The notes under the pieces: generated by a model
Told to the model about the DNA's origin: nothing
Seen by the model: the letters and a program-made list of their open reading frames with translations, nothing else
The model's database searches: none
DNA from: Actinomycetes bacterium
GTDB taxonomy: Bacteria > Actinomycetota > Thermoleophilia > Gaiellales > F1-60-MAGs149
DNA length: 64,000 nucleotides
Assembly: GCA_025360225.1 (NCBI GenBank)
Contig: JANYCN010000072.1
Span: forward strand, 1 to 64,000
Reading direction: 5' to 3'
Translations under genes and position numbers: made by a program
In this document: positions 1-64,000 of the stretch, piece by piece
How positions within the stretch are numbered: the first letter of the stretch is position 1
Layout of the letters: every line of letters begins with the position of its first letter

Positions 1-299
1 GAGCGGGAGCGTTGCGCGTCGCGCAGGGCTTGCTGATCGCGGGCGTGCTGGATAGCACGCCCGCTCGCACGCGTGTCAAGGCGAAGGCCTTGACACGCTA
101 GGTGCAAGCGGCGCACGATGTTCCTGCGAAGCCCACGTTCCGGCACGCAGAGCGGGCCGGATCGTGGCCGCCGGAGCTGGCTGAAAGAGCCATCCGACGG
201 GTGGCGCAGCTGGGCGGGGTAGCCACCCGCAGGGTGGCGCAGCGGCCAGCGCAGGACGATCCAGGCGCGCGAATGACCACGCTTTGACAATCAGACCAC
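1..299 (-). mobile_element. MITE-like element copy 1 (left end outside window), IS630/Tc1-like TA insertion
   Basis: Ends in ...CAATCAGACCAC|TA; internal sequence is near-identical to the reverse complement of 6461..6733, including hairpins GGGCGTGCTGGATAGCACGCCC and GTGTCAAGGCGAAGGCCTTGACAC. Confidence 0.8.
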
Positions 300-305
300 T
301 AGGTG

Positions 306-674
306 CTACCGCCTCGGCGGTCTCGGCTTCTTCGCCGGCTTCGGCGGCAACGCGCCGACGTGTGCGAGCGCTGCGGCAACCCACGGTCTGGCCTTGTCGG
401 GTTCGCCGTTCCAGCTCGCCGGCAGCGCGGCGTAGCCACCCATCGGACGTTCCGACGGGCCGAACGGTCCCGACCCATCGATCGCCAGCAGGCGTTCGCG
501 GTCAGCTTCGGCGAGCCGCACGCCGATGCTCGACCCGAACAGACCCATGAACATGTTGTCGTTCACGAACGCGCCGACGTTGCCGAACATCGGCTTCGCG
601 ACGACGCGAGGGTCGTCCGGCACGAGCGCGGCAAAGCGTGCCCGGTCGTCCACTGTCGGGCGGGGAACCTCCAC
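306..674 (-). CDS. TfoX N-terminal domain protein
   Basis: Translation MEVPRPTVDDRARFAALVPDDPRVVAKPMFGNVGAFVNDNMFMGLFG... is TfoX_N-like. Confidence 0.75.
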   Translation of the reverse strand: MEVPRPTVDDRARFAALVPDDPRVVAKPMFGNVGAFVNDNMFMGLFGSSIGVRLAEADRERLLAIDGSGPFGPSERPMGGYAALPASWNGEPDKARPWVAAALAHVGALPPKPAKKPRPPRR

Positions 675-705
675 GCGCCAATGCTACTACGCCGCCCTCG
701 ACGCG

Positions 706-2175
706 TCAGGCGCGCGAGCGCAGGGCGTCGAGGAGGCTCTTGTCCAGCTCGCGGCGCCAGCGCAGCACGCCGATCGCGGCGACCGTTCCAGCCGCAGCAC
801 CGGCGATCAGCGTCGGCGCCGGGCCGAGACCGACGAGGGCGATCGCCGCCTCGACCAGCGCTGCAGCTCCACCTGCCGCGACGCCGGTGAACGCTGATCG
901 CGCGAGGAGTCCCTTCTCGACGCCGATCAGGCGCGAGCACAGGACGAGATGTCCGCCGGCGTACACGATGAACGCCGCGTCGGTTGCGATCGCCGGTCCG
1001 ACGACGCCGAGCACGGGGATCAGGAGGAGGTCGCCGACGACGTTCACCGCGACCGTTGCGAGCCCGACCAGCACCTGTGCTCGACGGGTGCCGAGGTAGT
1101 TCAACGAGAGCGACATCAGCGGCGTCGCGCCGAGCAGGGCGGTGTACGGGAGGATCGTGCGCAGCACGTCTGCTGATCGTCCGAACGATGCGCCGAGCGC
1201 GACGGCGATCACCGGCGCGGCGAGCGGCACGGCGGCAACGCCGATGGCGATGTAGAGGGCGGTCACCGCACGCAGCGCACGGTTGAACAGGATCCGGCGT
1301 GCGGCCGGGTCGGCGATCGACGCCATCCGCGGCGCGAGCGCGGCGGCGACGGGCATCGCGAGCAGCTGTAGAGCACCGTTGATGCGCATCGGCGCGTCGT
1401 AGATGCCGACCGCCTGAGGGCCGCGCAGCGCGCCGAGCAAGAGCTGGTCGACCGCGACGAAGCAGGTCCACGGCAGCTGCGCGAGCCAGATCAGGCGGGC
1501 GGAGCGCACGATCGCGCCCCAGCGCGGGATCGCTTTGACGTCAACGGGCGCCGCCGTGCGTCGCGTCACGAGCAGGAGGCCGACGACGAGGCTCGCGCTG
1601 TAGCCGAGGCCGGTCGCGAGCACTGCCTCGCCGGCGCCACCGCCAAGGATCACGACGAGGACGACGATCAGCGCGAGCTCGCCGAGACCTTTCGCGAGCG
1701 ACGCTAGCACGTTGCCACGGGCGATCCGCAGCGCGACGAGCAGCCCTGCGAGCGTCGTGAACAGCTCTGCGGCGATGAGCAGAACACCCGCCGCCCGGAT
1801 CGATCCGCCGTTCGCGTTTGATCCGCCAAAGAGGCGGGAGACCCAGGGCGCGGTGAGCACGAGGAGCGCACCGACCGGCAGCGTTAGCGCGAGCTTGAGC
1901 CGGATGCACGATCGCGCGATCGCGCGCGCCGTCCCCTCGTCGGGATGGACGAGCGCGACCGCCCGTCCGGCGGCGCCGCTGATGCCGAGCTCGCTGACGC
2001 TTCCGATGGTGGCGGCGATCGACAGGGCTAGGGCGTACACGCCGTAGCGCGTCGGGCCGAGCGTGCGACCGAGGATCACGGTGATGATCGCTGTTGCCGT
2101 CGCGCCGAGGACGCGCCCGGTGAGGATCAGGAGGGCGTCGCCGCCGAACGAGCTCGGCCGTCTTCTGTCCGACAA
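706..2175 (-). CDS. Oligosaccharide flippase / polysaccharide biosynthesis membrane protein
   Basis: Multi-TM translation LILTGRVLGATATAIITVILGRTLGPTRYGVYALALSIAATIGSVSELG; start probably TTG 2175. Confidence 0.8.
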   Translation of the reverse strand: MSDRRRPSSFGGDALLILTGRVLGATATAIITVILGRTLGPTRYGVYALALSIAATIGSVSELGISGAAGRAVALVHPDEGTARAIARSCIRLKLALTLPVGALLVLTAPWVSRLFGGSNANGGSIRAAGVLLIAAELFTTLAGLLVALRIARGNVLASLAKGLGELALIVVLVVILGGGAGEAVLATGLGYSASLVVGLLLVTRRTAAPVDVKAIPRWGAIVRSARLIWLAQLPWTCFVAVDQLLLGALRGPQAVGIYDAPMRINGALQLLAMPVAAALAPRMASIADPAARRILFNRALRAVTALYIAIGVAAVPLAAPVIAVALGASFGRSADVLRTILPYTALLGATPLMSLSLNYLGTRRAQVLVGLATVAVNVVGDLLLIPVLGVVGPAIATDAAFIVYAGGHLVLCSRLIGVEKGLLARSAFTGVAAGGAAALVEAAIALVGLGPAPTLIAGAAAGTVAAIGVLRWRRELDKSLLDALRSRA

Positions 2176-2179
2176 GCTG

Positions 2180-3754
2180 TTACGACGCGCGGTCGCGGGC
2201 GGAGGGAGCGCTCGCGCTGCGCATCGCCTCCTCGACCGGTGCGACGTCGCGTCGCGTCGCGCCGATGTAGACGATCCCGCGTGGCCGCACGCCATAGCGG
2301 CCGAGGACCGCGGTGAGCGTGCGCAGCGCCGGCAGCGAGCTGCGTCCGCGCATCACGGTGATGAACACGTCGTCGACGACGGTCGCGATCGGTAGCGCAT
2401 CAGCGATCAGCCCGAGCGGGGGTGCGTCGAAGATCACGAAGTCGACGTCGCGGTCGCTTGCGGCCTCGATCAGCGCCCGGATCGGGCCGACGGAGAAGGC
2501 GTCCTCGCCCTCGCGGGCGCCGTGCGGGGTGAACACGAGCACCTCGAGGCGGCCGCCGAACTCGCTCGGCGTGACGATCGATCGTTCGAGGGTCGCCTCG
2601 CCGCGTAGCACCTCGACGACGCCGGTGGTGGACGCCGCGCCGAGAGCCTCGCCGATGTTTGGATGCCGGAAGTCGGCGTCGACGAGCAGCACCCGCTGGC
2701 CGGACTCGACGAGCGCGACTGCGGTGTTCAGGGCGCAGGTCGTCTTCCCCTCCGCAGGCGACGCGCTCGTGAAGAGCAGCGACCGCGGCTCGTCGAGGTC
2801 GCGGCGGAGAACGACGACGTTCTGGCGCAGCGTGCGGAACGCCTCCGCCGCTGCGAGCTCGTTCTCCCGGTCGACGATCAGGCCCTGGGTTCCGCGGCGG
2901 CCGAGCGGGATGCGGGCGAGCAGCGGCAGGTTGAAGCTCTCCGTCAGCTGCCCTTCGTTGCGGACGCGCTGGTCGGAGAGGTCGGTCAGCGCGACGATCA
3001 CGAAGGCAAGGGCGAGTCCGATGAGGAGCGCGACAGGGGCGATGATCGCGATCCCCGGCGTCGTTGGCTTCTGGGGAACGGCAGCCGCCGCCTGGAGGTG
3101 GATCGTCGGGTCGGGGGCGCCGAGCAGCGCGCTGGCCTGGGCAAGGCGTGCTTGTGCGGCCTGGATGTCCGCCGTGGCGGTCGGGGCAAGGGCGTTGCGC
3201 TCCTTCGTGATCTCGGCCACGACGGCGGTGACCTGGACCTGGAAACGCGCGCTCATCACGGTCGTCGTCGCATGCGCGAAGGCGTCGGCGATCTGCGCGG
3301 CTCGCTCGGCAGACGGGTCGGTGGCATCGATCGTGACGAGGTAGCTCTGGCCCTGTGGAGCGGCAGCGACGACCTTCAACAGCCCTGGCACGCTCGTGGT
3401 TGTCGCGAGCGTCCGCCGCGCCTCGGCCGCGACCTCGGGTGTCGCGACGATCCGAGAGACGGTCTCGACGTCCCGCGTCAGGCCACCACCGCCACCGATC
3501 AGGCCAGGAAACTCCTGGTAGGCGGGGTTGCCGTTGGGGACCGAGCTGACGAGCAGGAGGGACTCGGCGGTGTAGCTCTTCGGCGCCAGCTGCCAGAAGC
3601 CGACGCCGGCGCCGACGGTGACCGCCACGATCGCCAGCACGAGGAGCCAGCGCTCGAGCGCGAGCGACAGGTAGCGACGCAGCAAGGAGGAGGCGCTCGT
3701 CGTTCCGGCGCGCTCAAGGTTAGAGCCACGGGGGCGGCCGGGATCGACGCTCAT
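2180..3754 (-). CDS. Wzz-like chain-length determinant fused to CpsD/CapB-type tyrosine kinase
   Basis: TM + Wzz-like N-terminus; Walker A-like SASPAEGKTTCALNTAVALVESGQRVLLVDADFRHP; start taken at MSVDPGRPRG. Confidence 0.85.
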   Translation of the reverse strand: MSVDPGRPRGSNLERAGTTSASSLLRRYLSLALERWLLVLAIVAVTVGAGVGFWQLAPKSYTAESLLLVSSVPNGNPAYQEFPGLIGGGGGLTRDVETVSRIVATPEVAAEARRTLATTTSVPGLLKVVAAAPQGQSYLVTIDATDPSAERAAQIADAFAHATTTVMSARFQVQVTAVVAEITKERNALAPTATADIQAAQARLAQASALLGAPDPTIHLQAAAAVPQKPTTPGIAIIAPVALLIGLALAFVIVALTDLSDQRVRNEGQLTESFNLPLLARIPLGRRGTQGLIVDRENELAAAEAFRTLRQNVVVLRRDLDEPRSLLFTSASPAEGKTTCALNTAVALVESGQRVLLVDADFRHPNIGEALGAASTTGVVEVLRGEATLERSIVTPSEFGGRLEVLVFTPHGAREGEDAFSVGPIRALIEAASDRDVDFVIFDAPPLGLIADALPIATVVDDVFITVMRGRSSLPALRTLTAVLGRYGVRPRGIVYIGATRRDVAPVEEAMRSASAPSARDRAS

Positions 3755-3764
3755 CTGACCAAGC

Positions 3765-4562
3765 CTACAGCAGCGATCCAGCCTTACCAGGCGCCCTGAC
3801 GCCGCGGACGTGTCGTTCGAGGGCGTGTACGAGCGGCGAGCGGCGCAGAGCGAGGCTCGCCGGTGCCACCTTGGCGCGTAGCCGCCACCCGTCGTCGGTG
3901 GCGTAGAGCCCGACGCGGGGTCGCTGTAACGGCGCATCGACCGGATGGGAGCCCGAGAGCGTGCAGGCCACGCTGAAGCCGGCAGCGCGTGCGGCAGCGA
4001 CGACACGGGCGTCGTGCCGACCGAACGGGTAGGCCAACGACGTGCACGTGCCGATCTCGTCGGCGATCCGCTCGAGCGATCCCGCGAGCTCGGTCGCGAG
4101 CGTCTCGTCGTCGAGCGTCGGCAGGGACGGGTGCGTGAGCGAGTGCGCGCCGATCTCCCACCCGCGGTCGTGCAGCCCCCGCAGCTCGTCCCAGGTGAGC
4201 GAGCGCAGCTCCGCGCGGTAGGGGGTGGCGTGCCAGCGTGCGACCTCGGGCCAGTCGAGCACCTGCCCGTCGCCGTAGGCGCCGAGCGCGAAGACCGTTC
4301 CGGGGAAGCCGACACGGGCGAGCACCTCCGCGCCGTCGAGCACGGAGGCGAAGGCGTCGTCGAACGTGACGACAACCACGCGACGTGGCAGCGTCCGTGC
4401 GAGGCGGTGCCTCTCGGCCTCGCTGATCGTCATCCCGACGTAGCCGCGCGCCGCGAGATGAGAGAGCTGACGCTCGAGCAGGGCAGGGGAGACGGCGAGC
4501 GGCGACGCCCACGTGGCCGAGACGGCGTGGTAGCAGAGGACGAGCGGGCGCACCGCTCGCAT
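3765..4562 (-). CDS. Polysaccharide deacetylase family protein
   Basis: VLCYHAV...VVVTFDDAFASV...IGAHSLTHPSLPTL...AYPFGRHD motifs. Confidence 0.85.
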   Translation of the reverse strand: MRAVRPLVLCYHAVSATWASPLAVSPALLERQLSHLAARGYVGMTISEAERHRLARTLPRRVVVVTFDDAFASVLDGAEVLARVGFPGTVFALGAYGDGQVLDWPEVARWHATPYRAELRSLTWDELRGLHDRGWEIGAHSLTHPSLPTLDDETLATELAGSLERIADEIGTCTSLAYPFGRHDARVVAAARAAGFSVACTLSGSHPVDAPLQRPRVGLYATDDGWRLRAKVAPASLALRRSPLVHALERHVRGVRAPGKAGSLL

Positions 4563-4609
4563 CGTAGTGTCCGACCGACGCCGGCGCCCGGTCGGCGTAG
4601 GCTTCGTGT

Positions 4610-5782
4610 GTGGCCCAACGGATCGCCGTGTACGTCGACGCGCCCTTCCACGTGCTGGACGGCCCACCGCGCGTGGTGACGAGCGTGTCGCCGTTTCTGC
4701 ACTTCGCCTGCGCGGTCATACACACCTTTCCGTCCAGCGTGGTGATCGGTCGAACGTCGCACGTGTTGGCGCCGAAGCCGGTCGTGCTTGACGACCCGCC
4801 GCGGCTCGTGGAGCTGCCCTACTACGCGAACCTGCGTCAGGTCGGCCGCGTCGTCGCGGGCCTTCCGCGGACGATCGCCATCGTGTGGCGTGCTCTGGAC
4901 GAGCTTGACGTCGTCTGGGTGTTCACCGGCGGGCCGATGGCGCTCGTGATCGCCACGCTGGTGCGGCTGCGCCGCCGTCGACTTGTGCTTGGGGTGCGAC
5001 AGCAGACGGCGTCGTACTGGCGCCACCGCCTGCGCGGTCGTCGCGAACGGATCGCGCTCGGCCCGGCGCTCGCGATCTCCTGGCTCACCGACCTCGTCGG
5101 TCGTGGCGTAGACCGGACGGTCGTCGGCGACGGCGAGAGGGAGCGGCGCCGTGCGGCTGGTGGTCGGGTGCTCGAGATGACGATCCTGCTCGTGCGCGAC
5201 GCGCAGGTCGCGACGGCCGTTCGTGCGCTCCCGCCGGCCGGCGCACCGGTCTCGCTCCTGACGGTCGGCCGGATCGACGCGGAGAAGAACCCCTTGTTGG
5301 TCGTCGACCTGGTCGAGCGCCTCGAACGGGACGCGCCGGGACGCTTTCACCTGACGTGGGTTGGGGCGGGTCGGATGCTCGCGGAGGTGACGGCCGAGAT
5401 CGCCACCCGTGGTCTCGCTGGCGCTGTGACGATGGTCGGCTACGAGGCGTTCGGTGACGCCCTGCTTGCGCGCTATCGGGCTGCCGACGTGTTCGTCCAC
5501 GTCTCCCATACCGAGGGCGTCCCGCAGGTCGTGCTCGAGGCGCTTGCGTGCGCGACGCCGGTCGTCGCCACCGCTGTCGGCGGTGTCGCTGCCGCGGTCG
5601 ACGATGGAGCGGCGGCGCTGCTCGTTCCCCCGAGCGACCTCGACGCGCTGGTGGGCGCGATCGGCGCGACCCTCGCCGACCTGGATGCAACCGCCGAGCG
5701 TGTCGAGCGCGGGCTCGACGTCGCCCGGCGCCACACGCTCGAGGCCGCCGTGGCGCGGACGAGCGCGTTCCTCCGCGTGTAG
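4610..5782 (+). CDS. Glycosyltransferase family 4 protein
   Basis: VSLLTVGRIDAEKNPLLVVDLVE ... VFVHVSHTEGVPQVVLEALACATPVVATAVGGV. Confidence 0.85.
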   Translation: MAQRIAVYVDAPFHVLDGPPRVVTSVSPFLHFACAVIHTFPSSVVIGRTSHVLAPKPVVLDDPPRLVELPYYANLRQVGRVVAGLPRTIAIVWRALDELDVVWVFTGGPMALVIATLVRLRRRRLVLGVRQQTASYWRHRLRGRRERIALGPALAISWLTDLVGRGVDRTVVGDGERERRRAAGGRVLEMTILLVRDAQVATAVRALPPAGAPVSLLTVGRIDAEKNPLLVVDLVERLERDAPGRFHLTWVGAGRMLAEVTAEIATRGLAGAVTMVGYEAFGDALLARYRAADVFVHVSHTEGVPQVVLEALACATPVVATAVGGVAAAVDDGAAALLVPPSDLDALVGAIGATLADLDATAERVERGLDVARRHTLEAAVARTSAFLRV

Positions 5783-5951
5783 GGCTTCTTGCTTCAGCGG
5801 AGGCGGCCGCCCCACCCGAGGGCGGAGGTCTCTCCCGTCCGATGCGACAGCACCGATGTTCGGCGTTGATCCCTCCCTGCTTCCGACCCGATTCGATTGA
5901 ACGTGTCCCTATCGGAAGCACCCAGATGCACGACTGTGCCATACCGCGGTC

Positions 5952-6178
5952 ATGACGACGAGAGTCACCGTCGCGCTCGACGACGAGATCTGCGGGCTGC
6001 CCGCATCGCGGCTGCGCGCGCCGGGGTGCGTGACTCCGACGTCGTGGAGCGTGCGCTGCGCTCCTACCTCGGGCTCGAGGTCGTCGCTGAGAATCGTGCA
6101 ACGAACGACCTCGATGAGGACGCGGCGAACGCGCTCGTGGGCGAGGAGCTCCGCGAGGCGCGACGCGACCGCGCGTGA
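5952..6178 (+). pseudogene. Ribbon-helix-helix (VapB-like) antitoxin, frameshifted
   Basis: MTTRVTVALDDEI in one frame continues as RIAAARAGVRDSDVVERALRSYLGLEVVAENRATNDLDEDAANALVGEELREARRDRA in another. Confidence 0.65.
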
Positions 6179-6460
6179 TCCGCGTCGTCGTCGATGTCGG
6201 CGTGGTCATCTCGGCGATGATCCCGCCGGGCGCGGAACACCGGCACCGGTGTTCGACCACTGGACGGACGGCGCGTTCGACCTCGTCGTCTCGCCGGCGT
6301 GGTAGCGAGAGCTCGGCGAGGTGCTCGAACGACCACGGATCCGTGCCCGGATCAGACTGAACCAGGGTGCGCGGCTGATCGATGCGAGCGCGCGTGGGGC
6401 CGTCGTTGTGGCCGACGTCTCACCCGTTCCCGTTCGGACTCCCGACCCCGACGACGACCA
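6175..6460 (+). pseudogene. PIN-domain toxin (COG1569-like), frameshifted, in-frame TAG, truncated at the MITE boundary
   Basis: VIRVVVDVGVVISAMIPPG / PVFDHWTDGAFDLVVSPAW*RELGEVLERPRIRARI...VRTPDPDDDQ then MITE TIR. Confidence 0.65.
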
Positions 6461-6733
6461 GTGGTCTGATTGTGAGATGGCGTGGTCATTCGCGCGCCTG
6501 GATCGTCCTGCGCTTGTCGGCTCTGCCACCCGTCGGGTGGCTCTACCAGCCAGCTGCGGCTTCGCGGGAACGTCGCGCGCCGCTTGCACTTAGTGTGTCA
6601 AGGCCTTCGCCTTGACACGCGTGCGAGCGGGCGTGCTATCCAGCACGCCCGCGATCAGCAAGCCCTGCGCGACGCGCGACGCTCCGGCTCGCTCCAGACA
6701 CCCGATGACCATGTCATTTGCCAATCAGACCAC
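6461..6733. mobile_element. MITE copy 2 (273 bp), inverted relative to copies 1 and 3
   Basis: GTGGTCTGATTGTGAGATGGCGTGGTCAT ... ATGACCATGTCATTTGCCAATCAGACCAC; TA on the right flank, CA on the left. Confidence 0.85.
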
Positions 6734-7845
6734 TAGCCGACGACGTTCAGGCGCTTCGACATGCGCTGCACCGGATCGACGGAACCGCGGGCGATCTTGC
6801 GGGCGATCGCGGCGATCTCAACGGCGGCTGGCGATGTCGGGTCGGACACCATCAGTGGCGTGCCGTCGTCGCCGCCGGCGCGAACGGCCGGCTCGAGCGG
6901 CACCTGGCCGAGAAGCGGTGCCCCGGTCTTCGCGGCGAGCGCTGCGCCGCCGCCGGCGCCGAACACGTCGTCACGCTCACCGCAGCACGGGCAGACGCGG
7001 TAGCTCATGTTCTCCACGACGCCGAGCATCGACATCTTCATCCGGTGCGCCACCGCAGCGGCGCGCTCGGCAACGCGCTGGGCGGACGGGTTCGGTGTCG
7101 TCACGATCAGCGCCTCGGCGCGGGGCAACAGCTGCCCGAGCGAGATCGCGACGTCGCCTGTCCCGGGTGGCATGTCGACGAGGATGTAGTCGAGTCCGCC
7201 CCAGTAGACGTCACACATGAACTGCTCGAGCGCCCGGTGCAGCATCGGGCCGCGCCACATCACGGCGCCCTCCTCCTCGAGGAAGAAGCCGATCGACATG
7301 ACGCGCAGGTCATGGGCGACCGGTGGCACGATCAGCCCATCCATGGTGATCGGGCGCTGGTTGATACCGAGCATGCCGGGGATCGAGAAGCCGTAGATGT
7401 CGGCGTCGATGATGCCGACCTCGTGGCCCTGCTGCTGCAGCGCCGACGCGACGTTGACGGTGAGCGAGGACTTGCCGACGCCGCCCTTGCCGGACCCGAT
7501 CGCGATGACGCGCGTGCGGGCATCGAACGTAGGAGTCTTCGTCTCGGTCTGCCGGCCGCCACGCAAGCGCTCGGACAGCGCACCACGCTCCGTGTCGCTC
7601 ATGTGGGTGAACGACACCGCGACGCTCGTCACGCCGTCGACGCGCCGCAGCTCCGCGGCGATGTCGCCCTCGATCTTCGCCTTCAGGGGGCAGCCGGGGA
7701 CGGTGAGCGCGATCAGCACCGCAACGGCACCGTCGTCGCTGATCTCGACGTCGCGCACCATCTCGAGCTCGGTCAGGCTCTTGCGCAGCTCGGGGTCCTG
7801 GACGCGTGCGAGGGCCGCGTCGACGGCTTCGGCGGACGGCTTCAC
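6733..7845 (-). CDS. mrp: Mrp/NBP35 family Fe-S carrier ATPase
   Basis: DUF59-like N-terminus; IAIGSGKGGVGKSSLTVNVASAL; CPCCGE; DYILVDMPPGTGDVAISLGQLLP. Confidence 0.9.
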   Translation of the reverse strand: MKPSAEAVDAALARVQDPELRKSLTELEMVRDVEISDDGAVAVLIALTVPGCPLKAKIEGDIAAELRRVDGVTSVAVSFTHMSDTERGALSERLRGGRQTETKTPTFDARTRVIAIGSGKGGVGKSSLTVNVASALQQQGHEVGIIDADIYGFSIPGMLGINQRPITMDGLIVPPVAHDLRVMSIGFFLEEEGAVMWRGPMLHRALEQFMCDVYWGGLDYILVDMPPGTGDVAISLGQLLPRAEALIVTTPNPSAQRVAERAAAVAHRMKMSMLGVVENMSYRVCPCCGERDDVFGAGGGAALAAKTGAPLLGQVPLEPAVRAGGDDGTPLMVSDPTSPAAVEIAAIARKIARGSVDPVQRMSKRLNVVG

Positions 7846-7866
7846 GTGGTGCAGCGTAGCGGGGTT

Positions 7867-9090
7867 CTACCGGCAGTCAGCGAGGTCGTAGAACACGAAG
7901 CCGTCGACGGTCTTCGGGAAGAAGTAGGTCGTCTTCGGCGGCATCGCGCGACCCTCAAGCGCCGCCGCCTCGATCTGGGCGATGGTTGGTGCGCGCACGA
8001 GCACGGCGACGGTGTCGGCGGCGACCAGCGCCTGCGCCTCGTCTGCGCGCTGCACGTAGCGGATCCGGTCGGTCGAGGCGACGGCGGCGGGGTCGAGCGA
8101 GGCGATCGGCGTGAGGAACGCTTCCTGGCACAGCACGGCATCGATGCCGGGTGCAGATGAGGAGGCGAGCAGTGCCGGCAGGCCGGGGCGGAGCACGACG
8201 AACGCCGCTCGATCGCCGACGCCTGCGAGCGATTCCTCGGCGTCGGTGACCTCGGTGACCGTCAGGCCGGCGCGCGCGAACGTCCCGCCGAGGTCCGCGA
8301 TCACCGTTGTCGGGATCCCCGAGACGACGCGGTGGGTCGGGTAGATCGAGAGCTCGTCGTCCGCGCTGGACAGGTACATCAGCACCCAACCTGCCGGGTC
8401 ATGTGGCCCTGCGCCAGTCTCCTCGGCGTAGCGCAGCGCCGTTCCGTAGCGGTGGTGGCCATCGGCAATCAGGACCGTCGAGCGGGCGAGAGCTGCGGCG
8501 ATCGTCTCGTTGTCGCCGGGCAGGCGCCACAGGCGGTGACGCGTCCCGTCGTCGTCGGTGACGTCGATCTCGGCGACGCCGCGGCGGCTTCCCGCGAGCG
8601 CTGCTTCGGCCGCGCCGTCGGGGTCGCGGTACACGCCGAACACGGGGGAGAGCTGTGCGCGGGTCGCGCGAAGGAGCGCGAGGCGGTCCTCGATCGGCTC
8701 GATACGGGTGCGCTCGTGCGGGAGCACGATCCGCTGGTCGTACGGCTCGATGCCGACGAGGGCGATGAGGCCGCGCCGCGTACGGCGCACGCCGTCTGGT
8801 CCCTCGTACTCCTGCTCGACGGCGTACACGCACGGCTCGTCGTCAAGGCGCAGCACGCCCGCCGCGCGCCAGGCGCAGAGCCGGTCGCGGGCGTCGTCGC
8901 AACCCTCCTCCGGCAGAATCAGGTGCACGACGTTGTGCGGGCTCCGAGCGGCGAGACGGGCCCGCAACTCGGGGCTGATCACGTCGAACGGCGGCGCCAC
9001 GACGTCGGCAAACGCGACGTGGTTGCCGTCGAAGTGGAGCGCACGAAACGGCCGTAGCCGGGCCCCCGAGACGGTTACCGGCTCGCCCAT
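7867..9090 (-). CDS. DUF1015 family protein
   Basis: RLRPFRALHFDGNHVAFADVVAPPFDVISPELRARLAARSPHNVVHLILPE typical of DUF1015. Confidence 0.85.
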   Translation of the reverse strand: MGEPVTVSGARLRPFRALHFDGNHVAFADVVAPPFDVISPELRARLAARSPHNVVHLILPEEGCDDARDRLCAWRAAGVLRLDDEPCVYAVEQEYEGPDGVRRTRRGLIALVGIEPYDQRIVLPHERTRIEPIEDRLALLRATRAQLSPVFGVYRDPDGAAEAALAGSRRGVAEIDVTDDDGTRHRLWRLPGDNETIAAALARSTVLIADGHHRYGTALRYAEETGAGPHDPAGWVLMYLSSADDELSIYPTHRVVSGIPTTVIADLGGTFARAGLTVTEVTDAEESLAGVGDRAAFVVLRPGLPALLASSSAPGIDAVLCQEAFLTPIASLDPAAVASTDRIRYVQRADEAQALVAADTVAVLVRAPTIAQIEAAALEGRAMPPKTTYFFPKTVDGFVFYDLADCR

Positions 9091-9175
9091 CGCCCAATCG
9101 TACTACGCCCGCTTCGATTGACGGGTTGCCCGCCTCAGGGCGCTCCCTCTCTCAGCCGACGTAGAATCTACACTC

Positions 9176-10027
9176 GTGCGAGTGACCGCTGGCGAGAAGA
9201 CCTGGGTGCGCGACCTCGAGCCGGGCTCGCTCGTCGACTCGACGTTTGCGGTGTTGCGCAAGGAGCGCCGACGCGGGCGCACCGGCTCGACCTTCCTCTC
9301 GCTCGAGCTGGCCGATCGCACCGGGCGCGTGCACGGGATGGTGTTCGACGACGCGGTGGTGCTCGACGGTCGCTTCGACCAGGGCGACACCGTGCGGGTG
9401 CTCGGGTCGGTCGAGGAGTTTCGCGGCAAGGCGCAGATCGTCGTGCGGGGCGTCGAGCGGGTGGCGCCCGGTGACCCGTTGCTGTACGTGCCCGGCGCGC
9501 GGCGCGACACCGAGGACCTCGAGGGGTTTCTCGAGTTCCTCATCGCGGAGATCGCCGATACGACCCTGCGGGCGCTCGTCGAGGCGGTGTACCGCGATGG
9601 ACGTTTCCGCGCGCTCTTCCGGCAGGCACCGGTCACCGCGGAAGGTCACCACGCCGTCGCGGGGGGTGCCATCCAGCACACCGTCGCCGTCGCCACCGTG
9701 TGCCGTGAGGTCGCACAGCTGCACCCGCGGGTCGACGAGTCCGTCCTCGCGGCTGCTGCGCTGACCTTCTGCATCGGCGCCGCCGACGCCTTCCTGCCCG
9801 GCGCCGCGATCCAGCTTGGTGAGGAGGGGCGTCTCCTGGGGATCGCGCACCTGTCGACCCGGCGCGTGGAGCGCGAGGCGGTGCGGCTGCGCACGCCGCG
9901 GGAGCGGCTCCTGCCGCTCGTGCACTGCATAAGCGGCCAACGGGCACGCACACGCGAGGCTCTCGCGCTGCACGCGGCGGTCGCTCTGGACGCCGCTGTC
10001 AGCGACGGCCACGGTCCGACGGCGTAG
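9176..10027 (+). CDS. OB-fold + HD-like protein (YhaM/3'-5' exoribonuclease-like) with degenerate HD motif
   Basis: N-terminal OB-fold (LADRTGRVHGMVFDD...DTVRVLGSVEEFRGKAQIVV); HD-domain-like GGAIQHTVAVATVCREVA but TFCIG in place of LHDIG. Confidence 0.7.
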   Translation: MRVTAGEKTWVRDLEPGSLVDSTFAVLRKERRRGRTGSTFLSLELADRTGRVHGMVFDDAVVLDGRFDQGDTVRVLGSVEEFRGKAQIVVRGVERVAPGDPLLYVPGARRDTEDLEGFLEFLIAEIADTTLRALVEAVYRDGRFRALFRQAPVTAEGHHAVAGGAIQHTVAVATVCREVAQLHPRVDESVLAAAALTFCIGAADAFLPGAAIQLGEEGRLLGIAHLSTRRVEREAVRLRTPRERLLPLVHCISGQRARTREALALHAAVALDAAVSDGHGPTA

Positions 10028-10037
10028 AGTTCGACCC

Positions 10038-11709
10038 GTGCTGCGGCTCGCGCTCGTCCAGGCCGACCTCACCGTTGGTGACATCGGCGGCAACGTCGAC
10101 CTGCTCGCGCGGAGGCTCACCGACGCAGCGGCGGCCGGCGCCGACCTCGCCCTTGCGCCCGAGCTGGCGATCTCGGGCTACCCGCCAGAGGACCTGCTGT
10201 TTCGTCCAGCGTTCCTCGACGCGTGTAGGCGCGGGGCGCAGGAGCTTGCGCGCCGCGTCACGGTGCCGACCCTCGTCGGCTGTCCCTGGCTCGACGGCGA
10301 CCGCGTACGCAACGCGGCGTTGCTCCTGCGTGACGGGCGTATCGCTGCGCGCTACGACAAGCGACAGCTGCCGAACTACGGCGTCTTCGACGAGGAACGA
10401 ACCTTCGCCGCTGGCGACGCCGACCTCGGCGTCGACCTCGCTGGGGCGCTCTGTGCCGTCACGATCTGCGAGGACATCTGGGTCCCGGAGAGCCCGTCGT
10501 CGACGGTCGCTCGTCGCGGCGCGACGGTCATCCTGAACCTCTCAGCGTCGCCGTTCGAGGTGGGGAAGGGAGCGGCGCGCGAGGAGATGCTGCGGACGAG
10601 GGCACGCGACGGGATGGCCTTCATCGCCTACTGCAACCTCGTCGGCGGACAGGACGAGCTGGTGTTTGACGGGCGGAGCGTGGTGATCGGCCCGGACGGC
10701 GAGGTGCTCGCTCGAGCAGGAGCGTTCCGCGAGGAGGTGCTGGTCTGTGACGTTGACGTGACGGCGGCTCTCGGCGCTCGGCTCCGCGATGCCCGGCTGC
10801 GGCGCGGTGCTCCAACGCCGCCGCTCGTTGCCTCCGTCACCCTTCCGACGGTCGACGTGCGACCGTCCCTTCCCCGCGCCGTCGCTGCACCGCTCTCCGA
10901 CGAGGCCGACCTGTGGGGCGCGCTCTGCCTCGGGCTCGGCGACTACGTGTGCAAGAACCGCTTCGAGCGTGTGCTGCTCGGCCTCTCTGGCGGGATCGAC
11001 TCCGCGCTCGTCGCAGCGCTCGCCGCTGACGCGATCGGCGCCGACCGCGTCGAGACGGTCTCGCTGCCGACCCGGTTCAACGTCTCTGCGACGCGCGACG
11101 ATGCCGCGCTGGTCGCCGAGCGCCTTGGCGTCGCGTTCCGCGAGCTCGCGATCGAGGACCTCCGCACCTCGTTCCTCTCGGAGCTGCCCGACACGTCGGG
11201 CCTGGCGGGCGAGAACCTGCAGGCACGCATCCGCGGCGTCCTGCTGATGACGATCTCGAACCAGCACGGCCAGCTCGTCCTGACGACGAGCAACAAGTCG
11301 GAGACGGCGGTCGGCTACTCGACGTTGTACGGTGACTCGGCGGGAGGGTTCGCGCCGATCAAGGACGTGCCGAAGACGATGGTGTTCCGGCTTGCGCGCT
11401 GGCTGAACGAGGTGGCCGGGTTCGAGCGGATCCCGGTGTCGATCATCGACAGGCCGCCAAGCGCGGAGCTGCGCGATGAGCAGCGTGACGACCAGAGCCT
11501 GCCGCCATACGACGTGCTCGACCCGATCCTCGAGGCCTACGTGGAGCACGACCTGTCGCCCGAGGAGATCGTCGCCCGCGGGCTCGGGTCGGACGAGGTC
11601 GTGCGGCGGATCGCGCGCCTCGTCGACCTCGCCGAGTACAAGCGGCGTCAGGCGCCGCCGGGGTTGAAGCTGCAGCCGAAGGCGTTCGGCCGTGACCGGC
11701 GCGTGCCGA

Positions 11710-11729
<20 letters not shown>
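10038..11729 (+). CDS. nadE: Glutamine-dependent NAD+ synthase
   Basis: N-terminal nitrilase domain + LGLSGGIDSALVAALAADAIG + TTSNKSETAVGYSTLYGDSAGGFAPIKDVPKT. Confidence 0.95.
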
Positions 11730-13017
<1,288 letters not shown>

Positions 13018-13027
13018 CCGTTCGTAT

Positions 13028-13043
13028 TCTAGGCGTTCCTAAA
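13028..13043. promoter_or_regulatory. DtxR/MntR-like operator candidate TCTAGGcgttCCTAAA
   Basis: Imperfect 6-4-6 inverted repeat just upstream of the mntH start, in the divergent intergenic region. Confidence 0.4.
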
Positions 13044-13060
13044 CCAGTACCATCCGGGCG

Positions 13061-14167
13061 ATGAAGATTCGCGCCGCTGTCCTCGAGGAGTTCGGCAAGC
13101 CGCTCGTCGTCCAGACCGTCGACCTTGCCGAGCCGCGCGCCGGCGAGGCGCTCGTACGGATCGAGGCCTGCGGGGTGTGCCACACCGATCTGTACACCGC
13201 GTCGGGAGCAGACCCGACGGGGTACACCGCGTGCGTGCTCGGGCACGAGGGCGCCGGCGTCGTCGAGCGGGTCGGGGATGGCGTCACGTCGCTCGTGCCG
13301 GGCGACCACGTGATCACGCTGTTCGCGCCCGAGTGCGGCGAGTGCCTGCACTGCCGGTCGCCTCGGACGAACCGTTGCATCGCGATCCGCGAGCAGCAGG
13401 GCCTCGGCTACCTGCCCGACGGCACCTCGCGGCTCAGCAGGGCAGGCGAGCCACTGCGGCACTTCATGGGTACCTCCACCTTCGCTGAGTACGCGGTGCT
13501 GCCCGCGATCGCGCTCGCGAAGATCAGCCCCGAGGCGCCGCTTGATGGCGCAAGCATCTTCGCCTGCGGGCTGTCGACCGGGCTTGGCGCTGCGATGTTC
13601 ACTGCCAAGGTCGAGGAGGGATCAACGGTCGCGGTGTTCGGCTGCGGCCTCGTTGGCCTTGGCGCCGTCGCCGGTGCGCGGCTCCAGGGCGCGGAGCGGA
13701 TCATCGCCGTCGACCTGGCAGAGGGGCGCCTCGCGATGGCACGCGCGCACGGCGCGACGGACACGATGCTCGCCGGTGAGGACGTCGTGCAGGCGATCCG
13801 CGATCTGACCGGTGGCTACGGCGCTGACTACACCTTCGAGGCGACAGGAAACGTCGGCGTGATGCGCCAGGCGGTCGAGGCGGCCCGCGAGGCGTGGGGG
13901 CTCGCGACGATGATCGGGGTCGCCGGCAAGGGCGAGCTGCTCGAGGTGATCCCACGATTCCTGATCACTGGCCGGCGTGTCACCGGATCGTCGTTCGGCG
14001 GCGTGAAGGGGCGAACGCAGGTGCCGCTGCTCGTCGATCGCTGGCTCGCTGGCGAGATCGACGTCGCCTCGATGCTGTCCCACCGGCTGCCGTTAGAGGG
14101 TGTAAACGAGGCGTTCGTGTTGATGGAGCGCCAGGACGGGATCCGCACGATCCTGGAGATGCGCTGA
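13061..14167 (+). CDS. Zn-dependent class III alcohol dehydrogenase (thiol-dependent formaldehyde dehydrogenase-like)
   Basis: ACGVCHTDLYTASG...GHEGAGVVERVG...CGECLHCRSPRTNRC...FGCGLVGLGAVAGARLQGAERIIAVD. Confidence 0.85.
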   Translation: MKIRAAVLEEFGKPLVVQTVDLAEPRAGEALVRIEACGVCHTDLYTASGADPTGYTACVLGHEGAGVVERVGDGVTSLVPGDHVITLFAPECGECLHCRSPRTNRCIAIREQQGLGYLPDGTSRLSRAGEPLRHFMGTSTFAEYAVLPAIALAKISPEAPLDGASIFACGLSTGLGAAMFTAKVEEGSTVAVFGCGLVGLGAVAGARLQGAERIIAVDLAEGRLAMARAHGATDTMLAGEDVVQAIRDLTGGYGADYTFEATGNVGVMRQAVEAAREAWGLATMIGVAGKGELLEVIPRFLITGRRVTGSSFGGVKGRTQVPLLVDRWLAGEIDVASMLSHRLPLEGVNEAFVLMERQDGIRTILEMR

Positions 14168-14907
14168 TGATCATCGAGCGCGCCGAGCACCCGGGGTGGT
14201 TGTCGAACGCGTTCCTCGTCGCCGATCGCGAGGGCGGGCACGGTGTGTTGATCGACTCGAACGGGGTCGAGGAGCCGCTGCTCGAGCACGCTGCGCGCCT
14301 CGCGATCACGATCACGCACGTGCTCGTCACGCATGGCCACGGCGATCACGTTGTCCGGGTGGCGGAGCTCGCTGCCCGGTTTGGCGTGCCGGCGCTGGCG
14401 CACCCGCTCGCGGCAGAGGTGAGCGGCGTCACCGGGATGCTCGTCGACGGCGATGTCGTCCGGTCTGGATCCCTGACGATCGAGGCGATCGCCGTTCCCG
14501 GCCACTGTCCCGACCAGCTCGCGCTGCTCGTGGACGGCACCGACTGCTTCACCGCCGACTGCCTGTTTGCCGGGACGGTCGGCGGGACGATGGGCGGCGG
14601 CCCGGACGGGTACGACGCGCAGCGACGATCGATCATGGAGCGGCTGCTGACGCTGCCGCCGACGACCAGGATCCATCCCGGTCACTGCCACCCGACGACG
14701 GTTGGCGCTGAGCTTGAGCACAACCCGTTCGTGCGGCAGTGGCGCGGTGTCGACGCCGAGGGCGCGGAGCCGTGCACGGTGCGCGGCGAGGCCGCGACGC
14801 TCGTCCTCTTCGGACCCGACTACGACGGAACCCACAAGGCCCGGGTACGCTTCGGCGATGGGCGCGAGGCGATCGTCGGGGGCTCGCAGGTGGTTCGCGG
14901 GGGCTAG
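14167..14907 (+). CDS. MBL-fold metallo-hydrolase, translationally coupled to the ADH
   Basis: HVLVTHGHGDHV; PGHCPDQLALLV; start overlaps the ADH stop (TGATG). Confidence 0.85.
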   Translation: MIIERAEHPGWLSNAFLVADREGGHGVLIDSNGVEEPLLEHAARLAITITHVLVTHGHGDHVVRVAELAARFGVPALAHPLAAEVSGVTGMLVDGDVVRSGSLTIEAIAVPGHCPDQLALLVDGTDCFTADCLFAGTVGGTMGGGPDGYDAQRRSIMERLLTLPPTTRIHPGHCHPTTVGAELEHNPFVRQWRGVDAEGAEPCTVRGEAATLVLFGPDYDGTHKARVRFGDGREAIVGGSQVVRGG

Positions 14908-15670
14908 CGTCGCCCTTGCGCTCGTGGTCGCCGCACCGGCCGCGCTGACGGCGGGCGACCAGCCGCTCGTGTTACCGAACGTGCTGCCGTCTCGGACGCT
15001 TCGCGTGCCGATCCTCATGTACCACCGGATCGATCGTGCGCGGCCTGGCGAACCAGCGATGACGCGGTCGCTCACCGTTTCGCTCGCCGACTTCACGGCG
15101 CAGGTGCGCTGGCTGCACGCGCACCGCTACCACGCGATCACGCAGCTGCAGCTCTTCGAGGCGTTAGAGCAGGGCGCGGCGCTTCCATCGCGACCGGTGA
15201 TGATCACCTTCGACGACGGCTACGCCGACATCCTCCCCGCCGCCACGGTGCTGCACGGGCTCTCGATGCCGGCGACGGCGTACGTGATCACCGACCGGAT
15301 CGGCTCGAAGGCGGGGTTCCTCTCGTGGGCGCAGCTCCGTGAGCTTGAGGTGCTGGGCTTTGACATCGGCTCCCACACCGTCGACCACATGTCGCTGCCG
15401 ACCCTGTCTGACTCGCAGATCCACCACGAGCTCGGTCACTCGCGCGCCATCCTCGAACATCGTCTCGGGCATCCGGTGCAGTGGTTCTGCTACCCCGCCG
15501 GGCGCTTCAACGATCGCGTTGTCGCTGCCGTTCGCGCTGCTGGCTACGTTCTCGCGACGACGACGGTCGGCGGCGTTGAGCAGTCGGCGGAGCACCCGTT
15601 GCGCTTGCGTCGCGTGCGCGTGTCGCACGCGCTCGGCGTCGGCGGTCTCGCGGGATTGCTCGGCGCCTGA
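14858..15670 (+). CDS. Secreted/anchored polysaccharide deacetylase
   Basis: N-terminal hydrophobic segment; VPILMYHRI...VMITFDDGYADILPAA...IGSHTVDHMSLPTL. Confidence 0.85.
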   Translation: MGARRSSGARRWFAGASVALALVVAAPAALTAGDQPLVLPNVLPSRTLRVPILMYHRIDRARPGEPAMTRSLTVSLADFTAQVRWLHAHRYHAITQLQLFEALEQGAALPSRPVMITFDDGYADILPAATVLHGLSMPATAYVITDRIGSKAGFLSWAQLRELEVLGFDIGSHTVDHMSLPTLSDSQIHHELGHSRAILEHRLGHPVQWFCYPAGRFNDRVVAAVRAAGYVLATTTVGGVEQSAEHPLRLRRVRVSHALGVGGLAGLLGA

Positions 15671-15686
15671 CACCGCTTCGGTGTCA
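15668..15686. terminator. Hairpin TGACACCG-ctt-CGGTGTCA
   Basis: Perfect 8-bp stem overlapping the stop codon of the deacetylase gene. Confidence 0.5.
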
Positions 15687-15719
15687 CGCGACGCCCGGGT
15701 GATCGCGTACCGTTCATCC

Positions 15720-16457
15720 ATGTCCCGGCGACCCGTCATCGGTATCACCCTCGAGCTCCACGACTCGATGCTCCTTCACGTCGAGCGCGGTCTGCGGGTG
15801 CCGCTGGAGGAGGCCGGTGCGCTGGTGATCGCCCTGCCGCGTGACACGCCGCTTCGCGAGGTGGAGTCGGTCCTGGCGATGGTCGACGGCTTGGTGCTGT
15901 CGGGTGGCGCGGACGTCGACCCCGAGCATTACGGGCATGACCGGCACGCGTTGACGGAGACGGTGCCACCAGCGCACGACCTGTTCGAGATCGGCATCGC
16001 GCGCGCGGCGCTCGGCGGTGGCGTGCCGATCCTCGGGGTCTGTCGGGGCGCGCAGGTGCTGGCGGTCGCGGACGGCGGCACGCTCACCCAGGACATCCCC
16101 GTCCAGCACGAGGGCGCGCACAGCCACTCGACCTCGTGGCGTGACACGTCGCTCGACCCGCCGGGCGAGCACTGGCACGACGTGGTCGCCGAGCCCGGGT
16201 CGCTCGTTGAACGGTGCCTGATGGGCGGCCCGAGCCGGGTGAACAGCTATCACCACCAGTGCGTGCGGACGGTGGGCGCGCAGATGAAGGCATCCGCCTG
16301 GGCGAACGATGGCGTGATCGAGGCGACGGAGCGGCGCGACGGCCCGTTCGCGATGGGGCTGCAGTGGCACAACGAGCTGATGTGGCGTCACGACGAGCGG
16401 TACCTGCGACCGCACCGCATGCTCGCTGACGCGGCGTGGCGGCATGCCGCTCGCTAA
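15720..16457 (+). CDS. Gamma-glutamyl-gamma-aminobutyrate hydrolase family (PuuD-like class I glutamine amidotransferase)
   Basis: MSRRPVIGITLE...LVLSGGADVDPEHYG...ILGVCRGAQVLAVADGGTLTQDI...VNSYHHQCV. Confidence 0.85.
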   Translation: MSRRPVIGITLELHDSMLLHVERGLRVPLEEAGALVIALPRDTPLREVESVLAMVDGLVLSGGADVDPEHYGHDRHALTETVPPAHDLFEIGIARAALGGGVPILGVCRGAQVLAVADGGTLTQDIPVQHEGAHSHSTSWRDTSLDPPGEHWHDVVAEPGSLVERCLMGGPSRVNSYHHQCVRTVGAQMKASAWANDGVIEATERRDGPFAMGLQWHNELMWRHDERYLRPHRMLADAAWRHAAR

Positions 16458-17019
16458 CCCGCCGCTCGCGGCGCGCATCGCGCTCGCGATTGGACGGGTC
16501 GCGCAGGCCCAGCGGACGGCGCTGCAGGCGATCGCTACAGAGCGCGGCTTGAGCCCGCTGCAGATCCAGATCCTCGACGTGCTGGCGGCGGGTGAGCCAC
16601 CGGTGCCGCGGACACAGGCGATCGCGCGCGAGCTCGGCGTTGGTCAGCCGACGTTGACGGAGTCGATCAACGCCCTGCAGGAGAAGGGGCTGGTCAGCCG
16701 CACGTTCGACCCGATCGACCGCAGACGGACGACGATCGCTCTGACGGACGCGGGCGCGACGACGATCGCGGATCTCGGAGCGCTGCCGACTGCCTTGGAG
16801 GAGGCGATCACCAGTCTCCCGCCGACCGTCCAGGAGCAGCTGCTCGAAGGCGTCGTCGGCGTCGTTGACGCGCTTCACGCAGCCGGTGTGATCTCCGCCG
16901 CGCGCACCTGCACGAGCTGCGCGCACCTCGAACCGACGGAGAGCCGCTGCCGGCACTACCGGGTTCCGATCCGCCGCCGTGACGTTCGCGTCGACTGCCC
17001 GGCGCACGCCGAGGGGTAG
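16444..17019 (+). CDS. MarR family transcriptional regulator with C-terminal Cys cluster
   Basis: wHTH LSPLQIQILDVLAAGEPPVPRTQAIARELGVGQPTLTESINALQEKGLVSRTFDPIDRRRTTIALTDAG; C-terminal CTSCAHLEPTESRCRHY...VDCPAH. Confidence 0.8.
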   Translation: MPLANPPLAARIALAIGRVAQAQRTALQAIATERGLSPLQIQILDVLAAGEPPVPRTQAIARELGVGQPTLTESINALQEKGLVSRTFDPIDRRRTTIALTDAGATTIADLGALPTALEEAITSLPPTVQEQLLEGVVGVVDALHAAGVISAARTCTSCAHLEPTESRCRHYRVPIRRRDVRVDCPAHAEG

Positions 17020-17173
17020 CGGGTGACCACCGCGTGTTTCGACCTGCTCCCGCTGACCGATGCCCTCCCCGACTCGAAAGCGGCGGCACGCATGACGGGA
17101 GAGGCTTCCGCTGCCCGGAGCAGCCCTCTCACACCGGCGCTGTAACAGACGGACGTGCTCGAGGCATGAACGG

Positions 17174-17731
17174 GTGATGACCACCGACGCCGAACTGATC
17201 GATCGCTCCCTGACGGACGCCGAGGCGTTCGGGGAGCTCTACGACCGCCACCACGTGGCCCTCGTTGCATGGGCGAGCCGGGCGTGTGGCGACCGCGAGG
17301 TTGCGCGCGAGGTCGTCGCCGAGACCTTCGCGCAGGCCTTCGTCGCTCGCCGCCGCTACCGGCCGCACCCGTCGGGCTCCGCGCTCCCGTGGCTGTTCGG
17401 GATCGCGCACAACCTGGTGCGAAGGATGCGACGAACGCAACGGATCGACACGGCCGCTCGCACCCGGCTCGGTATCCCGACTGACCTCGTCGTCGACATC
17501 GCCGACGAGGTGGACGAGCGCCTCGCGCTCGACCAGTTCGCTGCGGATCTCGCGACCGCGATGCGCGCCCTTCCATCGGCGCAACGCGAGGCGCTGCTCC
17601 TGCGTTACCGCGACGACCTGCCGTTCGATGCCGTTGCTGAGAAGCTCGGCTGCACGCCCGTCAACGCTCGCGTTCGCGTCACCCGCGCGCTCGCGACGCT
17701 CCGCCTCGGACTGGAGGATCGATCCTCATGA
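17174..17731 (+). CDS. ECF-type RNA polymerase sigma factor
   Basis: DAEAFGELYDRHHVALVAWASRACGDREVAREVVAETFAQAF...LPSAQREALLLRYRDDLPFDAVAEKLGCTPVNARVRVTRALATL. Confidence 0.88.
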   Translation: MMTTDAELIDRSLTDAEAFGELYDRHHVALVAWASRACGDREVAREVVAETFAQAFVARRRYRPHPSGSALPWLFGIAHNLVRRMRRTQRIDTAARTRLGIPTDLVVDIADEVDERLALDQFAADLATAMRALPSAQREALLLRYRDDLPFDAVAEKLGCTPVNARVRVTRALATLRLGLEDRSS

Positions 17732-18318
17732 ACGACTTCCGCACCGCCCTCCTCAACGCCGCCGAACGCGAGCTCGCACGTCCCGCGCGTCGCGGGCCAC
17801 GGCGGCGCACCGTGCTCCTCGCCGTAGCGGCTCTCAGCGTTTCGTCCGTCGCAGCCGGCGCCGCGAGCGGCCTGTTCACGCTCACCGATGGGTCGACAGG
17901 CGAGCTGATTCCGCTCCAGTGCAAAAGCAACGCCGACGGGACGATCACCTTGACGATGCCCGGCGAAAGCAGCACGATTCACCTTCCCGCACCCCACTGT
18001 CCGACCGATCCCGGCGCCCGCATCGTCACCGACGCGGCAGGGCGCGCGATCAAGCCGGATGCCGAGATGGGAGCCGTCGGCGTCGGCGGTGCCTTCTCCT
18101 TTAACGTCTTCGGGGTGGCGAGCGACGGTCGGCACGTGGTCATCGCGACGTCCGATCCGAAGAACCTCGGCAAGACGGCGAAGGAGCTCGGGCTGCCAAC
18201 GCTCGGCGCTCCCAGCACACCGTCGGATGGCGTCGGCGCAACCGGCCCCTCCCCATCCGGCGGCGGGGCATCCGTCGTCGAGTCAGGCTCGGCGACGGTC
18301 ACCGCTCAGACACCGTAG
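17728..18318 (+). CDS. Hypothetical single-TM protein coupled to the sigma factor
   Basis: ATG overlaps the sigma-factor stop (ATGA); TM segment TVLLAVAALSVSSVAAGAASG. Confidence 0.7.
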   Translation: MNDFRTALLNAAERELARPARRGPRRRTVLLAVAALSVSSVAAGAASGLFTLTDGSTGELIPLQCKSNADGTITLTMPGESSTIHLPAPHCPTDPGARIVTDAAGRAIKPDAEMGAVGVGGAFSFNVFGVASDGRHVVIATSDPKNLGKTAKELGLPTLGAPSTPSDGVGATGPSPSGGGASVVESGSATVTAQTP

Positions 18319-18332
18319 GGAGATCTCCGAGC

Positions 18333-18365
18333 GATCAGCTACCGCCCGCTCAGCGGTAGCTGATC
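18333..18365. terminator. Bidirectional terminator GATCAGCTACCGC-N7-GCGGTAGCTGATC
   Basis: Perfect 13-bp inverted repeat between convergent genes. Confidence 0.75.
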
Positions 18366-18730
18366 AGCTCGAGCAGCGCTCCGTCAGGATCGCGGAGGTA
18401 CACCGACGTCCCCTGGCCAGCGGCGCCCGACCGCGGCGCGTCCTCGAGGATTGGCTCGACCCCCCGCGCCCGTAGGTGCGCCGCCGCCTCCTGCGCCGTG
18501 CCGTCCCACACGAAGCAGACGTCCGCTGACCCCGGGCGAGGCACGTGACGCGGCAGCGGGAACGGCGAGGAACCGGGTGGGTGGACGTGGATCGCGACGC
18601 CACCGATGCGGAATCGGAGCCGGCCGAACGGGAGCTCGTCAACCGTCGCGCCAAGCACATCGCGGTAGAAGACGGCGGCTCGTGTACCGTCCGACACCTT
18701 GATCACGACGTGGTCGAGCCCTACGATCAC
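18350..18730 (-). CDS. VOC (glyoxalase/bleomycin resistance) family protein
   Basis: VIVGLDHVVIKVSDGTRAAVFYRDVLGATVDELPFGRLRFRIGGVAIHVHPPG. Confidence 0.85.
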   Translation of the reverse strand: MIVGLDHVVIKVSDGTRAAVFYRDVLGATVDELPFGRLRFRIGGVAIHVHPPGSSPFPLPRHVPRPGSADVCFVWDGTAQEAAAHLRARGVEPILEDAPRSGAAGQGTSVYLRDPDGALLELISYR

Positions 18731-18996
18731 GTCAGACCCTGACGCGCCTCCCGTACAAGCGCGACGCACTCCGGGTAGATCGTCGTGATCGCCGCGCGTA
18801 GCTGCGTGGCCTGTTCCTCGGGCGTGCCGGCCGGCGTGATCCGGGCGATGGCAGCAGTCGTCATCTGCACCGCGAGGTGGATGGCGTTGTCGGCGAACGC
18901 CACCGACTGGCTGTGCTGCGCCTGTGCTGCCATGTCGCCGAGCGCCCTCTGGAACGACTCCGGATCGAACCCGAACCCGCCAAACCCTTCCATCAC
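18727..18996 (-). CDS. Hypothetical protein (89 aa)
   Basis: Overlaps the VOC gene start (coupled); plausible start and coding composition. Confidence 0.55.
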   Translation of the reverse strand: MMEGFGGFGFDPESFQRALGDMAAQAQHSQSVAFADNAIHLAVQMTTAAIARITPAGTPEEQATQLRAAITTIYPECVALVREARQGLT

Positions 18997-19010
18997 GACC
19001 TCCTGTCCGC

Positions 19011-19709
19011 CTACCGCGTCAGGGTAGCGGAGACGATCGTGACGGACTGGCTCGGCGCGTCGCCGCCGCCCGCGCCGGTGCCGAGCGCGTCGATGCGGGC
19101 GATCGTCGCGAGCGTCTCCGCATCGGACGAGTGCGCGAGCACGGCGTACTGCGGCGGCAAACCTTCGCCTTGGGTGCCGGAGATGACAAAGAACTGCGAA
19201 CCGGCAGCGCCGTCCTTCTCGGCCTGGGTCTTCGCCATCGCCAGGTCGCCAAGCTTGTAGTGGTAATCAGCCGGCGGCGCCTGCACGACCGAGTATCCCG
19301 GTCCGCCGCCGCCGGTGCCCTGCGGGTCGCCGCCCTGCAGCACGAAACCCTGGATCACGCGGTGAAAGGTGAGCCCGTCGTAGAAGTGGTCGGCAACCAG
19401 ACCGGCGACGGAGTCGGCAACGACACCGCCGAGCTTCGTATCGAGCACGAACGTCATCCGTCCACAGCTCGTCACCATCACGATCTTCGCGCCGTCCGCC
19501 GCGATCGGTGCCTTCGGCGCTGCCGTGTAGCTCTTCGGGCTCGCCGGCGCGGTCGGCGTGACCGTCTCGCATGCCGCCGGGACCGAGACCGGCGTCGATG
19601 CCTGCGGCCCAGCTGTCGACGTGGGAGGCGCCGTGGTGCCCGAGGTCGAGCTGCCGCACCCGACAAGCACGAGCGCGATCAGGGCAACGGCGGGGGTGGT
19701 GTGGCGCAT
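19011..19709 (-). CDS. Cyclophilin-type peptidyl-prolyl isomerase, lipoprotein
   Basis: VALIALVLVGCGSS lipobox; FYDGLTFHRVIQGFVLQGGDPQGTGGGGPGY. Confidence 0.9.
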   Translation of the reverse strand: MRHTTPAVALIALVLVGCGSSTSGTTAPPTSTAGPQASTPVSVPAACETVTPTAPASPKSYTAAPKAPIAADGAKIVMVTSCGRMTFVLDTKLGGVVADSVAGLVADHFYDGLTFHRVIQGFVLQGGDPQGTGGGGPGYSVVQAPPADYHYKLGDLAMAKTQAEKDGAAGSQFFVISGTQGEGLPPQYAVLAHSSDAETLATIARIDALGTGAGGGDAPSQSVTIVSATLTR

Positions 19710-20785
19710 CAGCGGTTCCAGTCGTCGGTCGGGGTGAGCGTGGTCAGCAGCGTCGCGATCAGATCGGCAGCGGCGTCGAGATCGGCCAGGCTACAGACCT
19801 CGACGGGGCTGTGCATGTGGCGCAGCGGGATCGAGACGAGGGCGGCGGCCGATCCGGAGAGCGCGTCGAGCGCGCCGTTCACGTCGGTGTAGGTCGAATC
19901 CTCGACGTGCATCGCCTCGACCTGCACGGCGATCCTGTGCTCGTCGGCGACGGACGCGAGCCGCTCGTACAGGCCTGGATGCAGACCAACGCCGCGCGTC
20001 AACACCGGGCCATGTCCGACGCGGATGCGCCCCGTGGTGCCGCGATCGATGCCGGGCACGTCGCTCGCGTGCGTCACGTCGACGACGATCGCGACCGCCG
20101 GCGCCACGGCGTGCGCCATCGCCCGCCCGCCGTCCATCAGCGTCTCCTCCAGCACCGGCGCACCGGCAACGACCGGCACGGCGACGCCGGACAGCGCGGC
20201 GCGTCGAACCGCCTCGGCGACGACCCATGCGCCGGTGCGGTTATCCAGCGCCCGCGACGCGAGGCGGTCGTTCGCGAGCTCGACCGGAGGGCTGTCGATG
20301 ACGACCGTGTCGCCGATCGCGACGATCGTCCGTGCCTCGGCGGCGTTCCGTGCGCCGACGTCGAGCCACAGCTCGTTGATCGTCGTTGCGTGCGTCAGGT
20401 CGGCGCCGCCCATCAGGTGACGCGGCCCCTTGCCGATCACGCCCGGCACGATCCCATCGCGCGTGCGCACCAGCACCCGCTGTCCGACGAGGACCTGTGC
20501 ATCCCACGTGCCGATCGCGCGGACACGGAACAGGCCGTCGCTGTCCTCGTCGTCGTCGAGCACCTGCGTCACGATCAACGCGATCTCGTCGATGTGGCCC
20601 ATGAGCAGCGTTGCAGGGCCCTTCGCCGGTCCGATCCGCGCGAACGAGTTGCCGAGCCGGTCGCCGGAAACCTTCGCGAACGTCTCGCAGTAGCCGCGCC
20701 AGACGCGTGCCGCCGGCTCCTCGTGACCCGACGGTCCGTGGGCGCGCAGCAGGGCGTCGAGGAACGATCGTGCCGAAGGATCCAT
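19709..20785 (-). CDS. M42 family metallopeptidase
   Basis: ALLRAHGPSGHEEPAARVWRGY...LLMGHIDEIALIVT...SRALDNRTGAWVV...DVTHASDVPG. Confidence 0.88.
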   Translation of the reverse strand: MDPSARSFLDALLRAHGPSGHEEPAARVWRGYCETFAKVSGDRLGNSFARIGPAKGPATLLMGHIDEIALIVTQVLDDDEDSDGLFRVRAIGTWDAQVLVGQRVLVRTRDGIVPGVIGKGPRHLMGGADLTHATTINELWLDVGARNAAEARTIVAIGDTVVIDSPPVELANDRLASRALDNRTGAWVVAEAVRRAALSGVAVPVVAGAPVLEETLMDGGRAMAHAVAPAVAIVVDVTHASDVPGIDRGTTGRIRVGHGPVLTRGVGLHPGLYERLASVADEHRIAVQVEAMHVEDSTYTDVNGALDALSGSAAALVSIPLRHMHSPVEVCSLADLDAAADLIATLLTTLTPTDDWNR

Positions 20786-20810
20786 GCACCAGACGCTACC
20801 ATCAACGTTC

Positions 20811-22052
20811 GTGGAGCACGTTCGCGTCGTCATCACGGGGATCGGTGCGATCACGCCGGTCGGCCTCAACACCACGGACACGTGGGCGGCGCTGCTCGCC
20901 GGGCAGACCGGCATTGGCGACCTGACGCTGTTCGATGGCTCGCGCATCGGCTGTGCCGTCGCCGCCGAGGCAACGGGGTTCGAGGTCGCCGCAGTCGTCG
21001 ACCGGCGCGATGCACGACGGATGGATCGCTGCAGCGTCCTCGCCGTCGCCGCCGCGCGCGAGGCGTGGGCGAACGCCGGAGCGCCGAACCTCCCGCCCGA
21101 CCGTGTCGGGGTCGTGCTTGGCACCGCCGTCGGTGGGCTCGCGACCATGACCGAGCAGGCCCTGCTGCTCGCCGAGCGTCCCGACCGGTTGTCGCCGCAC
21201 TTCATCCAGAACATGCTCGTCGACACGCCAACGAGCTACATCGCCACTGACCTCGGCATCCGCGGCCCGAACTTCGCCGTCGTCTCGGCCTGCGCGACGG
21301 GTGCCCACTCGATCGGCGTCGCGGCCGAGATGGTGCGCCGCGGCGAGGCCGACGCGATCCTCGCCGGCGGCGCCGAGGCGGGCCTCAGCGAGCTGTTGAT
21401 GGGCGGGTTCGCCGTTATGCGCGCGCTCGGCTCGCCTCGGCCCGGGGAGGGCCCGGCGTCCGCGTCGCGACCGTTTGACGCGACCCGCAACGGCTTCGTC
21501 CTCGGCGAGGGCGCGGTGCTCCTGGTGCTCGAGCGCGAGGTCGACGCGCTCGCCCGCGGCGCCTCGATCATCGCCGAGCTGGTCGGCTACGGCGCGTCGA
21601 ACGACGCCCACCACATCACCGCGCCGCACCCGGACGGGATCGGCGTGATGGAGATGATGCGCTCCGCGATCGAACGCGCCGGGCTCAAGCCCGACGCGAT
21701 TGGCTACGTCAACGCTCACGGCACCTCGACGCCCCTCAACGACGCCGCTGAGACCGCCGCGATCCGGGCCGTGTTCGGCGAGCACGCCGGGTCGCTCGCG
21801 GTGTCGTCGACGAAGTCGATGACGGGCCACCTGATGGGAGCTGCCGGGGCGCTCGAGACGGCCGTCTGCGCCCTCGCGGTGCGCGATGGGATCGTGCCGC
21901 CGACGATCAACCTGCGCGACCGCGATCCTGCGTGCGACCTCGACTACGTGACGGAGGGCGCTCGTGCGATCGCCGGGCTCACCTACGCGTTGTCCAACTC
22001 GATGGGTCTCGGCGGACACAACGGGTGCACGCTCGTGCGCCGTTACGGCTGA
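20811..22052 (+). CDS. fabF: Beta-ketoacyl-ACP synthase II
   Basis: VVITGIGAITPVGLNTTDTWAALLAGQTGI...SACATGAHSIG...NAHGTSTPLNDAAET...STKSMTGHLMGAAGA. Confidence 0.92.
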   Translation: MEHVRVVITGIGAITPVGLNTTDTWAALLAGQTGIGDLTLFDGSRIGCAVAAEATGFEVAAVVDRRDARRMDRCSVLAVAAAREAWANAGAPNLPPDRVGVVLGTAVGGLATMTEQALLLAERPDRLSPHFIQNMLVDTPTSYIATDLGIRGPNFAVVSACATGAHSIGVAAEMVRRGEADAILAGGAEAGLSELLMGGFAVMRALGSPRPGEGPASASRPFDATRNGFVLGEGAVLLVLEREVDALARGASIIAELVGYGASNDAHHITAPHPDGIGVMEMMRSAIERAGLKPDAIGYVNAHGTSTPLNDAAETAAIRAVFGEHAGSLAVSSTKSMTGHLMGAAGALETAVCALAVRDGIVPPTINLRDRDPACDLDYVTEGARAIAGLTYALSNSMGLGGHNGCTLVRRYG

Positions 22053-22059
22053 ACCGGCG

Positions 22060-22665
22060 TTGGTCGAGCGGTTCGACACCCTTGCAGGCCCGGCGCGCGC
22101 CGAGCTGAAGGAGCGCGGGTCGCGGTTCCTCGCGCTCGCCGTTCCCGTTGCCTGTCGCGTAGAGGCCGACGGCTTCCATGCCACCCAGACGGCCGCGTAC
22201 CGGGATGCGACCCACGTCGTGCCGGCCTTCACGCTTCACGACGGCACGGCGTGGGCGAGCGACGCCGGTGAGCCAGGCGGCAGCGCCGGCGCGCCGATGC
22301 TGCAGGCGCTCGTCGGCGCCGGCGTGCTCGACGTCGTCGCCGTCGTCGTGCGCTGGTACGGCGGCACGAACCTCGGCATCGGCGGCCTCGTGCGTGCCTA
22401 CGGCGGCGTGCTCGCGCTCGCGCTTGCCGATGCGCCGCGTCGAACGGTCGTCCGCACGACCAGGGTCAGGATGGTGTTCGCGCACGAGCGCACGTCGGCG
22501 GTGCTACGGGCCGTCGCAACGCACGGCGGGTCACAGGTCGAGCACGGCTTCGCGGGCGCGCTCGCGACCTGCTCCGTGACGCTTCCCGCTCATGGTCTGG
22601 CTGCCTTCAGCGTCCTCCTTGCGGATGCAACCCAGGGTGCGGTACGGCCGCAGGTGCTCGCTTGA
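22060..22665 (+). CDS. YigZ/IMPACT family protein
   Basis: ERGSRFLALAVPV...ASDAGEPGGSAGAPMLQALVGAGVLDVVAVVVRWYGGTNLGIGGLVRAYG; likely TTG start. Confidence 0.85.
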   Translation: MVERFDTLAGPARAELKERGSRFLALAVPVACRVEADGFHATQTAAYRDATHVVPAFTLHDGTAWASDAGEPGGSAGAPMLQALVGAGVLDVVAVVVRWYGGTNLGIGGLVRAYGGVLALALADAPRRTVVRTTRVRMVFAHERTSAVLRAVATHGGSQVEHGFAGALATCSVTLPAHGLAAFSVLLADATQGAVRPQVLA

Positions 22666-23426
22666 CGCCCGAGCAGATCGCGATCGAGGCGCTCGGCCTG
22701 GAGGGGCCGCTGACGCTGCTTCGCGCATCGGGGTCAGCCGTGTTCCGCTGTGGTGCCGGCATCGTGCGGGTCGCCACGGGCGGCGGCGCGGCGGTCGAGG
22801 TCGCCCGCCAGCTGCACGCCGCAGGTGCACCGGTCGCGGCGCTTCTGGCGGGCCCGGTCGGGGTTGACGGGTTCCTCGTGACGCTCTGGCAGGACCTTCC
22901 CGACGACGGGACGCTCGACGGCGCCGCGGTAGGCCGCGCGCTGCGGCGCTTCCACGATGCCGGCACCGGTGTGAAGGCTCCGACGTGGGAGCCGGTCGCC
23001 TGGCTCGACGGTTGGCTTGACGTCGCCGCTGATCCTGCGATCGCCCGGCAGGTTCGCGAACGCGTCCGCGCGGGCGCGGCGCTGCTCGTCGGCCCGTCCG
23101 TCCTTCTGCACACCGACGCGCATCGCGGCAACCTGCGCATCGTCGCCGGCGAGGCGTCCCTCGTCGACCTCGAGCAGGTCGCGATCGGACCGAGCACGTA
23201 CGACTTCGCCGCGCTCGAGGTGACGGAGCGCCGCTTCAACGGCAATGGCGGGGTCGTCGACGCGGTGATCGAGGCCTACGGCGGCGACCGCGACGGCCTT
23301 GCTGCGGCGGTCGCGTTGCGCGAGGCGCTCGCCGTCGGCTTCGTCCTCGGGCTCGGTCACGTGGACGTTGCCCGGGAACGCCTCGCACAGCTCGACGACC
23401 GCTCCGCTCGTTGGCGACCATACTGA
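22662..23426 (+). CDS. Aminoglycoside phosphotransferase/kinase-like protein
   Basis: VLLHTDAHRGNLRIVAGEASLVDLEQVAIGPSTYDFA (APH-like catalytic region). Confidence 0.75.
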   Translation: MTPEQIAIEALGLEGPLTLLRASGSAVFRCGAGIVRVATGGGAAVEVARQLHAAGAPVAALLAGPVGVDGFLVTLWQDLPDDGTLDGAAVGRALRRFHDAGTGVKAPTWEPVAWLDGWLDVAADPAIARQVRERVRAGAALLVGPSVLLHTDAHRGNLRIVAGEASLVDLEQVAIGPSTYDFAALEVTERRFNGNGGVVDAVIEAYGGDRDGLAAAVALREALAVGFVLGLGHVDVARERLAQLDDRSARWRPY

Positions 23427-23431
23427 GACGC

Positions 23432-24058
23432 GTGGACGAGCTACCGGCAGACCTGCAACCCGACTTCCTCGTGGCGGCCTACCGCAACGGCTACTTCCCG
23501 ATGGACGATGGGCCCGACGCAACCGACGAGGTGCGTTGGTACGAGCCCGACCCGCGGGCGGTGCTCCCGCTGCAACGCGTCACGGTCGGCCGCACCCTCG
23601 CGCGCACGCTGCGCAACCACCCCTTCGACCTGCGCACGAACGGCGCGTTCGAGCAGGTCGTCCGGGCCTGCGCACGTCCGCGTGATGGCGAGGACGGCGT
23701 GTGGATCTCCGAACGCTTCGTCCAGGCGTACTGCGCGTTGCACGAGCGTCGCAACGCCCGCTCGTTCGAGGCGTGGCTCGACGGTGAGCTCGTCGGCGGG
23801 CTCTATGGCGTGCAGATCGGGCGCGCCTTCTTCGCCGAGAGCATGTTCCACACCGCACGCGACGCCGGGAACGTGGTGCTCTGCTGGAGCGCCGCCTACC
23901 TGGCGGAACGCGGCACGCTGCTCTACGACGTGCAGTTCGTCTCCGACCACCTCCAGCGACTCGGCGTTGTCGAGATCCCGCTCGCGGAGTACCGCAGGCG
24001 CCTCTCCGCGGCGACCGATCTGAAGCTGCTGTCGCGCGAGGAAATGGCCGCCGGATAG
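23432..24058 (+). CDS. aat: Leucyl/phenylalanyl-tRNA--protein transferase
   Basis: VAAYRNGYFPMDDG...RWYEPDPRAVLPL...GLYGVQIGRAFFAESMFHTARDAG...LYDVQFVSDHLQRLGV. Confidence 0.9.
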   Translation: MDELPADLQPDFLVAAYRNGYFPMDDGPDATDEVRWYEPDPRAVLPLQRVTVGRTLARTLRNHPFDLRTNGAFEQVVRACARPRDGEDGVWISERFVQAYCALHERRNARSFEAWLDGELVGGLYGVQIGRAFFAESMFHTARDAGNVVLCWSAAYLAERGTLLYDVQFVSDHLQRLGVVEIPLAEYRRRLSAATDLKLLSREEMAAG

Positions 24059-24075
24059 TCCAGGCGCGGCCCCGG

Positions 24076-24621
24076 TCAGTTCACCGACGGGTCGTCTGGC
24101 ATGCGGGCCAGCAACGCCAGACGGCCACCCTGGCGTTCGAGCACCCGCGCCCAGAGGTTGTGCAGGTCGACGCCGAACACGTCGTCGGCGATCGGTGTTG
24201 CGAGGATCCACGCCCCCTGCTCGATCTCTTCCTCGAGCTGTCCAGCGCCCCAGCCGCTGTAACCGGCGTACAGCCGTACTGCTGCGACCGACCCGGTCAG
24301 GTCGCCAGCGTCGGCGGAGACGAAGCCGATCGAGCCGAACGCCGGGGAGCCGCCGGCGTCGGCGTCGATGAAGTCGGCGAGCGCCACGACCCCACCGACC
24401 TCCACCGGCCCACCCTCGTGCACGCGCTCGCCGTCGGCCATGAGGTGGCTGAGCGAGGGCACCGCATCGGCCGCGCGGGTCTCCGTTGGTCGGTCGAGAA
24501 CCACGCCCATCGCGCCCTCCGGGCCGTGCTCGCAGAGCAGCACGACGGCGCGTCGGAAGTTCGGGTCGCGCAGGAACGGAGCGGCGACCAGAAGCGTTCC
24601 ACGCAGCGAGGTGAAGGGCAT
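24076..24621 (-). CDS. YqgE/AlgH family protein
   Basis: MPFTSLRGTLLVAAPFLRDPNFRRAVVLLCEHGPEGAMGVVLDRPTET...YAGYSGWGAGQLEEEIEQGAWI. Confidence 0.9.
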   Translation of the reverse strand: MPFTSLRGTLLVAAPFLRDPNFRRAVVLLCEHGPEGAMGVVLDRPTETRAADAVPSLSHLMADGERVHEGGPVEVGGVVALADFIDADAGGSPAFGSIGFVSADAGDLTGSVAAVRLYAGYSGWGAGQLEEEIEQGAWILATPIADDVFGVDLHNLWARVLERQGGRLALLARMPDDPSVN

Positions 24622-24648
24622 TCCCGTGGGCGATAGTAGCCTCCCGGC

Positions 24649-26049
24649 ATGACGACGTATCGCAGTGAGACCGACTCGATGGGTGCGATCGATGTGGCGA
24701 GCGACCGCTACTGGGGGGCGCAGACGCAACGCTCGATCGGAAACTTCCCGATCGGTGTCGACCGTTTCCGGTTCACGCGGCCGATGATCCGCGCTCTCGG
24801 CGTGTTGAAGAAGGGTGCGGCGCTGGCGAACGGCGACCTCGACCAGCTGCCGGCGGAGCGCGTCGCGCTGATCGTCCAGGCCGCCGATGAGGTGATCGCG
24901 GGCACCCTCGACGAGCACTTCCCCCTGGTCGTGTTCCAGACCGGGTCGGGAACGCAGTCGAACATGAACGCGAACGAGGTGATCTCGAACCGCGCGATCG
25001 AGATCGCTGGTGGCACGATCGGCTCGAAGGCTCCCGTGCACCCGAACGACGACGTGAACCGCGGCCAGTCGTCGAACGACACGTTCCCGACGGCGATGTA
25101 CATCGCGGCGGTCGAACAGCTCGAGGACGTGCTGATCCCGGCGGTGACCGAGCTGCGGGACACGCTGGATGGGAAGGCGAAGGCGTTCGCGTCGATCGTC
25201 AAGATCGGGCGCACGCACCTGCAGGACGCGACGCCGATCACGCTCGGTCAGGAGATCTCGGGCTGGGTTGAGCAGATCGACCAGGCGATCGCCGGCGTGC
25301 GCCGCAACGCTGACCCGCTGTGCGAGCTCGCGATCGGCGGCACGGCTGTCGGCACCGGGCTGAACGCGCACCCGGAGTTCGGCGACCGCGCTGCCGCCTA
25401 CTTCGCGCAGGAGACCGGGAAGCCGTTTCGCGCCGCGACGAACAAGTTCGCCGCGCTCGCCGCGCACGACGCGCTCGTCACGGCGTCGGGCTCGGTGCGC
25501 ACGCTCGCCGGCGCGTTGATGAAGATGGCGAACGACGTGCGCTGGCTTGCGTCCGGTCCCCGTTGTGGGATCGGTGAGATCGCGATCCCGGAGAACGAGC
25601 CGGGCAGCTCGATCATGCCGGGGAAGGTCAACCCGACCCAGTGCGAGGCGTTGACGATGGTGTGCGTGCAGGTCTTCGGCAACGACGCTGCGGTCGCCTT
25701 TGGTGGCTCGCAGGGCAACTTCGAGCTGAACGTCTACAAGCCGGTGATGATCCACAACCTTCTCGAGTCGATAACGCTGCTCGCCGATTCTTGCAAGGCG
25801 TTCAACGATCACTGTGCCGCCGGCATCGAACCGGTGCACGCGCGCATCGAGGAGCACCTGAACGCGTCGCTGATGCTCGTCACGGCGCTCAATCGTCACA
25901 TCGGCTACGACAACGCCGCCGCGATCGCGAAGAACGCGCACAGGAAGGGCATCAGCCTGCGCGACTCCGCGCTCGCCTCCGGCCTCGTCACGGAGGAGCA
26001 GTACGCCGCCTGGGTCGTCCCCGTCGACATGACCCACCCGTCGGCGTGA
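24649..26049 (+). CDS. fumC: Class II fumarate hydratase
   Basis: Full-length; [36 protein letters not shown]. Confidence 0.95.
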
Positions 26050-26097
26050 CGGACGGCTGTCCCGCTTCAAACCATCTGGCAGGCCGGTTATGAACTA

Positions 26098-26240
26098 GTG
26101 GTCTGATTGTCAAATGGCATGGTCATTGGGTGTCTGGAGCTTCGCAGCTCGCTGGCAGAGCCACCCGACGGGTGGCCGAGCCGACAAGCGCAGGACGATC
26201 CAGGCAGTCGGATGACCACGCCATCTCACAATCAGACCAC
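26098..26240. mobile_element. MITE copy 3 (143 bp, internally deleted), TA/TA flanks
   Basis: cTA|GTGGTCTGATTGTCAAATGGCATGGTCAT...ATGACCACGCCATCTCACAATCAGACCAC|TAg. Confidence 0.9.
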
Positions 26241-26254
26241 TAGGCTAAGGCTAA

Positions 26255-26950
26255 CTACGGCGCGAGGGCGAGAACGCGCGCCGGGACGCCTGAGCCGTCG
26301 TACAGCAGCGGCGCGCCGACGACGATCCACGCGCCGCGCGCCGGCACCCGCTCGACGCCGATGAGGCCCTCGAGGTGCCAGATCCCGGCCGGCAGCGTGT
26401 AGTAGTGCACGGGGAACGCTGACTCGTTACCGGGATCGATGCCGAGGGTGTCGATGCCGAGGCCGACGACGCCGCGCTCGCCGACGAGGAGCTTCGCCGC
26501 GTCGAGGCCGATTCCCGGGAAGCTCGTGCCGTTCGCGACGCTGCCGACGTAGCGCTCGCCGTCGTTCACGAAGCGGTCCCAGCCGGTCGCAACGAGGACC
26601 GCGCTGCCGGTCGCGATCGTACCGTCGCGCTCCTCGAGCTCCTCGACGTCGGCCGCTGACAGGCGCCACGTCGGATCGTCGCCGACGCGGTCGCGAACGT
26701 CGAGCACCGCGACGGGGCGCACGAGGCGCTCAGCGGGGATCTCGTGCACCATCGCGCCGCCATCGGCGAAGTGGGCGGGAGCGTCGAGGTGCGTGCCGGA
26801 GTGCTCGAAGAACCGCACCGCTCGGGCGTAGTACCCGCTCTCGGCGTGCGTCGCCATCGTCGTCGCCTCGGGCGAGAACGTCCCGGGCCAGTGCACGGTC
26901 GAGGGGCCGAGGGGCTGGCTGAGGTCGATCACGCGGGCGTTCGCAAGCAT
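26255..26950 (-). CDS. Cyclase family protein (kynurenine formamidase-like)
   Basis: VIDLSQPLGPSTVHWPGTFSPEATTMATHAESGYYARAVRFFEHSGTHLDAPAHFADGG. Confidence 0.88.
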   Translation of the reverse strand: MLANARVIDLSQPLGPSTVHWPGTFSPEATTMATHAESGYYARAVRFFEHSGTHLDAPAHFADGGAMVHEIPAERLVRPVAVLDVRDRVGDDPTWRLSAADVEELEERDGTIATGSAVLVATGWDRFVNDGERYVGSVANGTSFPGIGLDAAKLLVGERGVVGLGIDTLGIDPGNESAFPVHYYTLPAGIWHLEGLIGVERVPARGAWIVVGAPLLYDGSGVPARVLALAP

Positions 26951-27007
26951 CGGGAGGCTCCTGCTCGGGGTTTCCTTGGTGGCGAAAGGAGTGTAGGGTG
27001 GTGGGCG

Positions 27008-28285
27008 ATGCGTTCGCTCGCCGTTGTGCTCGTCACGCTCGGAACGCTCGGTGGCGCATCATCGGCCGGGGCGATCGTCGGCGGTGCGGGCGCCGGGCCG
27101 ACCGACTCCTACCCGTTCATGGCAGCGCTCGTCGACCACCAGAGCGCGTCGGCGTATGACGGGTTCTTCTGCGGCGGCTCGCTCGTCGCGCCGATGCTCG
27201 TGCTGACGGCGGCGCACTGCGTGGCCGCTCGCACCGCCGCGCCGGGCTCGATCGACGTCGTCCTTGGCCGGACGAGCCTCGCCGCCAGCGTCGGTGAGCG
27301 GATCGCCGTGACCGACGTGATCGTCAACCCCTCGTTCGACGCCACCCTGCTTACCGGCGACGTCGCGGTGCTCCAGCTCGCCCGGCCCGCGGCAGAGGTG
27401 CCGATCGCGCTCGCCGGGTCGCCTCCCGCCGTGGGCGTCACGACGATGCTGCTCGGCTGGGGGAACCTCACGGGCCTTGGCGGCACCGCCTCCTACCCGA
27501 CGACGCTGCAGCGCCTCGACGCGCCAGTGCTCGACGCTTCGGCCTGCGACCTCTACTCCCAGTTTCGCACCGCGTTCGAGCTCTGCGCAGGCGATCTGAC
27601 GGCGCTCCACGGCGCGTGCGACGGGGACAGCGGCGGCCCGCTCGTCACCGGCGACGCCGCAGCCTCGTGGCAGCTCGTCGGCACCGTCAGCTACGCGACC
27701 GCCCCGTGCGCCCAGGCCAACGCGCCACCGGTGTTCCAACGCGCCGACGTCGTCGTGCCGTTCCTCGACCTGCAGCGGCCACCTGGGGTGCGCGCCCTCG
27801 TCGCTGACGACCTGCGCGATGGCCGGATCCGCCTGCACTGGTCGGCCCGGCCAGGCGCCCTACCGGCCGACCACGTCATCGTCGTCGTCGCAGGCAGAAC
27901 GGCGATCACGCCGAGCGTGACGGCCACCAGCGTCGTGCTCACCGGGCTGCCGCACGACCGTCCCGTCGACGTCGCGCTGACGATCGGCAACGCGACCTAC
28001 GGCGAGGCCCAAGCAGGGGCGACGGTCGTCATCGTCGGCCGCCCACAGGTCGCATCACCACCGCGGGTGACGGTGCGCGCGGGCGTCGCCCGATGCACCC
28101 TCACCTGGCGAGGGATCCTGCCGATCCACAGGTCAACCCGCTGGCTGATCGACGGCCGCCGCGGGCCATCGACCGCGACGCTCCGCGTCGGCGGGCTGCG
28201 TGGACATCGCGTCGCCTGCGTCGTCACGGCAAGGAACGGCGATGGATCGCGCGCCGTCCAGTCCACCGCGACGCGGCTACGATAG
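27008..28285 (+). CDS. Secreted trypsin-like serine protease with C-terminal Ig/Fn3-like region
   Basis: Signal peptide; IVGGAGAG; LTAAHC, DVAVLQL, GDSGGPL triad motifs. Confidence 0.88.
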   Translation: MRSLAVVLVTLGTLGGASSAGAIVGGAGAGPTDSYPFMAALVDHQSASAYDGFFCGGSLVAPMLVLTAAHCVAARTAAPGSIDVVLGRTSLAASVGERIAVTDVIVNPSFDATLLTGDVAVLQLARPAAEVPIALAGSPPAVGVTTMLLGWGNLTGLGGTASYPTTLQRLDAPVLDASACDLYSQFRTAFELCAGDLTALHGACDGDSGGPLVTGDAAASWQLVGTVSYATAPCAQANAPPVFQRADVVVPFLDLQRPPGVRALVADDLRDGRIRLHWSARPGALPADHVIVVVAGRTAITPSVTATSVVLTGLPHDRPVDVALTIGNATYGEAQAGATVVIVGRPQVASPPRVTVRAGVARCTLTWRGILPIHRSTRWLIDGRRGPSTATLRVGGLRGHRVACVVTARNGDGSRAVQSTATRLR

Positions 28286-28330
28286 AGGATCACGACCCTC
28301 CGAGGCGAAGTGGTGAAGGGAGGACGACGT

Positions 28331-29140
28331 ATGGCACCACGCGCGATCTGGAGCGGCGCAATCTCGTTCGGGCTCGTGAACGTGCCCGTCAAGCTGTACT
28401 CGGCAACGAGGTCGCTCGACGTGCGCTTCAACCAGCTGCACGCCGCCGACGGCGCGCGGATCCGCCAGAAGCGTGTGTGCGCGCTCGACGGCGTCGAGGT
28501 CGCGGCCGAGGAGATCGTCAAGGGGTATGAGATCTCACCTGACCGCTACGTCACGATCAGCCAGGCCGAGCTTGACAGCGTGCAGGCGAAGGCGACCCGG
28601 CAGATCGAGATCGAGGAGTTCGTCGAGCTGGCCGAGATCGACCCGCTGCACTTTGAGAGCTCCTACTACCTCGTGCCGGAGAAGCTCGCGGTGAAGTCCT
28701 ACGCCATCCTCCACCGCGCGATGAGCGACACCTCGCGCGTCGCGATCGGCCGTGTCGTGCTGCGCTCGAAGGAGTACCTCGCAGCGATCCGCCCGCTCGG
28801 CGAGACGCTGACGATGGCGACGATGCGGTTCGCCGATGAGATCGTCGGCCGCGATCAGCTGGCCGGCTTGCCGGACGCGGCGACGGAGGTGTCCGAGCGC
28901 GAGCTCGTGATTGCCCGCCAGCTCGTCGAGTCGCTCAGCGCGCCGTTCACGCCCGAGCGCTACCGCGACACGTACCGCGAGGCGGTGCTTGCGATGATCG
29001 AGCGTAAGGCGGATGGCGAGGTCGTCGTCTCGGCGCCGGAGAACGCCGCGCCGGCGAAGGCCGTCGACCTGATGGCGGCGCTTGAGGCGTCGCTCGCCGC
29101 TGCGAAGGCGCGGAAGGCCCCAATCGCCGTCGAGGCCTGA
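28331..29140 (+). CDS. ku: Ku protein, NHEJ
   Basis: MAPRAIWSGAISFGLVNVPVKLYSATRSLDVRFNQLHAADGARIRQKRVC... Confidence 0.92.
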   Translation: MAPRAIWSGAISFGLVNVPVKLYSATRSLDVRFNQLHAADGARIRQKRVCALDGVEVAAEEIVKGYEISPDRYVTISQAELDSVQAKATRQIEIEEFVELAEIDPLHFESSYYLVPEKLAVKSYAILHRAMSDTSRVAIGRVVLRSKEYLAAIRPLGETLTMATMRFADEIVGRDQLAGLPDAATEVSERELVIARQLVESLSAPFTPERYRDTYREAVLAMIERKADGEVVVSAPENAAPAKAVDLMAALEASLAAAKARKAPIAVEA

Positions 29141-30033
29141 CGCTGGCTGCGGCGGCGCGCACGCTGGTCACGGTCGACGGCCGCGAGCTCTCCCTGTCGA
29201 ACCTCGACAAGGTGCTGTATCCCGAGAGCGGGTTCACGAAGGGCGCGGCCGTCGACTACGCGGCGCGCATCGCGCCGGTGCTGGTGCCGCACCTTGCGGG
29301 GCGAGCGCTGACGATGAAGCGCTACCCGAACGGCGTGACCGCGCAGCACTTCTACGAGAAGCGCTGCCCATCCCACGCCCCGCCCTGGGTGGCGCGCACC
29401 GAAGGCGACCTCCCCTACGTCGTCGCGAACGAGGTCGCGACGCTCGTGTGGCTCGCGAACCTGGCCTGTCTCGAGCTGCACCCGTCGTTGGCCCTCGCGG
29501 ACGATCCCGAGACGCCGACGGTGCTGGCGTTCGACCTCGACCCCGGCCCGCCCGCCGACGTGATCGATTGTGCCCGTCTCGCGCTCGACCTGCGCGGCAT
29601 GCTCGACGGGCTCGGGCTCGCCTGCCATGCGAAGACGTCCGGGTCGAAGGGGATGCAGGTGTACGTGGCGCTGAACACGCCGACGACGTTCGCGGCGACA
29701 CGCTCGTTCGCGAAAGCGGTCGCGGAGACGCTCGAACAGGTGTTTCCGGAACGCGTCGTCTCGTCGATGGCGAAGGAGCGCCGTGTCGGTCGGGTGTTCG
29801 TCGACTGGGCCCAGAACGCTGCAAGCAAGACGACGATCGCCGCCTACTCGTTGCGGGCGATGGCGCGTCCGACCGTATCAACGCCAATCTCCTGGGACGA
29901 GGCCGCGCTAGCCGTCGCGGCGCGTGATCCGACGCTGCTTGCCTTCGACTCGGCCTCCGTGCTCGACCGGATCGAACGCCACGGCGACCTCTTCGCCGAC
30001 GTCCTGACGCAGCGCCAGTCGCTTCCAGGCTGA
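29137..30033 (+). CDS. LigD-type NHEJ polymerase/primase domain, stand-alone; putative CTG start
   Basis: TLVTVDGRELSLSNLDKVLYPESGFTKGAAVDYAARIAPVLVPHLAGRALTMKRYPNGV...; first ATG/GTG/TTG is 29212, inside the conserved N-terminus. Confidence 0.85.
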   Translation: MTLAAAARTLVTVDGRELSLSNLDKVLYPESGFTKGAAVDYAARIAPVLVPHLAGRALTMKRYPNGVTAQHFYEKRCPSHAPPWVARTEGDLPYVVANEVATLVWLANLACLELHPSLALADDPETPTVLAFDLDPGPPADVIDCARLALDLRGMLDGLGLACHAKTSGSKGMQVYVALNTPTTFAATRSFAKAVAETLEQVFPERVVSSMAKERRVGRVFVDWAQNAASKTTIAAYSLRAMARPTVSTPISWDEAALAVAARDPTLLAFDSASVLDRIERHGDLFADVLTQRQSLPG

Positions 30034-30086
30034 GCGGGTCGCCTGGCCGCTGGCGCCGAGCGGAGAGGTGGAGTAGGCTCCGCGGC

Positions 30087-30716
30087 ATGGAGCGTGCGAC
30101 CCGCAGCCGCGATGACTGGACGCTGATCCGCATGGAGACGCCCGACCGGCCTGGTGGTCTCGCGGTGCTGACGCGCCTCCTTGCTGCCTGCGGCGTCGAC
30201 ATCCTCTCGATCGAGGTGCTCAGCCACCGCGATGGGCTCGCCACCGCTGACGTGCTCGTGCACGGCGGTGATCTCGATCGCGCGCTGCGGGCTCTCGACG
30301 CCGACGTCCGGCTGCTCGGTCGCCGCTCGCACGGCGTGCTGCCCGACCCCGGGCTGGCGATGGCCGAGGCCTCGGCGCTGGTGGTCGATGAGCGAACGGC
30401 CGACGCCCTCCTCGACGCAGCGCTGCGGCTCGTCGATGCAGGCATCGGCGCGGTCTACCAGGTCGACGAGAACGGCGAGCTTCAGAGCGTCGCGGAAACC
30501 TCGTCCGGGCTGCGCCTGCTCGCCGAGGAGGCAGCCAGTTCGGGCGCGCCCGTCCTGCGCGAGGAGTCCGCCGGCTCGGCCGTCGCGATCCCCGTCGCCG
30601 AGGACGGCGCCACGCTGATCGTCGCGCTCGCGCGGACGCTCACCTTCCCCTTCCAGGACGCCGAGATCGACCGCGTCGACGCGCTCACATCGCTTGCAAT
30701 GCGGCTCCTGCCGTAG
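30087..30716 (+). CDS. ACT-domain-containing protein with possible GAF-like C-terminus
   Basis: METPDRPGGLAVLTRLLAACGVDILSIEVLSHRDGLATADVLV. Confidence 0.6.
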   Translation: MERATRSRDDWTLIRMETPDRPGGLAVLTRLLAACGVDILSIEVLSHRDGLATADVLVHGGDLDRALRALDADVRLLGRRSHGVLPDPGLAMAEASALVVDERTADALLDAALRLVDAGIGAVYQVDENGELQSVAETSSGLRLLAEEAASSGAPVLREESAGSAVAIPVAEDGATLIVALARTLTFPFQDAEIDRVDALTSLAMRLLP

Positions 30717-30736
30717 TTCGCTGGTACGATCGTGCG

Positions 30737-31696
30737 GTGGAGAAGGCCTCCGAAACGCTGCGCACGACGGACCGTGTCGCGGCCGTCCCTCCGAAGGTCG
30801 ACGTGGCGTGCCCGCTCTGCGGCGCCGATCGGTACGTCGTCCGCTTCCCCGACCGTTTCGAGGGCCGGCCGCTCGACCCTGACGTGCACTACACGTCAAC
30901 CTCAAACGCTTACGGCCAGCACGGACGCATCGTCAAGTGCCGCTCGTGCTCGCTCGTGTACATGAACCCGCGCCCGCACCAGCAGTCGGTGCAGGACAAC
31001 TACGCGGCGGTCGAGGACACGCGTTACGTCGAGGAGGAGCAGGGCCGCGTCGAGACGTTCACCGAGAGCCTCGAGCACCTCTCGCGTTTCGTGCCGAGCG
31101 GCCGCCTGCTCGACGTTGGCTGCCACATCGGCACCTTTCTCGAGGTTGCCGAGTCGGCGTTCGGCTACGAGGTCTCGGGCGTCGAGCCTTCCCGTTGGGC
31201 TGCGGCGATCGCCCGCGAGCGGATCAACGGTTCGGTGCACTGCGGACCGATCGAGGACGCGCCGATCGTCGAAGGCGGCTACGACGTCGTCACGCTCTGG
31301 GACGTGATCGAGCACCTGCCCGACCCCGCGATCGACATCCGCGCGATCTTCGGCGCGCTCCGCCCGGGCGGCATCTTCGCCGTCTCGACGATGGACGTCG
31401 AGTCCTGGTTCGCACGCATCATGGGACGGCGCTGGCCGTGGTACATGCAGATGCACCTCGTCTACTTCTCGCGCGCGACGCTCAGCGAGATGCTGCGCCG
31501 CGAAGGCTTCGTGATCGACGACGTGGTCCTCCACACCCGGCGCGTGCGGGTGTCCTACCTGATCTCCCGCCTCGACGCCTACGCGCCGTTCATCTCGAAG
31601 CCGCTCGCGGCCCTCGCGCGTCGCCTGAAGGTTGCTGACCGCACGATCGGCGTGAAGCTCGGTGACATCTTCACCGTGATCGCCCGGAAGCCCTGA
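30737..31696 (+). CDS. Class I SAM-dependent methyltransferase with zinc-ribbon N-terminus
   Basis: CPLCGAD...VKCRSCSLVYMNPRP...RLLDVGCHIGTFLEVAE...DVVTLWDVIEHLPDP. Confidence 0.85.
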   Translation: MEKASETLRTTDRVAAVPPKVDVACPLCGADRYVVRFPDRFEGRPLDPDVHYTSTSNAYGQHGRIVKCRSCSLVYMNPRPHQQSVQDNYAAVEDTRYVEEEQGRVETFTESLEHLSRFVPSGRLLDVGCHIGTFLEVAESAFGYEVSGVEPSRWAAAIARERINGSVHCGPIEDAPIVEGGYDVVTLWDVIEHLPDPAIDIRAIFGALRPGGIFAVSTMDVESWFARIMGRRWPWYMQMHLVYFSRATLSEMLRREGFVIDDVVLHTRRVRVSYLISRLDAYAPFISKPLAALARRLKVADRTIGVKLGDIFTVIARKP

Positions 31697-31716
31697 CGGA
31701 CGCCCCACGGCCGGCG

Positions 31717-31959
31717 TCAACGGCTCCAGGAGCAGGTCGCAACGAGGTCGCGCGTCGCGCAGGTGACGCAGGACGGGGCATCGTCGGCGGTGAGCACGAC
31801 GAGGTCGTAGCGCACCCGCTGGCCACACGATCGGCACTCGACGAGCTCCAGCTCGCCCGCCGCCACCAGGAGGCTGAATCGCCCTCGGGGTCGGGCGAAG
31901 CGATCGCCTCGGGTGCGACGGATCGTCTCCGCCAGCCTTCCACCGGTTCCTTCAGACAT
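31717..31959 (-). CDS. Small zinc-ribbon-like protein (80 aa)
   Basis: CRSCGQRVRYDLVVLTADDAPSCVTC. Confidence 0.5.
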   Translation of the reverse strand: MSEGTGGRLAETIRRTRGDRFARPRGRFSLLVAAGELELVECRSCGQRVRYDLVVLTADDAPSCVTCATRDLVATCSWSR

Positions 31960-32069
31960 CGCGGCTCTCCGATCGTACGGGCGCCGTGCTGCGCCCGGGT
32001 GTACCAGGATCAGATCGCGATCGGCCGGCGAGCTTGTGCGAGTACGCCGCGAGGTGACGGAAGGAATCG

Positions 32070-33524
32070 TCAGGTTGGGTCGAGCAGGAGGCGTGCGTGC
32101 TCGTGGACGTCGGCAATGCGCGCGAGCACCCGATCGTCGCGCTGCCCGGCCGGAAGCACCAGCTCGCGCTCGCCGCTCCAGCGCCGCGCGATCGCCACGG
32201 GATCCTCGCCCGTGAGCAGCGCCGCGGCCTGCGCGGCCGCGCCGTAGGCGACCAGTTCCTGCTCCGCGGCGAGCACCACAGCTCGACCGGTGAGGCGGGC
32301 GACGACCGCCCGCCAGGCGGCTCCACGCGCGCCGCCCCCGACCAGGACGACCGGGGCGTCGTCGTCGAGAGGGGACGCGCGCCGACCGATCTCGTCGAGC
32401 GCCGTCACGAGCGAGGCGACGGCGCCCTCGTAGGCTGCCATCAGGATCGCCCCGGGCGTCGTCGAGTGGCGCAGCCCGGTGATCAGCCCGGCTGCCAGCG
32501 GGTGGTCGGGGGTCCGTTCACCGTCGAGGTAGGGGAGCACGACGACGCCCTCCGATGGCTCGACGACCTCGATCCCGATCCCGAGCAGGCTGGCAAGACG
32601 ATCGATCGCGAGCGTCGCGTTGAGCGTGCACGCGAGCGGCAGGTAGCCGCCCGAGGCATCGGCGAACCCGGCGACGACGCCCGACGGGTCGGCCGTGGGC
32701 GATGTGCTCCTGGCGAACACCGTGCCGGAGGTTCCGAGCGAGATCACCGGCGCGCCCGGGGCGATCCCCAGCCCGAGCGCCGCCGCCGCGTTGTCGCCCG
32801 CTCCGACACCGACCGGGATCCCGGACCGCAGCCCGGTCGCCCCCGCCGCCACGACGCCGACGACGCCTGCCTGCTCGCGCTCGGAGAGCACCCGGGGGAG
32901 CGCCGAGCGGTCAAGCTCCACGAGCGGGTGTCCGAGGACCTGGTCGACGTAGCGACCGGTCACGGCCGACCACCACGCCGTGCCCGATGCATCGCTGCGA
33001 TCGGTCACGGCCTCGCCGCACAGCCGCTCCGTCAGGTGGTCGTGCGGGAGCCTGACTCCGGCGATCGCCGCGGCGACGCGCGGCTCGCAGCGACGGAGCC
33101 AGGCGAGCTTCGCCGCCGTGAAGCTCGCGACCGGCACGACTCCGACCGCGTCGGCCCACCAGTCGACACCGAAGGCCTCGCGCAGCGCGAGCGCATCGGG
33201 AGCGGCCCGAGTGTCGTTCCAGAGGATGGCTGGCCGGAGCGGTGCGCCACCTGCATCCTGGACCACGAGCCCGTGCTGCTGCCCGGCGATCGAGATCGCC
33301 GCGATCGACGATCCCCGGCCGGTGCGACCGACGGCGGTCGCAAAGGCCTGCCACCACAGGGCCGGATCGGTCTCGCGGGCGCCATCGCTCCCGGTCACGA
33401 GATGCCGAGCGTCGCCCCGGGAGACGACCACCCCGCTCGCGACGTCGACGACCACGACCTTCGTGGACTGGGTCGACGAGTCGACGCCGGCGACGAGCGC
33501 TGATGGGTGCGACGAGCGGATCAT
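32070..33524 (-). CDS. xylB: Xylulokinase (FGGY family)
   Basis: LVAGVDSSTQSTKVVVVD...AISIAGQQHGLVVQD...ILWNDTRA...GAGDNAAAALGLG. Confidence 0.92.
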   Translation of the reverse strand: MIRSSHPSALVAGVDSSTQSTKVVVVDVASGVVVSRGDARHLVTGSDGARETDPALWWQAFATAVGRTGRGSSIAAISIAGQQHGLVVQDAGGAPLRPAILWNDTRAAPDALALREAFGVDWWADAVGVVPVASFTAAKLAWLRRCEPRVAAAIAGVRLPHDHLTERLCGEAVTDRSDASGTAWWSAVTGRYVDQVLGHPLVELDRSALPRVLSEREQAGVVGVVAAGATGLRSGIPVGVGAGDNAAAALGLGIAPGAPVISLGTSGTVFARSTSPTADPSGVVAGFADASGGYLPLACTLNATLAIDRLASLLGIGIEVVEPSEGVVVLPYLDGERTPDHPLAAGLITGLRHSTTPGAILMAAYEGAVASLVTALDEIGRRASPLDDDAPVVLVGGGARGAAWRAVVARLTGRAVVLAAEQELVAYGAAAQAAALLTGEDPVAIARRWSGERELVLPAGQRDDRVLARIADVHEHARLLLDPT

Positions 33525-33545
33525 TTGTCTAACAGGCATACTAAT
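33523..33545. promoter_or_regulatory. ROK/XylR-type operator candidate ATTTGTCT-N7-ATACTAAT
   Basis: Same 8-7-8 geometry and left half-site as 35975..35997; in the xylB/xylA divergent region. Confidence 0.6.
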
Positions 33546-33581
33546 GTCCCGAAGGAACGTGCAGGCCCCAAGGAGCCCATC

Positions 33582-34751
33582 ATGAGTGATCGCTACGCAC
33601 CGGTGCCGGAAGACCGCTTCGTCTTCGGCCTCTGGACAGTCGGCAACCCGGGTAGAGATACGTGGGGTGGAGCGACGCGACCCGTGATCGCACCCGACGA
33701 GATCGTCCGGCGGCTTGGCGATCTCGGCGCGCACGGCGTCTGCTTCCACGACAACGACCTGATCCCGTTCGACGCCACGCCGGCCGATCGCGAGGCAATC
33801 CTCGGACGGTTCCGGAAGGCTCTCACGGAGACCGGGCTTCGGGTGACGATGGCGACGACGAACCTGGCGTTCCACCCGGCGTTCAAGGATGGCTCGTTCA
33901 CCGCGAACGATCCGGCCGTGCGCCGGTTCGCGATCGCGAAGTCGCTGCGCGCGATCGACCTCGGTGCCGAGGTCGGGGCCAGCACGTACGTCTTCTGGGG
34001 TGGCCGCGAGGGCGCCGAGATCCACGCCTCGAAGCCCGTCGGGCCGGCGCTCGATCGCTACCGGGAGGCGATCGACTTCCTCGCCGACTACGTGGTCGAC
34101 CGCGGCTACGGGATGCGGTTCGCGATCGAGCCGAAGCCCAACGAGCCTCGTGGCGACCTGTTCCTGCCGACCGTCGGGCACGCGCTGCACTTCATCGAGA
34201 CGCTCGCGCGACCCGAGATGGTCGGGGTGAACCCCGAGGTCGCGCACGAGACGATGGCCGGCCTGAACTTCGTCCACGCCGTCGGTCAGGCGCTGTGGGC
34301 GAACAAGCTCTTCCACATCGACCTCAACTCCCAGCGGATCGGACGCTACGACCAGGACTACCGCTTCGGGCAGGAGGACATCAAGGAGCTTCTGTTCCTC
34401 GTCAAGCTGCTCGAGGAGTCCGGCTACGACGGGCCGCTGCACTTCGACTCGCACGCGCTGCGAGCCGAGAGCGCCGAGGGCGTGTGGGACTTCGCCCGGG
34501 GCTCGATGCGGACGTACCTGATCCTGCGAGAGAAGGCGACGCGGCTCGCGGCCGATCCCCGCTACATCGCCCTCTGCGCCGAGGCGCAGGTCCCCGAGCT
34601 CTCGCTTCCGACCGTTCCTGAAGGCTTCTCCGGTGAGGCGGTCACGAGGCTCCTCGAGGAGCACCACGATCCCGACGCCCTCGCCGCGCGCGTCGTTGCG
34701 AACGAGCGGCTCGACCAGCTCGTGACCGAGCACCTACTCGGAACGGCCTGA
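33582..34751 (+). CDS. xylA: Xylose isomerase
   Basis: FVFGLWTVGNPGRDTWGGATRPV...GVCFHDNDLIPFD...YVFWGGREGAE...EPKPNEPRGDLFLPT. Confidence 0.95.
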   Translation: MSDRYAPVPEDRFVFGLWTVGNPGRDTWGGATRPVIAPDEIVRRLGDLGAHGVCFHDNDLIPFDATPADREAILGRFRKALTETGLRVTMATTNLAFHPAFKDGSFTANDPAVRRFAIAKSLRAIDLGAEVGASTYVFWGGREGAEIHASKPVGPALDRYREAIDFLADYVVDRGYGMRFAIEPKPNEPRGDLFLPTVGHALHFIETLARPEMVGVNPEVAHETMAGLNFVHAVGQALWANKLFHIDLNSQRIGRYDQDYRFGQEDIKELLFLVKLLEESGYDGPLHFDSHALRAESAEGVWDFARGSMRTYLILREKATRLAADPRYIALCAEAQVPELSLPTVPEGFSGEAVTRLLEEHHDPDALAARVVANERLDQLVTEHLLGTA

Positions 34752-34757
34752 GGTTCC

Positions 34758-35975
34758 GTGGCGCCCGTGACCGCCGACCAGACGACGGTTCGCGACGCGA
34801 ACCTCGGCGTGGTTCTCCGCCACGTCCGCGACGGCGGGGCGATCTCCCGCGCGCGGATTGCGGCCGAGACCGGGCTCAACAAGTCCACGGTCTCGAGCCT
34901 TGTCGGGGAGCTGATCGAGCTCGAGGTGCTCACCGACACGGGCCTCGACGAGCGGCCCGGGAGCGTCGGACGTCCGGCCGCCACCGTCGCGCTCTCGGGG
35001 CGCCACGCGGCAGTCGGGATCGAGATCAACGTCGACTACATCACGGTCGCGGTCGAGGACCTCGCCGGGGAGACGGTCTCCGAGCGCCAGATCTGGCGCG
35101 ACCTGCGCGGCGCGCCGCCCGGGCCGGTGCTGGACGAGCTGGCGGTGATCGTCGGCGGAGAGCTCGCCGGGGCATGCGCGAGCGGTCGGCTGCCGTACGG
35201 GCTCGGGATCGCGCTCCCCGGACTCGTCGACACGGCGTCGGGCGTCCTCCTCCGCGCGCCGAACCTGCGCTGGGACGGGGCCGCGATCGGGCGTGAGCTG
35301 GCGAGCCGCCTCGAGCCGCTGCGCGCGATCCGCGTCGAGAACGAGTCCAACCTCGCCGCGCTCGCGGAGCTCTGGCACGGCGAGCAGCCCCGTCCGCGGA
35401 ACTTCATCCTCGTCTTCGGTGAGATCGGCGTCGGCGGTGGCGTGGTGATCGACGGCTCGCTGTTCCGCGGCGCGCACGGGTTCGCAGGCGAGTTCGGACA
35501 CGTGACCGTCGCGCCGCACGGCGACCGCTGCGGGTGCGGCGCCAACGGCTGCCTCGAGACGCTCGCCGGCCTCGAGGTGATCGCCCGCCGCGCCGGGCTC
35601 GCGCTCTCGGTCGGGGAGCGGAACCCGAGCCTCTCGGCCGAGCTCCGGACACGCGCGGCGGCAGGCGAGGCCCGGACGATCGACAGCCTCGACGTCGCGG
35701 GAGTCGCGATTGGGATGGCGCTCGGCACGGCCAGCAACCTCCTCGACCTCGACGCGGTGGTGCTCGGCGGGGCCTTCGCCGAGCTGGCGCCGTGGCTCGT
35801 TGGCCCGATCGAGCGCGAGCTTCGGACGCGGTTCATGGCGGCACGCTGGTCGCCGTTCCGGGTCGTCGCCTCCTCGATCACGGACGGGCCGGTGCGGGGG
35901 GCCGCGGCGATCGTCCTGCGCGACATCTTCGACAATCCGCGAGTGGCACTTGACAGCGTCGGCTCCGCACGCTAA
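34758..35975 (+). CDS. ROK family transcriptional regulator (XylR/NagC-like)
   Basis: wHTH GAISRARIAAETGLNKSTVSSLVGELIELEVL; ROK motif CGCGANGCLETLAG. Confidence 0.9.
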   Translation: MAPVTADQTTVRDANLGVVLRHVRDGGAISRARIAAETGLNKSTVSSLVGELIELEVLTDTGLDERPGSVGRPAATVALSGRHAAVGIEINVDYITVAVEDLAGETVSERQIWRDLRGAPPGPVLDELAVIVGGELAGACASGRLPYGLGIALPGLVDTASGVLLRAPNLRWDGAAIGRELASRLEPLRAIRVENESNLAALAELWHGEQPRPRNFILVFGEIGVGGGVVIDGSLFRGAHGFAGEFGHVTVAPHGDRCGCGANGCLETLAGLEVIARRAGLALSVGERNPSLSAELRTRAAAGEARTIDSLDVAGVAIGMALGTASNLLDLDAVVLGGAFAELAPWLVGPIERELRTRFMAARWSPFRVVASSITDGPVRGAAAIVLRDIFDNPRVALDSVGSAR

Positions 35976-35997
35976 TTTGTCGTGTCAACCGACAAAT
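35975..35997. promoter_or_regulatory. Perfect inverted repeat ATTTGTCG-N7-CGACAAAT, XylR operator candidate
   Basis: Lies between the ROK gene and xylF. Confidence 0.7.
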
Positions 35998-36010
35998 GTG
36001 GAGGAGACAC

Positions 36011-37132
36011 ATGAATAGGTCAGCAGTGCGCTGGTTCGCCACCCTGGCGATCGCCGGCATCGCGGTCGTCGCATCAGCGTGCGGCAGCTCGGACACGGCC
36101 ACGCCCACGGGCTCGACGCCCGCGCCGGGCACCGGCGCCGGGTCCGGCGGCGGCAAGGTCGGCGTGATCCTGCCCGACACGAAGTCGTCGATCCGCTGGG
36201 AGTCGTTCGACAAGCCCCTCCTCACCAAGGCGTTCGCGGACGCCGGCGTGACGGCGGACATCCAGAACGCCGAGGGCGACAAGGTCAAGATGGCGACGAT
36301 CGCCGACCAGATGATCACGAGCGGCGTCAAGGTCCTGATCATCGTCAACCTCGACTCGCCGAGCGCCGTGGCGATCGAGACGAAGGCGGCCGCTGCCGGC
36401 GTCAAGACGCTTGACTACGACCGCCTCACGCTCGGCGGCAACGCCGAGGCGTACGTCTCGTTCGACAACGAGGTCGTTGGCCAGCTCCAGGGCACGGGCC
36501 TCGTCAAGTGCCTGACCGACAAGGGCGTCGCGAACCCGCGCGTCGTCGAGCTGAACGGCTCGCCGACCGACAACAACGCGACGCTCTTCAAGAAGGGCTA
36601 CGACTCGATCCTGCAGCCGCTCTACGACGCCGGCACCTACACCAAGGTCGCCGACCAGAGCGTGCCGGACTGGGACAACCAGAAGGGCGGCGTGATCTTC
36701 GCCCAGATGCTGCAGGCGGCCGGCGGCAAGATCGACGGCGTGCTGGCGGCGAACGACGGTCTCGGCGGCGCCGCGATCGCCGAGCTGAAGAAGCAGAACC
36801 TGCAGATCCCCGTAACCGGCCAGGACGCGACACCGGAGGGCCTCCAGGCGATCCTGCGCGGCGACCAGTGCATGACGGTCTACAAGGCGGTCACCAGTGA
36901 GGCCAAGGCCGTCGCCGATGCGGCGATCGCGCTCCTCTCCGGGAAGGCGCCCGCAACGAACAAGACGCTCAAGGACTCGGTCAGCGGCCGCGACGTCCCG
37001 AGCGTCCTGTTGGCGCCGGTCGCGATCTACAAGGCCAACGTCAAGGACGTGATCGCTGACGGCTTCGTCACGAAGGCCCAGGTCTGCGTCGCAGATCTCG
37101 CCCAGGCGTGCACGGACGCTGGCATTTCCTGA
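36011..37132 (+). CDS. xylF: Sugar (xylose) ABC transporter substrate-binding lipoprotein
   Basis: Lipobox VVASACGSS; KVGVILPDTKSSIRWESFDKPLLTKAF; xylose operon context. Confidence 0.88.
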   Translation: MNRSAVRWFATLAIAGIAVVASACGSSDTATPTGSTPAPGTGAGSGGGKVGVILPDTKSSIRWESFDKPLLTKAFADAGVTADIQNAEGDKVKMATIADQMITSGVKVLIIVNLDSPSAVAIETKAAAAGVKTLDYDRLTLGGNAEAYVSFDNEVVGQLQGTGLVKCLTDKGVANPRVVELNGSPTDNNATLFKKGYDSILQPLYDAGTYTKVADQSVPDWDNQKGGVIFAQMLQAAGGKIDGVLAANDGLGGAAIAELKKQNLQIPVTGQDATPEGLQAILRGDQCMTVYKAVTSEAKAVADAAIALLSGKAPATNKTLKDSVSGRDVPSVLLAPVAIYKANVKDVIADGFVTKAQVCVADLAQACTDAGIS

Positions 37133-37148
37133 CCAGATAGGCGATGAT

Positions 37149-37185
37149 GGGGCGCCTCGCTCGCAGCCGCGAAGCGAGGCGCCCC
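37149..37185 (+). terminator. Strong hairpin GGGGCGCCTCGCT-N11-AGCGAGGCGCCCC (attenuator/mRNA stabiliser)
   Basis: Perfect 13-bp stem between xylF and xylG, followed by TTC. Confidence 0.7.
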
Positions 37186-37207
37186 TTCGCCGTTTCGGAG
37201 CCGAGCC

Positions 37208-37996
37208 ATGAGCCCTGCAAAGGATGATGCGCCGATCCTCGCGATCCGTGGCGCGAACAAGAGCTTCGGGGCGATCCACGTGCTCCACGACGTCGACTTC
37301 GCCGTCTACCCCGGACAGGTGACGGCCCTCGTCGGCGACAACGGCGCCGGCAAGTCGACGCTCGTAAAGTGCATCTCGGGCGTCTACTCGTTCGACGGCG
37401 CGGACGTCGAGTTCGCCGGCAACCCGGTCACGATCTCCGGGCCGCGCGACGCCGCACACCTCGGGATCGAGGTGGTGTACCAGGACCTCGCGCTCTGCGA
37501 CAACCTCGACATCGTTCAGAACATGTTCCTCGGCCGCGAGCGCCGCACCGGTGCAACGCTCGACGAGTCGTCGATGGAGAAGCTCGCGCGGAACACGCTG
37601 GCCGACCTCTCCGTCCGCACCGTCAAGTCCGTCCGCCAGTCCGTTGCGAGCCTCTCCGGCGGCCAGCGCCAGACCGTCGCGATCGCGAAAGCGGTCCTGT
37701 GGGACTCGAAGGTCGTGCTGCTCGACGAGCCCACTGCGGCGCTCGGCGTCGCGCAGACCCGTAACGTGCTCGATCTCGTGCGGAAGATGGCCGACCAGGG
37801 CCTCGGCGTCGTGATCATCAGCCACAACATGAACGACGTGTTCGAGGTCGCCGACCGGATCGTGGCGCTCTACCTCGGTCGCGTCGCCGCGGAGGTGCGC
37901 ACGACGGAGTCGACGCGCGCGCAGGTCGTCGAGCTGATCACGTCCGGCCGTTCCGGCGACCTCGGGCTCGCCCGCGCCGACCAGGTGCAGATCTGA
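37208..37996 (+). CDS. xylG: Sugar ABC transporter ATP-binding protein (single NBD)
   Basis: ALVGDNGAGKSTLVKC; LSGGQRQTVAIAKAVLWDSKVVLLDEPTAALG. Confidence 0.9.
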   Translation: MSPAKDDAPILAIRGANKSFGAIHVLHDVDFAVYPGQVTALVGDNGAGKSTLVKCISGVYSFDGADVEFAGNPVTISGPRDAAHLGIEVVYQDLALCDNLDIVQNMFLGRERRTGATLDESSMEKLARNTLADLSVRTVKSVRQSVASLSGGQRQTVAIAKAVLWDSKVVLLDEPTAALGVAQTRNVLDLVRKMADQGLGVVIISHNMNDVFEVADRIVALYLGRVAAEVRTTESTRAQVVELITSGRSGDLGLARADQVQI

Positions 37997-39306
37997 TGAG
38001 GGGGTTCTCGATGGCACAGGCAGCGGACGAGCCGCCGACCGGCGGCGCGGCCGTCGCGCGCAACGACTTCAGCATCGACTCCGAGCAGCTCGGGCTCGGG
38101 GCGTCGCTGCAGCGGCTCGTCTTCCGCAAGGGCACCGACCTCGGCGCCGCTCCGGCGCTGCTCGGGCTGATCTCGCTGACGCTGCTGTTCGGCCTCAGCG
38201 CAGACCGGTTCATCTCGAAGGGGAACTTCGCGAACCTGCTGACGCAGGCGACCTGGCTGATGCTGCTGGCGGTGGCCGTCACGTTCGTGCTGCTGCTCGG
38301 CGAGATCGACCTCTCCGCGGGCTACACAGCCGGGCTGTGCGTCGTCGTGACGGCATACCTGCTGGCACCGCCGCACAACGTCACGCCGTGGGTCGCGATC
38401 CCGGCCGGGTTCGTCGTCGGCGCGACGATCGGCGTGATCACGGGCCTGCTCGTGGCCCGAGTGGGCATCCCGGCCTTCGTCGTGACCCTCGCGTTCTTCA
38501 TGACCTGGCAGGGCGTGGTCCTGATCATTGCGAAGGACGGCGGCACGATCCCGATCACGAACGACCTGATCATCGCCTTCGTGAACCGATCGATGCGACC
38601 GCTGTTCGGCTGGATCCTGCTGGTCCTGATCGCCGGCGGCTACCTCGTCTCGGCCCTGCGGAAGGCGCAGCTCCGGACCCGCAACGGGCTCCCCGCCGAG
38701 CTCCGCTCCCTGATCCTAATCAAGGCCGGCATGCTGGCCCTTGGCTGGGGAGCGATGACCTACGTGCTGAACCAGAACCGGGCCTTCGCCGGCGCGACCG
38801 CGCCTCTCGAAGGCGTCCCGATCGCCGTCCCGGTCGTGGTGGCGATCGTCGTCACGCTGCACTTCCTGCTCGAGCGAACCAGCTGGGGTCGCCACGTGTA
38901 CGCGGTCGGCGGCAACGTCGAGGCTGCCCGGCGCGCAGGCATCTCGGTGACCTGGATCAAGATGAGCTGCTTCATCATGTGCGGCCTCGTGGCCTGCGTC
39001 GCCGGGCTCGCGCTCGGCTCGCAGCTCAACTCGGTCTCACCGCAGACGGGCGGCAACGACACGCTGCTCCGTGCCGTCGGCGCTGCCGTGATCGGCGGCG
39101 TGTCGCTGTTCGGCGGACGCGGCAAGCTGATCTACCCGATCATCGGCGGGCTCGTCGTCGCGATGATCGACAACGGGCTCGGGCTCCTCGGCACCGTCGC
39201 TCAGATCGACTTCACGGCGTCCGGGCCACGGTTCATCGTGCAGGGCCTGGTGCTGCTCTTCGCCGCAACGATCGACGCGCTCTCACGGAAACGGTCGGTC
39301 GGCTAG
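37996..39306 (+). CDS. xylH: Sugar ABC transporter permease
   Basis: Multi-TM; LLLGEIDLSAGYTAGLCVVV; GGNVEAARRAGI; GGVSLFGGRGKL. Confidence 0.9.
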   Translation: MRGFSMAQAADEPPTGGAAVARNDFSIDSEQLGLGASLQRLVFRKGTDLGAAPALLGLISLTLLFGLSADRFISKGNFANLLTQATWLMLLAVAVTFVLLLGEIDLSAGYTAGLCVVVTAYLLAPPHNVTPWVAIPAGFVVGATIGVITGLLVARVGIPAFVVTLAFFMTWQGVVLIIAKDGGTIPITNDLIIAFVNRSMRPLFGWILLVLIAGGYLVSALRKAQLRTRNGLPAELRSLILIKAGMLALGWGAMTYVLNQNRAFAGATAPLEGVPIAVPVVVAIVVTLHFLLERTSWGRHVYAVGGNVEAARRAGISVTWIKMSCFIMCGLVACVAGLALGSQLNSVSPQTGGNDTLLRAVGAAVIGGVSLFGGRGKLIYPIIGGLVVAMIDNGLGLLGTVAQIDFTASGPRFIVQGLVLLFAATIDALSRKRSVG

Positions 39307-39313
39307 CTGGGGG

Positions 39314-39613
39314 TCAGGGCCCGTACGACCCGACGATCGTCGCGTCCGACGCCTGGGGCGGCTCGTCGCAGCGTGCGCCGATCCCGGCCGTGAAGGCCTG
39401 AAACGCGGGCAGGTCGAGGAGCGGGTTCGGCCCCGCCTCCGGGTCGAGGGAGGCGATGTGGAGGAACGAGACGCCGTCCGCGAGCCGGTAGGTGGCGTAG
39501 CGGATGCCGGCCGGTGCCAGCTCGTGGAGCTCCCGGTAGACCTGCAGCACGAGCTGCTCGTTCTCGGCGACGCGATCGGGCTTCACACGGTATCGGACGA
39601 CGACGTCGGGCAT
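39314..39613 (-). CDS. ABM-domain-like hypothetical protein
   Basis: MPDVVVRYRVKPDRVAENEQLVLQVYRELHELAPAGIRYATYRLADGVSFLHIA. Confidence 0.65.
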   Translation of the reverse strand: MPDVVVRYRVKPDRVAENEQLVLQVYRELHELAPAGIRYATYRLADGVSFLHIASLDPEAGPNPLLDLPAFQAFTAGIGARCDEPPQASDATIVGSYGP

Positions 39614-39679
39614 CGGAGCGCTCCTCGTTTGTCCCATCCGCTCACGCCTGAGCGACGAATGGTAACATTGACGCTACAC

Positions 39680-39970
39680 ATGGTACACGCCCTCGATGCG
39701 CTTGGAAGCCCGGTCCGGCGTGAGATCCTGACCGCGCTCCGGACGACACCGCTGGCCGTTGGACAGCTCGCTAAGCGGTTCCCGGTGAGCCGACCCGCGA
39801 TCTCCCGTCACCTCCGGCTCCTCGAGGACGCCGGGCTCGTGGAGCACCGGACGGACGGCACGCGCAGCGTCTACCAGGTCAGGGTCCAGGGCTTCGGCGC
39901 CGTCCGCGACTACCTCGACGGGTTCTGGGACGTCGCGCTGTCACGGCTCGAGGAGCTGGCGGAGGAGTGA
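39680..39970 (+). CDS. ArsR/SmtB family HTH regulator
   Basis: LGSPVRREILTALRTTPLAVGQLAKRFPVSRPAISRHLRLLEDAGLVEHRTDGTRSVYQV; alternative ATG at 39659. Confidence 0.85.
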   Translation: MVHALDALGSPVRREILTALRTTPLAVGQLAKRFPVSRPAISRHLRLLEDAGLVEHRTDGTRSVYQVRVQGFGAVRDYLDGFWDVALSRLEELAEE

Positions 39971-40568
39971 TCGAGCGCAGCGTTCACCTCCGCTGTCACC
40001 GTGCCCGTGCGTTCCAGCTGTTCACCGAGCAGGCGGGCGACTGGTGGCCCCGTGACCTGCGCCACACGAGCGACCACCGGAGCGAGATCAAGATGCTGGT
40101 GCTGCGTCCGGTGATTGCTGTGCTGCTCGTCGGTGAGGGGCAAGGCTGGCAAGCGACGGCGAGGGAGCTTGCCGGGGCAAGTGACCGAGCTGGAGCGCTG
40201 CTCGCCCGGCCATGACGGGCGAGGTTCCAGCCGCCGCTCCGCAGCCCCGTCGATCAGTACAGCAATCCCCGGACGCTGCACGAACCGAGGGCCGGTTCTT
40301 CGAGCGGGCGGAGGATGGGGCAGAGGTCGAGCTCGGCCGGGTCACGACGTGGGCGCCACCTGACCGGATCGACCTCGACTTCTATCCGGGCACGGACGCC
40401 GACCATCCGACCCTCGTGAGCGTGCGCTTCTCGGATGAGGGCGACGGGACCATGGTGCACGTCACGCACCACCCTGGCCCCGCGAGCGTTGCGCTGTGGG
40501 ACGAGCGCGTCGGCTCGTACGTCCGGTCCTGGTCGCTGGTCCTCGCGGCGATCGAGGAACGAACATGA
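39967..40568 (+). pseudogene. SRPBCC/AHSA1 family protein split by a 183-bp inserted element
   Basis: 5' part MIERSVHLRCHRARAFQLFTEQAGDWWPRDLRHTSDHRSEI and 3' part EGRFFERAEDGAEVELGRVTTWAPPDRIDLDFYPGTDADHPTLVSVRFSDEGDGTMVHVTHHPGP are in different frames. Confidence 0.75.
40099..40281. mobile_element. Second MITE-like element (183 bp), different family
   Basis: TIRs GTGCTGCGTCCGGTGATTGCTGTGCTG / CAGTACAGCAATCCCCGGACGCTGCAC; internal hairpin CTCGCCCG...CGGGCGAG. Confidence 0.7.
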
Positions 40569-40596
40569 TGGTCAGATTATTGTTACCATACCGCCC

Positions 40597-41016
40597 ATGC
40601 CTCGATTCTCCACGACAGCGACGATCGCCGCGACGCCCGACGCGGTGTGGGCACTCCTGACCGACGCGCCCGGGTACCCGACCTGGAATCCGACCGTGGA
40701 GCGCGTCGACGGCGCGATCGTGCCGGGCGGCCGCATCACCGTGCGGGCCCGGGTCAGCCCGGGGAGGGCGTTTCCCGTGAAGGTGACGACGTTCGATCCT
40801 CCCGCGCGGGTGGTCTGGACCGGCGGGATGCCGCTCGGGCTGTTCCGCGGTGTGCGGACGTTCACGCTGACCCCAGACGACGGCTCCGTCCGGTTCTCGA
40901 TGGAAGAGGTCTACAGCGGACCGCTCACACCGCTCATCGGCCGTACGATCCCCGACCTTCAACCAGCGTTCGACGCGTTCGCGGTTGCGCTCAAGGAGCG
41001 CGCAGAGGCTCGGTGA
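40597..41016 (+). CDS. SRPBCC family protein
   Basis: MPRFSTTATIAATPDAVWALLTDAPGYPTWNPTVERVDGAIVPGGRITVRAR. Confidence 0.85.
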   Translation: MPRFSTTATIAATPDAVWALLTDAPGYPTWNPTVERVDGAIVPGGRITVRARVSPGRAFPVKVTTFDPPARVVWTGGMPLGLFRGVRTFTLTPDDGSVRFSMEEVYSGPLTPLIGRTIPDLQPAFDAFAVALKERAEAR

Positions 41017-41017
41017 T

Positions 41018-42637
41018 CTACCGCGCGCGCGTCGCCGCGTCCGGGCGACGTTCGTCCCAAACCGGCCCCGGGGCCTCGTACACCCGCCCGTCGGCGCCGA
41101 ACACGATGTAGCGATCGAACCCACGGGCGAACCAGCGATCATGGGTGACGGAGACGACCGTGCCTTCAAACGCCTCGAGGCCATCCTCCAGCGCCTCGGC
41201 GCTTTCGAGGTCGAGGTTATCGGTCGGCTCGTCGAGCAGCAACATCGTTGCACCGCCCAGCTCGAGCAGCAGCACCTGCAGACGTGCCTGCTGGCCGCCA
41301 GAGAGCGTCTCGAAGCGCTGCTCTGACTGGTGTGCGAGGCCATACCGGGTGAGCGTGCTCATGCCGGCGCCGCGGTCGAGGGCGCCGGTGCGCATCACGA
41401 TGTCGAGCGGCGTTCGCCCGGCGTAGGTCGCCACGTCGTGGGTCTGGGCGAAGTAGCCGGGCACGACGCGGGCGCCGAGCCGCCAGCTTCCCGCGTGGTG
41501 GACTCCGTCGTCGCCGGCGAGCAGGCGTAGGAAGTGGCTCTTCCCTGACCCGTTGGCGCCAAGCACCAGCACCCGCTCGCCGTAGAAGACCTCAAGGTCG
41601 AACGGCCTCATCAGGCCGACGAGCTCGAGGCGTTCACACGTCAAGGCGCGCACCCCGGTGCGCCCTCCCTTGAGGCGCATCTTGATCGTCTGGTCCTTCG
41701 GCGGCTCCGGTGGCGGTCCGATCTCCTCGAACTTACGCAACCGCGTCTGCATCGCGCGGTAGCGGCTCGCCATGTCGGGCGAGATCGATGCCTGAACGCG
41801 GAGCGTCGTGACGAGGTCCTTCAGTCGCCTGTGCTCCTCGTTCCACCGACGCAATAGCTCCTCCAGCCGCTCGATGCGGTCGCGGCGCGCGTCGTGATAG
41901 GTCGCGAACCCGCCGCCGTGCGTCCACGTCGAGCGTGCTTCGACGGTCACGATCCGCTTCGCCGAGGCGGCGATCAGCTCGCGGTCGTGCGAGACGAACA
42001 GCACGGTCTTCGCCGTCTCCTGCAGACGCTCCTCGAGCCACCGCTTGCCGGGCACGTCGAGGTAGTTGTCCGGCTCGTCGAGCAACAGGACCTCGTCGGC
42101 GCCGCGCAGTAGCGCCTCAAGCACGAGCCGCTTCTGCTCGCCGCCGGAGAGCGTTCCGGCCCGGCGGTCGCGCACGACGTCGAACGGCAGCGCGAGCGCC
42201 TCGCGACAGCACGTCTCCCACAGCACCTCGGCCTCCCAGCCGCCGACGTCCGTCCAGTCCGCGATCGCCTCGGCATACGCCATCTGCGCGTCGTCGGTCG
42301 CGTCCGCCGCGACACGACGCTCTGCGGCGACGAGCGCGACGCTTGCGACCTTGACCGCCGGTGGGGCAACGGAGGCGAGGAGCTCGCGGATCGTCGTCGC
42401 GTCGCGAACAGACCCGACGAGCTGCCGCATCACGCCGAGCCCGCCCGACCGCACGATCGCTCCCTCGCTCGGCTCGATGTCGCCGGCGATCAGGCGCAGC
42501 ATCGTCGTCTTTCCCGTGCCGTTCGCGCCAAGCAGCGCCACCTTCGCTCCGTCGCCGACCCGGAACGAGACCTCGTAGAGCAGGCAGCGGCCGTCCGGCA
42601 GGAAGTAGGAGATCCGGGAGAGCTCGACGTGACCCAA
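41018..42637 (-). CDS. ABC-F family ATP-binding protein
   Basis: Two NBDs: LLGANGTGKTTMLRL, LSGGEQKRLVLEALL, VLGANGSGKSHFLRLL, LSGGQQARLQVLLLELGGATMLLLDEPTDNLD. Confidence 0.92.
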   Translation of the reverse strand: MGHVELSRISYFLPDGRCLLYEVSFRVGDGAKVALLGANGTGKTTMLRLIAGDIEPSEGAIVRSGGLGVMRQLVGSVRDATTIRELLASVAPPAVKVASVALVAAERRVAADATDDAQMAYAEAIADWTDVGGWEAEVLWETCCREALALPFDVVRDRRAGTLSGGEQKRLVLEALLRGADEVLLLDEPDNYLDVPGKRWLEERLQETAKTVLFVSHDRELIAASAKRIVTVEARSTWTHGGGFATYHDARRDRIERLEELLRRWNEEHRRLKDLVTTLRVQASISPDMASRYRAMQTRLRKFEEIGPPPEPPKDQTIKMRLKGGRTGVRALTCERLELVGLMRPFDLEVFYGERVLVLGANGSGKSHFLRLLAGDDGVHHAGSWRLGARVVPGYFAQTHDVATYAGRTPLDIVMRTGALDRGAGMSTLTRYGLAHQSEQRFETLSGGQQARLQVLLLELGGATMLLLDEPTDNLDLESAEALEDGLEAFEGTVVSVTHDRWFARGFDRYIVFGADGRVYEAPGPVWDERRPDAATRAR

Positions 42638-42694
42638 CGCGTCTGAAGGCTACCGGGTGGGTGTAGCGCGCCCGATGCCTACGATACCGACGAC

Positions 42695-43444
42695 GTGACC
42701 GGCCTCCAGACTGCCGCGACGGGTGCAATCGCCGGGAGCACGATCCTCCTCGGTATGCCGATCGTTCGCCTGAAGATGCTCGGCAGCCGCGGCCGTGCGT
42801 TCCTCGGCGCGCTGTCGGTCGGCGTCCTGCTCTTCCTGTTCACCGACGTCGTGTCGAAGTCTGGTGGCGTGATCGAGGTGCCGCTCGTCGCCGCACGGCA
42901 CGGACGCTTCCTGGCGCTCGCGGTGCTGTTCCTCGCCGGGCTCGCCGTCGCACCGATCGTCCTCGCGAAGGCATCGAAGCCAGGGGCGAAGGACTCCGTG
43001 CTCCGGCTCGGGATGATGGTCGCGATCGCGATCGGCATCCACAACCTCGCCGAGGGACTCGCGATCGGCGTCGCCTCACGCCAGGGCGAGGTCGCCCTCG
43101 CTGGCACGCTCGTCGCTGGCTTTGCGCTCCACAACGTCACCGAGGCGTTCGGGATCGTCGGGCCGCTCGGTGATCGTCGACCGTCGTGGACGTGGCTGCT
43201 GGTCGCCGGCCTGGTCGCCGGCTCGCCGACCTTCCTCGGGTCGATCATCGGCTACCACATGACCGCCCAACCGCTCCAGGTCGCGTCCCTCGGTCTCGCA
43301 GCCGGGGCGATCGCCTACGTGATGGCCGAGATCGGCCAGTCCGTCGTCCGCCGCGCCTCGCGCGAGCTCGTCCTGATCGGCACGCTCGCTGGCTTCATCG
43401 CTGGTATCGCGACGGACTGGATCCTCGTCGCGACAGGTGCGTAG
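42695..43444 (+). CDS. ZIP family metal transporter
   Basis: MMVAIAIGIHNLAEGLAIGVA; FALHNVTEAFGI. Confidence 0.88.
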   Translation: MTGLQTAATGAIAGSTILLGMPIVRLKMLGSRGRAFLGALSVGVLLFLFTDVVSKSGGVIEVPLVAARHGRFLALAVLFLAGLAVAPIVLAKASKPGAKDSVLRLGMMVAIAIGIHNLAEGLAIGVASRQGEVALAGTLVAGFALHNVTEAFGIVGPLGDRRPSWTWLLVAGLVAGSPTFLGSIIGYHMTAQPLQVASLGLAAGAIAYVMAEIGQSVVRRASRELVLIGTLAGFIAGIATDWILVATGA

Positions 43445-43482
43445 GACGGGATTAGACTTCGAGCACCCCAGTGGAGGTTCGT

Positions 43483-44781
43483 ATGCGCCGCACCCTTCTC
43501 CTCGCCATCGCGTTGCTCTGCTCCGCCGTCTCCGTCGCCCTGGCAAACCCGCCGTTCGTGATCGTCGATGTGAGCTCGACGAACTCTGGTCCGGGCGCGG
43601 TCGGCGGACGTCAATGGTCGGTGTTGCTCGCCAACCTCCCGGGTGGGGACACGTCGATCACACAGCCGATCGACTCCTTTGATCAGGCGAAGCTCGCAGG
43701 CCCGCCGGCAACGCCGGCCACCTGCTCGAAGGACGCGCTTGCGACCTGTGCCGGGACGATGACCTACTTCGACGGTTCAGCGTTCCTCACCGGCCCGCTC
43801 GTCTTTCCGGCGTCCACGGGCTGTCCTCCTGGCGTCTCCGTGCACCTGGCCGTCGCCCCGGCACCGGTCGGATTCGTATCGGCCCCCATCGCGACCGCGA
43901 TCCTGAGCCCGGTTGATCCGACGTCCCAAACACCGCCGTTCTGCGTCAACGTCCGCTTCTCAATGAGCCAGACGGAGATGCTGGCACAGGTGCCGACCGG
44001 GGCTATGGAAGGCGCCATGGCGCTCCAGCGCGCGTTCAACATCAACCTTCACGACTGGGCCGCTGCGAGTGGCGCCGGCTCGCTGTTCACGAACAACCCG
44101 TCGTCGGCCGTCGAGCGAACGGTTTCGGCCAGCGTCGATGGCGCCGCGCCGACGACCGCGACGGTGACGGAGAGCGTCGGTGGCCTGACGTCGATCCTTG
44201 TCGCACCCTACGCACATCGGGTGACTTACGGATCCAGGTTGAGCCTGTACGCGTCGGTCTACCGCGCACCCGGCACGTCCCCAGGTGACTCCGCGTGGAT
44301 TCAGACCTACTCTGATCCGATCTCGTCCCGGTTCCTGCCGTCGCTCTTTTTCACTGCCGTCGGCAACCAGACGCTCACGAACGCGTACGGCGTCGTGACG
44401 CTTGAGAGCGAGCCGCTCACGAAGCGGACGACGCTGCAGGTGGCGAGCGCGCTTGTAACCCCGACGGCCGTGGTCGGCGCGACGGTCGCATCCGGGCCGA
44501 TCGGCCCGATCGAGGTCGTGGCGGCGAACCCGACGATCCGGGGTCTGAAGGTCAGCGCCCGTCGCGGGGGGCGCTACAACGTGACGTTCTCGACCACGGT
44601 CGCCGCCGGCCTCACCGTCACCGTCCGAGCCGCCCGATCGAGCAGCCTCTCGAAGGTCTCCAGCGGTGCGCCCCTAACGTTCACCTTCCGGAACCTGAAG
44701 ATCCGGAAGGGCGCCGAGCTCGTCGTGATCGCTGGCGCGCAAGGAGTGACGCCCGGCTCGATGCGTCGGGCGTTGCGGTAA
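43483..44781 (+). CDS. Secreted protein of unknown function
   Basis: Signal peptide MRRTLLLAIALLCSAVSVALA; no recognised domain. Confidence 0.7.
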   Translation: MRRTLLLAIALLCSAVSVALANPPFVIVDVSSTNSGPGAVGGRQWSVLLANLPGGDTSITQPIDSFDQAKLAGPPATPATCSKDALATCAGTMTYFDGSAFLTGPLVFPASTGCPPGVSVHLAVAPAPVGFVSAPIATAILSPVDPTSQTPPFCVNVRFSMSQTEMLAQVPTGAMEGAMALQRAFNINLHDWAAASGAGSLFTNNPSSAVERTVSASVDGAAPTTATVTESVGGLTSILVAPYAHRVTYGSRLSLYASVYRAPGTSPGDSAWIQTYSDPISSRFLPSLFFTAVGNQTLTNAYGVVTLESEPLTKRTTLQVASALVTPTAVVGATVASGPIGPIEVVAANPTIRGLKVSARRGGRYNVTFSTTVAAGLTVTVRAARSSSLSKVSSGAPLTFTFRNLKIRKGAELVVIAGAQGVTPGSMRRALR

Positions 44782-44811
44782 ACCGGTCGCGCGATGCGCG
44801 CGCCGCTGGTG

Positions 44812-45435
44812 TCAGTACAGCCCCTCGCCCTTGCGGTAGCGCTCGGCCCGCTCCCTGTCGTACTGCTCGGCGTCGATCCTGCCGGCGTTCAGCGACGCCA
44901 TGATCGCGCCCGCCGAGGGCAGCTCGCTGCGGTCGATGTGCCGGGCCGGGTTCCAGAGGTCAGACCGGATGAAGGCCTTCGAGCACTGCGTGTAGGCCTC
45001 CTCGATCTCGACGAGGATGCCGAGCCGCGGGGGCTTGCCGTCGACCGCGCTCGGCGCAAGGAGGTCGGGGTCGTCGACGAGGCGCGCCCGCCCGTTCACG
45101 CGGAACGTGTCGTCGACGCCGGGGATCAGGAACAGGAGCCCGACGCGCGGGTTCGCGAGGATGTTGCGCAGCGAGTCGGCGATCCGGTTGCCCGGGCGCT
45201 CTGGCATCAGCAGGGTGCGGTCGTCGACGATCCGCACGAAGCCGGGCGGGTCGCCAAGTGGGCTGACGTCGCACGATCCATCTGGCGCCGAGGTGGCGAG
45301 GCAGCAGAACGGTGAGCGTTCGATGAACCGTCTCGTCAGGTCGTTCAGCTGGCCCGCGGTCTTTGAGAGGACGATCGGCTGCGCGTCACCACCGATCAGC
45401 TCGCGGAGACGCTGCTCGGTGCGGACGTCGCCCAT
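44812..45435 (-). CDS. Pyridoxamine 5'-phosphate oxidase-like (PPOX) flavoprotein
   Basis: FIERSPFCCLATSAPDGSCDVSPLGDPPGFVRIVDDRTLLMPERPGNRIADSLRNILANPRVGLLFLIPG. Confidence 0.85.
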   Translation of the reverse strand: MGDVRTEQRLRELIGGDAQPIVLSKTAGQLNDLTRRFIERSPFCCLATSAPDGSCDVSPLGDPPGFVRIVDDRTLLMPERPGNRIADSLRNILANPRVGLLFLIPGVDDTFRVNGRARLVDDPDLLAPSAVDGKPPRLGILVEIEEAYTQCSKAFIRSDLWNPARHIDRSELPSAGAIMASLNAGRIDAEQYDRERAERYRKGEGLY

Positions 45436-46265
45436 CAGGCCTCGGCGACCACGGCGTTGCGCAGCGTCGGACACCCCGTCACGTCGATCTCGACGACGTC
45501 GCCCGGCACCAGGTAGCGCTTCGGCGTCCGTCCGTCGCCCACGCCGCCCGGGGTGCCGGTGATCAGCACGTCGCCGGGCTCGATCGTCGTCGCCATCGAG
45601 ACGTAGGCGATCAGCTCCTCGATCCCGAAGATCAGGTTCCGCGTGTTCGAGGACTGGAGGATCTCGCCGGAGACGGTCGTCCGCACGTCGAGCGAGTCGA
45701 GGTCGACGCCAGCGGCGTTCACCAGGCACGGGCCGATCGGCCCGAACGTGTCGAACGACTTCCCGAGGGTGAACTGCCGTAGCGGTGTCTCGAGCTGCGC
45801 GCGCCGGCCGGAGACGTCGTTGAAGGCGCAGTAGCCGCCGACGCGGGTGCGGGCGTCGGCGACCGTGGCCCGCGAGAAGCGCTCCGCGAACACGATCGCA
45901 AGCTCGCCCTCGTAGTCGGGTCGGGTCTCCTCCCGCGGCAGCACGATGTCGCCGCCATGCCCGATCAGCGAGGACGGCCACTTCGCGAAAAGCACCGGCA
46001 CCTCGGGGATCGCGAGCTCCGACTCCTTGGCGTGGTCGCGGTAGTTCAGTCCGATGCAGAGCACCTTCGTTGGCACGGTTGGCGGCAACAGCGTGACGTC
46101 GGCGAGCGCGTGGACCGGGCCGCCGGCGGCCGCGACGTGTGCCCAGCCGGCGGTGTCGGGGATGAACCCCCGCGGCCCGGCGGCACCGGCGTCGCGCACT
46201 GCCTCGCCGTCGAGCCGGCCGATCCGCACCTCGCCACCGTGAAGGAACCGGACAGCCTGGCTCAT
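45435..46265 (-). CDS. Fumarylacetoacetate hydrolase family protein
   Basis: KVLCIGLNYRDHAKESE...PSSLIGHGGDIVLPREETRPDYEGELAIVF...GDVLITGTPGGVG. Confidence 0.9.
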   Translation of the reverse strand: MSQAVRFLHGGEVRIGRLDGEAVRDAGAAGPRGFIPDTAGWAHVAAAGGPVHALADVTLLPPTVPTKVLCIGLNYRDHAKESELAIPEVPVLFAKWPSSLIGHGGDIVLPREETRPDYEGELAIVFAERFSRATVADARTRVGGYCAFNDVSGRRAQLETPLRQFTLGKSFDTFGPIGPCLVNAAGVDLDSLDVRTTVSGEILQSSNTRNLIFGIEELIAYVSMATTIEPGDVLITGTPGGVGDGRTPKRYLVPGDVVEIDVTGCPTLRNAVVAEA

Positions 46266-46507
46266 GACGTCTCCTCGATCCGTGCGATGGGCGTACCGAC
46301 CGGGACGGTCGTGCCCGGCGTGACGAGGATCTCGACGAGCGTGCCCGACGCGGGCGACTCGACCTCGGCGTTCACCTTCTCGGTCTCCACCTCGCACACG
46401 ACGCCGCCTGCTACGACGGCATCACCGACCGCGCAGAGCCACCGCGTCAGCGTGCCCTCGTCCATCTGTGCGCCCCATCGGGGCATCGTCATGTCAACCG
46501 TCGCCAT
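46262..46507 (-). CDS. Stand-alone biotinyl/lipoyl-attachment domain protein
   Basis: MATVDMTMPRWGAQMDEGTLTRWLCAVGDAVVAGGVVCEVETEKVNAEVESPASGTLVEILVTPGTTVPVGTPIARIEE. Confidence 0.88.
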   Translation of the reverse strand: MATVDMTMPRWGAQMDEGTLTRWLCAVGDAVVAGGVVCEVETEKVNAEVESPASGTLVEILVTPGTTVPVGTPIARIEETS

Positions 46508-46579
46508 GCGTGCACGGTACTACGCGTGGCTCGCGGGCTGACGGTGCCCGAGGTGTCGGGCGCCGTCAGCCTGCTGCGC

Positions 46580-46613
46580 TTGACAGCGCCCGCGCGCTTC
46601 GGATAATGTATCC
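46580..46613 (+). promoter_or_regulatory. Promoter TTGACA-N16-GATAAT with palindrome GGATAatgTATCC overlapping the -10
   Basis: TTGACA 46580-46585, GATAAT 46602-46607, ATG at 46618. Confidence 0.6.
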
Positions 46614-46617
46614 AATC

Positions 46618-47478
46618 ATGAAACGTGTCCGCGTGCAACACAACGGCAAGGCGCGCTGGGGCGAGGTTCGCGCCGACAGCGTCCACCTCGACGACGGCGA
46701 CGTCCTTGACGCGTCGAGCGTCAGCTGGCTCGCTCCCGTTGAGCCGTCGAAGATCATCGCCGTGCACCTCACCTACCGCTCGCGGCTCGAGGAGTACAAG
46801 GTTGCCCGCATGCCAGCGGAGCCCTCCTACTTCATGAAGCCGCCAACGACCCTGAACGGGCACCGCGGCGTGATCCGCCGCCCGCACGGCACCCGCTGGC
46901 TCAACTACGAGGGCGAGCTCGCCGTCGTCGTTGGCCGGTCGATGAAGGGCGTTCGGCGTGAGGACGTCCACGGCTACGTCGCCGGGTTCGCCCCCGCCAA
47001 CGACGTCGGCCTGCACGACTTCCGCCACGCCGACCGCGGCTCGATGCTGCGCGTCAAGGGCCAGGATGGATTCCTGCCGATCGGGCCGGCGGTGACCAGC
47101 ATCGATGAGTGGACGCCTGATGATGGCTACACGCTGACGACGACCGTCAACGGCGCCGTCGTGCAGCACGCAACCAGTGACGACCTGATCTGGAACTGGC
47201 GCTACCAGCTCGCCGACCTCTGCCGGCTGATCACCCTCGAGCCCGGTGACGTCGTCCTCACGGGGACGCCCGCGAACAGCCGGCCGATGGCGGTCGGCGA
47301 CGACGTTGCCGTCGAGATCTCGGGGCTCGGCCGCGTCGAGAGCACCGTCGTCGACTGGGACGTCGACCTCACCGGCCCCGGCGACCAGCCGGAGACGAGC
47401 GCGAACACCCTGCACGTTGCCCTCGCGATCCCCGAGGAGGAGGCCGAGCGAATGGTGCGCGAGGGGAGCGTTCCGTGA
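46618..47478 (+). CDS. Fumarylacetoacetate hydrolase family protein (HpaG/OHED isomerase-decarboxylase-like)
   Basis: KIIAVHLTYRSRLEEYKVARMPAEPSYFMKPPTTLNGHRG...LNYEGELAVVVGR...GDVVLTGTPANSRP. Confidence 0.88.
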   Translation: MKRVRVQHNGKARWGEVRADSVHLDDGDVLDASSVSWLAPVEPSKIIAVHLTYRSRLEEYKVARMPAEPSYFMKPPTTLNGHRGVIRRPHGTRWLNYEGELAVVVGRSMKGVRREDVHGYVAGFAPANDVGLHDFRHADRGSMLRVKGQDGFLPIGPAVTSIDEWTPDDGYTLTTTVNGAVVQHATSDDLIWNWRYQLADLCRLITLEPGDVVLTGTPANSRPMAVGDDVAVEISGLGRVESTVVDWDVDLTGPGDQPETSANTLHVALAIPEEEAERMVREGSVP

Positions 47479-48401
47479 TCGCGCTGCGGAAGATCGACCA
47501 CGTCTGTTTGCGCGTCGCCGACGTTGCCGACGCCGCTCGTCGATACTGCCTGCAGTTCGGTCTGACGGTGCGCGAGGTGTCACCGGATCGGGCGCTGCTC
47601 GCGTGCGACTACGAGCCGTACAGCCTCGAGCTCGCGCCAGGAGACGATCCGTCGCTGCTCGGCTACGACCACTGCGCCTGGCAGCTACGACGCTCGTGCA
47701 GCCTCGACGCAGCTCGCGCGCACCTGACCGCCGTCCGCTGGGCCTTCGAGGATCGGGACGACCTGATCGTCGTTCGTGACACCGAGGGCTTCGCGCACCA
47801 CCTCTTGCCCTTCTGTGAGGACGAGAATCGGCGTCCCGCGATCGCACGCCAGACCGCCAGCCTGCCGGGTTTGCGCCCCCGCAAGCTCGGCCACATCAAC
47901 CGGCTGACCGCTGACATGCCGGCCGCCACCGCGTTTTACACCGCGGTGCTCGGCATGGAGGTCGCCGACCATCTCGGCGACGCCGGCACCTGGCTGCACA
48001 CCGGCCCTGAGCACCACCAGATGGCGCTCGTCAACGTCGGCCGCGCGCACTTCCACCATCTCGCGTTCGACTACTACGACTTCGGCACGCTCCGCTCGCT
48101 GTTCGACAACCTCGCCCAGCACGGGCGCTGGCTCGGCTGGGGCCCCGTCCGGCACGGCATTGGCCAGAACATCTGTGGCTACGCACGCATCACGGAGGAG
48201 CCGCTGTTCGTCGAGTGCTACGTCGACATGGAGATCCTCGAACCCGAGCATCAGCCTCGGAATTGGCCGGACGACCGGTTCAGCTCGAACACCTGGGGGC
48301 CGCTCCCGCCGCGCTCCTACTTCCGCTTCGACGCCGCTGCGGTGGAGTCCGAGCGCGAGTCGCGCGAGACGCGCGGCATCCCCCTTCCCCCGCTCTTTTA
48401 G
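47475..48401 (+). CDS. VOC-type extradiol dioxygenase
   Basis: LGHINRLTADMPAATAFYTAVLGMEVADHLG...HFHHLAFDYYDF...FVECYVDMEIL. Confidence 0.85.
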   Translation: MIALRKIDHVCLRVADVADAARRYCLQFGLTVREVSPDRALLACDYEPYSLELAPGDDPSLLGYDHCAWQLRRSCSLDAARAHLTAVRWAFEDRDDLIVVRDTEGFAHHLLPFCEDENRRPAIARQTASLPGLRPRKLGHINRLTADMPAATAFYTAVLGMEVADHLGDAGTWLHTGPEHHQMALVNVGRAHFHHLAFDYYDFGTLRSLFDNLAQHGRWLGWGPVRHGIGQNICGYARITEEPLFVECYVDMEILEPEHQPRNWPDDRFSSNTWGPLPPRSYFRFDAAAVESERESRETRGIPLPPLF

Positions 48402-48412
48402 GAGACACGCAC

Positions 48413-49843
48413 ATGGCACGCACCGGCCAGCAGTACCTGGACGACCTCGCACGCGACGCCCGTGAGATCTGGCTCGACGGGGAGAAGATCACCCACCCGC
48501 TCGAGCACCCGCAGCTCGTGGAAGGGGCGCGTTCGATCGCCCGCGTCTACGACCTGCAGCACGAGCACGCCGACGAGGTGCTGTTCCCGTCGCCGCTCAC
48601 GGGCGAGCCGGTGAACGTGTCGCACATCATCCCGACCACCCTCGCCGACCTCCAGCGGCGCCGGCGCTCGTTCGAGATCACCGCCGCCTCGACCGGCGGG
48701 ATGATGGGACGCACGCCGGACTACCTGAACGTCACCTTCGCCTGCTTCGCCGGCGCATCGTCGGTCTGGGCCCGGCGCGGCAACGAGCAGGGTGCCGCGA
48801 ACGTCGTCGCGTACCACGAGCTGATGCGCGACCGCGACCTTTCGACGACGCACTCGATCATGAACCCGCAGGTCGACCGCTCGAAGCCCGAGGCCGACCA
48901 GGCGATGGGCGAGGTCTCGCTCCACAAGATCGGCGAGACGGAGAGCCACATCACCGTCCGAGGCGCCCGCATGCTCGCCACCCTCGCGCCGTTCGCCGAC
49001 GAGCTCTCCGTCTACCCCGGCTCGGACATCCGCCCGCAGGACGGGCGCTACGCGCTCGCCTTCGCGATCCCGATGTCGACGCCCGGTCTGAAGTTCATCT
49101 GTCGCGATAGCTACACGAAGCAGCGAAGCCGCGTCGACTACCCGCTCAGCTCGCGCTTCGATGAGCAGGACGCCGTCGTGATCTTCGATGACGTCGAGAT
49201 CCCCAAGAGCCGCGTCTTCCTCGACGGCGACACGGTGGGCTACTCGGAGGTGATCTCCGACACCGGCTGGCGCGGGCACATCATGCACCAGGCCTTCACG
49301 CGGGCCTGGGTGAAGCTCAGCTTCGCCTTCGGGATGGGGCACCTGATCGCCAACACCACGGGCGTCGTGCGCTTCGACCACGTCCAGGAGAAGCTCGGCC
49401 AGATCTGGAGCATGGCGGAGCTCACGCGGTCGGCGATCGTCGCTGCCGAGGCGGGCGCCCGCACCGACCAGCACGGGGTCTTCTACCCCGACGACCGCCC
49501 GTTCCTCGCGCTGCGGGGCGAGATGCCGAAGTGGCTGCCGCGCTGTCATGAGATCCTGCAGCTGATCGGCGGTGCCGGCTTCATGGCGACGCCGTCGGAA
49601 GCCGACATGCGCGGTCCGCTGAAGGACGAGATCGCGAAGTACTACCAGGCGGGTGGAGCCGATGCAGAGCGGCGGATCAAGCTGTTCCGTCTCGCGTGGG
49701 ACTACGTCGGCTCTGACCTCGGATCGCGCTCAGAGCTGTACGAGCGCTTCTACCTGTCAGACTCCTGGCGGATGACCGCGCTGGCCTACACGCTGTCCGA
49801 CAAGACGTTCCCGACGAGCCTGGTGGAGCAGTTCATTGGCTGA
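48413..49843 (+). CDS. 4-hydroxyphenylacetate 3-hydroxylase (HpaB) family protein
   Basis: MARTGQQYLDDLARDAREIWLDGEKITHPLEHPQL...GRTPDYLNVTFACFAG...IPKSRVFLDGD. Confidence 0.92.
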   Translation: MARTGQQYLDDLARDAREIWLDGEKITHPLEHPQLVEGARSIARVYDLQHEHADEVLFPSPLTGEPVNVSHIIPTTLADLQRRRRSFEITAASTGGMMGRTPDYLNVTFACFAGASSVWARRGNEQGAANVVAYHELMRDRDLSTTHSIMNPQVDRSKPEADQAMGEVSLHKIGETESHITVRGARMLATLAPFADELSVYPGSDIRPQDGRYALAFAIPMSTPGLKFICRDSYTKQRSRVDYPLSSRFDEQDAVVIFDDVEIPKSRVFLDGDTVGYSEVISDTGWRGHIMHQAFTRAWVKLSFAFGMGHLIANTTGVVRFDHVQEKLGQIWSMAELTRSAIVAAEAGARTDQHGVFYPDDRPFLALRGEMPKWLPRCHEILQLIGGAGFMATPSEADMRGPLKDEIAKYYQAGGADAERRIKLFRLAWDYVGSDLGSRSELYERFYLSDSWRMTALAYTLSDKTFPTSLVEQFIG

Positions 49844-50657
49844 CCTGCATGGTTTCTCCCTCCCGCGCACGCCCGAGGGGCGCTCGTCGCTCGTCCCTTC
49901 GCCTCCCTGGCACTACGCCGGGGAGATGCTGGTGATCGAGTACTGGTGCGACCCTGCGGCAGCCGCGCGGGCGCTACCGCCCGGGATCGCACCGCACCCG
50001 ACCGACCCGGGCCGGGCCGCGGCGCTGTTCGTGGACTGGCAGAGCTGCACGACCGGCCAGGACGAGCTGGTCGACCCGTCGCGGAGCCAGTACAAGGAGT
50101 TCTTCGTCGTCCTGAACGGCGTGATCGGCGACCGCGAGGTGACGACCTGCCCACACATCTGGGTCGATCGCGACTTCGCGCTCGTGCGCGGCTGGATCCA
50201 GGGGTTCCCGAAGAAGCTCGGCTCGGTCTGGATGACGCGGACGTTCGGGCTCGGCAACCTCGCCGATCCAGGGATCCGCTCCGGTTCCCGGTTCGGTGCG
50301 ACGGCGGCCGCGAACGACCGGCGGATCGCCGAGGGTACCGTCACCCTCGAGCACGTCTCGCCAGGTGGACCGACGCACAACGATCCACCGCTCGTGAACG
50401 TGCGCCACTTCCCGCGCCTCGCTGCCGGTCATCACGACGATCCGGCCGTCCACGAGCTCGTCGGCTCGCGCAGCCACACCCGCAGCGTCTCGGAGATCTG
50501 GGAGGGGTCGGCGACGCTGTCGTTCTCAGCCGCGCCAAACGAGGAGCACACAGCGATTGCGCCGGTGCGCGTCGGTCGCGGCTTCCGTCTCGCGTTCGCC
50601 TACACCGTCGACGATCTCGAGATGGTGCAGCAGGTCAGCGGTCGCGTGGGTGGGTGA
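49836..50657 (+). CDS. Acetoacetate decarboxylase family protein
   Basis: PPWHYAGEMLVIEYWCDPAAAARALPPGIAPHP...WIQGFPKKLGSVWMTR. Confidence 0.82.
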   Translation: MADLHGFSLPRTPEGRSSLVPSPPWHYAGEMLVIEYWCDPAAAARALPPGIAPHPTDPGRAAALFVDWQSCTTGQDELVDPSRSQYKEFFVVLNGVIGDREVTTCPHIWVDRDFALVRGWIQGFPKKLGSVWMTRTFGLGNLADPGIRSGSRFGATAAANDRRIAEGTVTLEHVSPGGPTHNDPPLVNVRHFPRLAAGHHDDPAVHELVGSRSHTRSVSEIWEGSATLSFSAAPNEEHTAIAPVRVGRGFRLAFAYTVDDLEMVQQVSGRVGG

Positions 50658-51183
50658 GGTGCCCGACGATCGCGACGATCAGCAGCCCCAGGGCGCCAAT
50701 CGTCACGGTTTTTTGGACGAACGACACGAACCGCAGCCACCCGTCGAGCGCGTCCAATCGGAGCACGGTGACCAGCGCGAGCACCGCCGAGACGACCAGC
50801 CAGACGACCGATCCGTTGAGGGCATTCGCGCTGTTCGGAGGCTTCGGGGCGACCGCCGGAACGTCACTCTCGAGGAACGGTGCAGGCTCACCCGGATGGA
50901 TCTTCGCGTGGATCAGCAGGCGCCGTCGACCGGCGGTGCGGATGACCAACGCGCGTGCGTCATCGCTGATCCGCGCCGGCGAGCCGCTGAACGGCAGGCC
51001 GGCATCGAAACGCAGGGACGACCCGTTGAAGGCGATGACCGTCTCGTGCGCGTCGGGGACGACCAGGTACACCGTCGCCGGCGTCAGGGCGATCGCAGCC
51101 TCGCGCCAACGTCCCTCGTGCTCGGCGAGCGCAACGTAGCTCTCGGACACGTCGGCGGCGTAGCGACCGAGGTGGGCGTTCAT
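50635..51183 (-). CDS. Hypothetical protein with two C-terminal TM segments
   Basis: VVWLVVSAVLALVTVLRL and VTIGALGLLIVAIVGHL; antisense overlap only at the 3' end. Confidence 0.6.
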   Translation of the reverse strand: MNAHLGRYAADVSESYVALAEHEGRWREAAIALTPATVYLVVPDAHETVIAFNGSSLRFDAGLPFSGSPARISDDARALVIRTAGRRRLLIHAKIHPGEPAPFLESDVPAVAPKPPNSANALNGSVVWLVVSAVLALVTVLRLDALDGWLRFVSFVQKTVTIGALGLLIVAIVGHLTHPRDR

Positions 51184-51263
51184 CGTTACAAGCAAGACTG
51201 GAGCGATGGCCGGCCAACCTATCACAGTCGTCGGACCGTTCACACGCAGCGAGGAGCACGGTG

Positions 51264-52040
51264 ATGGACAGGGTTGCGCTGGTTACGGGGGGCGGTACGG
51301 GGATCGGAGCGGACGTCTGTCGCCTTCTCGCGGCGCGCGGTTACCGCGTCGCGGTGAACGGGCGACGACCTGGCCCGATCACCGACGTAGCTGCAGCGGT
51401 TGGCGGCGTCGCAGTTGCCGGCGACGGCGGCGTTCCCGCCGAGGCCGAACGGATCGTGGCGGAGACCGTGGCCGCGTTCGGTGGTCTGGATTGCCTGGTG
51501 CTGAACGCCGGCATCGCCCGCTCGGGCACGATCCTCGAGCAGACGCCGGAGAGCTGGCGTCAGGTGATGCACGCGAACGTCGACGCGGCGTTCCTCACCG
51601 CGCGCGCTGCGATGCCGCACCTGATCGAGCGTCGCGGCACCGTCGTCGCGGTCGCCTCGAAGGCCGGCATCACAGCTGGCTCGGCGTCGTCCGCCTACTG
51701 CACCTCGAAGGCGGCGATGATCATGCTGGTGAAGTCGATCGCGATCGACTTCGGGCCGATGGGCGTGCGCGCGAACGCGGTCTGTCCGGCCTGGATCCGC
51801 ACGGCGATGGCCGATGGATCGATGGACGAGCTGGCTCGTGACCACGGGTGGACTCGCGAGGAGGCCTACGCCTACGCGAACCGTCTCGTGCCGCAGCGGC
51901 GCGCCGGTTCGGTCGCGGAAGCCGCCGCGACGGTCGTGTGGCTCGCATCGGACGAGGCGGGATACGTGAACGGCGTCGCCCTCCCGGTCGACGGCGGCGC
52001 AGCCGTTGTCGACGTCGGGATGGCCTGGGAGGACGCCTGA
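51264..52040 (+). CDS. SDR family oxidoreductase
   Basis: VALVTGGGTGIGADVCRLLAARG...LVLNAGIARSG...SSAYCTSKAAMIML. Confidence 0.92.
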   Translation: MDRVALVTGGGTGIGADVCRLLAARGYRVAVNGRRPGPITDVAAAVGGVAVAGDGGVPAEAERIVAETVAAFGGLDCLVLNAGIARSGTILEQTPESWRQVMHANVDAAFLTARAAMPHLIERRGTVVAVASKAGITAGSASSAYCTSKAAMIMLVKSIAIDFGPMGVRANAVCPAWIRTAMADGSMDELARDHGWTREEAYAYANRLVPQRRAGSVAEAAATVVWLASDEAGYVNGVALPVDGGAAVVDVGMAWEDA

Positions 52041-53488
52041 TGGCGCTCGTTGCTGGCGTCGACGTCTCGACCGATCACTACGTCAACGGGCGTCGTCTCG
52101 CGAGCGCCGTGACCTTCGAGGACCGCTCGCCGCTCGACGGGTCGTTGCTCGCGAACGTCTCCCGCGGGGACGCGGCGACGGCCGACGCGGCGATCGGGGC
52201 CGCCGCTACCGCATTCCCCTCCTGGGCGGCGCTTGGGCCCGCGGATCGCGCCGTCTACCTGCGACGCCTCGCCGACCTGATCGACGCGAACGTCGAGCGG
52301 ATCGCGGCCGTCGAGTGCGTCGACATGGCGATGCTCCACGAGTCTCTCCGTCTCCGCGTGATCGCGCGCGGTGCCCGCAACTTCCGCGCCTACGCCGACC
52401 TGGCGGCCGCGTACGTCGAGCGGGCCTGGGAGTCGAACGGCACCCGCAACCGCGTCGTCCGCATGCCTGCCGGCCCGGCGGTGGTGATCACGCCCTGGAA
52501 CGCGCCGTTCATGCTCTCGACGTGGAAGTGCGCACCCGCGCTCGCCGCTGGCTGCACGGTCGTCCTGAAGCCGGCGGAGTGGTCGCCGCTCTCGTGCTCG
52601 CTGCTCGCCGACCTCGCTGAGGAGGCTGGCCTGCCGCCCGGCGTGTTCAACGTGGTGCAGGGGATCGGCGAGGAGGTTGGTGCGGCGCTCGTCTCCGATC
52701 CGCGCGTACGTCGCGTCAGCTTCACCGGCTCGCCCGCGACGGCGCGACAGATCGGCGTCGCCGCTGCGCGCAACCTGGTGCCGTTCACCGCCGAGCTTGG
52801 TGGCAAGAACCCGTTGATCGTGTTTGCCGACGCCGACCTCGACGCCGCCGCGAGGAAGGCTGCCGGGCAGTACGACGACAGCGGGCAGGTCTGCCTCTCC
52901 GGCACCCGGCTGCTGGTAGAAGCGTCGGTGCGTGAGCGGTTCCTCGAACGGTTCCACCACCACACCGACCAGCACGTGCTCGGCGACTCGCGTGACCCCG
53001 AGACGACGATCAGCCCACTGATCCATCCTGATCACCTGGCGCACGTGGCCGGCTTCGTCGAGCGCGCCCGCGCCGCTGGAGACGAGGTCGTCCGCGGTGG
53101 CCGCGTCTGGCGTGAGGGCGGCCTCTGGTACGAGCCGACGCTGATCTTCCCCCGCTCAAACGACGCGGAGATCGTGCAGAACGAGGTGTTCGGGCCGGTC
53201 CTGACCTTCCAGACCTTCCGCGACGAGACGGAGGCGATCGACCTCGCGAACAGCACCCGTTACGGCCTCTCGGGGATCGTCTACACGGGGAGCGAGGAGC
53301 GAGCGAACCGCGTCGGTCGCGCCGTGCGTGCCGGCACGGTGTGGGCGAACTGCTTCCTGATCCGCGACCTGACCGCGCCGTTCGGTGGGATCGGGATCTC
53401 CGGCCTCGGGCGCGAGGGTGGCGACTACGCACTTGACTTCTGCAGCGACCTGAAGACCCTCCAGATTCTCGATGGGAGCACGACGTGA
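52040..53488 (+). CDS. Aldehyde dehydrogenase family protein
   Basis: VITPWNAPFMLSTWKCAPALAAGCTVVLKPAEWSPL...ELGGKNPLIVFADADLDAA...DSGQVCLSGTRLLV. Confidence 0.93.
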   Translation: MALVAGVDVSTDHYVNGRRLASAVTFEDRSPLDGSLLANVSRGDAATADAAIGAAATAFPSWAALGPADRAVYLRRLADLIDANVERIAAVECVDMAMLHESLRLRVIARGARNFRAYADLAAAYVERAWESNGTRNRVVRMPAGPAVVITPWNAPFMLSTWKCAPALAAGCTVVLKPAEWSPLSCSLLADLAEEAGLPPGVFNVVQGIGEEVGAALVSDPRVRRVSFTGSPATARQIGVAAARNLVPFTAELGGKNPLIVFADADLDAAARKAAGQYDDSGQVCLSGTRLLVEASVRERFLERFHHHTDQHVLGDSRDPETTISPLIHPDHLAHVAGFVERARAAGDEVVRGGRVWREGGLWYEPTLIFPRSNDAEIVQNEVFGPVLTFQTFRDETEAIDLANSTRYGLSGIVYTGSEERANRVGRAVRAGTVWANCFLIRDLTAPFGGIGISGLGREGGDYALDFCSDLKTLQILDGSTT

Positions 53489-53901
53489 GCGAGCACCACG
53501 AGGGCGGCTGCCACTGCGGCGCCGTGACCTTCACGATCGGCGGGGCGATCCGCGACGTCACCGTCTGCCACTGCAGCATCTGCCGCAACCTCCACGGCGG
53601 TGCCGCCGCCTACAGCCAGTGCCGCGCGGCTGACCTCGCGATCGCCGGCGAGGCGTTGCGCTGGTACGCCTCCGGGGTAGGATCGGAGTACGGCTTCTGC
53701 CCGGAGTGCGGCTCGAGCCTGTTCTGGCGTCGGAACGACGGGATGGTCTCGTTCAGCGCCGGCGCCCTGCGCGGCGAGCACGGGATCCGCACGACCCACC
53801 ACATCTGGGTCGGGTCGGCCGGCAGCTACGAGGATCTCTCGAGGGCCCGCCCACAGCACGAGACGGACAGCGCGTCGGCGCTCGTGGCCCGAGACGGGTG
53901 A
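53485..53901 (+). CDS. GFA family (Gfa-like, CENP-V/GFA domain) protein
   Basis: GGCHCGAVTFTIGG...CHCSICRNLHGG...GFCPECGSSLFWRR. Confidence 0.9.
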   Translation: MSEHHEGGCHCGAVTFTIGGAIRDVTVCHCSICRNLHGGAAAYSQCRAADLAIAGEALRWYASGVGSEYGFCPECGSSLFWRRNDGMVSFSAGALRGEHGIRTTHHIWVGSAGSYEDLSRARPQHETDSASALVARDG

Positions 53902-53914
53902 GGAGCGAGCGTCG

Positions 53915-54085
53915 CTGAACGAGTACGCACCGGCGCTGCTACACCGCTGGCCTGCGGGTGAGCGGCACGCGCGGATCGATGGCTCGCTCGCCTTCATCGA
54001 TCTGAGCGGGTTCACGGCGCTCACGGAGGCGCTTGCGGCGCGCGGCCGCGTCGGCGCAGAGGAGACCCAGCGCGTCGTGTGGTCC
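53915..54085 (+). pseudogene. N-terminal fragment of class III adenylate/guanylate cyclase
   Basis: LNEYAPALLHRWPAGERHARIDGSLAFIDLSGFTALTEALAARGRVGAEETQRVVWSFFA then unrelated sequence; no start codon seen. Confidence 0.65.
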
Positions 54086-54140
54086 TTCTTCGCAGTTCCC
54101 CCTTCACGTCGCCGGCTCCCGGCGGGACATCTTGAAGCCC

Positions 54141-54445
54141 TTGACCGCTGTTCGTCGCGGTGCTACCGTTCTCTAACGCGGAAAGGAGGTGGTCCAGACT
54201 TGCAAGGTCTTGTGGCTAGTGGAGGTACTCGCTCGTAGGGGCGAAACCCCTGAACCGACGGGGAATCGCAGAGCCAGCGTTGGCGCGGCCGCCGGTCGGC
54301 CAGCGCCCCTGCGAAATACCGCAGTGCCAGGAACGGGCGTCGCCGCACCACGTGTGCGCGGCGCCCGTTCTCGTCCTGCCGGCGTGGTCGACCGAACGCT
54401 CCCTTCTGTCCGGGCTGGTGCCAAGCCTGGATCCAATCCAGGCTT
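54141..54445 (+). ncRNA. Putative structured RNA/leader locus with promoter, anti-16S-tail element and multiple hairpins
   Basis: TTGACC-N17-TACCGT; GGAAAGGAGGTGGTCC; hairpins 54237-54251, 54277-54306, 54331-54370, 54423-54445. Confidence 0.45.
54423..54445. terminator. Hairpin AAGCCTGGAT-cca-ATCCAGGCTT
   Basis: Perfect 10-bp stem at the 3' end of the ArsC-like gene. Confidence 0.65.
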
Positions 54446-54797
54446 ACGGGGAGAGCAGGGCTCGGATCCGTTCCTTCGGCCGGCCGATGATTGCGCGGCC
54501 GTCGTGGACGACGATAGGGCGTTGCAGGAGCGCGGGCCGCGCGAGGAGCAGCTCGACGACCGGGCCAGGTGTGACGTAGTCTGCTTCGTCGAGCGCGAGC
54601 TTCTTGAACAGCGAGTCCTTGCGGACGAGGTCGGCGACCGGGTCCTCCAGGGCGGCGACGATCGCCTCGAGCACCTCGCGGGTCGGGCGGTCCTTCATGT
54701 AGTCGACGACGTCGAACTCGACGCCCAGCTCCTCAGCGATCGTGAGGGCGCTCACGGACGAGCCTCAATGACGGTTGTGAAAGATCGTTGTTGACAT
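54444..54797 (-). CDS. ArsC/Spx-like (COG1393) protein with in-frame TGA at the catalytic Cys position: candidate selenoprotein
   Basis: ATG 54797; MSTTIFHNRH[TGA]GSSVSALTIAEELGVEFDVVDYMKDRPTREVLEAIV...RPIVVHDGRAIIGRPKERI. Confidence 0.7.
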
Positions 54798-54883
54798 GGG
54801 ATCCATTCTAGCGACGATCCATTCGGTTCAATAGCCTTCGCGATTCGATCCTTGAGGATCGTTGTGGTGATACCGTTCGTTCG

Positions 54884-57800
54884 ATGACCGGCCTGTATGA
54901 CCCTCGCTTCGAGCACGACGCCTGTGGCCTCGGCGCGCTCGTGCAGCTTGACGGAGTGGCGTCGCACGGCCTCGTCGCGAGCGCGATCGAGGTGCTCGCG
55001 AACATGGACCACCGTGGCGCGAGCGGGGCCGACCCGGAGACCGGTGACGGTGCCGGGATCCTGACGCAGATCCCCGATGCGTTCCTGCGCGCCGCCGTCC
55101 GACGCGAGCTCGGTGTCGACCTGCCGGCCCCGGGCGACTACGCCGTCGGGATGGCGTTCCTGCCACGCGACCCGGCGATGCGTCTGCGTTGCGAGGAGCT
55201 GTTCGTCCGCATCTGCGTCGAGGAGGGGCACCGGGCGCTCGGCTGGCGCGACGTCCCCGTCGCCCCTGCAGCGATCGGAGCGCTCGCGCGCGATTCCGAG
55301 CCGGTCGTACGTCAGCTGCTCGTCGAGCGACGGGGCGGGGATGGCGAGACGTTTGGGCGCAAGCTCTACGTCATCCGCCGCCGCGTCGAGAAGGAGGCGG
55401 CCGCGAGCGGTGTCGCCATGAGCGCCTTCTCGGTCGTCTCGCTCTCCCACCGCACTGTCGTGTACAAGGGCCTCCTGCGCGCGACGCAGCTGTCCGCCTA
55501 CTACAGCGACCTGCGTGATCCGGCCTTCGCCTCGGCGATCGCGCTGGTGCACTCGCGCTTCTCGACGAACACGCTCGGCACGTGGGACCTCGCGCATCCG
55601 TTCAACTACCTGTGCCACAACGGCGAGATCAACACGGTGCGCGGCAACCACGCATGGCTCACCGCCCGCGAGCCGCAGCTGCGCTCGGAGCGCTTCGGTG
55701 GCGACCTCCAGAAGCTGTTCCCGATCGCCGATGAGCGGTGGTCTGACTCAGCGGTTCTTGATGCGGTGGTCGAGCTGCTCGTCCACGGCGGTCGCTCCCT
55801 GCCGCACGCGCTCGCGATGCTCGTGCCACCGGCCTGGACCGACCCGTCCCTCGACCTGCCGGACGCCGTGCGCGCGTTCCACGAGTACCACGCGTCACTG
55901 ACCGAGCCGTGGGACGGGCCGGCGGCGCTGCTGGCAACGGACGGCGTGCGCGTCTGCGCGATGCTCGACCGCAACGGGCTGCGACCGGGCCGCTTCGTGC
56001 GCACCAGGGGCGGCCTCGTCGTCGTCGCATCCGAGGCCGGCGTGCTCGACCTGCCAGCCGCAGAGATCGTCGAGGCCGGCCGGCTCGAGCCTGGTCGGAT
56101 GCTCGTGCTCGACACCGAGTCGGCTCGTGTGATCCGCGACGACGAGGTGAAGCGCGTCCTCGCGCGTCGCCAGCCCTACCGCCAGTGGCTCGACGCGGAG
56201 AAGCTGTTCCTTGACGATCAGCGACCACGCACGGTTGAACCGATCGCTCCGGACGAGCTGGTACGGCTCCAACGCGCGTTCTCCTACACGCGCGAGGACC
56301 TGCGGATGGTGATCGCGCCGATGGCTCGCGACGGCGTCGAGGCGACCGGCTCGATGGGCGACGACGCACCGCTCGCAGCGCTCTCCGAGCGCCCGAAGCT
56401 GCTGTCGGCGTACTTCAAGCAGCACTTCGCCCAGGTCACCAACCCGCCGATCGACCCGCAGCGGGAGGCGCTCGTGATGAGCCTTCGCACGACGGTCGGC
56501 GCGATCGGCAACCTCCTCGACGAGACGCCGGAGCACTGCCGACGCGTCGCGATGGCTGGGCCGATCCTGCAGTCCGGCGAGCTCGCAAAGCTCCGTCACC
56601 TCGACAGCCGGTTTCGCACCGAGACGCTCTCGACGCTCTATCCGATCGCCGAGGGGGCGGCGGGGATCGAGCACGCCGTCGACGCGCTGTGCCGCGATGC
56701 CTCGCGCCTCGTGTGGGACGGCACCGCGATTATCGTGCTGTCAGACCGCGGCGTGAACGCCGAGCTGGCGCCGATCTCGCCGCTCCTCGCCACCGCCGCC
56801 GTGCACAGCCACCTCGTCCGCGAGGGAGCCCGCACGATGTGCGGCCTCGTCGTCGAGTCGGGCGAGCCGCGCGAGGCGATGCACTTCGCGCTGCTGATCG
56901 GCTACGGCGCCGCGGCGGTCAACCCGTACCTCGCGCTCGAGTCGCTGCGGGCGCTGCACGCCGATGGCGAGCTCGGCGAGCTGACGCTCGGCGAGGCGCG
57001 CGAGCGCTACGTCAAAGCAGTCGGCAAGGCGCTGTTGAAGGTCTGCTCGAAGATGGGGATCTCGACGATCCAGAGCTACCGCGGCGCGCAGATCTTCGAG
57101 GCGATCGGTCTCGGTCGCAGGCTCGTCGACCGGTACTTCACCGGCACCGTCTCCCGGGTTGGCGGCCTCGAGATCGGCGACCTGCACGATGAGATCGCCG
57201 AGCGCCACCTCGCCGCGTTCGGTCAGCCCGACGCGCCAGAGCTCGACGGCGGTGGCGAGCTCCAGTTCCGCCAGGACGGCGAGCACCACGCCTGGAACCC
57301 CACCTCGATCGTCGCGCTGCAACGCGCCGTCCGGGATCGCTCCGCGCCGTCCTTCGCAGAGTTCGCCGGCTCGATCGACCGCTCGAACCGGCTGCAGACG
57401 CTGCGCGGGCTGCTCGAGCTCGTTCCGGCCGCGGAGCCGATCGCGCTCGAGGAGGTCGAGGGTTCTGACACGATCGTGCGGCGGTTCGCTACGGGCGCGA
57501 TGAGCCTCGGCTCGATCTCCCCGGAGACGCACGAGACGCTGGCGATCGCGATGAACCGCCTCGGCGGGCGCTCGAACACCGGTGAGGGTGGCGAGGATCC
57601 GGCGCGTTCGGTGGCGGACGCCAACGGTGACCTTCGCCGCTCGGCGATCAAGCAGGTGGCGAGCGCGCGTTTTGGCGTGACGACGCCGTACCTCGTCGAT
57701 GCCGACCAGCTGCAGATCAAGGTCGCACAGGGCGCGAAGCCGGGGGAGGGTGGGCAGCTGCCGGGCTACAAGGTCGACGCGCACATCGCCTGGCTCCGTC

Positions 57801-59335
57801 ACTCGACTCCGGGGGTGACGCTGATCTCGCCGCCGCCGCACCACGACATCTACTCGATCGAGGATCTCGCGCAGCTGATCCACGACCTGAAGTCGGTGAA
57901 CCCGGCGGCGGAGATCTCCGTCAAGCTCGTCGCCGAGGCCGGCGTTGGCACGATCGCCGCCGGTGTCGTCAAGGCAAAGGCCGAGCACGTCGTGATCGCC
58001 GGCCACGATGGCGGAACGGGCGCTTCGCCGATCTCCTCGCTCAAGCACGCCGGGTTGCCATGGGAGCTCGGGCTGGCGGAGGCACAGCAGGTGCTGGTGC
58101 GAAACGGCCTGCGGTCGCGCGTCCGGCTGCAGGTTGACGGCGGGCTGCGCACTGGACGTGACGTCGTCATCGGCGCGCTGCTTGGCGCCGAGGAGTTCGC
58201 CTTCTCGACCGCGCCGCTCGTCGCCCTCGGGTGCGTGATGATGCGCGTCTGCCATCTGAACACGTGCCCGGTCGGGATCGCGACGCAGGATCCCGAGCTC
58301 CGTCGACGCTTCGCCGGCACCCCCGAGCAGGTCGTGCGCTACATGCTGTTCGTCGCCGAGCAGGTGCGCGAGCTGATGGCGCTCGTCGGGATCCGTCGCT
58401 TCGACGACCTCGTCGGGCGAGCCGACCTGTTGCGGCCCGCCGCGACCGATCGCTGGCCGTGGTTGCATAGCATCGACCTGGCGCCGTTGCTCGAGCGCGT
58501 GCCGGGCGAGCAGCGACGCGGCGAGGGGCAGGATCACGGACTGGATGACGTCATCGACCGTCGCTGGATCGCCGCGCTCGATGCTGCTGCCCTTGACGGC
58601 CCGGTCGTGATCGTTGACCGCGTCACGAACGTCGACCGCAGCGTCGGCGCGTTGCTCGCCGGCCACGTCCAACGCACCCGGCCTGGTGCCGCGATCGAGC
58701 TGCACCTGACCGGCACGGGCGGGCAGAGCCTCGGCGCTTTCGCCGTCGGCGGGATGGCGATCGACCTCGTCGGCGTCGCCAATGACTACCTAGGCAAGGG
58801 CCTGTCGGGTGGTCGGATCGTCGTGCGGCCGCCCGCCGACGCCGGGTACGTGCCGGAGGACAACGTCATCGTCGGCAACGTCGCGCTCTACGGCGCCACC
58901 GGCGGTGAGGCGTTCCTGCGCGGGCGCGCCGGTGAGCGTTTCTGCGTGCGCAACTCGGGCGCTTCCGCCGTCGTCGAGGGGATCGGCGACCACGGCCTCG
59001 AGTACATGACGGGCGGCGTCGTCGTGATCTGCGGCGAGACGGGTCGAAACCTCGCCGCGGGGATGTCCGGCGGCGTCGCGTACGTGCTCGACAGCGGCCG
59101 GCCGATCGGCGAGCGGCTGAACCCCGAGATGGTGACGGTCGAGGAGCTCGTCGAGGACGATCTCGCCCTTCTCGGCGCGTTGCTCGAGCGACACGTTGAG
59201 CTGACCGCCAGCACGGTTGCGGCAGGCCTGCTCGCTGACCGCGCGGCGCTGCCGGACCGGTTCCTGAAGCTGATGCCAAACGACCTGCGTCGGGTGCTCG
59301 ATGCGATCGCCGAGCATGCCGAGGTGGCGTCATGA
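54884..59335 (+). CDS. gltB: Glutamate synthase large subunit
   Basis: 1483 aa; HDACGLGALVQLDG...GHDGGTGASPISSLKHAGLPWELGLAEAQQVL. Confidence 0.96.
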   Translation: MTGLYDPRFEHDACGLGALVQLDGVASHGLVASAIEVLANMDHRGASGADPETGDGAGILTQIPDAFLRAAVRRELGVDLPAPGDYAVGMAFLPRDPAMRLRCEELFVRICVEEGHRALGWRDVPVAPAAIGALARDSEPVVRQLLVERRGGDGETFGRKLYVIRRRVEKEAAASGVAMSAFSVVSLSHRTVVYKGLLRATQLSAYYSDLRDPAFASAIALVHSRFSTNTLGTWDLAHPFNYLCHNGEINTVRGNHAWLTAREPQLRSERFGGDLQKLFPIADERWSDSAVLDAVVELLVHGGRSLPHALAMLVPPAWTDPSLDLPDAVRAFHEYHASLTEPWDGPAALLATDGVRVCAMLDRNGLRPGRFVRTRGGLVVVASEAGVLDLPAAEIVEAGRLEPGRMLVLDTESARVIRDDEVKRVLARRQPYRQWLDAEKLFLDDQRPRTVEPIAPDELVRLQRAFSYTREDLRMVIAPMARDGVEATGSMGDDAPLAALSERPKLLSAYFKQHFAQVTNPPIDPQREALVMSLRTTVGAIGNLLDETPEHCRRVAMAGPILQSGELAKLRHLDSRFRTETLSTLYPIAEGAAGIEHAVDALCRDASRLVWDGTAIIVLSDRGVNAELAPISPLLATAAVHSHLVREGARTMCGLVVESGEPREAMHFALLIGYGAAAVNPYLALESLRALHADGELGELTLGEARERYVKAVGKALLKVCSKMGISTIQSYRGAQIFEAIGLGRRLVDRYFTGTVSRVGGLEIGDLHDEIAERHLAAFGQPDAPELDGGGELQFRQDGEHHAWNPTSIVALQRAVRDRSAPSFAEFAGSIDRSNRLQTLRGLLELVPAAEPIALEEVEGSDTIVRRFATGAMSLGSISPETHETLAIAMNRLGGRSNTGEGGEDPARSVADANGDLRRSAIKQVASARFGVTTPYLVDADQLQIKVAQGAKPGEGGQLPGYKVDAHIAWLRHSTPGVTLISPPPHHDIYSIEDLAQLIHDLKSVNPAAEISVKLVAEAGVGTIAAGVVKAKAEHVVIAGHDGGTGASPISSLKHAGLPWELGLAEAQQVLVRNGLRSRVRLQVDGGLRTGRDVVIGALLGAEEFAFSTAPLVALGCVMMRVCHLNTCPVGIATQDPELRRRFAGTPEQVVRYMLFVAEQVRELMALVGIRRFDDLVGRADLLRPAATDRWPWLHSIDLAPLLERVPGEQRRGEGQDHGLDDVIDRRWIAALDAAALDGPVVIVDRVTNVDRSVGALLAGHVQRTRPGAAIELHLTGTGGQSLGAFAVGGMAIDLVGVANDYLGKGLSGGRIVVRPPADAGYVPEDNVIVGNVALYGATGGEAFLRGRAGERFCVRNSGASAVVEGIGDHGLEYMTGGVVVICGETGRNLAAGMSGGVAYVLDSGRPIGERLNPEMVTVEELVEDDLALLGALLERHVELTASTVAAGLLADRAALPDRFLKLMPNDLRRVLDAIAEHAEVAS

Positions 59336-60726
59336 CCGATCCCCGCGGCTTCCTCGAGCTGCGCCGCCGCGTCGCGCCGTACCGTCCCGTCGGTGCACGC
59401 CGCAGCGACTGGGGCTACGTCGGCGAGCCTGCCGAGCCATCTCTCGTGCGTGAGCAGGCGCGACGGTGCATGGACTGTGGCGTCCCGTTCTGCCACACCG
59501 GTTGCCCGCTCGGCAACCTGATCCCCGACTGGAACGACCTCGTCGAGCGCGATCGCTGGGCTCCGGCTGGCGAGCGCCTGCACGCGACGAACAACTTCCC
59601 CGAGTTCACCGGTGCCCTGTGTCCAGCGCCGTGCGAGGAGGCGTGCGTCGTGGCGCTCGGCGACGAGGCGGTGACGATCAAGCAGGTCGAGCTCGCGATC
59701 GCCGAGCGCGCGTGGGATGACGGCGGCGTCCTCCCCCGGCCGCCGGCGAGGGAGACCGGTCGACGCGTGGCGATCGTCGGCTCCGGCCCCGCGGGCCTCG
59801 CCGCCGCCCAGCAGCTCCGACGTGCCGGCCACGCCGTCGTCGTCCTCGAACGGGACGAGGCGCCGGGCGGGCTGCTGCGCTTTGGCATCCCCGACTTCAA
59901 GCTCGACAAGGCGCTCGTCGATCGCCGGGTGGCGCAGATCGTCGTGGAAGGCGTCGAGATCCGCACCGGCGAGAACGTCGCTAACGTCGCCACGCTCCGG
60001 GCATCGTTCGACGCCGTCGTCCTCGCGACGGGAGCGCAGCGCCACCGCGACCTCGCTCTTGCGGGTCGCGACCTCGCGGGCATCGAGCTCGCGATGCCAT
60101 ACCTCGTGGCGCGCAACCGCGGCGAACGCTCGGCGCCGGGCGCGCGCGTCGCGATCATCGGTGGCGGCGACACCTCCGCTGACTGCCTCGGCACGGCGAT
60201 CCGCGAGGGCGCTGCGGCCGTCGTCGAGATCGCGCACGGCCCGACGCCGCCGACGCACCGCCAGCCGCAACGCACCTGGCCGGAGTGGCCATCGCTCCTG
60301 CGCACGTACGCGGCGCACCTCGAGGGCGGCGAGCGGGAGCACGCGCTCGAGCCGCTCGCCTTCCTCGGCGATGCTGACGGACACGTCAAGGCGATCCACG
60401 CCCGACGCCTCTCGTTCCCTGGCTACGACGGCGTCGGCCCGCGACCGCTAGCCGCACGCGGCGAGGAGGTCGAGATCGCCTGCGAGCGGGTCCTGATCGC
60501 CGTCGGCTTCATGGGGGTCGAGCAGGATGCCGTCTATGACGGCGTGACGCTGACGGCTCGCTCGACCGTCGCGGTCGACGCGGACCGTGCGACGTCGCTG
60601 CCTGGCGTGTTCGCCGCCGGGGACTGCGTGCGGGGCGCTGACCTCGTCGTCACGGCGATCGCCGAGGGTCGCTCTGTTGCCGCTGCCGTCTCGGCGTTTC
60701 TAGCCGCCGTGCCCGCAGACGCGTAG
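59332..60726 (+). CDS. gltD: Glutamate synthase small subunit
   Basis: CMDCGVPFCHTGCPLGNLIPDWNDLV; GSGPAGLAAAQQLRRAGHAVVVLERDEAPGG. Confidence 0.95.
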   Translation: MTDPRGFLELRRRVAPYRPVGARRSDWGYVGEPAEPSLVREQARRCMDCGVPFCHTGCPLGNLIPDWNDLVERDRWAPAGERLHATNNFPEFTGALCPAPCEEACVVALGDEAVTIKQVELAIAERAWDDGGVLPRPPARETGRRVAIVGSGPAGLAAAQQLRRAGHAVVVLERDEAPGGLLRFGIPDFKLDKALVDRRVAQIVVEGVEIRTGENVANVATLRASFDAVVLATGAQRHRDLALAGRDLAGIELAMPYLVARNRGERSAPGARVAIIGGGDTSADCLGTAIREGAAAVVEIAHGPTPPTHRQPQRTWPEWPSLLRTYAAHLEGGEREHALEPLAFLGDADGHVKAIHARRLSFPGYDGVGPRPLAARGEEVEIACERVLIAVGFMGVEQDAVYDGVTLTARSTVAVDADRATSLPGVFAAGDCVRGADLVVTAIAEGRSVAAAVSAFLAAVPADA

Positions 60727-61140
60727 GCCCAGGCGGCGGGCGATGGCGTTCGCGGCGAGGCTTGCGTTGCGGTGGCCGGCGACGTAGGCCTCGATCTGGG
60801 CCGCGTTGCCTCCTTTGGCGACCTGCGCGAGGCCGTCGGCGGTTGCGACGAGCTGGTCAAGCGCCGCGTGGAGCTGGCGCACCACCGCGACGTCCGCCGG
60901 GGCGGCCGGCACGGCGATCACTGCCGCGACCTCCGCGTGCAGCAGACGTGCGGCGCTCGCGGAATAGGTGGCGGTGTCCGGCAGGCTCTGCGGTCGCGGT
61001 AGCGCCTTGATCTTCGCGTTCGCAGTGGAGCACGCAGCGTCGGCCTGCTTCACCCAATCCGCCCGCGTCGGCGGTGTGTCGCCGCAGGCGGCGAGCACTG
61101 CGGCGATCGTGGCGACTGCGACGGTCCAGGTTCGGTGCAC
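60700..61140 (-). CDS. Putative lipoprotein of unknown function
   Basis: VAVATIAAVLAACGDTPP lipobox. Confidence 0.65.
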   Translation of the reverse strand: MHRTWTVAVATIAAVLAACGDTPPTRADWVKQADAACSTANAKIKALPRPQSLPDTATYSASAARLLHAEVAAVIAVPAAPADVAVVRQLHAALDQLVATADGLAQVAKGGNAAQIEAYVAGHRNASLAANAIARRLGLRVCGHGG

Positions 61141-61156
61141 CCGTGATACTTCGACG

Positions 61157-63502
61157 GTGGACGCCCACAGCCTTCAGGTGCTGGAGTTCGACCGCGTCGT
61201 TCGGCTCGTCGTGGAGGCGACGGCGTTCGACGGCGGCCGGGAGCTTGCGAAGGTGATGGAGCCATCTGCTGACGTGGACCGCGTTCGTCTGCTGCAGGAG
61301 GAGACGGGCGAGGCGCTGGCGCTGCTGGAGCGCGACCCGCCCCGCCTCGCTGGCGCCCACGACGTGCGCGCTGCCGCCCAGCTCGCCCTGCGCGGCGGCC
61401 TTCTCCGGCCAGACGCGCTCGCCGCGATCGCCGAGACCGGGTCGTGCGCCGTCGACGTGCGGCGGACGGTCGGCGAGCGCGACGACGTGCCACGGCTCGG
61501 TGGTGTTGTCGCGGTGATCGCACCCGGGCTCGAGCTGCTCGCGCGCCGGATCGAGCAGGCCGTCGAGCTTGACGGCTCTGGCGTACGGGACGACGCCTCA
61601 CCGGCGCTGCGGCGGCTGCGGCGCGAGGTCGCCGCGGCACGCATCCGGTCGGTCGAGCGGCTGCGGCACCTCGCGTCGTCGTTGAAGCCGCACCTGCAGG
61701 AGGACTTCGTCACCGAGCGTGGCGGGCGGCCGGTGCTTGCCGTGCGCTCGTCGGCGCGGGGCGCGGTTCCCGGGATCGTGCACGACACCTCCGGGTCGGG
61801 CCAGACGCTGTTCGTCGAGCCGTTTGCGCTGGTCGAGGCGCAGAACGCGATTCGCGAGCTCGAGGCGGCGGAGCGCGAGGAGGTCGAACGCATCCTCGCT
61901 GAGCTGTCGGCGCACGTGCGCGCCCACGCTCACGACCTTGTCGCGGCGGTCGACGCGCTCGCCCACCTCGACCTGGTGCTTGCGCGCGGCACCGTCTCCC
62001 ACGCCTGGGGCGGATGCTCCGTCGTCATCGCCAACGATGTCGAGCTCGTCGAAGCCCGACACCCGCTGCTTGATCCGGCGACAGCGGTGCCGATCGACCT
62101 CCCGCTGCGCAGCGTCCGCGCCGTGGTGATCAGCGGGCCGAACACGGGCGGCAAGACGGTCGGTCTGAAGACGCTCGGGCTGCTCGCGCTCGCCCACCAG
62201 TCGGGGCTTCGGCCGCCGGCGCGCAGCGCGCGTCTGCCGGTGTTCGATGCGGTGCTCGCGGACATCGGTGACGAGCAGTCGATCGCGATGAGCCTGTCGA
62301 CCTTCTCCGGTCACGTCAGGAACCTGGTGCGGATCCAGGAGGCCGCTGGTCGCCGCTCGCTCGTGCTGCTCGACGAGATCGCCGCTGGCACCGATCCGCA
62401 CGAAGGCGCGGCGCTCGCCCGGGCCTACCTGTCCCACCTCGTCGAGCACGGCGCGCTCGTGCTGGCGACGACCCACTATCCGGAGCTGAAGGAGTGGGCG
62501 AGCACGACGGACGGCGTCGTCAACGGTGCCGTTGGGTTCGATCCGGAATCGCTTGCGCCGACGTACGTCGTGACGCTCGGTCGCCCGGGCGCATCGCACG
62601 CCATCCAGATCGCGCAGCGGCTCGGACTCGCCTCTGGCGTTGTCGCGGCCGCGCGCGCCGACGTCGAGCCAGCGCGCCTCGCTGTGGCCGACCTGCTGGC
62701 CGAGGCCGCAACGGCGGAGCACGCTGCGAGCGGCGCGCGAGCTGCTGCCGAGCGTGCCCGTAACCAGGCGGAAGGCGCGCTCGCGGACGTGGCGCGGCGT
62801 GAGCGTGAGCTGTCGGCAGCGATCGAGGCGGTGCGCGCTGGCGCGCAGGCCGAGCGTGATCGGGCACGCGTCGATGCCGAGCGCGACCTCGCCGTGTACC
62901 GGCGCGAGATCGACGCGTTGCGCTCCGAGATCCGCGAGGCGCGCCGTGCCCCGAGCGAGCCGGTGCGTGATCGGCGGCTCGGCGCCGCGGATCAGGGAAT
63001 CCGTCGTGCGGCGGACGTCCTTGCCTCGGCCCTCGTCGCGCCGGACGTGCCGATGACCGGGCCGCTCGGTGTGGGCGACCCGGTGATCGCGCCGACCTTG
63101 GGCGTGCGCGGCACGATCGTCGCGATCGAGGACGGGCAGGCGGAGGTGCATGGCGGCACGCTGCGCATCAGGGTCGACCTTGACCGGCTGCGGCCCGATC
63201 CGAACGGCGCGCGACGCTCAATCGATCCCGAGACTCCTGTCGTCGTGCGTGCCGCCGCACCGAGCTCGGTCGGATACTCGATTGACCTGCGTGGGAAGAC
63301 GGCAGATGAGGCGCGCGAGGAGGTGCGCCGCTTCGTCGACTCCGCACACCTCGCCGGGAGCCGCGAGGTTGAGATCATCCACGGGCGCGGCACGGGCGCG
63401 GTGCGCAAGGCGGTGCGCGACGAGCTCGCGCGGCACCCGATGGTGGATGCGGCGACCTCAGCAAGCGCCGATGGCGCGACGAGGGCGAGGATCTCGGGGT
63501 AG
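61157..63502 (+). CDS. mutS2: MutS2 family endonuclease/ATPase with Smr domain
   Basis: ISGPNTGGKTVGLKTLGLLALAHQSGL; LLDEIAAGTDPHEGAALARAYLSHL; C-terminal IDLRGKTADEAREEV...IIHGRGTGAVRKAV. Confidence 0.93.
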   Translation: MDAHSLQVLEFDRVVRLVVEATAFDGGRELAKVMEPSADVDRVRLLQEETGEALALLERDPPRLAGAHDVRAAAQLALRGGLLRPDALAAIAETGSCAVDVRRTVGERDDVPRLGGVVAVIAPGLELLARRIEQAVELDGSGVRDDASPALRRLRREVAAARIRSVERLRHLASSLKPHLQEDFVTERGGRPVLAVRSSARGAVPGIVHDTSGSGQTLFVEPFALVEAQNAIRELEAAEREEVERILAELSAHVRAHAHDLVAAVDALAHLDLVLARGTVSHAWGGCSVVIANDVELVEARHPLLDPATAVPIDLPLRSVRAVVISGPNTGGKTVGLKTLGLLALAHQSGLRPPARSARLPVFDAVLADIGDEQSIAMSLSTFSGHVRNLVRIQEAAGRRSLVLLDEIAAGTDPHEGAALARAYLSHLVEHGALVLATTHYPELKEWASTTDGVVNGAVGFDPESLAPTYVVTLGRPGASHAIQIAQRLGLASGVVAAARADVEPARLAVADLLAEAATAEHAASGARAAAERARNQAEGALADVARRERELSAAIEAVRAGAQAERDRARVDAERDLAVYRREIDALRSEIREARRAPSEPVRDRRLGAADQGIRRAADVLASALVAPDVPMTGPLGVGDPVIAPTLGVRGTIVAIEDGQAEVHGGTLRIRVDLDRLRPDPNGARRSIDPETPVVVRAAAPSSVGYSIDLRGKTADEAREEVRRFVDSAHLAGSREVEIIHGRGTGAVRKAVRDELARHPMVDAATSASADGATRARISG

Positions 63503-63829
63503 GGCAGAGCGCATGTAGATACTCGTTCAATCCCCTCCGCCGGGTAGGGGTTGCTCGACCGTCGCGCTTCCGCTGATGACCGGCTTTCCGTCGCGCCGTC
63601 GCGAGAAGAGGCTGGCCGGCTTGCTCTGCCGCGGCTCGTGACCGAGCCGAAGAACAGCTTGTCCGAGAGTGTCCTGTGGCGGTGGACGAACTCGAGGTGC
63701 CGCGAGTCGAGCGGCCGGTCACGTGCCCTCGATGCGCTGGCTCGCCCTGCGGAAGAACTCCAGCGGCTCCGGGTGGTCGATGTCGACGCCGTTCTCCTCG
63801 CCGCGCGAGCCGGACGATCTCCGCGCCCG

Positions 63830-64000
63830 GGTGGAGCCCGTCGTCTGACGTAGGCGCGAGCAGGCCGGCGGTGAGCAGGCCGGCGGTGAGCAGGGCCTCC
63901 AGCATTCGCTGGTGCGCGCGGCTGCCCCGCATCGCGCGCCGCCGCCGAGACGGTCAGCCCAGACGTCGCCGCGACCGCGCGCAGGATGGCGGCGGCCTTC
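63830..64000 (-). pseudogene. IclR-type HTH regulator remnant, frameshifted, runs off the window end
   Basis: AAILRAVAATSGLTVSAAA (frame 1) then SRAHQRMLEALLTAGLLTAGLLAPTSDDGLHPGAEIVRLAR (frame 2). Confidence 0.5.
63858..63894. repeat. 15-bp tandem repeat gagcaggccggcggt (2 full + partial copies)
   Basis: gagcaggccggcggtgagcaggccggcggtgagcagg. Confidence 0.9.

Follow-up and report, generated by a model that had tools for sequence, protein, structure and literature searches.

Sec-containing arsenate reductases with a UxxS active site were described by Zhang, Fomenko & Gladyshev in 2005 from 14 Sargasso Sea sequences, together with a SECIS element (PMC1088965). The family appeared again in 2008 as "ArsC 1, pfam03960, UxxS" with 77 GOS sequences (PMC2398784), and UxxS Sec arsenate reductases are listed in reviews (PMC9312934, PMC13188914); in the literature searched, we recognised no biochemistry of a Sec ArsC. 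The gene analysed here does not define a new family but is a member of this one, known since 2005. It shares the ArsC fold (COG1393/PF03960), Sec in the catalytic Cys column, the UxxS motif, a hairpin after the UGA and the occurrence of Cys homologs, and it fits the published definition (PMC1088965, PMC2398784) in being a PF03960 protein with Sec aligned to the catalytic Cys in the motif U11-G-S-S14. It differs in its host, an actinobacterial MAG with a same-order relative labelled Thermoleophilia, in relatives that were found mostly in Acidimicrobiia MAGs, and in a hairpin that lacks the family consensus.

Three other described groups are close enough to require comparison. With E. coli/R773 ArsC (PDB 1I9D, 1JZW; TIGR00014), the protein shares the fold (TM 0.84), catalytic residue 12 and the positions of Arg60/94/107, but it carries Sec rather than Cys, is only about 30% identical, scores under the TIGR00014 cut-off and belongs to a genome in which no ars operon, Acr3 or ArsB was detected. 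The arsenate reductase-like selenoprotein NF041106 is likewise Sec-bearing and ArsC-related (PMC13188914), but the third residue after Sec is Cys there (UxxC) and Ser here (UxxS), and NF041106 gave no match to our protein at E<=1e-6. Spx and YffB share the fold, but their sequence scores are weaker and our protein has no CxxC/UxxC switch.

The window, by which we mean the whole 64,000-nucleotide stretch of DNA that was analysed, is contig C4 of a 3.24-Mb genome that is 97% complete. The features that bear on the argument are as follows.

54444..54797, minus strand: Sec-containing ArsC-family gene, 117 residues on translation, with Sec as residue 11, an ATG start and a TAA stop
54765..54767, minus strand: in-frame UGA, the putative Sec codon, at the position of the catalytic Cys (Cys12 in E. 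coli ArsC), within a U-G-S-S (UxxS) motif
54741..54756, minus strand: hairpin noted earlier, CGUGAG-[CGCC]-CUCACG, loop G at +16, -6.3 kcal/mol
54731..54747, minus strand: candidate bSECIS in the family-conserved register, CCUCA-[CGAUCGC]-UGAGG, loop G at +24, -4.2 kcal/mol
54805..54810, minus strand: -10-like promoter element TAGAAT, 7 nt upstream of ATG 54797
54884..59335, plus strand: divergent neighbour, glutamate synthase large subunit (gltB), Pfam GATase_2 / Glu_synthase / GXGXG

Translation of the minus strand gives a frame that opens at ATG 54797, contains a single in-frame TGA at 54767-54765 and ends with TAA at 54446-54444 (MSTTIFHNRH, the TGA, GSSVSALTIAEELG...RPIVVHDGRAIIGRPKERIRALLSP and the stop), in agreement with the preliminary description of an ArsC frame that is intact apart from one TGA. 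When the TGA is taken as a residue, Pfam ArsC matches residues 6-113 (E=9e-13), and both the first strand and the active site are covered. The version produced by the ORF caller, beginning at GTG 54755, aligns to the same profile only from position 14, so the earlier remark that the caller starts past the TGA and loses the first strand and active site was correct. We consider it very unlikely that this 103-aa ORF is the real gene, even though it is the output of a standard ORF caller: the codons preceding the TGA are conserved, most homologs lack the GTG, a -10-like element precedes ATG 54797, and the predicted product would be without strand 1 and the active site.

The upstream sequence also bears on the start site. 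Of 80 family genes, 44 have TANNNT at a distance of 5-9 nt upstream of the start codon, versus 1.1% of background start codons, a contrast that is somewhat overstated because more than one candidate start was allowed per family gene, although the gap is far larger than that effect. As judged from these upstream elements, many family members, the window gene included, are probably expressed from leaderless mRNA, and ATG 54797 is favoured as the true start because TAGAAT sits 7 nt upstream of it, much as in the probably leaderless family genes. Family genes without TANNNT before the start (among L045-L124) mostly carry Shine-Dalgarno-like sequences.

The genome encodes the means to insert Sec. 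A single match to selA (391 bits) lies on contig C41, where it is adjoined by selB, whose start lies four bases before the selA end; selD (365 bits) is on C47, and a tRNA-Sec with anticodon UCA is on C52. The set that characterises a selenoprotein-producing bacterium, namely, SelA, SelB, SelD and tRNA-Sec(UCA), is thus encoded in full, which strengthens the original proposal of a candidate selenoprotein. The same genome holds a second selenoprotein gene, L125 (G000:C14:22376-23650), an FdhA-like molybdopterin oxidoreductase with an in-frame TGA in the context NNIDSCNRT-U-HAPSVVGL, which we take to be the formate-dehydrogenase Sec motif, and with GGTC at +19 to +22 after the TGA. An in-frame TGA that is read through might also reflect genome-wide reassignment of TGA to a standard amino acid. 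That probability is practically negligible, however, since TGA is the ordinary stop of selA, selB, gltB, an aldehyde dehydrogenase gene and most neighbours, so that the genetic code is standard; in addition, the genome has a dedicated tRNA-Sec, and TGA swaps specifically with Cys among homologs. In other genomes with a family gene, SelB was present in the TGA-bearing G015, G163 and G098 (each at least 90% complete) and in the Cys-bearing G139, and a SelB match was not found in the TGA-bearing MAGs G185 and G267, which are only 81-82% complete.

The main evidence for Sec comes from homologs. Scanning a single genome for each species yielded 80 public loci, mostly from Acidimicrobiia MAGs and a few labelled Verrucomicrobiota, Pseudomonadota or Binatota, which together with the window gene formed an alignment of 81 genes (L106 included). 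One of the two scan patterns held Cys, so any bias worked against recovering TGA copies. At the column of the proposed Sec, which aligns with Cys12 in E. coli ArsC chains from the PDB and so lies where the preliminary description had placed it, 74 of the 81 genes have TGA and 7 have TGC/TGT. The nearest relative, G015 (same family), is 75% identical and has TGA at the same codon, as do the class relatives G185, G267, G163 and G098 at 53-59% identity; G139, from the genus of G098, has TGC. Across independent genomes, TGA occupies the identical codon down to about 50% identity, a recurrence in divergent homologs that is far beyond chance. Both flanks of the codon are conserved, including the IFHN motif before it, and this combination of a TGA kept or replaced by Cys with conservation on either side is the pattern that identifies bacterial selenoproteins. 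Downstream of the TGA, the comparison between the window and G015 gave a dN of 0.19 and a dS of 0.59; since dN is below dS, the frame past the TGA is under purifying selection.

These data also address the alternative of an ordinary Cys-type ArsC gene whose TGA arose by nonsense mutation or sequencing error, an explanation that could draw on the existence of Cys homologs and on the single substitution separating TGC or TGT from TGA. It is exceedingly improbable, since all 74 TGA copies would need to be errors, selection persists beyond the codon and the genome encodes the Sec pathway. Because independent, divergent genomes keep the TGA and dN is below dS after it, both a decayed gene and a sequencing error are excluded, as the preliminary description had anticipated for the former and had proposed to check for the latter. 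Pseudogene, error, code reassignment and short ORF were all rejected. Each refuting condition of the preliminary description that could be examined at sequence level was examined, and the selenoprotein proposal withstood them all. On these comparisons, the window gene is almost certainly a functional selenoprotein gene in which UGA 54767-54765 is read as Sec.

A hairpin shortly 3' of the UGA with a G in a small apical loop, as required of a bSECIS element, is strongly evident in the family, whereas the window has two competing weak hairpins. In type A, found in 52 TGA genes, positions +17 to +34 relative to the UGA fold into a stem of 7 bp, typically CCUUGGC-GGUC-GCCGAGG; the stem is 99% paired, compared with 29-51% in slid registers, and shows partial covariation, with three pairs altered on both sides (U-A/G-C, C-G/U-A, G-C/A-U). 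Type B, found in 18 genes, has a stem of the GCAAUGC-CGUG(A/C)-GCAUUGC type at +11 to +29 and is 97% paired; overall, slid registers of Sec genes are 17-51% paired. In Cys genes, pairing in the type-A and type-B registers is 65% and 37%, and neither element is kept. Stems were significantly longer than in synonymous-codon shuffles in 53 of 74 TGA genes versus 0 of 7 Cys genes. The two types occur in sister clades (L045-L124), with loops GGUC at +24..+27 and CGUG[A/C] at +18..+22, respectively, and at the same protein columns they are accompanied by different residues (Ala-Val for type A versus Arg/Ser-Ile for type B). The Rfam SECIS_1 search had no match in this genome and likewise none in any control genome, so that it is uninformative.

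The window gene, L045, L046 and L047 together make up a basal group that lacks both the type-A and the type-B consensus. The hairpin proposed in the preliminary description, at 54756-54741, is present, but it is absent from the nearest relative. When the window is recoded synonymously, 10% of the recodings contain a 6-bp stem with G in the loop, so that even the better of the two window hairpins is not significant by itself (p=0.10). The broader suggestion of a bSECIS downstream of the UGA holds for the family, in which such a hairpin exists, but the conserved register lies about 10 nt further on than the hairpin drawn. A candidate in that register, at 54747-54731, shares its position with the type-A element of 52 homologs and is weaker in the window; in G015, the same register holds CUCUGC-[AGAUC]-GCGGAG (-7.2 kcal/mol). 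The two window hairpins overlap and are mutually exclusive, and that at 54756-54741 is the more stable. Since the earlier hairpin reaches only p=0.10 and is missing from the closest relative, it is TGA conservation, rather than the window hairpin, that serves as evidence for Sec. Elsewhere in the basal group, a bulged hairpin, CUCUCAGC-AUC-GCUG(A)AGAG, is possible in L047, and neither L046 nor L047 has a clear consensus hairpin.

The relationship between Sec and Cys copies was examined in a tree of 87 rows, which has a short alignment and many unresolved forks. Five Cys genes (L076, L079, L089, L091, and L113) nest within the type-B Sec clade, a placement that suggests reversion from Sec to Cys. 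One of these is the G139 copy (L091), whose genome keeps SelB; because a Cys copy nested in a Sec clade coexists there with SelB, the change from Sec to Cys apparently took place in a genome able to decode Sec. The Binatota Cys homologs L096 and L109 fall outside the Sec clade and may be closely related to the ancestral Cys form. TGA copies in MAGs labelled Verrucomicrobiota (L062, L067, L074, and L080), Pseudomonadota (L090) and delta proteobacterium (L093) lie amid actinobacterial ones, consistent with either horizontal transfer or mis-binning. Taking hairpins and tree together, we think it reasonably likely that in this one family the coding region stayed conserved while the SECIS within it was redesigned one or more times, as GGUC at +24..+27, as CGUG[A/C] at +18..+22 in the sister clade and as a degenerate GAUC in the basal lineage of the window, dictating the residues encoded and vanishing upon the change from Sec to Cys, and that the lineage of the window, like many of its relatives, apparently uses leaderless mRNA. 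Such a two-design SECIS and its leaderless expression appear to be undescribed so far.

The preliminary description had likened the protein to ArsC, YffB and Spx; the ArsC assignment stands, and the protein is nearer to TIGR00014 (UxxS) than to YffB or Spx. Its best NCBIfam match is the TIGR00014 arsenate reductase model at 87.6 bits, below the cut-off of 106.05, which the relatives L016 (108.4 bits) and L089 (107.2 bits) pass. The Spx/YffB models score lower by more than 35 bits and fall well short of their own thresholds (TIGR01617, 51.6 versus 75.05; Spx, 37.3 versus 123), and the motif is UxxS, not CxxC. The AlphaFold model has a pLDDT of 93.8, with ArsC structures leading the sequence and fold matches in the PDB. 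In E. coli ArsC, Arg60, Arg94 and Arg107 serve arsenate reduction. Window residues Arg59, Arg93 and Arg106 align with them, so that the catalytic residue and all three arginines named for TIGR00014 have counterparts here, and residues 11, 14, 59, 93 and 106 are invariant in 42 members. Because the catalytic column, the three Arg positions and the predicted fold are kept, ArsC-like chemistry is supported, by inference.

The physiological substrate is less certain, since Acr3 and ArsB, and with them an arsenic-resistance context, were not detected in searches of the genome and no ars operon surrounds the gene. Neighbourhood clustering of about 80 loci gave no ars operon partner and no consistent neighbour; neighbours are subclade specific, e.g., P-II, GcvT/GcvP and asparaginase genes. 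Such a pattern would also fit a real Sec protein with an ArsC fold whose substrate is not arsenate, i.e., a selenol redox enzyme acting on another oxyanion, a peroxide, a disulfide or a regulatory target. The score below the TIGR00014 cut-off and the presence of the regulator Spx among ArsC-fold relatives point in the same direction. Conversely, the three arginine positions and the UxxS active site are all invariant, TIGR00014 outscores the Spx models, some close members pass its cut-off, and arsenite could leave the cell via other carriers or be methylated. We regard a nonarsenate substrate as a realistic possibility, at somewhat under an even chance, and lean slightly toward arsenate as the physiological substrate.

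For the selenoprotein reading of the gene, the following mechanism may be envisaged. SelB with Sec-tRNA(UCA) would recode UGA 54767-54765 as selenocysteine, guided by a hairpin located in the coding sequence shortly after the UGA (between +9 and +34), with one of the two candidates presumably being bound by SelB. The product would be a 117-residue thioredoxin-fold oxidoreductase of the ArsC type, in which Sec11 takes the place of the nucleophilic Cys of glutaredoxin-coupled arsenate reductase and Arg59, Arg93 and Arg106 are retained. As the most likely chemistry, we infer a nucleophilic attack of the Sec selenolate on arsenate or on a comparable oxyanion or oxidised substrate; a low-molecular-weight thiol, together with a glutaredoxin or mycoredoxin partner, may then resolve the adduct. 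Two glutaredoxin-like proteins encoded in the genome are possible partners.

In sum, what appears to be new here is the actinobacterial, Thermoleophilia-related lineage and the wide distribution in Acidimicrobiia; an incomplete literature search found no paper joining selenoproteins with Acidimicrobiia. Assembled actinobacterial genomes, in this case one with complete Sec machinery, thereby gain a selenoprotein family that had been known mostly as fragments in marine metagenomes. As material for study, the family offers dozens of Sec genes and several Cys counterparts, among them a Sec/Cys pair from one genus (G098/G139), along with two SECIS designs that differ in their spacing from the Sec codon. 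It also illustrates that standard gene callers shorten such genes at the cost of the active site. Collectively, these genomes make the use of selenium for arsenate reduction by mostly uncultured actinobacteria directly testable.
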